DNA of 64,000 bases from Vibrio sp. ED004 (GTDB lineage: Bacteria > Pseudomonadota > Gammaproteobacteria > Enterobacterales > Vibrionaceae): NCBI RefSeq assembly GCF_023206395.1, contig NZ_CP066149.1, forward strand, positions 1,674,001 to 1,738,000, read 5' to 3'. Each line of letters starts with the position of its first letter. Positions within the stretch are counted from its first letter, which is position 1. A model generated the notes under the pieces. That model had not been told where the DNA came from. It worked only from the letters and a program-made list of their open reading frames with translations, and searched no databases. Positions 1 through 64,000 of the stretch are shown here, piece after piece. The position numbers and the translations under genes are program-made.

Positions 1-479
1 CGTGGGGCGCTCTGCCAACCACCTTGTTTGCCTTCCTGATGATGGCGGGGGCTTGTTCAGGCTCAACCTCTGGTGGTATCAAAATCTTCCGCTTCCAGAT
101 AGCGATGACTATGCTTCACAAACAGATGATGAAGCTGATTCACCCATCAGGCGTATTTGTTCAACGCTATAACCAACGTCCTGTCAGCGACGACATCGTG
201 CGTTCATTGGTAGCGTTTGGTTTGATGTTCTTTATTACGATTATCTTAATTGCTGGTGGCTTGAGTGCGATGGGTTTAGACCCAATCACCAGTATCTCAG
301 GCGCTATTACTGCAGTTGCCAACGTTGGCCCAGGTATGGGCAGTGTGATTGGCCCGACGGGTAACTTTGCTCCACTGCCAGACGCCGCTAAGTGGTTATT
401 GAGCCTAGGTATGTTGATGGGAAGGCTTGAGATACTGACACTGATCGTTCTATTCTTCCCAGCCTTCTGGCGACGCTAA
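1..479 (+). CDS. trkH: Trk-type potassium uptake protein TrkH, C-terminal part
   Basis: Partial gene: about the last 158 residues of an inner-membrane K+ channel subunit, read in the frame that opens at base 3; the start lies left of the window. TrkH has four pore loops and is gated by the cytosolic NAD-binding protein TrkA. Two loop signatures are visible: CSGSTSGGIK near the left edge (third loop and following helix) and NVGPGMG at about 317-340 (fourth loop). The protein ends in a hydrophobic helix and FWRR, as family members do. The DUF3157 gene follows 26 bp later on the same strand and may be co-transcribed. Family assignment is firm; which TrkH paralogue this is cannot be told from the fragment. 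Confidence 0.93.
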   Translation, partial: WGALPTTLFAFLMMAGACSGSTSGGIKIFRFQIAMTMLHKQMMKLIHPSGVFVQRYNQRPVSDDIVRSLVAFGLMFFITIILIAGGLSAMGLDPITSISGAITAVANVGPGMGSVIGPTGNFAPLPDAAKWLLSLGMLMGRLEILTLIVLFFPAFWRR

Positions 480-505
480 TTGCACGAATATTTAAGGAAA
501 CAGAG

Positions 506-1045
506 ATGAAATCATACCTACTTATCGCAAGCGCACTGCTGAGCAGTTCAGCCTTCGCCGACCAGTTGGTGACTCTACCTGATGGTAAAGAAATTTTACT
601 GAAAGACGATTTCACATGGCAATATCATAGTAAGATCTCATCTGACGGAGAGCCTGCACTAAAAAGTATTCCGATAGCCAAAAGTACGCGCGGGACTACA
701 ATCACGATTGGTGATACAAAACCAAGCTTACAGGTTTCTAAATCAGGTGTGGATGTTTTGATTGGGGCTGGACTCTACGAAAATGAGCAGTTGATTCTAC
801 CGATATCTATTACTAACCAGAGCACGCAAGCGGTAGTGTTAGTAACCTTAAAAGTTACGGTCTATTCACCAACGGGTGAGCTACTTCATCAAGAAAGCAT
901 TAATACATGGCAATCTATCAAACGTATGGCAGACACTTACCTTCGTCCACAAACTTCTGCCGAAGGTAAGTACTTAGCAATTGATGTTGATAAGTACCCG
1001 GAATATAAAATCGATGTCGAGATTACCGACGTTTCAACACGTTAG
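506..1045 (+). CDS. DUF3157 family exported protein
   Basis: A 179-residue protein of unknown function. Residues 1-18 form a signal peptide with a hydrophobic core and an SSAFA-D cleavage site, so the product should be periplasmic. The mature N-terminus (VTLPDGKEILLKDDFTW) is the pattern of DUF3157 proteins; the rest is beta-rich and polar (ITNQSTQAVVLVTLKVTVYS resembles an immunoglobulin-like strand region). The start is supported by AAGGA 8 nt before the ATG. It lies just after trkH on the same strand, but no functional link is known. No terminator is seen before the convergent trhA gene, only 18 bp away. Confidence 0.8.
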   Translation: MKSYLLIASALLSSSAFADQLVTLPDGKEILLKDDFTWQYHSKISSDGEPALKSIPIAKSTRGTTITIGDTKPSLQVSKSGVDVLIGAGLYENEQLILPISITNQSTQAVVLVTLKVTVYSPTGELLHQESINTWQSIKRMADTYLRPQTSAEGKYLAIDVDKYPEYKIDVEITDVSTR

Positions 1046-1063
1046 AAGTCTATCGTAGTAACG

Positions 1064-1717
1064 CTAAACCGGAGTCACGTACAAGTAGATAGCGAAGAAA
1101 TGGCAAGCGCAGCCCGCCAACACAAACAAGTGCCAGATGGCATGATTATATGGGATGCGTTTTGCCACATAGAAAATCACACCCAGCGAGTAAATCACAC
1201 CACCGAGTGCTAGTAGCACCAAACCACCCATCTCGATATTCATCGCCAGTTGATATACCACAATCAACGACAACCAACCCATCGCCAAGTAAGTCACCAA
1301 TGACAAACGCTTAAATCGGTAGACGAAGGCAATCTTCATAATGATGCCCACCAGCGCGATTCCCCAAATTACCGCCATCAAGCCCATCGCCAATGGTGTT
1401 CTTAAACTCACCAATAAAAATGGCGTGTAGCTGCCCGCGATCAGTAAGTAGATCGCACAGTGATCGAGGGTTTTCAGTAGGCGCTTAGTCTTTTCTGTGG
1501 TGATCGAGTGATAAAGCGTGGAAGCGAGAAAGAGTAGGATAATACTGCTGCCATACACCGCCATGCTCGCAATAGTCAGCATGTCGGCTTGATGGTCAAA
1601 CGCACGAATCAGTAGCAGAATCAAACCAACCAAGCCAAGCACAACACCCAAGCCATGAGTTATCGCATTAGCGCGTTCTTCGATGTTGCTGTATTCGCTC
1701 GCCGATGATGCAGACAT
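1064..1717 (-). CDS. trhA: PAQR/hemolysin III family membrane protein TrhA
   Basis: A 217-residue integral membrane protein with seven predicted helices, related to E. coli YqfA/TrhA and to the progestin/adipoQ receptor superfamily. Family marks seen: NAITHGLG in the first helix, LYHS after the second, the [16 protein letters not shown] helix, and [16 protein letters not shown] near the C-terminus; the His/Asp residues form the presumed metal site. Members are linked to membrane energetics and fluidity, not proven haemolysis. I chose the ATG at 1717 because AGGA lies 5 nt upstream; a start at 1744 adds nine residues without a ribosome site. A 24-bp perfect palindrome lies 46 bp upstream. Confidence 0.9.
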
Positions 1718-1762
1718 GAGTATCCTACTAGAGTAAATGTTCAATTGACCTAGTATTGCACA

Positions 1763-1786
1763 TTAAGCTTACACGTGTAAGCTTAA
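1763..1786. promoter_or_regulatory. 24-bp perfect palindrome, candidate FabR-type operator for trhA
   Basis: Perfect dyad: TTAAGCTTACAC followed directly by its reverse complement. The centre, TTACACGTGTAA, is the kind of site bound by TetR-family lipid regulators such as FabR. On the minus strand a plausible promoter for trhA overlaps it (CTTACA, 17 nt, CAATAC). E. coli FabR is reported to control fabA, fabB and yqfA (trhA), which fits the position. The regulator's identity is inferred. Confidence 0.6.
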
Positions 1787-1788
1787 AT

Positions 1789-1812
1789 TTTTATGACATC
1801 TTTTATGACATC
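1789..1812. repeat. Tandem 12-bp direct repeat
   Basis: TTTTATGACATC occurs twice head-to-tail, directly beside the trhA palindrome and between the trhA and Spo0M-like genes. It may be part of a regulatory site or chance; nothing else supports a function. Confidence 0.45.
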
Positions 1813-1873
1813 AATGACGCCTAAACTGTGTGATGAGACTGTGCTCTCTAAAGCTAAAGAACCAAAGGGTCAA

Positions 1874-2665
1874 CTAAGAGGCGCTATCTAGATACTCAAG
1901 TACCATCTTGCCAGCTTCTTCCGGAGAGGTATCCAATGGCACACTCAATTGACGCTGTAACTGACCTACTCCCAATAAACTCGCCAACATGCCTTTTGCA
2001 CCGTCGCGATTACGGTCTATCTCAAACCAAAGCTTAAGCTCCGTTTCATCACGATGAGCAACAACCTCAAGTTCACGCCAGCGGCCATGATAAGGCCCCG
2101 TCGTCGGAACAAACTCAAACTCTTGAACAAACGGCAGTTCAAAGCCTTCTACCGCTTCACATTCCACTTGGCGGATACGCAGGCCATGAGCTTCAAGTTC
2201 GTTGAAAATACCATCGAGGAGTGCATCAGGACGAACCGTTAAGATGTCTTTATCCGATGGATCAATCGCCATCGCAATATCCAAGCCAGTTTCAAGCCAC
2301 ACTTTTGAGTCACCAATCGTGACCGGTGTATTCAGCGGGACATCAAATTCACACTCAAAATCACGAGTTTCACCTGGTTGAATAACAAAAGCATACGGTA
2401 GGCTCCATTTGGCCAACGAGTATATTTGGTGCATTCGGCGTTTATGACCGCCCTCTTGTCTCTGGGAATTCATGGTGACTTCTTTGACATAGCGGCAACA
2501 TAAATTGAGATCGATATTGTCGATCTCTTGTGGTTGAGCGCCACCATAGACATGCACAATAATGCTCGCCTTCTTGCCTGGATAAAGCACTTCCTGTTGC
2601 AATACAGAATCCACCTTGGCAGATCCAATTCCAAAACTTGCTAACGTTTTCTTTAAGAACGACAT
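1874..2665 (-). CDS. Spo0M-like sporulation-control family protein
   Basis: A 263-residue cytosolic protein matching the Spo0M family (COG4326), an arrestin-like beta-sandwich fold. Bacillus Spo0M affects sporulation, but the family is widespread in non-sporulating bacteria and its role here is unknown. Visible features: N-terminal LKKTLASFGIGSAKVDSVL, the EVLYPGKKASIIVHVYGG strand pair, and a central QPGETRDFECEFDVPLNTP motif typical of arrestin-like domains. The ATG at 2665 is preceded by a strong GGAGG at 5 nt; a GTG two codons earlier would overlap that site, so it was not used. Monocistronic, transcribed away from the structured region to its right. Confidence 0.82.
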   Translation of the reverse strand: MSFLKKTLASFGIGSAKVDSVLQQEVLYPGKKASIIVHVYGGAQPQEIDNIDLNLCCRYVKEVTMNSQRQEGGHKRRMHQIYSLAKWSLPYAFVIQPGETRDFECEFDVPLNTPVTIGDSKVWLETGLDIAMAIDPSDKDILTVRPDALLDGIFNELEAHGLRIRQVECEAVEGFELPFVQEFEFVPTTGPYHGRWRELEVVAHRDETELKLWFEIDRNRDGAKGMLASLLGVGQLQRQLSVPLDTSPEEAGKMVLEYLDSAS

Positions 2666-2804
2666 ATGCACCTCCTTTAAAGCATCATCTTAAGCCTGAA
2701 AGAGGTTCAAACTCAAATATACTGCTCACACTATTTTAGCTCTAATATCGTTTAATTATCACTCAAGCGTCGATTGATAACTTAGATAGTGATAATCTAA
2801 GCCT

Positions 2805-2822
2805 TGATATGCATGCATATCA
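2805..2822. repeat. 18-bp perfect palindrome
   Basis: TGATATGCA followed by its exact reverse complement. It sits between the Spo0M-like gene and a downstream candidate leader RNA; a weaker hairpin (CTTAGAT/ATCTAAG, 2781-2801) precedes it. It could be an operator for the 55-codon transcript or for the divergent gene. No protein can be named. Confidence 0.5.
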
Positions 2823-2826
2823 TTAT

Positions 2827-2935
2827 CCTGATTTATTTTTCGGATTGGCGAAAGCCAGACGAGTGACGCTTCAAGTAATTGAAGTGAAGCTCATGATAAA
2901 TCAGGCCATTAGATTGGCAATGGATATGCCTGACC
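2827..2935 (+). promoter_or_regulatory. Candidate structured 5' leader with alternative stems
   Basis: A perfect 10-bp stem joins 2827-2836 (CCTGATTTAT) to 2896-2905. It encloses a GNRA-capped hairpin (GGC-GAAA-GCC, 2847-2856) and a second hairpin at 2868-2890 (CTTCAA-GTAA-TTGAAG, with an alternative GCTTCA/TGAAGC pairing). The last bases of the closing stem can instead pair TCAGGC (2901-2906) with GCCTGA (2928-2933), just before the ribosome site of the next ORF. Mutually exclusive stems suggest a switch. I do not recognise a known riboswitch class. Expression and ligand are unproven. Confidence 0.45.
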
Positions 2936-2948
2936 GTTAGGTAAATTA

Positions 2949-3116
2949 ATGCGCCCAACAGCTGTCAGGTTCTCGCACACCAACCGTAGTGCGATGCGTC
3001 GTCGTAGTGGCTTTGTTGCTGCTCCAACGGCTAAGAAATTGGCTCCTACAATGACTCTAGTTCAGAAGACTGCTTTATTGGCACCGACTGCAACAAAAGT
3101 AATTAAAGCCGCTTAA
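2949..3116 (+). CDS. Small basic hypothetical protein (55 aa)
   Basis: ORF of 55 codons starting MRPTAVRFSH and ending TATKVIKAA. It has 11 Arg/Lys and no Asp or Glu, so it would be strongly basic. The C-terminal half repeats an APT motif at residues 25-27, 32-34 and 45-47 between Lys-containing segments. AGG lies 7 nt before the ATG, an in-frame stop (2931-2933) precedes it, and an intrinsic terminator begins 3 bases after the stop, so leader, ORF and terminator look like one transcription unit. I do not recognise the protein. It could be a nucleic-acid-binding peptide, a leader peptide, or an ORF lying inside a regulatory RNA. Confidence 0.45.
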   Translation: MRPTAVRFSHTNRSAMRRRSGFVAAPTAKKLAPTMTLVQKTALLAPTATKVIKAA

Positions 3117-3118
3117 CG

Positions 3119-3146
3119 AAAAGCGCAGTTTTTACTGCGCTTTTTT
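3119..3146 (+). terminator. Intrinsic terminator after the 55-codon ORF
   Basis: AAGCGCAG/CTGCGCTT stem, six-base loop and a run of T. It ends the 55-codon transcription unit and isolates yihD. Confidence 0.85.
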
Positions 3147-3247
3147 CTTGCCCGCTCTCATATTGAAATGTGTTTACACATTGGTATTCCCTATCCGATT
3201 TGATACCTTAGCCACAAATCATTATAAAATTTGTGGAGAAATAAAGT

Positions 3248-3511
3248 ATGAAGTGTCATCGCATTGAAGAACTGCTGGAACTGATGGAACCTGAGTGGCA
3301 GAAAGATCAAGAGCTTAACCTATTAGAATTCATCATTAAGCTATCAAAAGAAGCGGGCTACCAAGGCAAGCTTGAAGAACTGACTGACGATGTTCTTATC
3401 TATCACCTAAAAATGCGCAACAGCGAAAAAGATGAAATGATCCCAGGCCTGAAAAAAGACCAAGAAGATGATTTCAAAACCGCGATTCTAAAAGCGCGTG
3501 GCATCCTTTAA
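3248..3511 (+). CDS. yihD: YihD family protein (DUF1040)
   Basis: An 87-residue acidic cytosolic protein, near-colinear with E. coli YihD (89 aa): the [20 protein letters not shown] and [21 protein letters not shown] segments are diagnostic. The molecular function is unknown. In E. coli yihD also lies beside srkA (yihE) and dsbA; here ccoG has come between. A GGAG-like site precedes the ATG at normal distance, and a clear terminator follows, so it is probably monocistronic. Confidence 0.92.
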
Positions 3512-3563
3512 CAGCTTAAATGCGTTAAAGCTTAATTGCCTTATCAATAAATTGCTCAATTCT

Positions 3564-3589
3564 AAAAAGCGACCTCTGGTCGCTTTTTT
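3564..3589 (+). terminator. Intrinsic terminator of yihD
   Basis: AAAAAGCGACC, three-base loop, GGTCGCTTTTTT. Strong GC stem with T-tract. Confidence 0.9.
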
Positions 3590-3837
3590 GTTTCTGTTCG
3601 CTATTTTTTCGTCATAACTGTTATGACTTTTGTTGTTAAAGGTTGATAGCGTTAAAGAAATGAGAACAAGATTGTCGCTATAATCGCCATCCATAAGAAT
3701 CTTCTAAAATAATAAGAGTGAGTGCGATAACAACAAATGCACCAAGCTCAATTTCAACAGGTTCTCTAAACCATACTTTCAAGTAATGTCGTCATGTCCG
3801 ATTTAACCGGGCAAATAAGCCACAAAAAGGATAGTCC
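3590..3837 (+). promoter_or_regulatory. ccoG promoter region with FNR-like site
   Basis: Non-coding. A perfect -10 hexamer TATAAT lies at 3679-3684. TTGAT-AGCG-TTAAA (3643-3656) matches 8 of 10 fixed bases of the FNR site and is centred about 41.5 bp before the predicted start of transcription (~3691), the class II activator position. Further up, GTCATAAC-T-GTTATGAC (3611-3627) is a perfect 8-bp inverted repeat, possibly another operator. No convincing -35 is seen, as expected for an activator-dependent promoter. Confidence 0.45.
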
Positions 3838-5256
3838 ATGAGTCAGGATAAAATCGATATCAAAGATGTGACTCCTAAAACCTTTAACCCAAAAACACAT
3901 AAAGGTAATGGAGATCGATTTAACCCAAGTAACCGAATCTACGTTCGAGAAAGCAAAGGTAAATTCCAACAACTGCGTCGCTATGGCGGTTGGTTCTTAC
4001 TTTTACTTTTTGCGCTTATCCCATGGATTCCATTTGGTGAACGCCAAGCGATCTTGCTCGATATCGGCAGCCAACAGTTCAACTTCTTTGGCACAACGTT
4101 ATACCCACAAGATCTGACCCTACTCGCGATCCTATTTATGATTGCCGCGTTTGGCTTATTCTTCATAACCACCTTCTTAGGCCGTGTCTGGTGTGGTTAT
4201 TTATGCCCACAAACCGTCTGGACCTTCATGTACATCTGGTTCGAAGAGAAACTGGAAGGTGCTGCCAATAAGCGAAGAAAACAAGACTCGGGCAAACTGA
4301 CGAGCAATTTAATCCTCAGAAAAACCCTCAAACACATTGCGTGGTGGGCGATTGCCATTGCGACCGGCTTAACCTTTGTTGGTTACTTCATCCCAATCAA
4401 AGAGTTAGTGGTTGGCTTCTTTACCTTAAACTCGACTTTCTGGCCTGTGTTTTGGGTATTGTTCTTTGCGGGCTGTACCTATGCCAACGCAGGTTGGATG
4501 CGCTCGATTGTTTGTCTGCACATGTGCCCTTACGCACGTTTCCAGTCGGCAATGTTCGATAAAGACACCTTCATCGTTGGTTACGACACAGAACGTGGTG
4601 AAAGCCGCGGCCCTCGTTCTCGTAAAGCCGATCCAAAAGAGCTTGGCCTTGGTGACTGTATTGACTGTAATTTATGCGTTCAAGTCTGCCCGACAGGTAT
4701 CGATATTCGTGACGGCTTACAATACGAATGCATTAACTGCGGTGCGTGTATTGATGCCTGTGACAACACCATGGAGCGTATGGGCTATGAAAAAGGCCTG
4801 ATCAATTACACCACCGAGCACAGACTTGAAGGTCACTCGACCAAGGTAATGCGTCCCAAGCTGTTGGGCTATGGCGCCATCTTGATAGTGATGCTGGGCT
4901 TGTTCTTCGCCCAAATCGCGAGCGTTGATCCTGCCGGCCTAAGTGTTCTGCGTGACAGAAACCAGCTGTTCAGAGTCAATAACCAAGGGTTAGTTGAAAA
5001 TACCTACACCTTGAAAGTGATCAACAAGACTCAACAAGAGCAAGAGTACAAACTCGATGTTAGCGGACTGCCCGATTCTATCTGGTATGGCAAACAGACG
5101 ATTACTGTCGATCCAGGCGAGGTTTTGAACCTACCTATCAGTTTAGGCGTCGACCCAGAAAAACTGAGCTCACCAGTTTCGACAATTCAGTTTATACTCT
5201 CGGATAATGAAGAGTTTACGATGGAAGTCGAAAGCCGCTTTATCAAGAAGCTCTGA
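3838..5256 (+). CDS. ccoG: Cytochrome c oxidase accessory protein CcoG (RdxA/FixG)
   Basis: A 472-residue membrane ferredoxin-like protein that helps assemble cbb3 oxidase, with a role in copper reduction or handling. Several membrane helices lie in the first ~220 residues (LLLLFALIPWIPF, LFMIAAFGLFFITTFLG and others), with the CGYLCPQTVW motif and a CLHMCPYARFQ motif. Two 4Fe-4S clusters are marked by CIDCNLCVQVCP and CINCGACIDAC. A further helix precedes a periplasmic immunoglobulin-like C-terminal domain. AAGGA sits 6 nt before the ATG. Elsewhere it usually accompanies ccoNOPQ/ccoI; here it stands alone beside srkA-dsbA. The upstream FNR-like site fits low-oxygen induction. Confidence 0.95.
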   Translation: MSQDKIDIKDVTPKTFNPKTHKGNGDRFNPSNRIYVRESKGKFQQLRRYGGWFLLLLFALIPWIPFGERQAILLDIGSQQFNFFGTTLYPQDLTLLAILFMIAAFGLFFITTFLGRVWCGYLCPQTVWTFMYIWFEEKLEGAANKRRKQDSGKLTSNLILRKTLKHIAWWAIAIATGLTFVGYFIPIKELVVGFFTLNSTFWPVFWVLFFAGCTYANAGWMRSIVCLHMCPYARFQSAMFDKDTFIVGYDTERGESRGPRSRKADPKELGLGDCIDCNLCVQVCPTGIDIRDGLQYECINCGACIDACDNTMERMGYEKGLINYTTEHRLEGHSTKVMRPKLLGYGAILIVMLGLFFAQIASVDPAGLSVLRDRNQLFRVNNQGLVENTYTLKVINKTQQEQEYKLDVSGLPDSIWYGKQTITVDPGEVLNLPISLGVDPEKLSSPVSTIQFILSDNEEFTMEVESRFIKKL

Positions 5257-5297
5257 TACCCGCACCTTAGTGCTTGGTATAACAACCCAATAAATGG

Positions 5298-5324
5298 AAA
5301 AAGGCTCAGTAATGAGCCTTTTTT
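5298..5324 (+). terminator. Intrinsic terminator of ccoG overlapping the srkA leader
   Basis: GGCTCA-GTAA-TGAGCC stem preceded by A5 and followed by T6. It ends only 5 nt before the chosen srkA start, so srkA must be reached by read-through or use a promoter inside or before the hairpin. Confidence 0.8.
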
Positions 5325-5329
5325 ATTCT

Positions 5330-6316
5330 ATGACGATGCAAGCCTTTAACTTTGATAACCTGACTCCTGACTTCATGTGGTACGCACTGGAGAGCATCGG
5401 AGTTCGCGCTGAATCCGGGCTTCTCGCTCTCAACAGTTACGAAAACCGTGTCTATCAGTTCACCGATGAAGACCGTAAGCGCTACGTCGTTAAGTTTTAT
5501 CGTCCGCAACGCTGGGACAAAGCACAGATCCAAGAAGAGCATGACTTCGCACTCGAGCTTATCGAACAAGAGATGCCGGTTGCTCCTCCAATGCGAATCA
5601 ACGGTGCAACCTTACATGAATACCAAGGCTACCTATTTGCACTATTTGAAAGTGTCGGTGGCAGGCAGTATGAAGTGGATAACTTAAACCAATTGGAAGG
5701 TGTAGGTCGCTTCCTTGGCCGAATTCACAAAGCAAGTGCAGGCAAAACATTCCAGCACCGCCCGACTATCAGCTTAGATGAATACCTTTATCAGCCACGT
5801 AAGATTCTAGAGAACTCTCAGTTTATCCCGACGCACCTAGAAAATGCGTTCTTCAATGACGTTGACCTTCTGATCAAAGAGCTAGAAAGCCAGTGGCCAA
5901 GCAACATTGACAATATCCGCCTGCATGGTGACTGCCACCCAGGCAATATCTTGTGGCGCGATGGGCCAATGTTCGTCGACCTTGATGACGCACGTAACGG
6001 TCCTGCGATACAAGATCTGTGGATGCTGCTTAATGGCGAACGTCAAGATAAGCTGATGCAACTGGATATTTTGCTAGAGAGTTACCAAGAATTTTGCGAT
6101 TTTAATACCGCACAACTGAAACTAATCGAACCACTACGCGGTCTACGTATGGTGCATTACATGGCATGGTTGGCGAAACGATGGCATGATCCTGCGTTTC
6201 CTTTGGCCTTCCCATGGTTTAATGACCCGAAATATTGGGAGCAACAAGTACTTGCTTGTAAAGAGCAAATTGCTACCCTGCAAGAGCCACCACTTTCGTT
6301 AATGCCTCAGTGGTAA
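5330..6316 (+). CDS. srkA: Stress response kinase A (SrkA, YihE)
   Basis: A 328-residue Ser/Thr protein kinase of the APH/choline-kinase fold, exactly the E. coli SrkA length. LNSYENRVYQF and VVKFYRP form the nucleotide-binding lobe; LHGDCHPGNILW is the catalytic loop and FVDLDDARNGP the metal-binding loop. E. coli SrkA limits MazF-mediated death and is Cpx-linked through the srkA-dsbA operon; dsbA follows 55 bp later here too. I chose the ATG at 5330 because it aligns base for base in position with E. coli. It lacks a good ribosome site; the ATG at 5312 has AAGG 7 nt upstream but lies inside the ccoG terminator hairpin. Start uncertain. Confidence 0.93.
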   Translation: MTMQAFNFDNLTPDFMWYALESIGVRAESGLLALNSYENRVYQFTDEDRKRYVVKFYRPQRWDKAQIQEEHDFALELIEQEMPVAPPMRINGATLHEYQGYLFALFESVGGRQYEVDNLNQLEGVGRFLGRIHKASAGKTFQHRPTISLDEYLYQPRKILENSQFIPTHLENAFFNDVDLLIKELESQWPSNIDNIRLHGDCHPGNILWRDGPMFVDLDDARNGPAIQDLWMLLNGERQDKLMQLDILLESYQEFCDFNTAQLKLIEPLRGLRMVHYMAWLAKRWHDPAFPLAFPWFNDPKYWEQQVLACKEQIATLQEPPLSLMPQW

Positions 6317-6371
6317 CAGCAATCGCAACATATAACTAGATAAAAATTCAAACATAATGGAGATTGGATAA

Positions 6372-6971
6372 ATGAAAAAGCTATTCGCATTTTTCTCATT
6401 GATCATGTTGAGCCTTTCAGCTCACGCTGCGAAATTTAACGAAGGTGAACACTACAAAGTTCTCGACCTAGAAGCATCAAAAAAACCAATGGTGACAGAG
6501 TTCTTCTCTTTTTACTGCCCACACTGTAATAGCTTTGAGCCAATCATCCAACAGCTAAAACAACAGCTACCTAAAGACGCTAAGCTACAGAAGAACCATG
6601 TTTCATTCATGGGGGGCAACATGGGTCTGCCAATGAGCAAAGCTTACGCGACCATGATTGCACTGAAAGTGGAAGACAAAATGGTGCCAGTGATGTTTAA
6701 CCGCATCCACACAATGAACAAACCACCACGTGATGAAGAAGAGCTGCGTCAAATCTTCCTAGACGAAGGTATTGATGCGAAGAAGTTCGATGCTGCGTAT
6801 AACGGCTTTGCAGTAGACTCTATGGTTCGTCGCTTCGACAAAGCATTCAAAGACAGCGGCCTTTCAGGTGTACCAGCTGTTGTGGTTAACAACCGCTACC
6901 TAGTAGAAGCTCAAGGTATCAACTCTCTTGATGAGTACTTCGAGCTCGTGAACTTCTTATTGAAGAAGTAA
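6372..6971 (+). CDS. dsbA: Thiol:disulfide interchange protein DsbA
   Basis: Periplasmic oxidant that introduces disulfides into exported proteins and is re-oxidised by DsbB. 199 residues: signal peptide 1-19 (cleavage AHA-AK), thioredoxin fold with the redox motif C49-P-H-C52, an inserted helical domain, and the cis-proline loop [16 protein letters not shown] site 8 nt before the ATG supports the start. It lies 55 bp behind srkA, as in E. coli, so the two are probably co-transcribed; a strong terminator follows. In Vibrio, DsbA is needed for folding of many exported proteins including toxins and pili (family knowledge). Confidence 0.97.
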
Positions 6972-6981
6972 GTCATTGATG

Positions 6982-7008
6982 AAAGGAAGCTTCGGCTTCC
7001 TTTTTTTT
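6982..7008 (+). terminator. Intrinsic terminator of dsbA
   Basis: GGAAGC-TTCG-GCTTCC with UUCG tetraloop and T8 tail. Confidence 0.92.
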
Positions 7009-7110
7009 GCTAGTTCAAAAATCATCATTGATAAATAATAAGCCAGAAAACGCAGTGCTTTACTGATATTAATAACCCGTCCTAAGAATCGGTGGGCAAG
7101 GAGCCCTTAA

Positions 7111-8067
7111 ATGAAAATAAAAATAACTCTCTTGGCATTAAGCGTTGCGGCTTCTCCTGCTTTTGCCAAGCTTGCAGACCAACAAGGTTTCAGTGGTGAA
7201 ATCTCTATCAATACCGGAGTCGCCTCTTCTACCTCAAACTTTAATACCGATGCTGATAGCAATCTTTCATCTATAAATCAGAAGGCTTCTTCAGAAAGCT
7301 CGTTTCTTGTCGCCCCTTTAGGCAGTGTTGCTTATACCTTTGGTGAGAAGCTAAATCACCAGGTTTACACGGGTACCGCTCGTGATGACGTAGCTACGGG
7401 TACTGTTGTGCTAGAAGTTGGTTATAAATACCAGCTTGAGTCTGGCATGGTGATCGACGCGTCACTGCTGCCAACCATTATGTCAGGTGAGACCTGGGCT
7501 GATCCGTACAACACCACATCAGCTCGTACGAAGACCGATGAAACTGGCAATGCCTTTCGTTTGAAACTAAGCAGCATTGCGGGCTCAGCTTTTTCACTAG
7601 ACATGGCTTATGCGACTAAAGATGTCGACAAGGATGATATTCAAGAGCAAGAGCTCAAACGAGATGCAAATACTCTCTATTTGAAAGGTCAATATCGCCT
7701 GCCATTAAGTCGTACCATGATGCTTATTCCATCTATCATCTACCAAACACGTGATGCAGATGGTAAAGCTGAGTCTTACGACCAATTCGGCGGTGAGGTA
7801 AGCTTGTTTGGTGGCATGGGGCGTCACCAGTACGCACTAACGGCGGGTTATAACCAACGCTCTTACGATGCCAGCAACCCTATCTACGACAAGAAACGCA
7901 GCGACGACAATATCAACCTATTCGCTGCCTACGAGTATGACCAATTCATGGATTGGGAAAACTGGTCGTTTGTTTCACTGGCGGGCTACGGCACCAGCGA
8001 CTCGAACATTACCTTCTACGACGAGTCTCAATATATCGTTTCAGTTGGCTTGAACTACAAGTTCTAA
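7111..8067 (+). CDS. DUF2860 family outer-membrane protein
   Basis: A 318-residue protein with a signal peptide (1-19, cleavage at AFA-K). The body is rich in alternating strands (YALTAGYNQRSYD, NLFAAYEYDQF, WSFVSLAGYGTSDSNITFYD) and ends in YIVSVGLNYKF, a terminal aromatic strand of the type recognised by BamA. It is thus very probably a beta-barrel. DUF2860 proteins are common in Vibrio and have no established function. AAGGAG lies 7 nt before the ATG. It has its own terminator and is convergent with comM. Confidence 0.85.
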   Translation: MKIKITLLALSVAASPAFAKLADQQGFSGEISINTGVASSTSNFNTDADSNLSSINQKASSESSFLVAPLGSVAYTFGEKLNHQVYTGTARDDVATGTVVLEVGYKYQLESGMVIDASLLPTIMSGETWADPYNTTSARTKTDETGNAFRLKLSSIAGSAFSLDMAYATKDVDKDDIQEQELKRDANTLYLKGQYRLPLSRTMMLIPSIIYQTRDADGKAESYDQFGGEVSLFGGMGRHQYALTAGYNQRSYDASNPIYDKKRSDDNINLFAAYEYDQFMDWENWSFVSLAGYGTSDSNITFYDESQYIVSVGLNYKF

Positions 8068-8096
8068 CCTTAGCGAGTATGAACTGCAATCCAACG

Positions 8097-8123
8097 AAAG
8101 CCTGCATCTAAGCAGGCTTTTTT
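8097..8123 (+). terminator. Intrinsic terminator of the DUF2860 gene
   Basis: AAGCCTGC/GCAGGCTT stem with T6 tail; it lies just before the end of convergent comM. Confidence 0.85.
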
Positions 8124-8130
8124 CTACTTG

Positions 8131-9654
8131 CTAGACAGCTTGTGCCGTGAGTTGTTTCAACAATCGATCCATCGCTCGATAGCCAAGCGCTTCTGATAGA
8201 TGTTTCTTTTCGATCTGCTCGTTACCGTCAAGGTCGGCAATGGTTCGTGCCACCTTAATGATTCGATGATAAGCACGAATCGATAAACCCAATCGGTGCA
8301 ACGCCGTTTCCAGAAACTCAGCATCCTCACGTCTTAATGGGCAATACTTCTCAATTTCTCGGCTACCTAACAGTGCATTCGATTTATGGTTTCGAGATAA
8401 CATCAACTCTCGCGCCTGCCTGACCCTTTGCTTAACTACTTGAGTCGTTTCACCGCGGTCGCCACCTTCGGCTAACATTCCTTTTGGCAACAGAGGGATC
8501 TCTAAAGACATATCGAATCTATCCAACAATGGTCCGGATAAGCGATTGAGGTAACGAAGGATGATCTGTGGGTTTGCGCGAGCTTGATTTCCCTCGTAAT
8601 AACCTGTCGGGCTAGGGTTCAATGCACCGACTAATTGAAAGCGCGCAGGAAAACGAGTCTTACCCGCCGCGCGCGAAATAATTATCTCGCCCGACTCTAG
8701 TGGCTCTCGCAGTGAATCAAGCACTTTACGCTCAAATTCGGGCATTTCATCCAGAAACAGTAAGCCATTGTGGGCCAGAGAGATCTCTCCAGGGCGAGGT
8801 ACCGAACCACCACCCACCAATGCCGCCATCGAACTCGAATGGTGAGGCGATCGAAAAGGTCGTTGCTTCCAGTTGTATTGATTAATCTCTTGTTGCGTTA
8901 ACGAAGCCACCGACGCGGTTTCCATCGCCTCGTCATCACTCATTTCAGGTAGCAAGTCACGCAGTCGAGAAGCGAGCATGGTCTTGCCTGTTCCGGGCGG
9001 GCCAAGGAACAGTAAGTTGTGGTTCCCAGCAGCGGCTATCTCCAGAGCTCGCTTGCCTTGTTGTTGGCCGATAATATCTTGTAGGTCGCGAAGCACTGAA
9101 ACATCAGCCTGATGATGTTCCGTTCTATATAGACCAAGCTGAGCCTGACCACACATATCCGCACAAACCTCCAACAAGGTTTGTGCAGACTTATGTGCCC
9201 CTTTCCCGACTAGGGCTGCCTGATCGCCATTGTGATGAGGTACCACCAAGCATCGCTCAACACTATCCGCCGCTAATGTAGCTGGTAGAACTCCTTTAAC
9301 CGAGCGCAACTCACCCGACAGCGCCAGCTCACCAATAAACTCATGTTGAGCTATTTTTGATGTGGGTAACTGGTCCGACGCAACTAAAATCCCAAGCGCG
9401 ATTGGCAAGTCAAACCGCCCGCCTTCTTTCGGTAAATCTGCAGGAGCTAAGTTAACCGTGATTCTTTTGGATGGAAACTCAAAGCGAGAATTGATGATCG
9501 CGCTTCTCACTCGATCTTTAGATTCCTTGACCGTTGTTTCTGGTAAACCCACCAACGTAAAACCGGGCATTCCATTGCTGATATGCACCTCTACGGTCAC
9601 TTCTGGAGCCTCTACACCCACACTAGCTCGACTATGAATTATCGCGAGTCCCAT
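8131..9654 (-). CDS. comM: YifB/ComM Mg-chelatase-like AAA+ ATPase
   Basis: A 507-residue hexameric helicase family protein that promotes branch migration of incoming DNA in natural transformation (ComM of Vibrio cholerae; YifB in E. coli). The N-terminal ChlI-like domain includes VEVHISNGMPGFTLVGLPE; the AAA+ core has Walker A GPPGTGKTM, Walker B LLFLDEMPEF and an arginine-containing RLSGPLLDRFD segment; a C-terminal helical domain follows. I chose the ATG at 9654, which has AAAGGA at 6 nt and matches E. coli from MxLxIxHxRA; longer versions lack a ribosome site. Monocistronic, divergent from the ilv operon. It implies a naturally competent lineage. Confidence 0.95.
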   Translation of the reverse strand: MGLAIIHSRASVGVEAPEVTVEVHISNGMPGFTLVGLPETTVKESKDRVRSAIINSRFEFPSKRITVNLAPADLPKEGGRFDLPIALGILVASDQLPTSKIAQHEFIGELALSGELRSVKGVLPATLAADSVERCLVVPHHNGDQAALVGKGAHKSAQTLLEVCADMCGQAQLGLYRTEHHQADVSVLRDLQDIIGQQQGKRALEIAAAGNHNLLFLGPPGTGKTMLASRLRDLLPEMSDDEAMETASVASLTQQEINQYNWKQRPFRSPHHSSSMAALVGGGSVPRPGEISLAHNGLLFLDEMPEFERKVLDSLREPLESGEIIISRAAGKTRFPARFQLVGALNPSPTGYYEGNQARANPQIILRYLNRLSGPLLDRFDMSLEIPLLPKGMLAEGGDRGETTQVVKQRVRQARELMLSRNHKSNALLGSREIEKYCPLRREDAEFLETALHRLGLSIRAYHRIIKVARTIADLDGNEQIEKKHLSEALGYRAMDRLLKQLTAQAV

Positions 9655-9777
9655 AACTTTCCTTTGTCTTTGATTTAAAAGTATTCGCCCTGGATATTCA
9701 TTGCTCACCAAAGCGATAAGGTTGTTATATAGCGTGGTGGAATGGTGTTTTAATGTGAAAAAAGAATGACATTTTCC

Positions 9778-9805
9778 TTGTCATGCAGCAGATTTGTGTG
9801 ATAAC
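9778..9805 (+). promoter_or_regulatory. Likely sigma-70 promoter of the ilv operon
   Basis: TTGTCA (9778-9783), 16 nt, GATAAC (9800-9805), about 50 bp before the leader peptide. The -35 is good and the -10 moderate. This is the best candidate in the 203-bp comM-ilvL gap. Confidence 0.45.
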
Positions 9806-9857
9806 ACTAGAGATGTAGACATTTACTGAAGACAATAAACGAGAAAACTCGAATATT

Positions 9858-9947
9858 ATGATTTTTAACGCTCGCATTTACGCACTGATTAACCTGATTA
9901 TCGTAGTCATTATTAAGACTGCGCGGGGGCGAGTGGGAAGAAAGTAA
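9858..9947 (+). CDS. ilvL: ilv operon leader peptide IlvL
   Basis: A 29-residue leader peptide with 7 Ile, 2 Leu and 3 Val, most in a cluster (LINLIIVVII) at residues 10-19. Stalling of ribosomes at these codons when charged Ile/Leu/Val tRNA is scarce favours an antiterminator over the terminator that begins 8 bp downstream, as in E. coli ilvGMEDA. The sequence differs from E. coli IlvL, but composition, position and the following hairpin leave little doubt. GAG about 10 nt upstream is a modest ribosome site. Confidence 0.9.
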   Translation: MIFNARIYALINLIIVVIIKTARGRVGRK

Positions 9948-9954
9948 CCACGAA

Positions 9955-9999
9955 TTAGAAAAAACCCCCGCACTGACAAGTCCGGGGGTTTTTTCTAAT
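9955..9999 (+). terminator. ilv attenuator
   Basis: Very strong hairpin: TTAGAAAAAACCCCCG pairs with its complement across a 12-nt loop, ending in T6. It sits between the leader peptide and ilvG, the transcription attenuator of the operon. The GGGGG run in the distal leader (9924-9928) can pair with the CCCCC arm (9966-9970), giving the needed alternative structure. Confidence 0.93.
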
Positions 10000-10126
10000 T
10001 TAAACATTCGATTTTTATATTTTTGAGCATTTTCGGCTTTGCCGATTTACAGGAAGAATGGGAGCACAAGATGTGCAGAGACAAAGGAAACAGTTACCAA
10101 AATAAAGGTAATACGGGAGAATTCCG

Positions 10127-11773
10127 ATGAAAGGCGCAGAACTAGTCGTATCCGCACTCAAGCAACAAGGAATTGAGACCGTATTTGGTTACCCAGGTGG
10201 TGCCATCATGCCAATCTACGATGCACTCTATGACGGCGGGGTTGAACATATCCTATGTCGCCATGAGCAAGGCGCTGCTATGGCCGCGATCGGCATGGCT
10301 CGAGCAACACAAGATGTCGCTGTTTGTATGGCAACATCTGGCCCAGGTGCTACCAACCTAGTTACAGGCCTTGCTGATGCCTTTATGGACTCTATCCCAA
10401 TGGTTGCCATCACAGGTCAGGTTGCAAGTTCCCACATTGGTACCGATGCATTCCAAGAAATGGATGTAATTGGTATGTCTCTGTCATGTACTAAACACAG
10501 CTACCTAGTAACTGATATTGAAGATCTTGCTCCAACCCTCGCAGAAGCGTTTGTGGTAGCAAAGTCTGGCCGTCCTGGCCCGGTTATCGTCGATATAGCG
10601 AAAGACGTTCAACTAGCAGAAGCACCCGTTAACACTCTTCCTGAATTTACTCCACCCGCAATTCCTGTTGCGACAACTGATGCCATTGAACAGGCACAGT
10701 ACTTTTTGTCTCAAGCGACCCGTCCTGTTTTATACGTAGGTGGTGGTGTTCAACTTGCTAAAGCAACCGATGCGGTTCGCGAGTTTTTACGCCTTAACCC
10801 AATGCCAGCGGTAAGCACGCTGAAAGGCTTGGGGACTATCGAACGTGACGACCCACACTACCTTGGTATGCTGGGTATGCACGGCACTAAAGCCGCTAAC
10901 CTTGTGGTTCAAGAGAGCGACCTATTGATTGTTGTCGGTGCTCGTTTTGATGACCGAGTAACCGGCAAACTCGATACCTTTGCACCGCACGCTAAAGTTA
11001 TCCATATCGATATCGATGCCGCTGAGTTCAGCAAACTGCGTCTTGCCAATGCGCCAATTCGTGGTGACATCAACAAGATCATGCCTCAACTAGAGTTAAG
11101 CCAAGACATCTCCTCTTGGGTTCACCACTCTGAAGGCCTTCGTAGCTCATTCAAATGGCGTTACGACCACCCTGGCGATCTGATCTTTGCTCCACTGCTG
11201 TTGAAGCAACTTTCAGACATGATGCCAGCAAGCTCTATGGTTTCGACCGATGTGGGCCAACACCAAATGTGGGCTGCTCAGCATATTCAGCCTCGCGATC
11301 CACAGAACTTCATTACCTCTGCCGGTTTAGGCACCATGGGCTTTGGCTTGCCAGCTGCAATGGGTGCATCGGTTGGGCGTCCTGATGACCAATCTATACT
11401 TATCTCTGGTGACGGCTCGTTCATGATGAACATCCAAGAGCTTGGCACATTGAAGCGTCGTCAGATCCCAGTGAAGATGGTACTGCTTAATAACTCTCGT
11501 TTGGGCATGGTTCGCCAATGGCAATCGCTGTTCTTTGATGGCCGCCACAGTGAAACTATCTTAGATGACAACCCTGATTTCGTGATGCTCGCGAAAGCGT
11601 TCGATATCCCAGGAAAAACCATCACTCGTAAAGAAGAAGTAGAACCAGCATTGAAAGAGATGCTAGAGAGCAAAACCGCTTACCTACTTCATGTTCTTAT
11701 CGATGAAGAAGAAAACGTATGGCCACTAGTACCGCCAGGTGCTTCAAACAGTGAGATGTTGGAGAACACATAA
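10127..11773 (+). CDS. ilvG: Acetolactate synthase II large subunit
   Basis: Catalytic subunit (548 aa) that condenses pyruvate with pyruvate or 2-ketobutyrate, the first common step of valine, leucine and isoleucine synthesis. It binds TPP, FAD and Mg2+. Seen: [14 protein letters not shown] and the catalytic-Glu region [10 protein letters not shown] at the N-terminus, FAD-domain segment [12 protein letters not shown], and the TPP motif [14 protein letters not shown]...[11 protein letters not shown]. The frame is uninterrupted, unlike E. coli K-12 ilvG. GGGAG precedes the ATG by 8 nt. ilvM starts two bases after the stop, so translation is probably coupled. Confidence 0.97.
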
Positions 11774-11774
11774 C

Positions 11775-12059
11775 ATGAAAAGATACCTATTAGACATCAA
11801 AGCCGATGATAAGCCTGTACTACTAGAGCGTGTTCTTCGTGTTATCCGCCACCGTGGCTTCATTGTTAAGCAAGTTGCGGGCACTCAAAACCACGAAAGC
11901 AAAGTGGCGAGTGTTGAGATCATCGTCGACAGTGACCGTCCGATCTCTTTCTTGGTAAACCAAATCGAAAAGCTGTGGGATGTGCGTACCGTTGACGTCA
12001 TTTCTATCAGTCGTAATGAACTGCCAAACAACAACTTACAACAAAAGATAAACGCATAA
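11775..12059 (+). CDS. ilvM: Acetolactate synthase II small (regulatory) subunit
   Basis: A 94-residue ACT-domain protein that binds and activates IlvG. The start MKRYLLDIKADDKPVLLERVLRV and the central HRGFIVKQV are typical of IlvM. The first base of its ATG is 2 nt after the ilvG TAA, indicating translational coupling; the GGAG in the ilvG tail (11761-11764) is the probable ribosome site. An upstream in-frame start would overlap ilvG by 35 bases and does not match the family. Confidence 0.95.
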   Translation: MKRYLLDIKADDKPVLLERVLRVIRHRGFIVKQVAGTQNHESKVASVEIIVDSDRPISFLVNQIEKLWDVRTVDVISISRNELPNNNLQQKINA

Positions 12060-12071
12060 GGAACCGCAAAC

Positions 12072-13040
12072 ATGACAGCTAAAACAGCAGACTATATTTG
12101 GTTTAACGGTGAAATGGTTCCTTGGGCAGAGGCGAACGTTCACGTCCTGACTCACGCAATGCACTACGGTACTTCTGTGTTTGAAGGTGTTCGTTGCTAC
12201 AACACACCAAAAGGGCCGGTTATCTTTCGTCACCCTGAACATGCTAAGCGCCTAAAAGACTCAGCAAAAATCTACCGCTTCCCTATTCCTTACACTGAGG
12301 AAGAAATTATGGAAGCGACTCGCGAAACGCTACGCCAAAATAAGCTAGAGTCAGCGTACATCCGCCCTCTAGGTTTCGTAGGTAACGTTGGTTTGGGTGT
12401 CTGCCCGCCAGAAAATACTGAAATGGAATTGATCATCGCTGCTTTCCCTTGGGGTTCTTACCTAGGCGAAGAAGCGCTAGAAAATGGCGTTGATGCGATG
12501 ATTTCTAGCTGGAACCGTGCTGCTCCAAACACGATCCCAACCGCAGCAAAAGCCGGTGGTAACTACCTATCTTCACTACTGGTTGGTGGTGAAGCTCGTC
12601 GTCATGGTTACGATGAAGGTATCGCACTGAGTGTTGATGGCTACCTTTCTGAAGGTGCTGGCGAAAACATCTTTGTAGTACGTAATGGCATTCTATCAAC
12701 GCCACCAGCAACCAGCGCAATTCTGCCGGGTATTACTCGTGATTCGATCATGACACTAGCAAAAGACATGGGGTATGAAATCCGTGAAGAGAACATTGCT
12801 CGTGAAGCCCTGTACCTTGCTGACGAAGTCTTCATGACAGGTACAGCAGCAGAGATCGTTCCGGTTCGCAGCGTAGACAAAATTACAGTAGGTGAAGGCA
12901 AACGCGGTCCTATCACTGAAAAAGTTCAAGCAGCTTACTTTGGTTTATTCAATGGCACTACTGAAGATAAGTGGGGTTGGTTAGATTATGTTTACCCAGC
13001 AGACCAAACTTCAGAAAACCAAACGCAAACAACTAAGTAA
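12072..13040 (+). CDS. ilvE: Branched-chain amino-acid aminotransferase
   Basis: A 322-residue fold-type IV PLP enzyme that makes the last step to Val, Leu and Ile. AMHYGTSVFEGVRCY near the N-terminus and the PLP-lysine region PTAAKAGGNYLSSLLVGGEARRH... (Lys in AKAGGNY) are clear; EVFMTGTAAEIVPV binds the cofactor phosphate. Length matches E. coli (309) plus a C-terminal tail rich in T, Q and K. It begins 12 bp after ilvM with AAGGA upstream of the ATG. Confidence 0.97.
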   Translation: MTAKTADYIWFNGEMVPWAEANVHVLTHAMHYGTSVFEGVRCYNTPKGPVIFRHPEHAKRLKDSAKIYRFPIPYTEEEIMEATRETLRQNKLESAYIRPLGFVGNVGLGVCPPENTEMELIIAAFPWGSYLGEEALENGVDAMISSWNRAAPNTIPTAAKAGGNYLSSLLVGGEARRHGYDEGIALSVDGYLSEGAGENIFVVRNGILSTPPATSAILPGITRDSIMTLAKDMGYEIREENIAREALYLADEVFMTGTAAEIVPVRSVDKITVGEGKRGPITEKVQAAYFGLFNGTTEDKWGWLDYVYPADQTSENQTQTTK

Positions 13041-13073
13041 GCAACAGCCAAATATTTTATAAGGATTTAAGCA

Positions 13074-14915
13074 ATGCCAATCTATCGTTCAGCAACGACT
13101 ACCCACGGACGCAACATGGCTGGTGCGCGCGCTTTATGGCGTGCAACTGGCGTTAAAGATGATGACTTCGGTAAGCCAATCATCGCGGTCGTAAACTCTT
13201 TCACCCAATTCGTACCAGGCCACGTTCACCTTAAAGATATGGGTCAATTGGTTGCAGGTGAAATCGAGAAAGCGGGCGGTATCGCTAAAGAATTCAACAC
13301 CATCGCTGTAGATGATGGTATCGCAATGGGTCACGGCGGCATGCTGTACTCACTGCCATCACGTGAGCTGATCGCAGACTCAGTAGAGTACATGGTGAAT
13401 GCTCACTGTGCGGATGCGATGGTGTGTATCTCTAACTGTGACAAAATCACTCCGGGAATGATGATGGCTGCAATGCGCCTTAACATCCCAGTGATCTTTG
13501 TTTCTGGCGGCCCAATGGAAGCGGGTAAAACCAAGCTTTCAGATCAAATCATCAAGCTAGACCTTGTTGACGCAATGATTCAAGGTGCCGATCCAACGAT
13601 TTCAGATGAGCAAAGTGAGCAAGTAGAGCGCTCTGCATGTCCAACATGTGGTTCTTGTTCAGGCATGTTCACGGCTAACTCAATGAACTGTCTAACTGAA
13701 GCGCTTGGCCTATCTCAGCCTGGTAACGGTTCTATGCTAGCAACCCACGCTGACCGTGAAGAGCTATTTATCAATGCTGGTAAGCGCATCGTTGACCTAA
13801 CTAAGCGTTACTACGAGCAAGACGACGAATCAGCACTGCCACGCAACATTGCTAACCGTGCAGCCTTTGAAAACGCGATGGCACTGGATATCGCGATGGG
13901 CGGCTCTAGTAACACCGTTCTTCACCTATTAGCTTCAGCTCAAGAAGGTGAGATTGATTTTGATATGGGCGATATCGACGAGATGTCTCGCCGCGTTCCA
14001 CACCTATGTAAGGTTGCTCCTTCAACACCTAAATACCACATGGAAGACGTTCACCGTGCTGGTGGCGTAATGGCTATCCTAGGTGAGCTTGATCGTGCAG
14101 GTCTACTGAACAACCAAACTCGCACCGTTCTTGGTCTAAGCATGCAAGAGCAGCTAGCTCAATACGACATCATGCAGACAGAAGATGAAGCCGTGCTTAA
14201 GTTCTTCCGCGCTGGCCCTGCTGGTATCCGTACCACCAGAGCTTTCTCACAAGATTGTCGTTGGGATCGTCTTGATGACGACCGCAAAGAAGGTTGTATC
14301 CGTACCAAAGAGAACGCATTCAGCCAAGAAGGCGGCCTAGCAGTTCTTTCGGGGAACATCGCAGTTGATGGCTGTATCGTTAAGACGGCAGGTGTTGATG
14401 AAGAGAACCTGAAATTCCAAGGCCCAGCTATCGTATTTGAAAGCCAAGACAGTGCTGTTGATGGCATCTTAGGTGGCAAAGTGAAAGCGGGCGAAGTGGT
14501 TGTAATTCGTTACGAAGGTCCTAAAGGTGGTCCGGGCATGCAAGAAATGCTTTACCCAACCACTTACCTAAAATCAATGGGCCTAGGCAAGTCGTGTGCA
14601 CTACTGACTGATGGTCGTTTCTCTGGTGGTACTTCGGGTCTGTCTATCGGTCACGCTTCTCCAGAAGCAGCAAGTGGCGGTGTGATTGGTCTAGTAAATA
14701 CTGGCGACATCATCACTATCGACATCCCTAGCCGTTCTATCACACTTGATGTGCCTGAAGCTGAACTTGAAGCGCGTCGTGTTAAGCAAGATGCACTAGG
14801 CTGGAAACCAGAAAACCGTCAGCGTGAAGTTTCATTCGCACTGAAAGCTTACGCAAGCATGGCAACCAGTGCCGACAAAGGCGCCGTGCGTGATAAGTCT
14901 AAGCTAGAGGGCTAG
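13074..14915 (+). CDS. ilvD: Dihydroxy-acid dehydratase
   Basis: A 613-residue Fe-S enzyme that converts dihydroxy acids to 2-keto acids in Val/Ile synthesis. Cysteines for the cluster are seen in [12 protein letters not shown] and [39 protein letters not shown] near the C-terminus is the family active-site segment. Length equals E. coli IlvD (616). AAGGA lies about 8 nt before the ATG. ilvA begins 3 nt after the stop. Confidence 0.97.
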
Positions 14916-14918
14916 TCT

Positions 14919-16463
14919 ATGAGTGATGACACGGTCAGTCCCGTAAAACAAACTGGCGCAGATTACCTGCGTCAGATCCTGAGAGCGCCAGTTTACGAAG
15001 CGGCAATAGTGACTCCTCTGCAAGAGATGCCTCGCTTAAGTACTCGTATTGGTAATCAGGTTCAGCTAAAGCGAGAAGACCGTCAGCCGGTCCACTCGTT
15101 CAAGCTACGTGGTGCCTACAACATGGTATCAAGCCTTTCAGAGCAACAGAAAGCTGCCGGTGTGATTGCTGCATCGGCGGGTAACCACGCTCAAGGTATG
15201 GCGCTGTCCGGTTCTAAACTTGGTATTCAAACCACGATTGTGATGCCGAAAACCACACCAGACATCAAGGTTGATGCGGTACGTGGCTTTGGCGGTAACG
15301 TGGTTCTGCACGGCAGCAACTTTGATGAAGCTAAGGCAGAGGCTGAACGCCTTTCTGCTGAACACGGCTACACCTTTGTACCTCCATTCGATCACCCATT
15401 AGTGATCGCTGGGCAAGGTACCATGGGTATGGAGATGCTTCAGCAGAATGGTCACATGGATTATATCTTTGTGCCTGTCGGTGGTGGTGGCTTAGCTGCG
15501 GGTGTTGCTGTACTGGTTAAACAGTTGATGCCAGAAATCAAAGTCATCGCGGTTGAACCAGAAGACTCATCTTGCTTGAAAGCAGCGCTGGATGCTGGTG
15601 AACCAGTGGTTCTTGACCAAGTCAGTATGTTTGCCGATGGCGTCGCGGTTAAGCGCATTGGTGAAGAGACATTCCGCTTATGTCAGCAGTACATTGATGG
15701 CCACATTGCGGTGTCTAGCGATGAGATCTGCTCGGCGGTGAAAGACATCTTTGAAGATACTCGTGCGATTGCTGAACCTTCGGGAGCGCTTGCTCTGGCT
15801 GGCTTGAAAAAGTTTGCTGAGCAGAACCAACTGCAAGGCAAGCAACTGGCGACGGTACTGTCTGGTGCTAACACCAACTTCCACGGTCTGCGCTATGTGT
15901 CTGAACGTTGTGAACTAGGTGAGAAACGCGAAGGTTTGCTTGCGGTGACTATCCCTGAGCGACAAGGTGCGTTCCTAGAGTTCTGCAATATTATTGGCGG
16001 CCGAGCGGTGACGGAGTTTAACTACCGCCACAACGACGAAAGCCTAGCGAATATCTTCGTTGGTGTGCGTCTGCAAGGTGGTCAGGAAGAGCTTGAGCAC
16101 ATCATCAATGACCTGCGTGACGGCGGCTACCCGGTCGTCGACCTTTCTGATGATGAGATGGCAAAACTGCACATTCGTTACATGATTGGCGGCAAACCAT
16201 CAAAACCATTGAAAGAACGCCTATACAGCTTTGAGTTTCCGGAATACCCAGGTGCCTTGATTAAGTTCCTTGATACCTTAGGTACCCACTGGAACATAAG
16301 CCTGTTCAACTATCGTAACCACGGTGCCGATTATGGTCGCGTATTGTGTGGCTTCGAACTTGGCGATGATGATTTAGCTCAGTTCTCAACACATTTACGA
16401 GAGCTTGGTTATCAGTGTAAAGATGAAACCGATAACCCTTCTTACAAGTTCTTCTTGTCTTAA
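14919..16463 (+). CDS. ilvA: Biosynthetic threonine deaminase
   Basis: A 514-residue PLP enzyme that commits threonine to isoleucine by making 2-ketobutyrate. The PLP lysine lies in HSFKLRGAYNM, the phosphate-binding loop in PVGGGGLAAGV, and two C-terminal ACT-like regulatory domains (from about residue 330) mediate Ile feedback. The two-domain C-terminus separates it from the short catabolic TdcB type. It starts 3 nt after ilvD, with GAGG 8 nt upstream inside the ilvD end. A bidirectional-looking terminator closes the operon. Confidence 0.97.
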   Translation: MSDDTVSPVKQTGADYLRQILRAPVYEAAIVTPLQEMPRLSTRIGNQVQLKREDRQPVHSFKLRGAYNMVSSLSEQQKAAGVIAASAGNHAQGMALSGSKLGIQTTIVMPKTTPDIKVDAVRGFGGNVVLHGSNFDEAKAEAERLSAEHGYTFVPPFDHPLVIAGQGTMGMEMLQQNGHMDYIFVPVGGGGLAAGVAVLVKQLMPEIKVIAVEPEDSSCLKAALDAGEPVVLDQVSMFADGVAVKRIGEETFRLCQQYIDGHIAVSSDEICSAVKDIFEDTRAIAEPSGALALAGLKKFAEQNQLQGKQLATVLSGANTNFHGLRYVSERCELGEKREGLLAVTIPERQGAFLEFCNIIGGRAVTEFNYRHNDESLANIFVGVRLQGGQEELEHIINDLRDGGYPVVDLSDDEMAKLHIRYMIGGKPSKPLKERLYSFEFPEYPGALIKFLDTLGTHWNISLFNYRNHGADYGRVLCGFELGDDDLAQFSTHLRELGYQCKDETDNPSYKFFLS

Positions 16464-16481
16464 GAATTAAGCTATCGAACC

Positions 16482-16512
16482 AAAAAGAGCGAGTTTTTAC
16501 TCGCTCTTTTTA
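16482..16512. terminator. Terminator between ilvA and punR
   Basis: AAAAAGAGCGAG/CTCGCTCTTTTT with a six-base loop. A-tract on one side and T-tract on the other allow it to serve both convergent genes. Confidence 0.9.
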
Positions 16513-16562
16513 TTGGTGCCCATTCAAACCAAGCACCCAAAAGATCACTTTTAAATGGATCA

Positions 16563-17477
16563 TTAGATCGCCTTGCGATGATCCAACCAATCTTGATGAA
16601 GTTGTTCACTTGATCCTAGGTACTTCACCATCCATTCGATCAACTTATGATTATCGTCTTTTCGCCAAACCAAACAACAATGACTCTGCGGGCTCGGTTC
16701 AGGCAGTATTTTCTCCACCAGCAAGCCTTGCTCGATAATAGGTGCAGCAATGTGTCTTGGCATATAACCCACCCCTACTCCATTTTTAAGACATTCAATC
16801 GCGCTATACCAGTTGGGTAACAACAGGCGTCTTTGATTTGAGTAGTGGCCAGTGTGTCGCTTAGGGAGCACACTAGAGGTATCGTCCAAACATATCGCGG
16901 GATATTGGCTAACAAACTCTTCATTGAGGTTTTGCTCTCGCACACACGGATGACTTGGCGACATTACAAACGCCCAATCTAACCGTCCCATATCTTTAAC
17001 CTCAAAGTCGCCACCAACCGGAATCGCAGAGGTTGCGCCAATCACGATATCCGCTCTGCCCTGTGCTATCGCTTCCCAAGAGCCGTTGAACACCTCCATG
17101 TTGATCTGGAGCTCTGCAAACTCAAAGGTTTGGTAGAACTCTTCAATCATCGGCTTCATCTTATCGAGCTTAACCACGTTATCGAGCGTTAGGCGCAAGG
17201 TTTTCTTCCAACCACGAGCCGCGCGGCGAGTCTGGGCACTGACCTCTTCCATCTGTCTCAACAACGCACGAGCCTCTTCAATGAACAACTCACCAGCAGG
17301 TGTCAGCTCAACCTTTCTCGGTAACCGTCTGAAAAGTAGAACATCCAGTTCTTGCTCAACCTGTCTAACACCGTAGCTGATCGCAGACGGTACTTTGTGC
17401 AACTGTTCAGCAGCTGCGGTAAAACTACCCAAGCGAGCCACAGTATCGAGCATTTCTAAAGAGGATTTAGAGAACAT
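16563..17477 (-). CDS. punR: LysR-family regulator PunR (YdhB-like)
   Basis: A 304-residue LysR protein. The N-terminal winged helix (FTAAAEQLHKVPSAISYGVRQVEQELDVLLFRR) and the effector domain align closely with E. coli YdhB/PunR, including VFNGSWEAIAQGRADIVIGAT, DDTSSVLPKR and the tail HQDWL. E. coli PunR activates the divergent punC gene for purine-nucleoside uptake; here a punC-like gene is also divergent, 163 bp away, which strengthens the call. Effector and operator are not visible. Confidence 0.87.
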   Translation of the reverse strand: MFSKSSLEMLDTVARLGSFTAAAEQLHKVPSAISYGVRQVEQELDVLLFRRLPRKVELTPAGELFIEEARALLRQMEEVSAQTRRAARGWKKTLRLTLDNVVKLDKMKPMIEEFYQTFEFAELQINMEVFNGSWEAIAQGRADIVIGATSAIPVGGDFEVKDMGRLDWAFVMSPSHPCVREQNLNEEFVSQYPAICLDDTSSVLPKRHTGHYSNQRRLLLPNWYSAIECLKNGVGVGYMPRHIAAPIIEQGLLVEKILPEPSPQSHCCLVWRKDDNHKLIEWMVKYLGSSEQLHQDWLDHRKAI

Positions 17478-17640
17478 AAGCCTTCAAATTTTTTGATTGA
17501 TAACTACATATTTTAGCGTTTTATTTTATCAGATCTGAAAAATAGAATGTCAGCATAAATAAACAGGGGCTTTAACTTCTGTATATCAAACAATTTTTTT
17601 GATGACAAAAACATCACTACCTTTAGCTTAATGGCATCTT

Positions 17641-18852
17641 ATGAATATTTCTAAATTTCAATTGGTCTACCTTGCAGTTCTTTCAATGCTTGGCTTTATT
17701 GCGACCGATATGTACCTTCCTGCATTTAAGGCAATGGAAGTTGATTTCGCAACCGGCCCGGAGCAGATTGCTCTATCTCTAACCGTATTCCTTGGCGGTA
17801 TGGCAATGGGTCAGCTTCTTTGGGGTCTGGCAAGTGACAAGTATGGTCACCGCAATACGCTGGCGGTTGGTCTTGTAATCTTTACGGCAGCTTCATTCGG
17901 CTTAGCATTCAGCACCGAGGTATGGCACCTACTGACACTACGATTCATTCAAGCAATCGGTGTATGTGCTCCGGCGGTAATCTGGCAAGCCATGGTTATC
18001 AAGCGTTACTCACAAAGCAGTAGCCAGCAAATTTTTGCAACCATCATGCCTTTGGTCGCACTATCTCCTGCACTAGCACCTCAGCTAGGTGTTTTACTTG
18101 CGGATAGCTTTGGCTGGCATAGTATCTTCATCACATTAACCTTGATGGGTGCACTGCTAGTGGCGACAACAATGGCTCAGCCAAAAGAAGCGCCTGAAGT
18201 AAAGCAGACATCGATTAAGACAGACATCAAGATGTTGCTTAAATCAAAACCTTACATGGGTAATGTTTTAATGTTTGCTTCGGCATCTGCGGCGTTCTTC
18301 GCTTACCTAACGGGTATGCCAGAGATCATGGCTCAACTAGGTTATGAAGCAAAAGACATCGGCCTAAGTTTCATCCCACAAACAATCGCATTCATGGCGG
18401 GTGGTTACTTCGGTAAGCAAGCGGTGAATAAGTATGGCGATAGTATTGTACTAAGAAACCTTATTGGTTTGTTCAGCGTATCAGCGATGCTTATCTTTAT
18501 CGCATCACAGTGGGAACTGACTTCCATCTGGCCTCTACTTGCGCCTTTCTGTTTGATTGCTGTAGCAAATGGTGCACTTTACCCAATCGTAGTTAACCGT
18601 GCCCTATCAAGCGCTAAACAGAGCCCAGCAACAGCTGCTGGTCTACAAAACAGCCTGCAAATCAGCATCAGTGGCTTATCAAGTGCATTGGTAGCGGCAA
18701 TGGCTAGCCAAGCATTAAGCGCAACAGGTATCGCAGTTGTGATTTGTTTGGGTGCATTGTGGGTTGGCTACATTGTTTCGAACAAAGAGCTTTCAGAACA
18801 CTTCGCTACGCCAGACAACTCTCGAGTAGTAGCAGACGAGAAACAAGACTAG
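17641..18852 (+). CDS. punC: MFS transporter PunC (YdhC-like), probable purine nucleoside importer
   Basis: A 403-residue 12-helix major facilitator of the Bcr/CflA drug-transport subfamily. LGFIATDMYLPAF in helix 1, LLWGLASDKYGHRNT (MFS motif A) and FIQAIGVCAPAVIWQAM match E. coli YdhC/PunC well beyond the generic family. E. coli PunC imports purine nucleosides and needs PunR, which is divergent here. Older annotation would call it a multidrug exporter; context favours PunC. The ribosome site is weak. A terminator follows. Confidence 0.85.
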   Translation: MNISKFQLVYLAVLSMLGFIATDMYLPAFKAMEVDFATGPEQIALSLTVFLGGMAMGQLLWGLASDKYGHRNTLAVGLVIFTAASFGLAFSTEVWHLLTLRFIQAIGVCAPAVIWQAMVIKRYSQSSSQQIFATIMPLVALSPALAPQLGVLLADSFGWHSIFITLTLMGALLVATTMAQPKEAPEVKQTSIKTDIKMLLKSKPYMGNVLMFASASAAFFAYLTGMPEIMAQLGYEAKDIGLSFIPQTIAFMAGGYFGKQAVNKYGDSIVLRNLIGLFSVSAMLIFIASQWELTSIWPLLAPFCLIAVANGALYPIVVNRALSSAKQSPATAAGLQNSLQISISGLSSALVAAMASQALSATGIAVVICLGALWVGYIVSNKELSEHFATPDNSRVVADEKQD

Positions 18853-18871
18853 TTCCTCGTTTAACGAAAAC

Positions 18872-18902
18872 AAAAAAGAGCGAGGTTACTCGCTCTTTTT
18901 TT
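18872..18902. terminator. Terminator between punC and the diguanylate cyclase
   Basis: GAGCGAG-GTTA-CTCGCTC flanked by A6 and T7; usable from both strands for these convergent genes. Confidence 0.9.
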
Positions 18903-18923
18903 ATATCTAAATTCAGTCTCAGT

Positions 18924-20606
18924 TTAAGACAATTTCGAAGCAGCTTCACCGTCGACAATTTCTAACGCTGGCGCTTTATGGCGGCTATATTCATCATAGT
19001 TAACCACTCGGCTGCGGCCCATGTCTTTCGCCATGTACAAAGCGTTATCGGCCATCTTAACCAAAGACTCGGTATCAGAGGCTGGCTTAGGGTAAGTAGC
19101 TACACCTATCGAAACACCCAACTGACCTAATGACAAACCTTTATGTTCAAGGTGCATCGAACGCACAGCATCACACAAGGTTTGACCAAACTCAGTCGCT
19201 TCTTGCATTGAATAATGTGGAAGCAGTACCGCCAACTCCTCACCACCTAATCGGCAAGCAATCTCATCTTCACTGACGCTCTGTTTAAGTAGCGCACTGA
19301 TCTCCTTTAATACGAAATCACCTGCATCATGACCAAAGTTGTCATTAAAACGTTTGAAGTGATCCAAATCGAGCATCAATAGCGATAATGGCTGTTCGCT
19401 GGTGGCCGAATTCATTGAGTGCTCTTCCAGTTTCTGCTCAAAGAAACGACGGTTGAATAAGCCAGTAAGAGGGTCGCTCAATGCTTGTGAGCGAAGCTTC
19501 TCTTGTAAGCTCAAGTTAGCTAATGCTAAGCCTAAATGCTCTGAAACACTGAAGGCTAATTGCTCGGTAATGGGATCAATCTTGATGTCACCAACACCGA
19601 AATAAAGGTGCATGATGCCGATGGTGTTGCCATGTGCCGTCAACGGAATACACAAGGTTTGGTTGTTTTCCATCTCATGCATGTGACCACAGGTTAACGA
19701 GTGGAAATCATCATTCGATTGATGTGCACGTCCTTTACGCAGTGACCAACACTCTTCTGGAGCAAAGCTCGCGCTTCCCGGCCAAGTCTCTCCCCAATCG
19801 AGCTGAGTGATCAACTGGTTACGCGATGCACGCATCAAAGAAACACTGCCGTTCACGTTACCGAGAATTCGCGGCAAGATATCCGAAACGATCTGTTGTG
19901 CCTCGACCATGTTATTACATGCGGCAAGCATATTCGCGAGGCGGTGCATCAACTCGATTTCATGGGTTCGTTGGCGAATGCGCTCGTCTTGCTTTTTCTG
20001 TTCTTCTTCCACTCGATGAACAATTTGGCGATTGCTCACGTATGAGGTGCCAATCAAGAAGCTCAAACTCAACACAACCATACCAACCAGAATCCCCATC
20101 AATTGGAAGTTCATCTGTTTCAGTTGATGCATCGGTGAAGAGATAACGATAACGAAACTGCTACCGTTCATGGATTCTTTATGGGAGTAATAGATACGAT
20201 CAACCGAAGTGACCGTACTAAAACGCACGTCACTGCCGAAGCCTGTTTTTAGAGCTTGTTGAAATTCAGGTCGATCGCTGTGGTTTTCAACGCCTGCAAG
20301 CGCATGATCAGAAAGGTCCGTATCCCCAATCACAACACCATCAGGATTAATAACCTGAATTCTTAATCGTGTACTAGCTTGGGTAAGATTACCAATATAA
20401 TCATCAACATCTACGCCTTCCGAGAATAAACGACTATCTTCACGGACCTCGAACACGACATCTGACATCAAAGAGACAAGATGATCACGCTCATTTTCAA
20501 CAACCAACTTTTCCAGCGTTACATAAAAGCCATAGAGACCTATTAACATTGAAAAAGACAAAATAATGATCGGCAATGTTTGCCATTTCTTTTCAACCAA
20601 TATCAC
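18924..20606 (-). CDS. Membrane-bound GAF-GGDEF diguanylate cyclase
   Basis: A 560-residue sensor enzyme that should make cyclic di-GMP. Helix 1 (about residues 12-32) and helix 2 (LMGILVGMVVLSLSFLIGTSYV, about 168-190) flank a ~135-residue periplasmic sensor domain. A cytosolic GAF-like domain (about 220-370) and a C-terminal GGDEF domain follow (DPLTGLFNRRFFE, LDHFKRFNDNFGHDAGD). The active-site loop is GGEEL at residue 454, compatible with activity. The inhibitory RxxD motif normally five residues before it is absent. Start is a GTG at 20606 with no strong ribosome site. Signal sensed is unknown; it stands alone between punC and glmU. Confidence 0.9.
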   Translation of the reverse strand: MILVEKKWQTLPIIILSFSMLIGLYGFYVTLEKLVVENERDHLVSLMSDVVFEVREDSRLFSEGVDVDDYIGNLTQASTRLRIQVINPDGVVIGDTDLSDHALAGVENHSDRPEFQQALKTGFGSDVRFSTVTSVDRIYYSHKESMNGSSFVIVISSPMHQLKQMNFQLMGILVGMVVLSLSFLIGTSYVSNRQIVHRVEEEQKKQDERIRQRTHEIELMHRLANMLAACNNMVEAQQIVSDILPRILGNVNGSVSLMRASRNQLITQLDWGETWPGSASFAPEECWSLRKGRAHQSNDDFHSLTCGHMHEMENNQTLCIPLTAHGNTIGIMHLYFGVGDIKIDPITEQLAFSVSEHLGLALANLSLQEKLRSQALSDPLTGLFNRRFFEQKLEEHSMNSATSEQPLSLLMLDLDHFKRFNDNFGHDAGDFVLKEISALLKQSVSEDEIACRLGGEELAVLLPHYSMQEATEFGQTLCDAVRSMHLEHKGLSLGQLGVSIGVATYPKPASDTESLVKMADNALYMAKDMGRSRVVNYDEYSRHKAPALEIVDGEAASKLS

Positions 20607-20711
20607 CGTACATCAACCCATTTATACCGAACCACAGCCCGAATATTAACAATCTATTAAAAAAATACAATTGCCAAATTGATTATTTTGTTAGCAGTGA
20701 GTGGCCGATAC

Positions 20712-20741
20712 AAAAAAGCCAGTAGCGATGCTACTGGCTTT
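20712..20741 (-). terminator. Intrinsic terminator of glmU
   Basis: AAAGCCAGTAG-loop-CTACTGGCTTTTTT when read on the minus strand; it lies in the glmU-cyclase gap. Confidence 0.9.
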
Positions 20742-20769
20742 CATAAAAATATATTTTGAACGTTAGAGT

Positions 20770-22128
20770 TTACTTCTTAGTTGGACGTTTCCAATCAGCA
20801 ATCTTACGTTCTTTCGCACGGCTGATAACCAACTCATTTTCAGAAACATCACGTGTTACTGTAGAGCCAGCACCAACAGTTGCACCATTACCAATCGTAA
20901 CAGGCGCGATTAATTGACTATCTGAACCAACGAATACGTCGTCGCCAATGATGGTCTTAAACTTATTCGCACCATCGTAGTTACAAGTAATTGCACCCGC
21001 ACCCACGTTTACACGCTGACCAATTTCAGCATCGCCTAAATACGTTAAATGATTCGCTTTAGAACCTTCACCAAGGCGAGTGTTCTTTACTTCAACAAAG
21101 TTACCAACGTGCGAATCGTTACGCATGTCTGCACCTGGACGTAGGCGAGTAAATGGACCAACCGTACAGTCTTCACCGACCGTTGCGCCTTCAATTACGC
21201 TGTATGGGCGAATGATGGTGTTATCATCAATCTCACAGTCTTTCAACACGCAGCCGGTACCGATAACCACGTTATCACCAATGCTTACGCTGCCTTCGAT
21301 GATAACGTTGGTATCGATTTCAACGTCCATACCACATTGCAGTTCGCCACGTAGATCAAAGCGGCTAGGATCGCGTAACATAACGCCCTGCTTCAATAAT
21401 TTGTCAGCTTGTTCTGCTTGGTAAGCACGCTCTAGACGAGCCAGTTGAGAGCGGTCGTTAACACCTTCTACTTCAATTGGGCTTACTGGGTGCACAGCTT
21501 CAACCGCACGACCTTCATCGTGAGCGGCTGCGATAACGTCAGTCAGGTAATATTCACCCTGTGCGTTGTCGTTGCTTAAACCAGACAACCAACGCTTCAG
21601 ATCACCACCAGTCGCCACCATAACGCCAGTATTGATCTCTTTGATAAGCTTCTGCTCATCCGTTGCATCTTTCTGCTCAACGATAGCCACAACAGGTCCA
21701 TTACGACGAATAATGCGACCGTATCCCATTGGGTTGTCTAGCACGACCGTAAGTAGCGCGATACCACCGTTTGGTTGAGCGTCTAATAGGTTTTCAATGG
21801 TTTCAGGTGAAATCAGTGGAACATCACCGTATAGCACCAATACTTTTTCATCATCAGCGAAATGTGCAGATGCTTGATCCACAGCGTGGCCTGTACCCAG
21901 CTGCTCAGCTTGCAGTGCCCAATTTACAGATTCTTCAGCTAGAGTAGCCTTCATCTGATCACCACCGTGGCCGTAAACCAGGTTGATATTTTGAGCGCCT
22001 AAACCATTACATGTATCGATAACATGCTTCACCATTGGCTTACCTGCAAGCGTATGCAGAACCTTTGGTGTGTTTGAATACATGCGAGTGCCTTTGCCCG
22101 CCGCGAGAATTACCGCGCTAAACTTCAT
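20770..22128 (-). CDS. glmU: Bifunctional UDP-GlcNAc pyrophosphorylase / glucosamine-1-phosphate acetyltransferase
   Basis: A 452-residue cytosolic enzyme that acetylates GlcN-1-P and then forms UDP-GlcNAc, precursor of peptidoglycan and LPS. The nucleotidyltransferase domain begins [14 protein letters not shown] and has VLYGDVPLI; from about residue 250 a left-handed beta-helix of hexapeptide repeats carries the acetyltransferase ([26 protein letters not shown]). I chose the ATG at 22128, which has AGG at 7 nt and fits the family start; a longer frame of 24 more residues has no family support. It follows the atp operon on the same strand but is separated by a terminator. Confidence 0.97.
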
Positions 22129-22257
22129 TGTAAACCTATCCAACGTTATTTTTATTAAGCCGATATTGTAACCGTTTTTGGCCAAAAAATTAAATCGCAA
22201 TAACCATTTAACCAGTAGTGATACGTAAAAGAGGCATTTTTGAGAATCTAGAAATGC

Positions 22258-22283
22258 AAAAAGGCGACCCTTAGGTCGCCTTT
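22258..22283 (-). terminator. Intrinsic terminator of the atp operon
   Basis: On the minus strand AAAGGCGACC-TAAG-GGTCGCCTTTTT, 29 bp after atpC. Confidence 0.92.
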
Positions 22284-22311
22284 ATCTCAGAGTCTATAAT
22301 CTTATAAAAGA

Positions 22312-22734
22312 TTAACGACGCTGTTTTGTCAGTTCGATAACTCGTAACTGAGCAATGGCTTTAGCCAGTTCACCGGCCGCTTGTGCGAAGTCTATGTCGC
22401 CATGCTGATTTTGGATATTCTCCACAGCCTTGCGTTTAGCTTCTTCCGCCTTTGCTGCGTCTAGCTCTTCACCACGGATAGCTGTATCAGCCAGTACAGT
22501 CGCTGTACCAGGCTGAACTTCTACCATACCACCAGAAACATAAATGATTTCTTCGTGGCCGTGCTGCTTAACAATACGCACCATACCAGGCTTGATAGCG
22601 GTCAGCAGTGGAGTATGACCATGGAAAATACCAAGCTCACCCTCACTACCGGTCACCTGAAACGTCTCAACAAGGCCTGAGAAAATTTGTTTCTCTGCAC
22701 TTACAACGTCTAGGTGAAAGGTTATTGCTGCCAT
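22312..22734 (-). CDS. atpC: ATP synthase F1 subunit epsilon
   Basis: A 140-residue central-stalk subunit with an N-terminal beta-sandwich ([34 protein letters not shown]) and a C-terminal helical hairpin that can insert into F1 to inhibit ATP hydrolysis. Last gene of atpIBEFHAGDC; AGGAGG lies 4 nt before the ATG, and the gap to atpD is 18 bp. Confidence 0.97.
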
Positions 22735-22752
22735 ATCGCCTCCTAGTTAGCC

Positions 22753-24174
<1,422 letters not shown>

Positions 24175-24190
24175 TTAGTTTTACCTAAGC

Positions 24191-25057
24191 TTAAACCGCA
24201 GCTGCGCCTGAAACGATCTCAGAAAGTTCTTGTGTAATCGCCGCTTGACGCGCTTTGTTGTACACAAGTTCTAAGTCATCAATAATGTCACCAGCGTTAT
24301 CTGTTGCTGATTTCATAGCAATCATTCGAGCCGCTTGCTCACAAGCAAGGTTCTCGACCACACCTTGATATACTTGAGATTCGACGTAGCGAACCAGTAG
24401 TGCATCTAGTAGTGGTTTTGGCTCAGGCTCATAAATGTAGTCCCAAGCATGATCGCGTTTCATGTCTTCGCTGTCTGATTTAGGCAAAGGAAGTAATTGA
24501 TCGATCGTTGGTTCTTGTACCATAGTGTTTTCAAACTTGTTGAACACTACGAACAGGCGATCTAATTCGCCTTCATCATATTTCTTCAGCATAACGCTTA
24601 CAGAGCCAATCAAGTCTTCAAGGCTTGGGCGATCGCCCAGACCAGAAACTTGAGCTGCTACTTTCGCGCCGCTGTTGTTGAAAAATGCTGTTGCTTTAGA
24701 ACCTACAATTGCAAGCTCCACATCAGCACCTTTCTCAGACCAATCTTTCATGTCGTTCATGGCTTTCTTGAACAGATTAATGTTCAAACCACCACAAAGA
24801 CCACGGTCTGTAGAAACGATGATGTAACCAACACGTTTGGCTTCACGTTCCTCAAGATAAGGATGCTTATACTCGAGGCTACCATTAGCCAAATGACCGA
24901 TCACTTTACGCATTGTTTCTGCATATGGACGAGTAGCTTCCATTGCGTCTTGAGAACGACGCATTTTTGAAGCTGCTACCATTTCCATTGCTTTCGTAAT
25001 CTTCTGTGTGCTTTTAACACTACCGATTTTATTACGTATCTCTTTTGCGCCGGCCAT
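24191..25057 (-). CDS. atpG: ATP synthase F1 subunit gamma
   Basis: Rotating shaft (288 aa). The N-terminal coiled-coil helix contains [22 protein letters not shown] and the C-terminal helix [32 protein letters not shown]; together they form the antiparallel coiled coil inside the alpha3beta3 head. [11 protein letters not shown] is a further family mark. GGAG lies 7 nt before the ATG. Confidence 0.98.
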
Positions 25058-25105
25058 CGTTACTCTCCGTTAATGGTATGAGGTGGCCCTAAGACCACCC
25101 ACCAA

Positions 25106-26647
25106 TTACCAGGTCTGGGTTGCCTTGAAATCGTCAACAAGCTTCTTCAGCTCAGCTTCGATTTCTTTATTGAAAGCACCCGTTGTGTCGATCTGTGTTG
25201 CTAGATCGGCATATTGACCACGAGCAAACGACAGTAAAGCAGCTTCAAAGTCTAGAACTTTAGAAAGTTCAACGTCTTGAAGGTATCCACGCTCTGCAGC
25301 GAAGATTACTAGAGCTTGGTCAAATACAGACATAGGAGCGTATTGCTTCTGCTTCATCAGTTCTGTAACTTTTTGACCGTGGTCTAGCTGCTTCTTAGTC
25401 GCTTCATCAAGATCCGATGAGAACTGTGCAAATGCTGCAAGTTCACGGTATTGAGCTAGTGCAGTACGGATACCGCCAGATAGCTTCTTGATGATTTTAG
25501 TCTGCGCCGAACCACCTACACGAGAAACTGAGATACCTGGGTCAACAGCTGGACGTACGCCCGCGTTGAATAGCTCAGTTTGTAGGAAGATCTGACCATC
25601 AGTAATCGAGATTACGTTCGTTGGTACGAATGCAGATACGTCACCAGCTTGCGTTTCGATGATAGGAAGAGCAGTTAAAGAACCAGTCTTGCCTTTCACT
25701 TCGCCGTTAGTGAACTTCTCTACGTATACTTCGCTTACACGAGCAGCACGCTCTAGTAGACGAGAGTGAAGGTAGAAAACATCACCTGGGAACGCTTCAC
25801 GACCTGGTGGACGCTTAAGTAGTAGCGAGATTTGACGGTAAGCTACAGCTTGCTTAGATAGATCATCGTAAACAATCAGTGCATCTTCACCGCGATCACG
25901 GAAGTATTCACCCATCGCACAACCTGCGTATGGCGCTAGGTATTGTAGCGCTGCAGATTCAGAAGCCGATGCAACAACAACAACAGTGTTTGCTAGTGCG
26001 CCGTGCTCTTCTAGTTTGCGAACTACGTTAGCAATAGTCGACGCTTTTTGGCCGATAGCTACGTAGATAGAGAAAATACCAGAATCTTTTTGGTTAATAA
26101 TCGCATCGATCGCCATTGCTGTTTTACCAGTCTGACGGTCACCGATTACTAGTTCACGTTGACCACGACCGATAGGGATCATTGAGTCAACTGACTTGTA
26201 ACCAGTTTGAACAGGTTGATCTACCGATTTACGGTCGATTACACCTGGTGCGATAATTTCTACAGGCGAAGTTAGTTTCGCTTCGATAGGACCTTTACCA
26301 TCAATTGGCTCACCTAGTGTGTTTACAACACGACCAAGCATTTCTGGACCTACTGGTACTTCTAGAATACGACCAGTACCTGTAACTTTCATGCCTTCCT
26401 GTAGGTCAGCATATGGGCCCATTACAACAGCACCAACCGAATCACGGTTCAAGTTAAGTGCTAGCGCGTAACGGCCACCCGGTAGTTCAATCATTTCACC
26501 TTGCATCACGTCCGCTAGGCCGTGAATGCTAAGGATGCCATCGCTTACCGAAACGATAGTACCTTCATTGCGAGCTTCACTAACAACGTCGAAAGATTCA
26601 ATACGTTGTTTAATTAGATCGCTAATTTCAGTGGAATTAAGTTGCAT
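25106..26647 (-). CDS. atpA: ATP synthase F1 subunit alpha
   Basis: Non-catalytic nucleotide-binding subunit of F1 (513 aa, same as E. coli). Walker [28 protein letters not shown] as the Walker B region and [20 protein letters not shown] are diagnostic. The ATG at 26647 (MQLNSTEIS) is preceded by GGGGA at 7 nt and aligns with E. coli; ten further residues are open upstream but overlap the atpH end and are not part of the family. Confidence 0.98.
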
Positions 26648-26660
26648 GCTCCAATCCCCA

Positions 26661-27194
26661 TTAAGACTGCAATGCATCGCTCAGGCGGTCTAAACGACTG
26701 CGCGCTGAGTTATCGATGACTAGGTCTCCGGCTCGAATAATAACTCCACTAAGTAGAGTCTCATCTATACTGCAATTCAGCTGAACTTTGCGCGCTAGGC
26801 GCTGTTCCAATTTGCTGCTGATATCTGCGCGTTGTTCTTCAGAAAGTTCAACGGCTGAAGTCACTTCAACGTCGATCTCTTTCTCATACTCTTTTTTGAG
26901 TATAAAGAACTCTTTGCAAACATCAGGAAAAGCCATTAAACGGCCATTCTCTGCCATCACTTTAATTAAGTTCTGACCGAATTCATCAAATTGTTCGCCA
27001 CAAATTACAATGAATACTTCAGCTAATTTTTCAGCAGTCATAGAACCGCTTAATAAATTATGAACATCATCATTTTGTGCCACTTCGGCAGCAAAAGTAA
27101 GCATCTGACCCCATTGGTCGAGCTCACCTTTATCTACCGCAAAGTCAAACGCTGCTTTAGCATAGGGGCGTGCGATTGTAGTCAAATCAGACAT
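26661..27194 (-). CDS. atpH: ATP synthase F1 subunit delta
   Basis: Peripheral-stalk cap (177 aa) that joins the alpha N-termini to the b dimer. The N-terminal helical bundle begins [18 protein letters not shown]; the C-terminal part contains [24 protein letters not shown] and the INDEL-like end [23 protein letters not shown]. Sits between atpF and atpA as in other gammaproteobacteria. Confidence 0.97.
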
Positions 27195-27209
27195 ATACAG
27201 CCCCTTGCT

Positions 27210-27680
27210 TTAAAGTTTTGCAGTAATGTTGTTAAGAAGATCATCGTGTACATCTTTATCGATAGTACGTTCAAGGATTTTCTCAGCACCAGCTATAGCC
27301 AGAGTTGCGACTTGTTTGCGCAGGTCATCACGGGCACGTGTGCGCTCAGCTTCAATTTCTGCTTCAGCTTGCGCTAAGATCTTCTGGCGTTCTGCCTGAG
27401 CCTCTTCGCGAGCTTCATCAATAATTTGAGCTTTACGTTTGTTTGCCTGTTCAATAACCTCAGTTGCAGTGCGCTTTGCTTCTTTCATTTGCTCAGAAGC
27501 GTTGGCTTGTGCCAGGTTCAAGTCTTTAGCAGCGCGTTCAGCGGCTACTAGACCGTCAGCAATTTTCTTCTGACGCTCTTCAATTGCTTGCATAATTGGT
27601 GGCCATACATATTTCATGCAGAACCAAACAAAAAGTGAAAAAGCAATTGCTTGACCTAACAGAGTTGCGTTCATATTCAC
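27210..27680 (-). CDS. atpF: ATP synthase Fo subunit b
   Basis: Stator subunit (156 aa, E. coli length): one N-terminal membrane helix ([18 protein letters not shown]) then a long charged coiled coil. The start is a GTG at 27680 with GAGGGG 8 nt upstream; E. coli atpF also begins with GTG at the same place. The homodimer binds subunit delta. Confidence 0.97.
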
Positions 27681-27738
27681 AACAGCTACCCCTCGTTAAG
27701 AATCAACTACAAAAATTTAATTAACTATTGAGAGTTAA

Positions 27739-27996
<258 letters not shown>

Positions 27997-28046
27997 TTAC
28001 GTTCTCCGATTAACATTAATAGTTAGAATAAAGCTTAAAAATTTTT

Positions 28047-28847
<801 letters not shown>

Positions 28848-28852
28848 TCATC

Positions 28853-29242
28853 CTATTTTTTATTGTTAATGAAAAGCACTGGCGCAAAGATATTAATACC
28901 TAGAACCAGTAAATAGGTCAGTTTGAGGGGAACTAATTCCACCTGCATATACATGTAGACAATAGAGAATAGTAGAACTGTGATAAGGATTTTTAGCGCT
29001 TCGCCTGCATAGAACGACGCCGCAACCAACTTAGTTGCGCGAGCTCCACAAAATAGGAAAGCACACACACAAAAAACTACATTCGCGATGACAAAAATAC
29101 CGCCACCGATTAATGCAGCAAAACCCCAATCAGGATTAACAGCTAAACCTAACCCTATCGCCACTAATATAACCGCGCTAAGCTCGATCAATAACATTTG
29201 CTTTGCAAGCACTCGTCCTGGTCTTGCTAACGCCGCTACCAT
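28853..29242 (-). CDS. atpI: ATP synthase accessory protein I
   Basis: A 129-residue four-helix membrane protein, first gene of the atp operon. AtpI is thought to help c-ring assembly or Mg2+ supply but is not part of the enzyme. It diverges strongly between genera; the call rests on position, size, four hydrophobic segments and the GLAVNPDWGFAALIGGGIFVIAN region. GAGGA lies 9 nt before the ATG. A good promoter is found about 66 bp upstream. Confidence 0.92.
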   Translation of the reverse strand: MVAALARPGRVLAKQMLLIELSAVILVAIGLGLAVNPDWGFAALIGGGIFVIANVVFCVCAFLFCGARATKLVAASFYAGEALKILITVLLFSIVYMYMQVELVPLKLTYLLVLGINIFAPVLFINNKK

Positions 29243-29307
29243 GTATTCGTTCCTCTTTTAAGCCTTCTTTACTACTCGCTTAAAAGCGTGCTGAGAAATT
29301 GGCGAAA

Positions 29308-29335
29308 ATTATACGTTCAGCCAAATTGATTGCAA
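29308..29335 (-). promoter_or_regulatory. Sigma-70 promoter of the atp operon
   Basis: Read on the minus strand: TTGCAA, 16 nt, TATAAT. The perfect -10 ends about 65 bp before the atpI start codon. Confidence 0.7.
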
Positions 29336-29411
29336 TAACAATGCAGCAATCATTTACATTTTTGTATACAAACCTACAACTTTTGTACGAAATTACTTGT
29401 TTATTACATAA

Positions 29412-29425
29412 TTGACCTAAATCAA
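29412..29425. promoter_or_regulatory. FNR/CRP-type box between parB and atpI
   Basis: TTGAC-CTAA-ATCAA matches 9 of the 10 fixed bases of the FNR site. It is about 118 bp before the predicted atp start of transcription, far for direct activation, and 10 bp after the parB stop. Possible anaerobic control; may be chance. Confidence 0.35.
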
Positions 29426-29434
29426 TTATCTCAT

Positions 29435-30316
29435 TTAGTACTCTAGTTTAGCAATAAGTTGCTCTAATTTGTGAGGCTCATCAAGAGTAATTGTCACTTT
29501 TGACTTACCGCTAACAGAACGAGTAACTGAAACGTTTGCTTGCAATTTTTCCGTGAGTCTTCGTGAAAGTTCGATAGCTTCTGTATCTTCAGGCTTCGAT
29601 TCAGGTTCAACGTCTGGTTTTAAGCACTTTTTGACAAGTTGCTCAGTTTGACGCACGGTCATTTTTTTGGTTGCCGCAGTATTTGCAGCTTCAACCTGGG
29701 TATCACCCTCTAGCGCAAGCAGTGCTCGAGCATGCCCCATTTCCAGTTGTTTATTGGAAACTAAACCTTTTACTTCATTTTCGAGCTGATTTAGACGTAA
29801 TAAGTTACTGACCGTCGCTCTCGATTTACCGATCACATCAGCGACTTGTTGGTGCGTTAGTTCAAATTCGTTCTGTAGACGCTCTAGCGCTTGTGATTCT
29901 TCGATAACATTCAGGTCTTCACGCTGAATATTCTCGATCAATGCCATCGCAATCGCGGCTTTATCTTCCACTCGCTTGATCAGACATGGCACTTGTTTTA
30001 GGCCTGCTTGACGAGCCGCTCTCCAACGACGCTCACCAGCGATGATCTCAAACTGGTCGTGCGCTAAAGGACGTACTACGATTGGCTGAATAATGCCTTG
30101 AGACTGGATTGAAGCGGCTAGTTCTTCTAACGCTTCAGGCGCAATATCCTTACGCGGTTGATAAACACCTGGCTTCAAGCAACCAACAGCCAATTCTGTT
30201 AGCTCTCCATCTGCAGACAACGCCTGACTATGAGAAGCAACTTGCTGTTTTTCACGAGCCAACGAGCTAGTTGCAAGCAATGCATCTAGCCCCTTTCCTA
30301 AACCACGCTTAGACAT
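29435..30316 (-). CDS. parB: Chromosome partitioning protein ParB (ParB1)
   Basis: A 293-residue CTP-dependent clamp that binds parS near the origin. The N-terminal CTPase/ParB box is seen in GIIQPIVVRPL and IIAGERRWRAARQAGL; the helix-turn-helix is LTHQQVADVIGKSRATVSNLLRLNQL; the C-terminal dimerisation domain ends at LIAKLEY. Pairs with parA 23 bp upstream. I found no perfect parS in the window, only one degenerate match inside recF. Confidence 0.96.
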   Translation of the reverse strand: MSKRGLGKGLDALLATSSLAREKQQVASHSQALSADGELTELAVGCLKPGVYQPRKDIAPEALEELAASIQSQGIIQPIVVRPLAHDQFEIIAGERRWRAARQAGLKQVPCLIKRVEDKAAIAMALIENIQREDLNVIEESQALERLQNEFELTHQQVADVIGKSRATVSNLLRLNQLENEVKGLVSNKQLEMGHARALLALEGDTQVEAANTAATKKMTVRQTEQLVKKCLKPDVEPESKPEDTEAIELSRRLTEKLQANVSVTRSVSGKSKVTITLDEPHKLEQLIAKLEY

Positions 30317-30339
30317 TGAGCGAATTCCTTTGGTTAGAC

Positions 30340-31113
30340 CTATACTGGGACTTCTTCACGACGCAACATTTCGCCTGCCAGAGCAAGATATGCTTTAGCA
30401 CCTGCGGAATATTTGTCGTAGTACATTGCTGGCTTGCCATGACTTGGCGCTTCTGCCAGACGCACATTTCTAGGGATCACAGTTCGGTAGACTTTGCTAC
30501 CGAAGTGTTTTTTGAGTTGATCAGATACTTCGTTCGATAAGCGGTTTCGAGGGTCATACATAGTACGCAGAAGACCTTCGATCTTCAGGTTCTCATTAAC
30601 AACCGCAGCGAGCTTACTGATGGTATCCATCAACGCAGTCAAACCTTCCAGAGCAAAGTATTCACATTGCATTGGAACTAACACGGAGTCGGCCGCAGCC
30701 ATCGCGTTAATTGTAAGAAGATTTAGAGAAGGTGGGCAATCAATAAAGATGAAATCATAATTATCGCGAATGGATGCCAGTGCATTCTTAAGGCGAACTT
30801 CGCGAGCAAAGACCTCCATCAGCTTGATTTCTGCCGCAGTAACATCACCGTTAGCGGCGATGAGGTCGTAATTGCCGGATGTACTTCGACAAACTACCTC
30901 ATCAAATGGGGTGTCTTCAACCAACAAATCGTAAGCAGTTGCTTCAACTTGATATTTGTCGACACCGCTCGCCATAGTGGCATTACCTTGAGGATCGAGG
31001 TCAACAACCAATATCTTGCGTTTTGTCGCCGCCATTGATGCTGCTAAATTAATGCAAGTTGTTGTTTTTCCTACGCCGCCCTTCTGGTTGGCAATTGCTA
31101 CGATTCTACCCAC
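30340..31113 (-). CDS. parA: Chromosome partitioning ATPase ParA (ParA1)
   Basis: A 257-residue Walker-type ATPase that moves ParB-parS complexes. Deviant Walker A KGGVGKTT at the N-terminus, Walker A' LVVDLDPQGNATMASG, Walker B FIFIDCPPSLNLLT. Start is a GTG at 31113 with GAGG 5 nt upstream. In V. cholerae ParA1 draws chromosome 1 origins to the old pole via HubP (family knowledge). It follows rsmG by 14 bp in the mnmG-rsmG-parA-parB unit. Confidence 0.96.
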   Translation of the reverse strand: MGRIVAIANQKGGVGKTTTCINLAASMAATKRKILVVDLDPQGNATMASGVDKYQVEATAYDLLVEDTPFDEVVCRSTSGNYDLIAANGDVTAAEIKLMEVFAREVRLKNALASIRDNYDFIFIDCPPSLNLLTINAMAAADSVLVPMQCEYFALEGLTALMDTISKLAAVVNENLKIEGLLRTMYDPRNRLSNEVSDQLKKHFGSKVYRTVIPRNVRLAEAPSHGKPAMYYDKYSAGAKAYLALAGEMLRREEVPV

Positions 31114-31127
31114 TATGGCCTCGCTGA

Positions 31128-31760
31128 TTATCCCTGACGCGATAAAGTTACTAGATGACGCTCTCCATCAAGCTCTGGCACTTGCAAAGCTTTAATGCCT
31201 GTCACTGAACACCATTCAGGTAACAGGTCGATTTCATCTCTAGGATGTTGTCCCTTAAGAGCCAAAAATACACCGGATTGCTCTTTAGGTAAATGGTGAC
31301 ACCACTCTACCATGTCTGTCATTGATGCAAATGCACGACTGAGCACTGCATCAAACTTTTCTTCAGGTTGAAACTCTTCAACACGACTTTGAACCGGCAC
31401 AACGTTGTCGATACCCAGCTCATGAATCACCTGTTTGATAAAACGAATACGCTTACCCAGGCTATCTAGCAAGTAAAACTCGCAGTCAGGATTCATGATT
31501 GAGAGCGGAATCCCAGGAAGACCAGGGCCAGTGCCAACGTCAATAAAGCGCTTACCTTGTAAGTGAGTGCTAACAATGATGCTATCTAAGATATGTTTCA
31601 CCATCATTTCTAGCGGATCACGAACTGACGTTAGGTTGTACGCCTTGTTCCACTTATTGAGCAACTCAACGTAGCCAACCAATTGGCCTCGTTGTTTTTC
31701 AGATACTTCTAATTCAGTCTGGCCAATCAGGTGATCCAGTTTCTCGCGTAATGCGCTCAT
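31128..31760 (-). CDS. rsmG: 16S rRNA (guanine527-N7)-methyltransferase
   Basis: A 210-residue SAM-dependent methyltransferase (GidB) acting on G527 in the 530 loop of 16S rRNA; loss gives low-level streptomycin resistance in other bacteria. The SAM motif is [17 protein letters not shown], and the conserved [14 protein letters not shown] lies before it. Its ATG overlaps the mnmG stop by one base (TAATG), so the two are translationally coupled. Confidence 0.96.
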
Positions 31761-33655
31761 TATGCTTCCTCACCTTTTTTTAATAGGCCGTGCTTTTTCA
31801 GGTAAACCAATAAGATTGAGATTGCTGCAGGTGTGATACCTGAAATACGAGAAGCAATACCAATAGAGTCTGGTTTAGTAGTTGTCAGTTTTAGAACCAC
31901 TTCGTTAGAAAGCCCTTTCACCTCGCTGTAATCGATATCAGCAGGCAGTTTGGTGTTTTCATGACGCAGTGATTTTTCGATTTCGTCTTGTTGGCGCTGA
32001 ATGTAACCTTCGTACTTCACTTGGATCTCAACTTGCTCAGACGCTTGTTGATCTTCCAATGCAGGGCCAAAACGATCCAATGCGGTGAGCTGTGAATAAG
32101 TCATTTCAGGACGACGAAGAAGATCTTCACCACTCGCTTCGCGAGACATTGGTGTTTTTAGGATCTGGTTTAATGCACCGATGTCCTCAGACTTTGGATT
32201 AATCCAAGTTTCTTTCAGACGTTGACGCTCCTTCTCCATGCTGTCCATTTTTTCGTTGAAACGGGCCCAACGCGCATCGTCAACAAGGCCAAGTTCACGA
32301 GACTTCTCAGTCAATCGGATATCAGCGTTATCTTCGCGAAGCAACAGACGGTATTCCGCACGAGACGTAAACATACGGTAAGGTTCTTTGGTGCCCATTG
32401 TTGATAGGTCATCAATAAGAACGCCCATGTAAGCTTGGTCACGACGTGGACTCCAGCCTTCTTTGCCTTGCGTAAACAAACTCGCATTCAGGCCGGCCAT
32501 TAAGCCTTGTGCCGCTGCTTCTTCGTAACCCGTTGTACCGTTGATCTGACCAGCAAAGAACAGACCCTTGATAAACTTGGTTTCGTAAGTCAGCTTAAGA
32601 TCGCGAGGGTCAAAGAAATCGTACTCAATCGCATAGCCTGGGCGAACGATATGAGCATTTTCAAAGCCCTTCATAGAGCGAACGATTTGAACCTGTACAT
32701 CAAACGGCAGACTGGTTGAGATACCGTTCGGGTATAGCTCATGTGTCGTTAGACCTTCAGGCTCAATAAAGATTTGGTGGCTGTTCTTGTCAGCAAAACG
32801 CATCACTTTGTCTTCAATCGAAGGACAGTAACGAGGGCCAATACCTTCAATCACACCCGCGTACATTGGGCTGCGATCAAGATTGGCACGAATAACGTCG
32901 TGTGTATTCTCGTTGGTATGCGTGATGTAACACGGGATTTGACGAGGCTGTTGTGCTCGGCTACCCATGAACGAGAAAACAGGGGTTGGATTATCACCGT
33001 GCTGAACTTCAAGCTCAGAAAAATCAACGCTTCGTGCATCGATACGTGGCGGTGTACCTGTTTTCAGGCGATCAACTCGGAATGGAAGATCACGAAGACG
33101 GTCAGCCAGTGCGATCGATGGTGGATCACCCGCACGACCACCTGAAGAACTCTCCATACCAATATGGATCTTTCCGCCTAGGAATGTGCCTACAGTCAAT
33201 ACCACAGCATCAGCGCGGAACTTAAGGCCCATCTGTGTCACCACACCCACCACTTGATCCTGTTCAACGATCAAATCATCAACCGACTGTTGGAACAAAG
33301 TCAGGTTTGGTGTGTTTTCAAGAACGTTACGAACAAACGCTTTGTAAAGCGCGCGGTCAGCTTGTGCACGAGTTGCACGAACCGCAGGGCCTTTTGATGC
33401 GTTCAATGTTCTGAACTGAATACCTGCATGATCAATAGCTTGCGCCATTAATCCACCCATTGCATCGACCTCTTTTACCAAGTGGCCCTTACCAATCCCG
33501 CCAATGGCTGGGTTACAAGACATTTGTCCTAATGTATCGATATTATGAGTAAGTAATAACGTACTTTGACCAGTACGTGCAGATGCGAGTGCGGCTTCCG
33601 TTCCTGCATGGCCACCACCAACAACGATGACGTCAAATTTTTCGTGATAAAGCAT
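31760..33655 (-). CDS. mnmG: tRNA uridine-34 carboxymethylaminomethyl modification enzyme MnmG
   Basis: A 631-residue FAD/NADH enzyme (GidA) that works with MnmE to place cmnm5 at wobble U34. The FAD Rossmann motif is [19 protein letters not shown], followed by [25 protein letters not shown]; the C-terminal helical domain binds MnmE. GAGG 7 nt before the ATG. It is the first gene left of oriC and is transcribed away from it, with the replication fork. Its partner mnmE lies just across the origin. Confidence 0.97.
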
Positions 33656-33832
33656 GAACCGACCTCAGGTATTCAAACGTTTTCTAGACTGATAAAAAGG
33701 AGCGATATTCTACCTGTTTTAATAGCCTGAGAAAACGTTTTTGGAATTTTTCGAGAAAGCTGTTTTTAATTAATATAGATAAGATCTTTAAGGAGATCTT
33801 TTATTAGATCTATTATTAGGATCGAGGTGGTC

Positions 33833-33841
33833 TGTGGATAA
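33833..33841 (-). promoter_or_regulatory. DnaA box R1
   Basis: TGTGGATAA, perfect consensus on the minus strand, next to the 13-mers. Confidence 0.92.
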
Positions 33842-33973
33842 GTCGGAAATGATCAACGAGATCATGGATCTTTTTTGGATCAAATGATGTGATCTAACTT
33901 TGATCAGGATGAGGATTAGCTGGGATCAAAATGGCTACTTATTAACAGGGGTAAATTGGCTTAAAACTTGTTA

Positions 33974-33982
33974 TTTGGATAA
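33974..33982 (-). promoter_or_regulatory. DnaA box, R3-like
   Basis: TTTGGATAA, one change from consensus, same form as E. coli R3. Confidence 0.8.
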
Positions 33983-34012
33983 CTATAGGTTAATCACCGT
34001 ATATGTATGATC

Positions 34013-34021
34013 TTATCCACA
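34013..34021 (+). promoter_or_regulatory. DnaA box R4
   Basis: TTATCCACA, perfect consensus, in inverted orientation to R1 at the right border of the origin. Confidence 0.92.
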
Positions 34022-34024
34022 GAT

Positions 34025-34057
34025 AAAATCGAAAATAAATCGCTTATTTTCGATTTT
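34025..34057. repeat. 14-bp perfect inverted repeat beside DnaA box R4
   Basis: AAAATCGAAAATAA, five-base loop, exact complement, then T-tract. AT-rich hairpin/cruciform 4 bp from R4; it may act as a weak terminator or an origin boundary. Confidence 0.6.
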
Positions 34058-34095
34058 TTTGAAAAAAGTTATTCACAATCACGATATTTGGAGCC

Positions 34096-34118
34096 AAAAA
34101 AAGCGGCATAAGCCGCTT
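34096..34118 (-). terminator. Intrinsic terminator of mioC, at the origin border
   Basis: Minus strand: AAGCGGC-TTAT-GCCGCTT then T5-T7. It should stop mioC transcripts before they reach oriC. Confidence 0.9.
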
Positions 34119-34136
34119 CTGGGAAGAAAGGAGAGG

Positions 34137-34571
34137 TTAAAACTGGTCGCTATGATCGTTAAACCAGGCTTCTGCAGCATCTTCAGGTACCGGAGTTTCC
34201 AATACATCGATGGTAAAACACGCTGAAATCGGTTTTGCACCGAGGTTTTCCAGTTGGTTGTGGACGGATTTCCCAGCTAAACAGAAGGTATCGTAGCTTG
34301 AATCGCCAAGCGCCACGACAGCAAAGCGAACTTGGTTTAAGTCTGGAGAGTGTTGGGTTAATGCGTCAATAAAAGGCTTAATATTGTCTGGAAACTCACC
34401 CGCACCATGAGTTGAAGTCACCAATAACCAAAAGCCTTGTTGTGGAATATCATCGTACTCAGGCTGATTATGTAGGGTGATCTCATGACCTTGTTCTTCA
34501 AGAAGATCATTAAGGTGATCGCCAACGTATTCGGCGCCGCCTAGGGTGCTGCCTGTAATAATGTGGATCAT
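34137..34571 (-). CDS. mioC: Flavodoxin-like protein MioC
   Basis: A 144-residue FMN-binding flavodoxin. The FMN phosphate loop is [13 protein letters not shown], and [13 protein letters not shown] and [15 protein letters not shown] contact the flavin. E. coli MioC supports biotin synthase in vitro; its true role is unclear. The ATG at 34571 has AAGGA at 7 nt and fits the family; a longer frame would run into the mnmE terminator. Transcribed toward oriC, head-on to the rightward fork. Confidence 0.95.
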
Positions 34572-34590
34572 TAAACTGTCCTTATTAAAG

Positions 34591-34616
34591 AAAAAGGCCA
34601 ACTAATGCTGGCCTTT
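34591..34616 (-). terminator. Intrinsic terminator of mnmE
   Basis: Minus strand AAAGGCCA-loop-TGGCCTTTTT. It overlaps the mioC leader, so mioC needs its own promoter or read-through. Confidence 0.85.
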
Positions 34617-34621
34617 AAAGG

Positions 34622-35983
34622 TTATTTACCGATACAGAAAGAAGAGAAGATGCGACCTAAAAGATCGTCTGAGCTGAACTCACCTGTGATCTCATTGAGG
34701 TGCTGTTGAGTGATACGAAGCTCTTCCGCTAAGATCTCTCCAGCCATATAGCCTTCAAGTTGTTGTTGGCCAATATCCAGGTGCTCAGATGCGCGTTCTA
34801 GGGCATCTAAGTGGCGACGACGCGCCATAAATCCACCTTCATGACCACCAGCAAAGCCCATGCAATCCTTAAGATGACTGCGCAGAGCATCAACACCTTG
34901 GCCTGTTTTCGCTGATAGGCGGATTAGGGTTGGATCGTTCACATGGCAAATGCCCAGCTCTTCACTGGTTTGATCCGCTTTATTACGAATCACCGTCATA
35001 CCGATGTTATTTGGTAAACGATCAACAAAATCTGGCCAGATATCTTTCGGGTCAGTAGCGTCTGTTGTCGTGCCATCCACCATAAATAAAACTCGGTCAG
35101 CCTGAGCAATTTCTTCCCAAGCGCGTTCAATACCGATTTTTTCGACTTCGTCAGACGCATCACGCAGGCCTGCGGTATCGATAATGTGCAGTGGCATACC
35201 GTCAATATGGATGTGCTCACGCAGTACATCACGTGTAGTACCGGCAATGTCGGTCACAATCGCTGACTCTTTGCCAGACAGTGCATTCAATAGGCTCGAT
35301 TTACCTGCATTTGGGCGACCAGCAATCACTACCTTCATACCTTCACGCATGATGGCACCTTGATTGGCTTCTTGGCGCACGGCTTCCAGATTGTCGATGA
35401 TAGCCTGTAAGTCAGCACTTACTTTACCATCAGCCAGGAAATCAATTTCTTCTTCTGGGAAGTCGATAGCTGCTTCAACATAGATTCGTAGATGAATCAG
35501 TGAATCTACCAGTGTGTTAATGCGCTTAGAGAACTCACCTTGCAATGATTGCAGCGCTGACTTTGCCGCTTCTTCTGAACTTGCGTCAATCAAGTCAGCA
35601 ATCGCTTCTGCTTGGGTTAAATCCATCTTGTCGTTCAAGAAGGCACGCTCAGAGAACTCGCCTGGACGCGCAGCACGCACGCCTGAGATGGTTAGTATGT
35701 GCTTGATGAGCATGTCCATAACCACTGGGCCGCCGTGGCCTTGCAGCTCCAACACGTCTTCGCCAGTGAACGAATGTGGGTTAGGGAAGTAAAGCGCGAT
35801 ACCTTGGTCGAGCTCGATGCCATCGGCCGATTTAAAAGGCAGGTACTCAGCGTAGCGAGGCTTAAGTGTCTTTCCTGTTACTTCTAGGGCAACCTGAGTC
35901 GCCAATGGGCCGGAAACGCGGATAATACCGACGCCACCACGGCCGGGCGCGGTCGCTTGAGCAACAATCGTATCTGTAGTCAT
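34622..35983 (-). CDS. mnmE: tRNA modification GTPase MnmE
   Basis: A 453-residue K+-activated GTPase (TrmE) that works with MnmG on wobble uridine. N-terminal formyl-THF-binding domain ([22 protein letters not shown]), G domain with G1 [15 protein letters not shown]2/G3 IAGTTRD and DTAGLRD, G4 NKAD, and C-terminal FCIGK with the invariant Cys. The ATG at 35983 has AGG at 7 nt and matches E. coli (454 aa); the upstream ATG adds six residues without support. Monocistronic between two terminators. Confidence 0.97.
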
Positions 35984-36063
35984 AGGTGTGCCTGCTAGCA
36001 TGTGAAAGCCAAAAAGGGGCGTTCACGATTAATCAATTAGCTGAATTGTAATCAGCTAAAAAC

Positions 36064-36089
36064 AAAAAGGCGACCTTTTGGTCGCCTTT
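36064..36089 (-). terminator. Intrinsic terminator of the rpmH-rnpA-yidD-yidC operon
   Basis: Minus strand AAAGGCGACC-AAAA-GGTCGCCTTTTT, 25 bp after yidC. Confidence 0.92.
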
Positions 36090-36113
36090 CTTTAGTTCTT
36101 TCTATTATCGAAC

Positions 36114-37733
36114 TTACTTAGAATGTAAGCCTTTCTTTTCCAGCGCGCGGTAGATAAGCGTTTGCTGAATCAGAGTTACGATGTTCGATACTAGCCAGTA
36201 TAGAACCAGACCTGAAGGGAAGAACAGGAAGAAGAATGTGAACATAACCGGCATAAAGGTCATGATCTTCTGCTGCATTGGATCCGTTACAGTTGTCGGG
36301 CTCATCTTCTGGATTAGGAACATTGAAGCACCCATCAGAAGTGGCAAGATGTAGTATGGGTCTTGTGCTGAAAGGTCAGTAATCCAACCGAAGAACGGTG
36401 AGTGACGTAGTTCAACAGACTCCATTAGTGCCCAGTATAGCGAAATGAAGATAGGCATTTGCAGAAGGATAGGTAAACAACCACCTAGTGGGTTTACTTT
36501 CTCTTTCTTGTAAAGCTCCATCATTTCTTGGCTCATGCGTTGACGGTCATCGCCAATACGCTCACGCATTGCAGTCAGCTTAGGCTGAAGCATACGCATT
36601 TTCGCCATAGACGTGTACTGAGCTTTCGTTAGTGGGTACATAGCGCCACGAACGATAAACGTTAGACAGATGATCGCTAGACCCCAGTTCACAACGATGC
36701 CTTGAATGAACGAAAGCAGAGTATGAAGTGGTTTAGCAATGAACCATAACCAACCGTAATCAACTACTAGGTCTAGGTTCGGTGCAACAGCAGCCATTTG
36801 GTCTTGAAGTTTAGGACCAACCCAAAGCGTTGCTTTAAAGCTTGCTTCGTCGCCTGTAGCGATGGTTTTGTTCGGCATACGAACACCGATGTCGCCAAGG
36901 TTACCGATTACACGAGTGTAAAGGTTGCTGCCTGCTTCGTCGCGTGGGATCCAAGCACTTGCAAAGTAGTGCTGAATCATCGCTGCCCAACCTTGACCGT
37001 TTGCTAGGTTAAGAGACAGGTTGCGATCTTGCATATCGTCGAAGCTGTATTTTTTGTAACGCGTATCTTCCGTAGAGTAAGCACCACCACGGTAAGTTGG
37101 CATTGTTAGGCTACCGCCGTCATCCATAACGTTTTGACGTAGGTGAGCGTACATGCCGAATGTCGCATTGTTACCAGAGTTGTTGATTACATCGTATTCA
37201 ACGTCAATCGCGTAGCTGCCGCGCTTAAGTACGAATGTTTTTGTGTAATCAAGGCCGTTCGCTTGGTAAGTCATTGGGATGCGTAGTTCATCTTGACCTT
37301 CAGCTAGCTTGAAGCTGTCTGCTGAAACCGTGTAGCTAGGGCGGTTAGTGCTGCTTAAATCGATACCTTGAGGACCAACTAGACCGCTTTGAGCGATAAA
37401 TTGGTGACCTGGTTCGTTTTTAAGAAGAACAAAAGTATCTTCTGAATCGAACTCAGCAGAGTAATCATTTAGGTTTGCTTTAACGACATCACCACCAACC
37501 GTATCAATTGACAGAGTCAGTACATCAGTTGTTACTGTGATAGTTTTTGCAGAAGCAACTTGACCAGGAGCCGGGTCTAGATCATCTGCATAAGATGGCG
37601 CTGGTAGGGGGCTGCCAGATTGTGCCTGCTCAACCGCTTGTGGTGCTGGGTTCTTAGCTACGTTCCATTGTTGGAAAAGTAGGAAAGAAACCAATGCCAA
37701 TGCGATTAACAGGATATTACGTTGAGAATCCAT
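36114..37733 (-). CDS. yidC: Membrane protein insertase YidC
   Basis: A 539-residue Oxa1/Alb3-family insertase, acting alone or with SecYEG; subunits a and c of the ATP synthase encoded nearby are known clients. N-terminal helix ([17 protein letters not shown]), a large periplasmic P1 beta-sandwich (about 60-330), then five helices with the hydrophilic-groove segment [23 protein letters not shown], where the Arg is essential. AGGA-like site is weak; the gene starts 2 bp after yidD. Confidence 0.97.
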
Positions 37734-37735
37734 CG

Positions 37736-37993
37736 TTATTTATCTCTGTCTTGTTTTTGGACTGGTGGAACGGGGTCAAAGCCCCCTTCGTTCAAAGGAT
37801 GGCATTTTAATAGACGTTTGCCTGATAACCAACACCCTTTTACAAAACCGTGAGCTTTCAACGCTTCTATCGCATATAAAGAGCAGGTTGGAGTAAATCG
37901 GCAGCGTGGGCCGATGAGTGGACTAATAAACCATCTATAAAAATAGATGGGTATTAGCGCTATCCACGCGAAGGGCGAGACAGGCGAAGCCAT
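37736..37993 (-). CDS. yidD: Membrane protein insertion efficiency factor YidD
   Basis: An 85-residue amphipathic protein that aids YidC-dependent insertion. The cysteine-rich core [21 protein letters not shown] and [29 protein letters not shown] is diagnostic. Its start overlaps the rnpA end by 34 bases, an arrangement conserved in gammaproteobacteria. Confidence 0.95.
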
Positions 37994-38316
37994 AATTTGT
38001 CGAGTAGCTTGAACATTTCTTCATTGCTTAAATCTTGCGCGCTCTTCTTAGCGATTACAACAAAATCTTTGTTAGGAAGTTTGTGTTGAGTGTTACGAAA
38101 GCTTTCACGAGTAAGACGCTTGAATCGGTTACGACCAACTGCGGTTTTAATCTGCTTTTTCGGAACGGCTAATCCAAGGCGAGGATTTGAAAGAGAGTTA
38201 TTTCGAGCAATGATGGTGAAATGAGGAGAGCCAGCTCGATGAGCTTGCTTGAAGACATTTTGATAATGTTCGGGAGTTAACAAGCGTAACTCCCGACCGA
38301 AGGCTAGCTTATTCAA
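37960..38316 (-). CDS. rnpA: Ribonuclease P protein component
   Basis: A 118-residue basic protein that assists the M1 RNA in 5' tRNA processing. The RNR motif is seen as [15 protein letters not shown] place the start at a TTG (38316), giving [13 protein letters not shown], which aligns with E. coli MVKLAFPRELRLL; a TTG at 38325 adds three residues. No good ribosome site is visible in the 12-nt gap from rpmH, so translation probably depends on coupling. It overlaps yidD at the other end. Confidence 0.94.
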
Positions 38317-38328
38317 AATAATCAAAGA

Positions 38329-38463
38329 TTACTTAGAAAGACGCTTACGGCCTTTTGCACGACGTGCATTGATTGTTGCGCGACCGTTCTTAGTAGCCAT
38401 GCGAGCACGGAAACCGTGAGTACGCTTACGCTTTAGAACTGTAGGTTGAAAAGTGCGTTTCAT
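38329..38463 (-). CDS. rpmH: 50S ribosomal protein L34
   Basis: A 44-residue very basic protein: [18 protein letters not shown] at the start and AKGRKRLSK at the end, the canonical L34. AAGG lies about 10 nt before the ATG. First gene of the rpmH-rnpA-yidD-yidC unit, behind a near-consensus promoter. Confidence 0.98.
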
Positions 38464-38576
38464 TTGTAATTACCTTACTGATCAGTAGTTTTAGGTTTTT
38501 GTTAAACCCGGCGTGGGCATTTTTTCTCTTCTTTATATAAGAAAGGAAAACCGACGCCTCTCAACAAAGAGGCGGA

Positions 38577-38605
38577 ATTGTAATCACTGTCACAAAAAGT
38601 GTCAA
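38577..38605 (-). promoter_or_regulatory. Strong sigma-70 promoter of rpmH
   Basis: Minus strand: TTGACA, 17 nt, TACAAT. It leaves an untranslated leader of roughly 105 nt before rpmH. Confidence 0.85.
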
Positions 38606-38670
38606 TGATTGGGTTAACTAAAATTCCGGTCGGGGGATTATACGTAGATTAACTAAAATCACAAGGATCC

Positions 38671-39408
38671 TTAGTCGATCCCAACCTTATTTAAGAATTT
38701 TTTTAATTTAGGATCCTGTGGATTACCAAAAATATCCTGTGGAGATCCCTGCTCAACAATATGGCCATCAGCCATGAAGATCACTCGGTCTGCAACCTCT
38801 CGAGCAAACTGCATTTCATGGGTAACCACCAGCATGGTTTGATGCTGATTTGCTAACTTTTTCATTAAGTTAAGCACTTCGCCAACCCATTCAGGATCAA
38901 GCGCAGATGTCGGCTCATCAAACAACAAAAGCTCAGGTTGTAGTGCCATTGCACGGCCAATACCTACACGTTGCTGCTGGCCACCAGAGAGCGCTGCTGG
39001 GTAGCTATCGGCTTTGTCACCTAAACCAGTATCATCGAGTATTTGTTGTGCTTTTTCATGGGCTTGCTGCTTTTTCCAACCACGAACGGTAATCAAACCT
39101 TCGGCAATATTCTGTCTCGCGGTTTGGTGAGCGAATAGGGCATAGTTCTGGAACACAAAACCGGTCTTACGACGCAGTGCAAGTACCTCTGCTTTGGTGT
39201 GTTTCTGAGCATCGACATTAATATCATCAATCGAAATGGTGCCTTGATCGGCCTGCTCTAGAAAGTTCACACAACGCAGTAAGGTAGATTTACCAGTACC
39301 ACTTGAACCTATGATGACAATTATCTCACCTTGCTTGATTTCTAGGTCGATCCCTTTCAAAACTTCGGTGTCACCAAACTGCTTGTGGATATTTTGTAAT
39401 TTGATCAT
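38671..39408 (-). CDS. Polar amino-acid ABC transporter ATP-binding protein
   Basis: A 245-residue ATPase of the GlnQ/TcyC type. Walker A GSSGTGKST, Q-loop FQNYALFAHQTA, signature LSGGQQQRVGIGRAMA, Walker B LLLFDEPTSALDP and switch His in VVTHEM. It overlaps the permease by four bases (ATGA type), so the two are coupled. Substrate is not decidable; overall likeness to cystine (TcyABC) and glutamine systems suggests a polar amino acid. Confidence 0.93.
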   Translation of the reverse strand: MIKLQNIHKQFGDTEVLKGIDLEIKQGEIIVIIGSSGTGKSTLLRCVNFLEQADQGTISIDDINVDAQKHTKAEVLALRRKTGFVFQNYALFAHQTARQNIAEGLITVRGWKKQQAHEKAQQILDDTGLGDKADSYPAALSGGQQQRVGIGRAMALQPELLLFDEPTSALDPEWVGEVLNLMKKLANQHQTMLVVTHEMQFAREVADRVIFMADGHIVEQGSPQDIFGNPQDPKLKKFLNKVGID

Positions 39409-40076
39409 CGTACATACGCCTTATTCAGTTTCACTTCGGCCCAAATTTGAATACGAGTGAGGATAACCACCACGCCCCAGTAAATCAGCGCGACTGCTAA
39501 GAAAGCCTCGAAGAAGCGGAAACTTGAAGAGGCCTCCATCTGAGCTTTAGCCATGATTTCGGCTACACCTAGGGTGAATGCAAGTGAAGTCGACTTAATC
39601 ATGTCGATAAAGTAGTTCATCAATGATGGCAGTGCCACGCGGGTGGCTTGTGGTAAGATCACTCTGCGCATCGCTTGGCTGGTCGTCATACCTACTGAAA
39701 GGCTGGCTTCCATCTGGCTACGATCAATACCAATAATCGCCGCACGAATACTTTCAGCCATGTACGCGGCAAAGTGCAAGGTTAAACCAATCACAGCGGC
39801 GCTGAAGGCGTCTAAGCCAACCATCCACGGGAATACTTGTGGTAAGCCGTAATAAAGGAGGAATAGTTGTACCAGCAGTGGCGTGCCTCGGAAGAAGCTA
39901 ATATACAATTGGCTTAGCTGGTCGAGTACTGGGATTTTGAATACACGAATGTTCGCCAGTATCAGAGACAAGATCAGAGCAAAGAATAAGCCCCAAATAG
40001 CCATCTCCATGGTGGTGCCCAGATACTTCAGCAGTATCGGCAACAGCTCTAGCATGTAATTAAAGTCAAATCCCAT
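39405..40076 (-). CDS. Polar amino-acid ABC transporter permease
   Basis: A 223-residue inner-membrane protein of the HisM/TcyB family. SFFRGTPLLVQLFLLYYGLP (N-terminal HEQRO motif) and EASLSVGMTTSQAMRRVILPQATRVALPS (the EAA loop that contacts the ATPase) are clear; about five helices. Only one permease gene is present, so a homodimer is likely. It is separated from the upstream binding-protein gene by a terminator-like hairpin. Confidence 0.93.
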   Translation of the reverse strand: MGFDFNYMLELLPILLKYLGTTMEMAIWGLFFALILSLILANIRVFKIPVLDQLSQLYISFFRGTPLLVQLFLLYYGLPQVFPWMVGLDAFSAAVIGLTLHFAAYMAESIRAAIIGIDRSQMEASLSVGMTTSQAMRRVILPQATRVALPSLMNYFIDMIKSTSLAFTLGVAEIMAKAQMEASSSFRFFEAFLAVALIYWGVVVILTRIQIWAEVKLNKAYVR

Positions 40077-40159
40077 AATCTATCTCGTATTTTTATTGGA
40101 AGTGTTGTTATCTTTCGAAGTACGGTTATATCAGGCTTTTTAATCGGTTACACAAAAGC

Positions 40160-40190
40160 AAAAAGCCCACCGCTGTGTAAAGCAGTGGGC
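40160..40190 (-). terminator. Intrinsic terminator/attenuator between binding-protein and permease genes
   Basis: Minus strand GCCCACTGCT-loop-AGCGGTGGGC then T5; one C-A mismatch in the stem. Partial termination would give more binding protein than permease. Confidence 0.8.
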
Positions 40191-40212
40191 CTTCAATGGA
40201 GAAAGTGAGTCA

Positions 40213-40962
40213 TTACTTCTGAGTAATGTCCGCACCAAACCATTTCTGAGAGATACTTTCTAGCGTACCATCTGCGCGCATTGCTGCTAATGCTTCATTT
40301 ACTTCTGCTTGCAGTTTTTTACCGTTGTCGTTGTCAACGAAAGGCCAAGCGTTTTCAATTGTTTCGAATGGCTGACCTGCTAGTTGTAATGGTAGACCAG
40401 TCTTCTTGATAAGCTCTAGTGCTGATAGGCGATCCATTACGAATGCATCGGCACGACCTAGTGCTACATCATGTTCAATACCTGTATCGTAGGTCTTCAC
40501 ATTGATCTTGCCGTCTTTGTCGTAGCTGCGAAGCAGTTGTTCAAAGTTTGAGCCTAGGTTTACCGCAACTGTCTTGCCATCTAGGTCTTCGATGCCTTTG
40601 ATGCTGTCATTACCTTTACGAACGGTAATCTGTGCGCCGTCTACTACGTATGGGTCTGCGAATAGGTATTTCGCTTTACGTGCATCCGTCATAGTAATTT
40701 GGTTTGAAATGGTATCGATTCGACCCGTTTCAAGAAGACCGAACAGACCAGAGAAGTTTGCCGTTACGTATTCAACCTTGTAGTCGTTACGCTTACCGAT
40801 CTCATCCCATAAATCCACTTCAAAACCTTGTAGTTGGTCTTGTTTAACGAAAGTAAACGGGAAGTAGCGACCAGACATGCCGACTTTAACTTCAGTCGCG
40901 GCTTGAACAGTAGCAGCAGAGAGTGCGATAGCCGCAATTGCAGCCTTAATCCAGTTATTCAT
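40213..40962 (-). CDS. Polar amino-acid ABC transporter substrate-binding protein
   Basis: A 249-residue periplasmic protein of family 3 (SBP_bac_3). Signal peptide 1-21 (IKAAIAAIALSAATVQA-AT), then KVGMSGRYFPFTF, LQGFEVDLWDEIGKRNDYKVEYV and DTISNQITMTDARKAKYLFADPYV, the two-lobe ligand site of TcyA/FliY-like cystine binders. Start at 40962 is supported by AAGGAG at 7 nt; a longer frame lacks a signal peptide. First gene of the transporter unit; its promoter shares the 310-bp region with dnaA. Confidence 0.93.
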   Translation of the reverse strand: MNNWIKAAIAAIALSAATVQAATEVKVGMSGRYFPFTFVKQDQLQGFEVDLWDEIGKRNDYKVEYVTANFSGLFGLLETGRIDTISNQITMTDARKAKYLFADPYVVDGAQITVRKGNDSIKGIEDLDGKTVAVNLGSNFEQLLRSYDKDGKINVKTYDTGIEHDVALGRADAFVMDRLSALELIKKTGLPLQLAGQPFETIENAWPFVDNDNGKKLQAEVNEALAAMRADGTLESISQKWFGADITQK

Positions 40963-41043
40963 TTGGTAACTCCTTATATTTATGGGATTGGATGTTACTG
41001 GGAAAATGCACAATAGAATAAATAACCAGATGTTATTAACCAT

Positions 41044-41272
41044 AACCAGATTGCATTCCTGATTTGGGGATAACTAGCAAGGATCCGGGCATAAGTGGAT
41101 CGTTATGTGAGTAAATTAGGGGCAAGATGTGTGGATCCACCGATTAATTACAAATTTATTGTGAATAACTTGGATCTTATTCACTGGATCTGTGATCAAT
41201 TGCTGGTGATCTGACTTATCAACAGGTAAAATTAGCAGTCATTTCATATTACTTAAATAGAGTGGGGGCACC
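41044..41272. promoter_or_regulatory. dnaA upstream region: DnaA boxes and GATC cluster
   Basis: The 310-bp gap between the binding-protein gene and dnaA. DnaA-box-like sites: TGGGGATAA 41065-41073, TGTGAATAA 41160-41168, TTATTCACT 41177-41185, TTATCAACA 41216-41224, each one or two changes from consensus. Seven GATC sites (41082, 41098, 41134, 41173, 41187, 41194, 41208) fall within 130 bp. Consistent with DnaA autoregulation and SeqA/Dam control of dnaA. No confident -10/-35 could be chosen. Confidence 0.75.
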
Positions 41273-42694
41273 GTGTCATCTTCGCTTTGGTTGCAGTGTT
41301 TGCAACAGCTTCAAGAAGAGTTACCAGCTACAGAATTCAGTATGTGGGTTCGTCCGTTACAAGCGGAGCTCAATGACAATACTCTAACTCTATTTGCTCC
41401 GAACCGATTCGTACTCGATTGGGTTCGTGATAAGTACTTAAATAGCATCAACCGCTTGCTGCAAGAATATTGCGGTAATGATATCCCACATCTGCATTTT
41501 GAAGTGGGAAGCAAGCGCGTGGTTGCACCAAAGCCAGCGACACCAGCACCGACTCGTACACGTACGGCAGCCGATGTGGCCGCTGAGTCATCTGCTCCGG
41601 CACAATTGCAAGCTCGTAAGCCTGTTCACAACACGTGGCGTGATGAAGAGCCTGTAGCCGTGGACATTAACCACCGTTCCAACGTGAACCCTAAGCATAA
41701 GTTCAATAACTTTGTTGAGGGTAAGTCGAACCAACTGGGTTTGGCAGCAGCTCGTCAGGTGGCGGATAACCCAGGCGCGGCGTACAACCCTCTATTTCTA
41801 TACGGTGGCACAGGTCTAGGTAAAACTCACTTGTTGCACGCCGTAGGTAACGCCATTGTTGATGGCAAGCCAAATGCGAAAGTGGTGTACATGCACTCTG
41901 AGCGTTTTGTTCAGGATATGGTAAAGGCACTGCAAAACAACGCGATCGAAGAATTCAAACGTTACTACCGTAGTGTTGATGCATTGCTTATCGATGACAT
42001 CCAATTCTTCGCTAATAAAGAGCGTTCTCAAGAAGAGTTCTTCCATACCTTTAATGCGCTGCTTGAAGGCAACCAACAGATCATCCTAACTTCTGACCGC
42101 TATCCAAAAGAGATCAACGGCGTAGAAGATCGTCTTAAATCTCGCTTCGGTTGGGGTTTGACGGTAGCGATTGAGCCACCAGAGCTTGAGACGCGTGTTG
42201 CGATCTTAATGAAGAAAGCAGAAGACCACCAAATTCACCTTGCGGACGAAGTGGCGTTCTTTATTGCTAAGCGTCTACGCTCTAACGTTCGTGAACTTGA
42301 AGGCGCATTGAACCGTGTGATTGCTAATGCAAACTTCACAGGTCGCCCGATCACGATCGATTTCGTACGTGAAGCACTGCGTGACCTTCTTGCACTGCAA
42401 GAGAAGCTGGTCACCATTGATAACATTCAAAAGACAGTGGCTGAGTACTACAAAATCAAAGTAGCCGATCTCCTGTCTAAACGTCGTTCTCGTTCTGTTG
42501 CTCGTCCACGTCAATTGGCGATGGCACTGGCGAAAGAGCTGACTAACCACAGCTTGCCTGAGATTGGTGATGCATTCGGTGGCCGTGACCACACGACCGT
42601 ACTGCACGCTTGTCGTAAGATTGCTCAGCTGCGTGAAGAGAGCCACGACATTAAAGAAGATTATTCGAACTTGATTCGTACCCTTTCTTCTTAA
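41273..42694 (+). CDS. dnaA: Chromosomal replication initiator protein DnaA
   Basis: A 473-residue AAA+ initiator. Domain I ([23 protein letters not shown]) binds partners such as DnaB; a variable linker (about 90-150) follows; domain III has Walker [10 protein letters not shown], Walker [10 protein letters not shown] and the arginine-finger region [10 protein letters not shown]; domain IV ends with the DNA-recognition signature [15 protein letters not shown]. Start is a GTG at 41273 with GGGGG 5 nt upstream. Leads dnaA-dnaN-recF-gyrB; lies 7 kb right of oriC rather than beside it. Confidence 0.98.
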
Positions 42695-42774
42695 TACACA
42701 GTATTCTTAACCTTAATAAGCAGAATCTTGGCCACGCACTATGATGTGTGCCATTTAGACCGTAAGAGCAAGAT

Positions 42775-43875
42775 ATGAAATTTACCATTGAACGTAGTCA
42801 TCTGATTAAGCCATTACAACAAGTGTCTGGCGCGCTAGGTGGCAGGCCAACGCTTCCAATTCTAGGAAACCTACTGATTAAAGTAGAAGATAACGTGTTG
42901 TCGATGACAGCAACGGATCTAGAAGTTGAACTGATCAGCCGTGTAACGCTTGAAGGTGATTTCGAAGCAGGCAGCATCACTGTTCCTTCTCGTAAATTCC
43001 TAGATATCTGTCGTGGTTTACCTGATAGCTCAGTCATCACTGTGGTATTGGATGGCGACCGTGTTCAAGTACGCTCTGGTCGTAGCCGTTTCTCATTGGC
43101 AACCTTGCCTGCGGCTGATTTCCCAAATATTGAAGACTGGAGCAGTGAAGTTGAAGTGTCAGTAACACAAGCTGAGCTACGCGGTCTTATCGAGAAAACT
43201 CAATTCTCAATGGCGAACCAAGACGTTCGTTACTACCTCAACGGTATGTTGTTTGAGATTGAAGGTTCTATCCTGCGCAGCGTCGCGACTGATGGTCACC
43301 GTATGGCGGTATCTCAAGCACAGCTAGGTGCGGATTTTGCTCAAAAGCAGATCATTGTTCCTCGTAAGGGTGTTCAAGAGCTAGTGAAGCTATTGGATGC
43401 TCCAGAACAGCCAGTAACGCTGCAAATTGGTAACTCAAACGTGCGTGCTGAAGTGAACAACTATGTCTTCACTTCTAAGCTCGTTGATGGTCGCTTCCCT
43501 GATTATCGTCGTGTAATGCCGCAAAATACCACCAAAACGCTAGAAGCGGGTTGTGATGAATTACGCTCTGCATTCTCTCGCGCTGCGATTCTTTCGAATG
43601 AAAAATTCCGTGGTGTTCGCGTTAACCTTGCTGATAGCGAGATGCGTATTACCGCGAACAACCCAGAGCAAGAAGAAGCGGAAGAGATGCTAGACGTTAC
43701 CTTCGACGGTGATGCACTAGAGATTGGCTTCAACGTAAGTTACGTATTGGACGTTCTGAACACACTGCGTTGCGAACAAGTTCGTATCTCAATGTCAGAC
43801 GCGAATGCGAGTGCTTTGATTGAAAATGCACAAGATGACAGCGCAATGTACGTTGTTATGCCAATTCGCTTATAA
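42775..43875 (+). CDS. dnaN: DNA polymerase III sliding clamp (beta subunit)
   Basis: A 366-residue protein of three similar clamp domains that dimerises into a ring around DNA. MKFTIERSHLIKPLQQVSGALGGRPTLPILGNLL at the start, VATDGHRMAVSQ in the middle domain and the end SAMYVVMPIRL (protein-binding C-terminus, MP-RL) are canonical; length equals E. coli. 80 bp after dnaA in the same operon. Confidence 0.98.
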   Translation: MKFTIERSHLIKPLQQVSGALGGRPTLPILGNLLIKVEDNVLSMTATDLEVELISRVTLEGDFEAGSITVPSRKFLDICRGLPDSSVITVVLDGDRVQVRSGRSRFSLATLPAADFPNIEDWSSEVEVSVTQAELRGLIEKTQFSMANQDVRYYLNGMLFEIEGSILRSVATDGHRMAVSQAQLGADFAQKQIIVPRKGVQELVKLLDAPEQPVTLQIGNSNVRAEVNNYVFTSKLVDGRFPDYRRVMPQNTTKTLEAGCDELRSAFSRAAILSNEKFRGVRVNLADSEMRITANNPEQEEAEEMLDVTFDGDALEIGFNVSYVLDVLNTLRCEQVRISMSDANASALIENAQDDSAMYVVMPIRL

Positions 43876-43957
43876 GCGTTGTTTGTGAATCAACCATGTT
43901 TACCGATCAACAACGTTTACCTACCGAGTCGTGATTGAAGATTAATATGAAGACGTT

Positions 43958-47472
<3,515 letters not shown>

Positions 47473-47501
47473 ATTGTCCCCAAAAGCAATCTAAATTCCG
47501 T

Positions 47502-47531
47502 AAAAGACTGCCAGAAATGGCGGTCTTTTTT
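47502..47531 (+). terminator. Intrinsic terminator of the dnaA-dnaN-recF-gyrB operon
   Basis: GACTGCC/GGCGGTC stem (one G-T pair), six-base loop, T6. Confidence 0.88.
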
Positions 47532-47583
47532 GTTTTTAAGTGATTGAAAAATAATGGGCTAGAAAAATATTTAAAAATAATCC

Positions 47584-47612
47584 CTTGAAACTGTTTTGTT
47601 CAATCCACATAT
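47584..47612 (+). promoter_or_regulatory. Sigma-32 heat-shock promoter of ibpA
   Basis: CTTGAAA (perfect -35), 14-nt spacer, CCACATAT (close to CCCCATnT). About 265 bp before the ibpA ATG, giving a long leader. Confidence 0.75.
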
Positions 47613-47741
47613 CTATTTATGAAGAGGATGACTGTCTTGCTCTACAAGAGAAGAAACAGAACCTTCATTACCGCTGACGAAGTGTCGCTCAATAGAGGAT
47701 AACTTTTGCAGCACACAACTTAAAAATTGATTCATTGTCAT
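47613..47741 (-). CDS. Possible 42-codon ORF antisense to the ibpA leader
   Basis: An open frame reading MTMNQFLSCVLQKLSSIERH and on to HPLHK (42 aa), with GGGA 7 nt before the second ATG. It lies fully inside the ibpA leader on the opposite strand. No family is recognised; the composition is protein-like (few rare residues) but the frame is short. It may be real, a chance frame, or a remnant. Confidence 0.2.
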   Translation of the reverse strand: MTMNQFLSCVLQKLSSIERHFVSGNEGSVSSLVEQDSHPLHK

Positions 47742-47794
47742 GTCCCAGTGTTGTCGCCAATAGAGGTGAAGCCCGAGGAATGCGAATTGAATCT

Positions 47795-47871
47795 CTTAGC
47801 TGTTTACTGGATCAAACAGGTTCGATCTAAGTAAAATTCACGGCTAAGACTATTGCTTACTAAAAGGATAG
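47795..47871 (+). promoter_or_regulatory. ROSE-like RNA thermometer in the ibpA leader
   Basis: Two hairpins end the leader. The first is CTTAG-CTGTTT pairing with AAACAG and CTAAG (47795-47831). The second (47850-47871) pairs CTATTGCT with the ribosome site AAGGATAG, including a G opposite a G; this is the TTGCT-against-AGGA arrangement conserved in ROSE elements of small heat-shock genes. At low temperature it should hide the ribosome site, 7 nt before the ATG. Confidence 0.65.
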
Positions 47872-47875
47872 CATT

Positions 47876-48310
47876 ATGAGAACTGTAGATTTCACTCCAC
47901 TTTACCGCAACGCAATCGGCTTCGATCGTCTATTCAACATGATGGAAGCGAACACATCGAAGAACTCTTCTGGCGGTTACCCTCCATACAACATCGAGCA
48001 AAAAGACGAGAACAACTACCGTATTACTATGGCCGTTGCTGGTTTTGCTGATGACCAATTAGATCTTACTCAGAAAGAGAACATGCTAATTGTTAAAGGT
48101 GAGCGTAAAGCAGAAGTAGAGAAAACCTTCGTATACCAAGGTATCGCAGAGCGTGATTTCGAGCGTAAATTCCAACTGGCAGACTACGTAAAAGTGGTAG
48201 GCGCAAGCATGGAAAATGGTCTTCTTCACATCGACCTAGAACGCGAAATCCCAGAAGCGATGCAACCTCGTAAGATTGCTATTAATGGTAATAGTCTACT
48301 AGAAGGCTAA
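47876..48310 (+). CDS. ibpA: Small heat-shock protein IbpA (Hsp20)
   Basis: A 144-residue alpha-crystallin-type holdase that keeps unfolding proteins refoldable for DnaK/Clp[22 protein letters not shown] at the start and [25 protein letters not shown] match E. coli Ibp[20 protein letters not shown] is the core strand pair; the C-terminal IxI-like anchor is KIAINGN. Controlled by a sigma-32 promoter and a ROSE-like leader. The stop codon is overlapped by the end of an ERIC-like element. Only one ibp gene is present, not the ibpAB pair of E. coli. Confidence 0.96.
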
Positions 48311-48444
48311 TACCCGTCATACTTGAAGCTACAGCGTTGTTGACGTCGTAAATTCCCCCTAATCACATAGGTTCCCTATGCTCATTGGGCTGAATTTTCT
48401 AGTCGCCTAGCTGAACCCCCAATTATTTAGGGTATTCAAGTGAC
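48309..48444. repeat. ERIC-like (IRU) palindromic repeat element
   Basis: About 130 bp with inverted ends: AATACCC (48309-48315) against GGGTATT (48430-48436), and GTCATACTTGAA against TTCAAGTGAC (48435-48444). The end motifs (ACCCGTCATACTTGAAG, AATTATTTAGGGTA) and the length match ERIC/IRU elements of enterobacteria and Vibrio, which are non-autonomous and transcribed as long hairpins. It begins inside the ibpA stop codon. Confidence 0.8.
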
Positions 48445-48468
48445 AAAAACAATCGGGAAGTAAAAGTG

Positions 48469-48496
48469 AAAGAGCACCCAATGAGGTGCTCTTTTT
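48469..48496 (+). terminator. Intrinsic terminator after ibpA and the ERIC-like element
   Basis: AGAGCACC-CAATGA-GGTGCTCT, then T5. The repeat element would be part of the ibpA 3' UTR. Confidence 0.88.
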
Positions 48497-48528
48497 GTAT
48501 TTGGTCTACGGTAAGCTAAAAGCTCTGA

Positions 48529-49779
48529 TTACTGCTCTGAGTAAGCCTTTTTCACTTCTTCAGCAATGATCTTAATGCCTTTCTGCATCGCTTCATCGTC
48601 TTGTACGTAGTTCATACGTAAGCACTGGTGAGCATGATCCCACTCGTCTTCTTGACCGATAAAGAAGTATTCACCTGGAACAATCAATACGCCGCGAGCT
48701 TTCAATCTGTCATACAGCTCCATTGTCGTGATAGGCAATTCATCAAACCATAACCACAAGAAGATAGCGCCTTCTGGTTTGTGGATTCGAAAGCGTGGAT
48801 CGTCGATAGTGTCTTGCAGCAGTTCAACAGCGCGCAAAGACTTATCTTTATAGAAAGGCTTAATCACTTCGCTGCTTAAGCGTAGTAAGTCACCGTTCTC
48901 AATCATATGGTTGGCAATCGCAGGACCCACACTGCTTGGCGCTAAGCTGATAATGCCATTCATGTTAGTCAGCGCTTGCGTAACCTCTTCGCTCGCGATC
49001 ACGATACCGCAACGCACACCTGGCAAACCAAGCTTAGATAGGCTCATACACAGAATTGTGTTTTCATTCCAGAACGGTTCCACGTCTTCAAAGATGATGT
49101 TTGGAAATGGTAGGCCGTAAGCGTTATCGATCAGTAGCGGGATGTTGTTTTCACGTGCGAGTTTGTCCAACTTACGCACTTCTTCGTCTGTCAGCACATT
49201 ACCCGTAGGGTTGGTTGGGCGAGAAGCACAAATAGCGGCCACTGAGTCATCAACCTTGAGTTGTTCAAAGTCGACGTGGTATTTGAACTGACGGTTTTCT
49301 AGCAGCTCGATCTCTGGGTGGTAAGAGATAAAAATGTCATCATCAATCCCTGCATCACCGTAGCCTATATATTCAGGAGCGATCGGCAGCAAGATTTTCT
49401 TGTGTGAACCGTCTGGTTGTTGACCTGCTAATAGGTTAAACAGGTAAAAGAAGCCGCTTTGACTGCCGTTAGTCAGGCTGATGTTCTTTTCGCTGATGTC
49501 CCAGCCATAGGTCTCTTTTAGCATTGCAGCTAATGACTTAATGAAGCTGTCTTTGCCCTGTGGACCATCGTAGTTAGCGAGGGCGGCGATGAGTTCTCCA
49601 CTGGCGAGCATGTCGGCACTGGCTTGGTTAAAGTAATCGAGCATGGCTGGGATAGCGGCTGGGTTGCCACCACCGAGCATGATAGCGCCTGGAGTGCGCA
49701 GGCCATCATTCAAATCATCCATTAAACGAGTGATTCCAGAGTATCGATTAAACTTTTCACCAAACTTAGAGAACTGCAT
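48529..49779 (-). CDS. avtA: Valine-pyruvate aminotransferase AvtA
   Basis: A 416-residue fold-type I PLP enzyme exchanging amino groups between valine/2-ketoisovalerate and pyruvate/alanine. MLGGGNPAAIP and LTNGSQSGFFYLFNLL lie in the N-terminal half; CASRPTNPTGNVL and DNAYGLPFPN bind substrate and cofactor; SLSKLGLPGVRCGIV carries the PLP lysine. Length matches E. coli AvtA (417). The ribosome site is weak (AGG at 11 nt). Complements the ilv operon elsewhere in the window. Confidence 0.94.
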   Translation of the reverse strand: MQFSKFGEKFNRYSGITRLMDDLNDGLRTPGAIMLGGGNPAAIPAMLDYFNQASADMLASGELIAALANYDGPQGKDSFIKSLAAMLKETYGWDISEKNISLTNGSQSGFFYLFNLLAGQQPDGSHKKILLPIAPEYIGYGDAGIDDDIFISYHPEIELLENRQFKYHVDFEQLKVDDSVAAICASRPTNPTGNVLTDEEVRKLDKLARENNIPLLIDNAYGLPFPNIIFEDVEPFWNENTILCMSLSKLGLPGVRCGIVIASEEVTQALTNMNGIISLAPSSVGPAIANHMIENGDLLRLSSEVIKPFYKDKSLRAVELLQDTIDDPRFRIHKPEGAIFLWLWFDELPITTMELYDRLKARGVLIVPGEYFFIGQEDEWDHAHQCLRMNYVQDDEAMQKGIKIIAEEVKKAYSEQ

Positions 49780-49976
49780 TACTTATTTTACCTAATTCAT
49801 TGTGATTGCTTGTTATGTGTCATTAAGGCAGACCTTATGCCTGCCATCAGTGTGTTCCTTGAACATACCGCAATGTTTTTGCGACGCATAGCGCCAAATG
49901 CTCTAACACGAAAAAAACTTCTATAAAGTTTGGCTAATGAGTGACAGCTTGCCTATTGAACGTGCTTTTAGTGATC

Positions 49977-50004
49977 AAAAAGGGGACGCCGAAGCTTCCC
50001 CTTT
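49977..50004 (-). terminator. Intrinsic terminator of the alpha-amylase gene
   Basis: Minus strand AAAGGGGA-loop-TCCCCTTTTT. The rest of the 254-bp avtA-amylase gap holds nothing else I can name. Confidence 0.85.
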
Positions 50005-50033
50005 GATTAATTTCGTTTGAAAACCATGCGTGC

Positions 50034-52121
50034 TTACTTCGAACCGGTATACACAACCAACACCTTGTCATCTTGGTATTGGCGTTCGAAGGCGTAATAG
50101 CCTTTGTTGTTGCGGATGATGTGCTTACCTTGCGCGATGGCTGGGTGGCGTTGGCGAAATTGGCCAAGCGCTTGCCAGTGTTCTAACAACTCTGCACGCT
50201 CGCCGGTGATTTGATCCCATGGCATATCCGAGCGAGTGCCTTGCATTGGATCGGAACCTGTTGGGCCAAAGTCACGGGCGATTTCATCACCGTAATAGAT
50301 CTGTACCGCGCCCGGAGCAAGCATTAATGCATTCGCGGCTTTGGTTTGTTTAGCAAAGTCACTGCCGTGCTGTGTCCAGAATAGCGATGTATCGTGAGAC
50401 GATAGGTAACTCAACACGTTGAACTCGCTGTCACTGTTGATCTTGTCTGCGTAACGGAGGTAATCAGCATCGAGATCGGATAGACACTTAAGCGCCTTAG
50501 GGGCGATATCGCTTTGGAATTCAAAGTTGATGATCGAATCAAAACCGTTAGCGAAGTAATCTGACTTCACCACGCTGTGTGCCCACACTTCGCCTGTCAT
50601 CCAAAATGGCAGGTCATCCAAGGCTTTGTCTGGGTTGTTCTGCTTCCACTCAGCAAGTGCTTGATTGGTGCTCTCCTTCAATTCAGCCCAAGCGTCCAGT
50701 TCAACGTGCTTGGCGGTATCAACCCTAAAGCCATCAACGCCGTATTCACGCACCCAATCAGATAACCAAGTAATTAGATGTTCTCGAGGTGTTTTAAGTT
50801 CATCGGTCGCGCTGGTGGATTTGTTGCGATAGAAGTTCGGTAGCCCAGTGGTTTCTGTCGATTCTGTTTTGAAATCGGGCAGGTGCGCCAAAGACATGGT
50901 GAGGTTGTTGTAACCCGGAGAATCATAAGCGCCGATATCGCTGCGCAGCCATGCCTTGCCCCACCATTTTTCCCACGCTTCTTTATCGCTGTATGAGATG
51001 TAGTTATTGAAGTAGTGCCAGTTTTGGCCTTTAGCGGGTTGCCAGTCTGTCCAGTTTTCGCCAAGTGTTTTTGTTGCTTCTTCATCGGTGAGGTTGAGTT
51101 TACCAAAGTCGAACTCTTGCATATCAGCAAGTGTGGCGTAACCAGTGTGGTTCATTACCACGTCCCACACGACACGAATGCCTTTGCTGTGCGCGGTATC
51201 GATGAAGGTTTTCAGTTCATCTTCTGTGCCCATGTTGTCATCAAGCTTGGTCCAATCTTGGTGGTAGTAACCATGGTAGCCATAATGCTTGAAATCACCG
51301 CGATCACCACCGCCAACCCAACCGTGGATCTGTTCTAACGGAGACGTTATCCAGATAGCATTAGCACCGAGTGATTCTATGTAATCGAGCTTTTCGGTTA
51401 AGCCTGCTAAATCGCCGCCGTGGAAGGTGCCGATTTCTTCTTGTCCGTCTTGGCTGCGCCCGTAACTGTTGTCGTTGTCAGGGTTGCCGTTGTGGAAGCG
51501 GTCGGTCATCACGAAGTAAACCGTGGCGTTATCCCAACTAAATTCAGCTTTGGTTTCGGGTTCAACCTTTTCTAGCAACAAGACACCTTGGCTATTTTCT
51601 GCTGGCTGCATGGTGACGCTGCCATTAGTTACTGTGACTTGTTTGCCTGAAAGAGCGTCTCTAACCACGGTGCCATTATCAAAGGTTTGAGCAACGTCGA
51701 TGATGGTTGGTTCGTCACTAGGAACCGGACAAGCAAAGCTTTGTACTTGTTGTTGCTTCGGCTTTATCTGAACGGTCAGCTCATTGGTTTGTGGATTGAG
51801 CGTAAACTGATAGGTGTTAGCGCGAAAGACCTTGATATCTAATTCAGACTTCTCGGCGCAGTCGTCTAGGCGAAGGGGTTTATTGAATTTGATGCGGTTT
51901 TCTTCAGCCAGTGCATAGTTGGTGCCACAGGTATTTTGAGTATCGCTGATAGAGAAGGTATAGCTACCTTTAGCGAGTTCCTGTTCAGCAATAACAGTGC
52001 CTTTTCCTGTCGATTCAAATACGACAGTGTTGTTATCAATCGTCAGCAATAAGCTGTCATCACTGGTTTGGCTGCATGCGCTGAGTGCGAGTATTGAAAG
52101 CGCGAGTACTGTTTTTTTCAT
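50034..52121 (-). CDS. GH13 alpha-amylase, MalS-like lipoprotein
   Basis: A 695-residue secreted alpha-amylase. The N-terminus MKKTVLALSILALSACS is a lipoprotein signal with lipobox LSAC, so it should be anchored in a membrane. An N-terminal beta-sandwich region (about 20-200) precedes the catalytic barrel. GH13 motifs: DVVMNHTG, GFRVDTAKH with nucleophile Asp468, GEVWAHS with acid/base Glu511, and SSHDTS with Asp577. It resembles E. coli MalS (676 aa), which is soluble in the periplasm. Start at 52121 has AAGG 5 nt before the ATG; a longer frame has no signal peptide. Monocistronic. Confidence 0.9.
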   Translation of the reverse strand: MKKTVLALSILALSACSQTSDDSLLLTIDNNTVVFESTGKGTVIAEQELAKGSYTFSISDTQNTCGTNYALAEENRIKFNKPLRLDDCAEKSELDIKVFRANTYQFTLNPQTNELTVQIKPKQQQVQSFACPVPSDEPTIIDVAQTFDNGTVVRDALSGKQVTVTNGSVTMQPAENSQGVLLLEKVEPETKAEFSWDNATVYFVMTDRFHNGNPDNDNSYGRSQDGQEEIGTFHGGDLAGLTEKLDYIESLGANAIWITSPLEQIHGWVGGGDRGDFKHYGYHGYYHQDWTKLDDNMGTEDELKTFIDTAHSKGIRVVWDVVMNHTGYATLADMQEFDFGKLNLTDEEATKTLGENWTDWQPAKGQNWHYFNNYISYSDKEAWEKWWGKAWLRSDIGAYDSPGYNNLTMSLAHLPDFKTESTETTGLPNFYRNKSTSATDELKTPREHLITWLSDWVREYGVDGFRVDTAKHVELDAWAELKESTNQALAEWKQNNPDKALDDLPFWMTGEVWAHSVVKSDYFANGFDSIINFEFQSDIAPKALKCLSDLDADYLRYADKINSDSEFNVLSYLSSHDTSLFWTQHGSDFAKQTKAANALMLAPGAVQIYYGDEIARDFGPTGSDPMQGTRSDMPWDQITGERAELLEHWQALGQFRQRHPAIAQGKHIIRNNKGYYAFERQYQDDKVLVVYTGSK

Positions 52122-52241
52122 TGTTCCCTTCCCCTGAATAAACAGGTCAATTATAGCAAACAATGCCCTCTACAGTCTGAGCGCTGATTCATTCAGATAA
52201 TCAATAACACCTCTACAAACAAATGCTTGGTTCACAAAAAC

Positions 52242-52267
52242 AAAAAGGGAAGCTTTCGCTTCCCTTT
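52242..52267 (-). terminator. Intrinsic terminator of glyQS
   Basis: Minus strand AAAGGGAAGC-GAAA-GCTTCCCTTTTT. Confidence 0.92.
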
Positions 52268-52323
52268 GGGTATTTACCTTTAGTTGCTCAGAGTATGACT
52301 TAAAGCAACTGCCTCACTCGTGC

Positions 52324-54390
52324 TTATTTTTGCAGTAGAGAGATGTCAGCAATCTGTAGGAACAGGTTACGTAGGTTGTTCAGTAGCGTTAGACGATTCT
52401 TCTTAAGCGCTTCGTCATCAGCCATAACCATTACGTTATCGAAGAATGCATCAACCGGTTCACGTAGATCAGCAAGCTTGCTTAGGGCTTCTTGGTAGTT
52501 GCCTGTTGCGAATGCTGGCTCTAGTGCTTCCGTCATTACTTCAACGTTTTCAGCCAGTGCTTTCTCTGCATCTTCTTGAAGAAGCGTTAGGTCGATTTCA
52601 GCTGGTAGCTCGCCATCGAATTTCGCAAGGATGTTACCTACACGCTTGTTCGCTGCTGCTAGTGCTTCTGCTGCTTCCAGTTCACGGAAGTGAGAAACCG
52701 CTTTAACACGTTGGTCAAAGTCAGCTGGCTTAGTTGGACGACGTGCTAGTACCGCTTGGATGATATCAACGCTGAAACCAGCATCTTGGTACCATGCACG
52801 GAAACGACCTAGCATGAAGTCGATAACGTCAGCTTCTACGTTTTCGTTAGTCAGCTTGTCGCCTAGTAGCTCTTTCGCTTTACCGATCAGATCCGTTAGG
52901 TCTAGGTTGTAGCCGTTTTCAACGATGATACGTAGTACACCTAGTGATGCACGACGTAGCGCGAATGGGTCAGAACCTTTAGGTGCTTGGCCAATACCGA
53001 AGATACCTACGATAGTGTCTAGCTTGTCTGCCATTGCAACTGCAGAAGAGATACCCGTGCTTGGTAGATCGTCACCAGCGAAACGAGGCATGTACTGCTC
53101 GTAAAGTGCTAGTGCAACTTGCTCGTCTTCACCATCGTGAGTTGCGTAGTGCATGCCCATTACACCTTGTGTATCCGTGAATTCGAATACCATAGATGTC
53201 ATTAGGTCACACTTAGCCAGTAGGCCTGCGCGCTTAGACTTCTCAACGTCAGCATCGATTTGCTCAGCGATGTAGCCAGCAAGCTCTGTGATGCGGTCTG
53301 TTTTGTCTTTGATAGTACCAAGCTGCTTCTGGAAGATCGCTTGGTCTAGTTCAGGAAGACGGTCGATCAGCGGATGCTTACGGTCTGTGTTGAAGAAGAA
53401 CTCAGCATCAGCAAGACGTGGACGTACAACTTTCTCGTTACCTTCGATAACGTGACGAGGCTCTTTAGACTCGATGTTTGATACGAAGATAAAGTTAGGA
53501 AGTAGCTTCTTGTTTTCGTCGTAAACAGGGAAGTACTTTTGGTCACCCTTCATGGTGTAAACCAAAGCTTCAGAAGGTACTTTTAGGAACTCTTCTTCAA
53601 ACTTCGCTGTAAGTACTACTGGCCATTCAACCAGAGACGTTACTTCTTCAACAAGGTCATCTTCTAGGTCAGCTTTACCGCCAACCGCTGCTGCCGCTTT
53701 TTGAGAGTCAGCAAGGATGATCGCTTTACGTGCTTCGTAATCTGCCATTACTTTACCGCGCTCTTCTAGGATCGCAGGGTATTGGTCAGCTGAATCGATT
53801 GTGAACTCTTGTTCGCCCATGAAACGGTGGCCACGGATAGTACGAGCAGATGCTACACCTAGGATTTCGCCTTCAACAAGCTCATCACCTAGTAGTACTG
53901 TCAGTGTTTTCACTGGACGGATAAACTGAATGTCTGAGTTACCCCAGCGCATTGCTTTAGGAATTGGTAGGCCAGCTAGTGCTTTCGCAGCGATGTCCAT
54001 CACCAATTCTTGAACAGGTTTGCCAGCTACTTCTTGTTTGAAAAGAAGCCACTCGCCTTTGTCTGTTTTCAGACGGTCAGCTTGCTCAACAGTGATACCG
54101 TTACCACGAGCCCAACCTTGTGCTGCTTTAGTCGCGTTGCCTTCTGCATCGAATGCTACAGAAACAGCAGGACCACGTTTTTCAACGACTTTGTCCGCTT
54201 GGCCTTCAGCCAGTGCTGTTACTTTAAGTGCTAGACGACGAGGTGCTGCGTACCACTTGATGCCTTCGTGAGAAAGCTCAGCTGTTTTAAGACCTGCTTC
54301 AAAGTTAGAAGCAAATGCTTCTGCTAGAGAACGAAGTGCTGTTGGTGGAAGCTCTTCCGTACCCAGTTCAATTAGAAAATTCTTCGCCAT
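52324..54390 (-). CDS. glyS: Glycyl-tRNA synthetase beta subunit
   Basis: A 688-residue subunit of the alpha2beta2 bacterial glycyl-tRNA synthetase; it binds tRNA and is needed for catalysis by GlyQ. The start [22 protein letters not shown] and the central HD-domain-like region ([26 protein letters not shown]) are typical; the C-terminal part is an anticodon-binding DALR domain. Starts 2 nt after glyQ, so the two are co-translated. Confidence 0.97.
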
Positions 54391-54392
54391 GA

Positions 54393-55307
54393 TTATTTGT
54401 CCTTCTTACACATTGGGAAGCCAAGCGCTTCACGTGACGCGTAGTACGCCTCAGCAACTGATTTAGTCAGGTTGCGGATACGAAGGATGTAACGTTGACG
54501 CTCTGTTACAGAGATAGCTTTGCGCGCATCAAGGATGTTGAATGCGTGGCCTGCTTTTAGAATGCGCTCGTAAGCTGGAAGCGGAAGTGGCTTCTCAAGC
54601 TCAAGTAGCTCTTTACACTCTTTTTCGCACTGGTCGAAGAAAGTGAATAGGAAATCTACGTCTGCGTGCTCGAAGTTGTATGTTGATTGCTCAACTTCGT
54701 TTTGGTGGAATATGTCACCGTAAGTCACGTTAGAACCGTCTGGTGCTACGTTCCATACTAGGTCGTAAACAGAATCTACTTCCTGAATGTACATTGCTAG
54801 ACGCTCGATACCGTAAGTGATCTCGCCAGTTACTGGCTTACACTCAAGGCCGCCAACCTGTTGGAAGTAAGTAAACTGAGTTACTTCCATGCCGTTTAGC
54901 CATACTTCCCAACCAAGACCCCATGCGCCTAGTGTTGGGTTTTCCCAGTTATCTTCAACGAAGCGAATGTCGTGAACAAGTGGGTCAACACCAAGAACCT
55001 CTAGTGAGCCTAGGTACAACTCTTGGATATTGTCTGGCGATGGTTTTAGCGCTACTTGGAATTGGTAGTAGTGCTGCAGACGGTTAGGGTTTTCACCGTA
55101 ACGGCCATCAGTAGGACGACGTGAAGGTTGTACGTAAGCTGTAGACATTGGCTCTGGGCCAAGTGCTCGTAGACATGTCATTGGGTGAGAGGTGCCTGCA
55201 CCTACTTCCATATCTAGAGGTTGAACAATGGTACAACCGTTTTGAGCCCAGTAATCCTGCAGCGCGAGGATCATTCCCTGGAAGGTTTTGATATCGTATT
55301 TTTGCAT
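54393..55307 (-). CDS. glyQ: Glycyl-tRNA synthetase alpha subunit
   Basis: A 304-residue class II catalytic subunit. [43 protein letters not shown] (motif 2 region) and [31 protein letters not shown] are diagnostic. First gene of glyQS. No T-box or glycine riboswitch was seen in the upstream 215 bp; a promoter must lie there but none is compelling. Confidence 0.97.
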
Positions 55308-55522
55308 AGTCAGGTTCGCGCGATTCTTTTAAATGAATGAGAAAAATAACCTCTGAGTATACCGAGATATTCGTAAAGCGAGTAGGGGTAATCTTGTTTA
55401 ATTAGTGGTCTAAAATGTCGTTTAGTGGATTTTTTTGCCTTTAATGTTTGTTTTTCGGCACAAGTGGATATTTTGATAAGTTTGACACTTGTGTTTGACT
55501 ACGTGGGTGATTAGAATCTCGC

Positions 55523-55644
55523 GGTCTTTGGGGAGTAGCTTACTTATTCATATCCTATTGAATGAGTTCGTTCGTCAACATAATTGATGCAAAATCATCA
55601 TGGCGTTCGAGGCAACCACCACCTTGGTGGCGCTTAGCAAGACC
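55523..55644 (+). promoter_or_regulatory. yybP-ykoY manganese riboswitch
   Basis: Closing stem GGTCTT (55523-55528) with AAGACC (55639-55644). Conserved internal segments: GGGGAGTAGC after the first strand, CGTCAACATA in the middle, and the GGCAACCACC...GCGCTTAGCAAG arm. These are the consensus elements of the Mn2+-sensing yybP-ykoY class (compare E. coli alx and mntP). It directly precedes a manganese exporter gene, as expected. Confidence 0.9.
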
Positions 55645-55727
55645 TTAGACAAGCATCGTGAACCGGGATGGGGCGCGAGGTTTGTCTTTGGTTAAATATA
55701 ATAATCTCCATCCCAAATGAGCATGTC
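55645..55727 (+). promoter_or_regulatory. Probable expression platform between riboswitch and mneA
   Basis: GGGATGG (55665-55671) can pair with CCATCCC (55708-55714), close to the start region, while AGACAA (55647-55652) can pair with TTGTCT (55682-55687). The two pairings cross and so compete. There is no T-tract, so control of translation is more likely than intrinsic termination. Inference. Confidence 0.4.
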
Positions 55728-56282
55728 GTGAGCGTTTTAGCTATTTCAATTACAACTGTGGCCCTTGCCGAGATCGGTGATAAAACCCAGTTGCTGTCCC
55801 TTTTGTTAGCCAGTCGATATCGAAAACCGATACCGATCATAGCTGCTATTTTCTTTGCCACTATCGTCAATCATGCCCTCGCTGCATGGCTCGGTGTGGT
55901 GATCGCAGATTACCTGTCGCCAGAAGTCTTAAAGTGGGTGCTGGTGGTCAGTTTCATTGCGATGGCAGGCTGGATTCTGATTCCCGATAAGTTGGACGAT
56001 GATGAACAGATATCAAACCGAGGCCCATTTGTCGCCAGTTTTATCGCTTTCTTTATTGCTGAGATTGGTGATAAAACCCAGATAGCGACCTCCATTCTAG
56101 GGGCTCAATACGCGGATGCATTAACTTGGGTGATTCTAGGTACGACCATCGGTATGTTATTGGCGAATGTGCCAGTAGTGATCATCGGTAAGTTGTCGGC
56201 AGACAAGATGCCGCTTGACCTGATTCGTAAGATCACGGCCTTGTTATTCGTCGGTTTGGCTATTGCTGCTGCGTTCTATTAA
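55728..56282 (+). CDS. mneA: Manganese exporter MneA (UPF0016/GDT1 family)
   Basis: A 184-residue membrane protein of six helices in two repeats, each with the family motif: EIGDKTQLLSLLLASRY near the N-terminus and EIGDKTQIATSILGAQY in the middle. V. cholerae MneA exports Mn2+ and is preceded by the same riboswitch class, so the call is strong. I place the start at GTG 55728 (VSVLAISITTVALAEIGDK), the usual family start; the open frame runs further up into the riboswitch platform, which is not coding. The ribosome site is weak (TGAG). Confidence 0.92.
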   Translation: MSVLAISITTVALAEIGDKTQLLSLLLASRYRKPIPIIAAIFFATIVNHALAAWLGVVIADYLSPEVLKWVLVVSFIAMAGWILIPDKLDDDEQISNRGPFVASFIAFFIAEIGDKTQIATSILGAQYADALTWVILGTTIGMLLANVPVVIIGKLSADKMPLDLIRKITALLFVGLAIAAAFY

Positions 56283-56439
56283 TCGGTGATCTTGAGGCCA
56301 ATCATACTCAATCAGTAGAGTAATGTGTTGTAGGTCATACTCTTACAGTATTGTGGGGTTTATCGAGCGAACGGACATATAACTGTCATACTTGTCATGA
56401 TATTTTAATCTTGTGAGTTAAGAACACGAGGGCATGATT

Positions 56440-56688
56440 ATGTTGACGCGTTATATGGGTATTACTCCACAAAGCCAAAGCTATCTATTTACCTTTGGTT
56501 TGGCTCTTACATTACTAGGCATGGTGTTGACGGACATGTGGCTACCAATGGTAGCTGGTGCGATGATCATGACTGCGCTTGCCGTCGAGGCCTGGATTCG
56601 GGTGTCGCATATTATTCCTATGCGAAAAGACATTCGATCGCTTCAACATCAGCTTGAGCATCTGCAAAATAGATCGAGAAACGAATAA
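56440..56688 (+). CDS. Small two-helix membrane protein, unknown function
   Basis: An 82-residue protein with two hydrophobic segments (YLFTFGLALTLLGMVLTDMWL and MVAGAMIMTALAVEAWI) and a basic, coiled-coil-prone tail (RKDIRSLQHQLEHLQNR). GAGG lies 8 nt before the ATG at 56440; another ATG two codons earlier is too close to it. I do not recognise the family. It lies between mneA and tusA and shares a terminator with tusA. Confidence 0.7.
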   Translation: MLTRYMGITPQSQSYLFTFGLALTLLGMVLTDMWLPMVAGAMIMTALAVEAWIRVSHIIPMRKDIRSLQHQLEHLQNRSRNE

Positions 56689-56690
56689 AC

Positions 56691-56746
56691 AAAAAGCCGC
56701 TTGTACTCTGAGTTCTGCAAAGAACATAAGGTACGAGCGGCTTTTT
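56691..56746. terminator. Branched bidirectional terminator
   Basis: Outer stem AAAAAGCCGCTTGTAC with GTACGAGCGGCTTTTT (one G-T pair); inside it a GTTCT-GCAA-AGAAC hairpin. A- and T-tracts on both sides serve the convergent small gene and tusA. Confidence 0.88.
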
Positions 56747-56769
56747 TGATGCTTGATTCTAGGTGGGGC

Positions 56770-57021
56770 TTACGCCTCCAATCCCTTTCTGATCAAATAC
56801 TGGTACGGCAAAGTTTCTGTCGCTTGGCCTACCAACTGGTGATCCATGAATCGACAAAAGCTCGGGATATCTCGAGTTGTCGAAGGATCGTCAGCTTTTA
56901 CCAGTAACACATCGCCATCCTGCATGTTTCTAATTGTCTTCCTGACCATCATTACTGGTTCTGGGCAACGCAGGCCTTCAGCTTCTAAAGTATGGGTTGC
57001 CAGTTCAGGTTTGAATGTCAT
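56770..57021 (-). CDS. tusA: Sulfurtransferase TusA
   Basis: An 83-residue sulfur carrier. It accepts sulfur from IscS on Cys19 ([18 protein letters not shown]) and passes it to TusBCD for 2-thiolation of wobble uridine, the same tRNA position modified by MnmE/MnmG encoded here. [17 protein letters not shown] and [10 protein letters not shown] complete the E. coli-like sequence. Confidence 0.97.
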
Positions 57022-57170
57022 GGTTTGTATCTCTATATCTATCTAACGAGTGAATAATACGTCTGCAGAAAAAATATGCAATAAGTGCTTGGCAAACAGA
57101 ATCATTTCCTATAACTTAGTTAACAAGTTGATAACAACTTGAAACAAAGGCAACTAGCTAAGGAGTGGCG

Positions 57171-57356
57171 ATGTTGACAGGATTAGATAGATTAACAATT
57201 TATTCGGTTCTCTGTTTTATTTCTTTTTGTGCGTTAGTACTACGCTCATCGACAGAGACCTCACTGATGCCTATTTTTGGCATAGTAGCAACGATTATTG
57301 GTATTTGGGTTGAGATGCGCCGTTGGCAAGGTGTAGCCGAAGAGCAAGAGCACTAA
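57171..57356 (+). CDS. Small membrane protein, unknown function (61 aa)
   Basis: A 61-residue protein with two hydrophobic stretches (TIYSVLCFISFCALVL and LMPIFGIVATIIGIWVEM) and an acidic, polar tail. AAGGAG lies 5 nt before the ATG at 57171, a strong site that argues for real translation; a GTG two codons earlier would overlap it. No family recognised. Divergent from tusA and followed by its own terminator. Confidence 0.72.
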   Translation: MLTGLDRLTIYSVLCFISFCALVLRSSTETSLMPIFGIVATIIGIWVEMRRWQGVAEEQEH

Positions 57357-57423
57357 CCCGAGTACAACAAGCAAATTCCGATACGACAACATTCCGACAC
57401 TATCCCCAAATTTTCTTGGGCTT

Positions 57424-57450
57424 CCCCGCGTAATTGCGGGATTTTTTTTA
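57424..57450 (+). terminator. Intrinsic terminator of the 61-aa gene
   Basis: CCCGC-GTAATT-GCGGG then A and T8. Confidence 0.85.
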
Positions 57451-57512
57451 TCTAAAGCATGCTATAAACAACTTAGTGACTAATGATCATTGTATACAGC
57501 TAGGTAAGTGGC

Positions 57513-58454
57513 GTGGAATTAGAAGACATCTATCGTAGAGACCTGAATTTATTGGTCGCTTTAAAGGTATTGATTGAAGAGGGCAGTGTTAGCCAGGCTG
57601 CGATTCGTCTTAACTTAAGCCAGTCGGCAACCAGCCGAGTATTAGGGCGCTTAAGAGAGTTACTCAACGATCCCTTGTTTACGCGTCAAGGTCAGCACCT
57701 TATCCCCACCAAAAAAGCACTTGAGATCAGCCAGCGCATTGATCAGCCTTTAGAGTCATTCCGTCAGTTACTTAGCCCTAGTGATTTCGATCCTTACTAT
57801 TGCAGTGAGCGCTTTTTGATTGCGACCACTGACTACGCAATGCAAACCATCTTACCTTATGCACTGCCGAAGATTTATGAGCAAGCTCCGAACATCTCTT
57901 TGGAGTTTGCACCGCTGCAGCATGAACATTTGTTTAAGCAGCTCAGTACCGAGCGTGTTGATATGGCGATTTGCCGCCCAAGTGGTAGCGTCGCACCACT
58001 TCATCAAGAGGTGTTGGGGCCTGTGGGCGTGTCGTGCTTACTATCTAATAATCACCCTTTGGCTGACAGTTCGTTGAGCCTTGAGGATTATGTGTCTTTA
58101 CCTCATGCAATGATTGCGATCAGTGATGGTGTTAAGGCGTTATTGGATAACGCCTTAACCAATCAACAACCTCGTAAAATGGTGCTGCGCGCGTACCACC
58201 TTGAAGCCGCATTGGCGATTGTCGATAGAATGCCGCTCGTGATCACTGTACCAGCCGATCTGGCGTACTTGGTTGCAGAGCGTTACGACTTAGTCGTTAA
58301 GCCGCTGCCATTCGAGTTTATGCCATTTGATTACTCGCTGATCTGGCACTCCCGTTGTGATTCTTCTGCCTCACAACAGTGGCTAAGAAGAGTGGTAAAA
58401 GAGGAGTGTGGTGAGCTGATTCAAAAACGGATTGCGGATGTTGGCTTGGGGTAG
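57513..58454 (+). CDS. LysR-family transcriptional regulator
   Basis: A 313-residue regulator with an N-terminal winged helix (DLNLLVALKVLIEEGSVSQAAIRLNLSQSATSRVLGRLRELLNDPLF) and a periplasmic-binding-like effector domain. It belongs to the NodD/LeuO-like branch by its RRDLNLLVAL start, but the target is unknown. Start is a GTG at 57513 with AGG at 9 nt. It is convergent with acuI and divergent from nothing close, so neighbours give little clue. Confidence 0.88.
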   Translation: MELEDIYRRDLNLLVALKVLIEEGSVSQAAIRLNLSQSATSRVLGRLRELLNDPLFTRQGQHLIPTKKALEISQRIDQPLESFRQLLSPSDFDPYYCSERFLIATTDYAMQTILPYALPKIYEQAPNISLEFAPLQHEHLFKQLSTERVDMAICRPSGSVAPLHQEVLGPVGVSCLLSNNHPLADSSLSLEDYVSLPHAMIAISDGVKALLDNALTNQQPRKMVLRAYHLEAALAIVDRMPLVITVPADLAYLVAERYDLVVKPLPFEFMPFDYSLIWHSRCDSSASQQWLRRVVKEECGELIQKRIADVGLG

Positions 58455-58471
58455 GTTTTATATTGAATAGC

Positions 58472-58500
58472 AAAAAGGGCTGATAATGATCAGCCCTTTT
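58472..58500. terminator. Bidirectional terminator between the LysR gene and acuI
   Basis: AAAAGGGCTGA-loop-TCAGCCCTTTT, with A and T tracts on both sides. Confidence 0.9.
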
Positions 58501-58532
58501 GTTTTTGCGTGTTGCTTTTAGAGTGCTAGCGA

Positions 58533-59513
58533 TTACAGCTTAATAACTACACGACCAGTGATTTGACCGTTAGTGATGTCTTCTGCTGCTTGAATTGCGT
58601 CATCTAGAGACACTTCTTTAGTTGCTTGAGTGTAGAAAGACTCTGGTAGTAGCTCAGCAAGTTGTTCCCACGCTTTAATGCGTTTTTCACGAGGGCACAT
58701 TACTGAGTCCACACCTTGTAGACGAACGTTACGCAGAATGAATGGCATTACCGTTGTTGGTAAATCAAAGCCGCCAGCTAGGCCACACATTGCTACCGCA
58801 CCGTTGTAATCAATTTGCGCCAATACTTTCGCAAGTACTTTGCTGCCTACCGTATCGATAGCACCAGCCCACAGTTGTTTCTCAAGTGGTTTTGCTGGTT
58901 CTTCTAGTTCTGCACGTTCAACAATGCGTGTCGCGCCTAGTGATTTAAGTAGTTCACCGTTTGAAGAAGCTCGGCCAGTAACTGCTGCTACTTTGTAACC
59001 CAGTTGGTTCAATAGAGTGATAGATACGCTACCTACACCGCCACTTGCACCTGTTACAAGGATTTCACCGTCTTCAGGTTTGATACCAGCATCTACGATA
59101 GCTTGCACACAAAGCATTGCAGTAAAGCCAGCTGTACCAATCGCCATTACTTTCTTAGCGTCAAGACCTGCTGGCATAGGCACTAACCAGTCACCGTTTA
59201 GGCTTGCTTTCTCAGCCATGCCACCCCAATGACCTTCACCAACACCCCAGCCAGTTAGAACCACTTCGTCGCCCGCTTTGTAGCGTGGGTCATCAGATTG
59301 TGAAACCACACCAGAAAGGTCGATACCAGGAACCATAGGGAAGTTGCGAACAATGCGCCCTTTACCTGTAATCGCCAAACCATCTTTGTAGTTCAAAGAA
59401 GAGTAGCTCACATCGATCTTCACGTTACCCTCTGGTAGTAGAGACTCTTCAATTTGAGAAACTGATGCGATAGTTTTTTTGTCTTCTTGGTTTAGTACAA
59501 GTGCTTTAAACAT
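58533..59513 (-). CDS. acuI: Acrylyl-CoA reductase AcuI (YhdH family)
   Basis: A 326-residue NADPH-dependent medium-chain reductase. SSLNYKDGLAITGKGRIVRNFPMVPGIDLSG is the family start; GASGGVGSVSITLLNQLGYKV is the dinucleotide loop. Members reduce acrylyl-CoA to propionyl-CoA and protect cells from acrylate, including that from DMSP breakdown in marine bacteria. Start at 59513 has GGAG 6 nt upstream; a longer frame does not match the family. Its place beside fadBA may be coincidence. Confidence 0.92.
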   Translation of the reverse strand: MFKALVLNQEDKKTIASVSQIEESLLPEGNVKIDVSYSSLNYKDGLAITGKGRIVRNFPMVPGIDLSGVVSQSDDPRYKAGDEVVLTGWGVGEGHWGGMAEKASLNGDWLVPMPAGLDAKKVMAIGTAGFTAMLCVQAIVDAGIKPEDGEILVTGASGGVGSVSITLLNQLGYKVAAVTGRASSNGELLKSLGATRIVERAELEEPAKPLEKQLWAGAIDTVGSKVLAKVLAQIDYNGAVAMCGLAGGFDLPTTVMPFILRNVRLQGVDSVMCPREKRIKAWEQLAELLPESFYTQATKEVSLDDAIQAAEDITNGQITGRVVIKL

Positions 59514-59689
59514 GATCTGCTCCGTAGGAGGAATATTAGGAAACTGAAGTAACTTTAGTTGAATCATCCGAGAAAAAATAATGAAACATCAACATTGAAT
59601 CTATGCGTTCTATGCATACATATTATTGGGTGCTTTTCTCTGACTAGACTTGCTGAACGAATCTGTACATGACTTTATAGTCAGATATA

Positions 59690-59719
59690 AAAAGTGCAGC
59701 TATATAAAGATAGCTGCAC
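59690..59719 (-). terminator. Intrinsic terminator of fadBA
   Basis: Minus strand GTGCAGCTA-loop-TAGCTGCAC then T5. Confidence 0.85.
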
Positions 59720-59755
59720 ATAAGATTACCCGACAAGTTTTACAACCAAAGAGCG

Positions 59756-63117
<3,362 letters not shown>

Positions 63118-63187
63118 TGTCTATCTCCATGACATACAATCCACGATTGTTTGAGAGAATCTTGTTATCTTTCTATTATTGTAGAAT

Positions 63188-63204
63188 ACCTGGTAAGACC
63201 AGTT
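63188..63204. promoter_or_regulatory. FadR operator of fadBA
   Basis: ACCTGGTAAGACCAGTT fits the FadR consensus (TGGTNNGACC core with AGTT flank). It lies 71 bp before fadB, as in E. coli fadBA, so repression without fatty acids and relief by acyl-CoA is expected. Confidence 0.8.
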
Positions 63205-63344
63205 ATCTTAGTCTGTACCTCTGCTTGGTGAATTTCAATACATTTTTTAAACAATTGTTTAACATTGTGCGATGGCACAGATCCTCTAACCCTTATTATT
63301 CACGCGTGATACACTTCGCCGCTCTTATTAATTAAGTTAACGAT

Positions 63345-63968
63345 ATGAATGAACAGCCCTATTTAATACCGTCTGCGTCGGCTCTGTTTGAAGAAGAGAT
63401 AAAAAAGAGCGTCTTTATTACTCATCTTGCTCATACTCCAAGTGTAGAAGCTGCCAAACAGTTCGTAGAACAGGTAAAGAAAGAGCATTCTTCAGCGCGA
63501 CATAATTGTTGGGGCTTTGTGGCGGGTCGACCTGAAGATTCAATGCTTTGGGGTTTTAGCGATGATGGTGAACCCTCAGGTACTGCGGGTAAGCCGATCT
63601 TGGCACAACTGTCTGGTTCTGGTGTGGGTGAGTTAACGGCTGTGGTGACTCGTTATTCAGGTGGAATTAAGCTTGGAACTGGTGGTTTAGTTAAGGCCTA
63701 TGGCGGAGGAGTGCAACAAGCTCTCAAGCTGCTTCAAACAATCGAGAAAAAAATAACCACAAAATTACGGCTAGAGTTAGACTATGGCTTTGTGCCAATT
63801 GCGCAATCCATCATGGCTCAGCATCAAGCTGTTGAGGTCCAAGCGGATTATGGTGTTCAAGTTGAGCTTATTATTGAAATAGAGCTCCTGCAGGTAGATT
63901 CGTTTACCCAAACCATGATCAATAAAAGCGGTGCTAAGGCACTGGTAACGAAAGTCAAAGACAACTAG
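63345..63968 (+). CDS. yigZ: YigZ/IMPACT family protein
   Basis: A 207-residue protein. The UPF0029 domain holds SVFITHLAHTPSVEAAKQFVEQVK, ARHNCWGFVAGRPEDSMLWGFSDDGEPSGTAGKPILAQL and VTRYSGGIKLGTGGLVKAYGGGVQQAL; a ferredoxin-like C-terminal domain follows. Relatives bind nucleic acids or ribosome-associated factors, but the role of YigZ is unknown. Ribosome site is weak. E. coli has yigZ next to fadBA and just before trkH; a trkH may follow beyond the right edge. Confidence 0.94.
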   Translation: MNEQPYLIPSASALFEEEIKKSVFITHLAHTPSVEAAKQFVEQVKKEHSSARHNCWGFVAGRPEDSMLWGFSDDGEPSGTAGKPILAQLSGSGVGELTAVVTRYSGGIKLGTGGLVKAYGGGVQQALKLLQTIEKKITTKLRLELDYGFVPIAQSIMAQHQAVEVQADYGVQVELIIEIELLQVDSFTQTMINKSGAKALVTKVKDN

Positions 63969-64000
63969 GAAGTGTGAAGCATTTCGCTTCGTTCAATAGC

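Follow-up and report, generated by a model that had tools for sequence, protein, structure and literature searches.

A conserved Vibrionaceae leader and arginine-rich microprotein with a putative CsrA/RsmA-type switch at the start site

Several described systems place a folded RNA in front of a small or regulated gene. Closest to the locus studied here are the leaders controlled by CsrA/RsmA. A review (PMC7652899) describes high-affinity binding of RsmE to an ANGGAN hairpin loop and start-site hairpins that CsrA/RsmA opens (ymdA) or stabilizes (psl), with moaA as a further precedent. Translational riboswitches hide the ribosome site and are closed by a stem with a 3′ strand capable of pairing downstream, and the autogenously controlled leaders of ribosomal proteins precede small basic proteins. 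Among Vibrio RNAs, the dual-function VcdRP of Vibrio cholerae combines a small ORF and a terminator within about 300 nt.

We analyzed an intergenic unit within a 64,000-nt window of the Vibrio sp. ED004 genome (contig NZ_CP066149.1; positions below are those of the window, plus strand unless stated). An earlier note, made from the letters alone, had listed a closing stem around two hairpins, complementary segments TCAGGC/GCCTGA, a short basic ORF, and a terminator, and had proposed a cis-acting switch or a dual-function RNA. All these features are present in the sequence. We found that the leader and its microprotein form a family absent from Rfam, Pfam, and NCBIfam, and that the main element, missing from the earlier description, is a pairing between the leader and the first codons of the gene. 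Our preferred reading, to which we give a probability of about 0.55, is a CsrA-type switch acting at the level of translation on a disordered arginine-rich microprotein, with the binding and its effect on expression putative.

Results

Layout of the Unit

The unit consists of promoter-like DNA, a structured leader, a 55-codon ORF, and a terminator. It is flanked by a divergent spo0M-like gene (1874–2671, minus strand) and by yihD/DUF1040 (3248–3511; Pfam 3.2e-45), a constant neighbor lying outside the element. A −10-like GATAAT (2791–2796) marks a putative promoter, recognized by its sequence and absent from the promoter list of a consensus scanner; the transcript start is guessed at about 2803–2805. 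An inverted repeat near 2780–2801 overlaps GATAAT and is probably promoter DNA rather than leader. Another inverted repeat, TGATATGCATGCATATCA (2805–2822), stands at the presumed 5′ end, where its arms TGATATG and CATATCA around CATG would form a putative stem-loop, P0. Its sequence varies between species and the stem is mostly kept. Of 101 distinct upstream stretches, 95 had a P0 stem of at least 5, as did 57% of shuffles; this is a weak to moderate degree of support, and the repeat may be either a 5′ stem-loop or an operator.

Behind the ORF, an inverted repeat with a T run at 3119–3146 (AAAAGCGCAGU-UUUU-ACUGCGCUUUUUU) appears in the minimum-energy fold of the region, in agreement with the intrinsic terminator claimed earlier. 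In place of this repeat, the consensus scanner gave a smaller terminator at 3110–3125; among 140 distinct 3′ regions, a custom script, run with no control, located a hairpin and T run in 136. The 373-nt region as a whole was more stable than all of 100 shuffles (z −4.09).

Distribution and Known Families

Part or all of the 373 bases was recovered by blastn in 106 of 118 Vibrio genomes, the source genome included, a few of these matches spanning only the terminator or a short stretch. Because of these matches and of the two-sided changes in stem P1 (see below), we consider the region conserved beyond chance. A protein search of genome contigs returned 64 loci, every title being Vibrio or Vibrionales. 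Protein searches gave 51 and later 119 clusters. Their readable organisms belonged to Vibrio or Aliivibrio, and one UniRef label named a Photobacterium; none of the 119 has a precomputed Pfam domain, and the named ones are hypothetical or uncharacterized. At E up to 0.1, a covariance model of the full element matched 185 of the 247 genomes examined from Vibrionaceae, distributed over 4 of 13 genera. We infer two of the genera to be Aliivibrio (our g11) and Photobacterium (g8), with weak matches in the latter (E 3e-6 to 0.07). The same model, run against 369 genomes of the class with stricter filters that lose weak matches, found only the source genome (E up to 0.01).

The gene context is uniform. 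Of 184 loci analyzed by tblastn, 181 contained yihD and 167 had both flanks; the remaining 17 showed no match to at least one of the flanks in the stretch examined. The ORF was present in all 184, a count that reflects their collection as matches to the ORF or the leader, and wherever yihD was found the ORF lay upstream on the same strand. Of 16 genomes that gave no match to the full model and in which yihD was sought, 9 contained it; in 4 of these yihD loci (L211–L214) a related short ORF lies upstream. In the other 5, the ATG-started frames within 620 bases included none of this kind. A model of the junction alone matched weakly outside the family in five genomes of one genus and in two others. 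The five matches all fell inside one conserved gene, which we take to be rho, and lacked UGGAUUGGC; they were rejected, as were, on inspection, the two other outside matches and a second match in genome G009. With this model no credible second gene context was found, a second weak match in genome G011 (E 0.7) falling outside the check.

No Rfam family matched the element at gathering score. Rfam 15 gave nothing near gathering score in window positions 1500–4500. Among 20 relatives, the only Rfam match was to V_AS5 (Vibrio RNA AS5) in a V. metoecus locus (L087:3253–3377), between terminator and yihD and thus downstream of the gene and outside the element. This is perhaps an inserted repeat, and V_AS5 had no match in the 1500–4500 region of the window. 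The locus was named in no title or abstract opening among the literature matches listed. The V. cholerae neighbors are presumably VC0037/VC0038, and these names as a query returned no paper. In the portions of the text available, yihD is not named in PMC12889724, and neither yihD nor DUF1040 is named in PMC8632094 or PMC8577284.

A Microprotein under Selection

The 55-codon ORF (2949–3116) contains, as first described, 11 basic residues (K/R) and no acidic ones. The lack of acidic residues is true of the window but not of the family: many relatives carry them, for example E39, and the mean net charge over 139 distinct coding sequences is +8.5. The pN/pS ratio is 0.24 in codons 8–22 and 0.50 in codons 23–55, and the stretch VRFSHTNRSAMRRRSGF is largely kept among relatives. 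The protein ends in -AA in 126 of the 139 coding sequences, with synonymous change: all four Ala codons are used for residue 54 and three for residue 55. Given the low ratio in codons 8–22 and the conserved end, we conclude that the ORF is under protein-level selection. Synonymous change beneath a fixed end and fixed arginine residues likewise indicates that the protein itself matters. Together with the covariation of P1, this supports the earlier proposal of a cis-acting structured leader on a small gene.

AlphaFold predicted a chain mostly without structure (mean pLDDT 65, pTM 0.16, one helix at residues 37–43). Pfam and NCBIfam gave no match and no ribosomal-protein identity, and a PDB sequence search gave nothing significant, the best match being bL35 at E 0.51. 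From the charge, an RNA- or ribosome-facing role might be guessed. The ssrA tag, a degron for ClpXP, ends in -AA, and by analogy the conserved end could direct rapid turnover by ClpXP, a guess open to testing. In V. mexicanus (L094) and in one locus of the genus taken as Aliivibrio (L168) the ORF is frame-shifted, so some strains may be able to do without the protein.

A Covarying Three-Way Junction

The leader contains a three-way junction (2827–2905) closed by stem P1 (CCTGATTTAT/ATAAATCAGG, 2827–2836/2896–2905), the perfect 10-bp stem around two hairpins that had been noted before. We started from 109 distinct leaders, having dropped L127, in which no P1 was found, and with L125 and L126 unplaced at that stage; of these, 67 were below 95.5% identity and 66 were aligned, L134 being left out for its very long P3. 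In this alignment, P1 shows two-sided changes in 8 of 10 pairs and 93% of cells paired, which answers positively whether the stems are conserved and covary beyond close strains, at least for P1. The inner pairs vary freely and the outer three hardly at all, a pattern that would fit a second partner for the CAGG strand without proving one. P2 (2845–2849/2854–2858) has two-sided changes in one of five pairs and P3 (2861–2863/2890–2892) in two of three; a GGA at 2842–2844 is fixed. The GNRA loop described in one hairpin is present as GAAA (2850–2853) in the first, but is not conserved, occurring in 70 of the 111 leaders in which our script located the loop.

For the whole proposed structure, 95.5% of cells were paired, compared with 89.5% in shuffles and 27.6–42.3% with partners slid along the alignment. 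Two-sided changes were found in 109 cells (29 in shuffles and 20–38 with slid partners), P1 carrying most of them. Given only the alignment, RNAalifold found P1, three P2 pairs, and the hairpin between leader and coding sequence; the proposed P3 pairs and the ANGGA hairpin discussed below were not predicted. The leader thus has, by covariation and in part by RNAalifold, an aptamer-like fold of the kind expected of a riboswitch. The junction has been lost in four Vibrio loci (L179, L180, L182, and L183) that retain the gene, the ANGGA hairpin, and the pairing between leader and coding sequence. In L179 and L180 the protein is 37–38 aa long.

The Start Site Pairs with the First Codons

A second structure joins the leader to the gene. 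Segment B, GCCUGAC (2928–2934), pairs with segment C, GUCAGGU (2964–2970), which comprises codons 6–7 and the first base of codon 8; inside this helix, the ribosome-site stretch GUUAGG (2936–2941) pairs with CCCAAC (2954–2959) in codons 2–4. The B:C helix has 99.4% of cells paired and two-sided changes in two of seven pairs, and the inner helix has 97.3% of cells paired; in L117 and L165 both arms of the latter are altered and, judged by eye, apparently still pair. Together the two helices have 98.5% of cells paired, against 97.8% in shuffles and at most 42.5% with slid partners. Two-sided changes occur in three pairs and four cells, compared with 0.2 in shuffles, although partners slid by +1 reach the same count, so that the covariation is thin. 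The GCCUGAC:GUCAGGU type of pairing was found in 112 of 119 distinct loci, the exceptions being L119, L121, L123, L126, L176, L177, and L181.

The codons offer evidence of a separate kind for the pairing. In the 112 distinct genes of 55 aa, every one of the 111 valines at codon 6 is encoded by GTC, and 111 of 112 arginines at codon 7 by AGG. AGG is a rare Arg codon in this group. Arginines 17–19, in contrast, use the ordinary CGT/CGC codons, which vary. In 1,500 random gene pairs, pS was 0.25 in codons 2–7 and 0.63 in codons 8–55. Counting wobble pairs half, a run of pairing between the pre-start region and the first codons scored at least 6 in 113 of 119 distinct loci; shuffles reached this score in 14% of cases and yihD starts in 8 of 57. 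With the threshold lowered to 5, the counts rose to 115 of 119 loci, 25 of 57 yihD starts, and 47% of shuffles. The AGG at codon 7 (2967–2969) is explained, on this sequence evidence, by RNA pairing. Since codons 6–7 are frozen while later Arg codons vary, the leader-to-gene pairing appears to hide the ribosome site and the AUG in one hairpin, as suggested by conservation, codon freezing, and a small amount of covariation. In two Vibrio loci (L121 and L123) the ORF is cut to 29–30 aa and the codon 6–7 pairing has decayed; the stem of the ANGGA hairpin is compensated there (GACA/UGUC).

An ANGGA Hairpin beside the Ribosome Site

Between the junction and the ribosome site lies a hairpin, GGCA-AUGGAUA-UGCC (2916–2930), absent from the earlier note, that looks like the published CsrA/RsmA recognition element. 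A G/C-rich stem with an A-N-G-G-A loop was found in 117 of 119 distinct leaders, in none of 57 yihD starts, and in 2.2% of shuffles. The loop letter N is U in 90, A in 19, G in 4, and C in 4, the A and GGA being fixed; the two misses, L126 and L181, have by eye AUGGA and AGGGA in weaker ACA/UGU stems. In 2 of 66 sequences, one stem pair is altered on both sides, turning GGCA/UGCC into GACA/UGUC. The hairpin shares three bases, GCC, with the B:C stem, and RNAalifold prefers the latter.

The site is kept in L121, L123, L176, L177, and L181, which have lost B:C. In L211–L214, without the junction and B:C, it is kept by eye upstream of the start, with the rest of the leader different and with no clear isolated ANGGA hairpin in the minimum-energy folds. 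As judged from these sequences, the ANGGA hairpin has outlasted the switch stems in evolution. An ANGGA in a short hairpin loop close to the ribosome site and the AUG (2949) is the arrangement expected of a CsrA/RsmA target, although the ribosome site contains no GGA, so that no site covers the Shine–Dalgarno sequence as in the classic design. We infer that the element is a CsrA target, and CsrA is the best-supported putative partner of the leader. The passages considered from a V. cholerae CsrA regulon paper (PMC7858070) make no mention of the locus.

Alternative Folds and a Possible Ligand

The earlier note had proposed that TCAGGC (segment A, 2901–2906, in the 3′ strand of P1) competes for GCCTGA (2928–2933). 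The two segments are complementary and conserved, with 95.2% of cells paired, but their pairing shows no covariation beyond shuffles (207 of 500) and is minor in folding. We therefore reject A:B as a proven alternative fold and keep it as a possible one; switching between folds is only inferred.

In folding models of 118 leaders, B:C was formed in the bare RNA at a median of 0.976. Blocking the 5′ strand of P1 lowered B:C in 104 of 118 (mean 0.83 to 0.51) and raised A:B in 106 (mean 0.05 to 0.22, median 0.04). The freedom of the ribosome site hardly changed (0.316 to 0.332), and that of the wider start region fell (0.573 to 0.518). Forcing the ANGGA hairpin raised the mean freedom of the ribosome site from 0.305 to 0.416, the value rising in 100 of 108 leaders; the energy penalty averaged 5.1 kcal/mol (0.1 to 10.6). 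Keeping the loop merely unpaired had no effect (0.306). Because forcing is costly and an unpaired loop alone does nothing, the direction and size of any regulation are guesses of the model.

These results bear on the leading rival explanation, an orphan riboswitch in which the junction binds a small molecule or ion. When bound, P1 would stay closed and leave GCCUGAC free to hide the start; when unbound, CAGGC would pair with GCCUG and open it. The strong covariation of P1, the fixed junction letters (UGGA before P2, an A-rich J2/3, and AU after P3), the near-invariant outer P1 pairs, expected if CAGG has a second partner, and the fall of B:C upon blocking P1 all speak for such a switch. Of its two mutually exclusive folds, though, B:C is supported and A:B is minor and shows no covariation; blocking P1 hardly frees the ribosome site and makes the start region less free; the junction is missing from the four loci that keep gene and hairpin; and the junction-only model has one gene context, the unchecked G011 match aside. 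We consider this explanation unlikely. A little more doubtful still is a new riboswitch class in which the junction responds to a metabolite or ion in concert with the CsrA site, possibly with a ClpXP-degraded microprotein integrating two signals. A ligand for the junction is nevertheless the most interesting alternative to CsrA control.

Discussion

Under CsrA control, a short monocistronic mRNA would encode the disordered arginine-rich microprotein, and its leader would keep translation low by pairing GCCUGAC with codons 6–8 and the ribosome site with codons 2–4. A dimer of the CsrA family might dock on the ANGGA loop and stabilize the small hairpin. By withdrawing GCC from the stem that sequesters the start, this would alter how accessible the ribosome site is. 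Opening, as in ymdA, is favored by the energy calculation, and closing, as in psl, is possible. The P1–P2–P3 junction, found in most members, might be an added layer that keeps the CAGG strand from reaching GCCUG and that perhaps supplies a second GGA.

Autogenous control, with the basic protein binding its own leader as ribosomal proteins do, is improbable. An Arg-rich protein does adjoin a structured leader, but the protein has no known domain and is retained by relatives with much less leader structure. We regard an RNA thermometer, in which the start-site hairpin melts with temperature, as slightly less probable again: the ribosome site and AUG do sit in a moderately stable hairpin, yet a fixed ANGGA loop and a covarying three-way junction would both be superfluous in a plain thermometer. 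Least probable is a dual-function or trans-acting sRNA, or an attenuator of yihD, with the ORF secondary, for although the unit of about 340 nt ends in a terminator and almost always adjoins yihD, yihD also occurs in the five loci that yielded no ORF of this kind, and the pattern of change in the coding sequence shows that the protein matters.

The unit adds to Vibrionaceae an RNA element and a microprotein family new to the databases searched. In it, the opening codons of the gene itself appear to conceal the start site, and a site resembling that of an RNA-binding protein has persisted where other parts of the fold have gone. Should CsrA be the partner, this would be a deeply conserved Csr target in the family and a handle on the role of the microprotein; if the junction binds a ligand, it would be a new orphan riboswitch.

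Compared with known systems, the unit stands at different distances. We rejected identity with VcdRP, which, as described (PMC8672173), lies at vc2278/vc2279, encodes a 29-aa protein, and has a four-cytosine pairing site. Ribosomal-protein leaders share the small basic protein behind a structured leader, but the protein here is not a recognized ribosomal protein, the bL35 similarity being insignificant. Translational riboswitches are alike in the hidden ribosome site and in a closing stem whose 3′ strand could pair downstream, whereas here there is no Rfam match, the alternative fold does not covary, and a single gene context is found. The nearest likeness is to the CsrA/RsmA leaders of ymdA, psl, and moaA (PMC7652899): they too have an ANGGA hairpin loop near a hairpin that hides the ribosome site. 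In the Vibrionaceae leader, with CsrA binding putative, the hiding strand instead lies in codons 2–8, the ANGGA stem shares bases with the hiding structure, and a three-way junction has been added.
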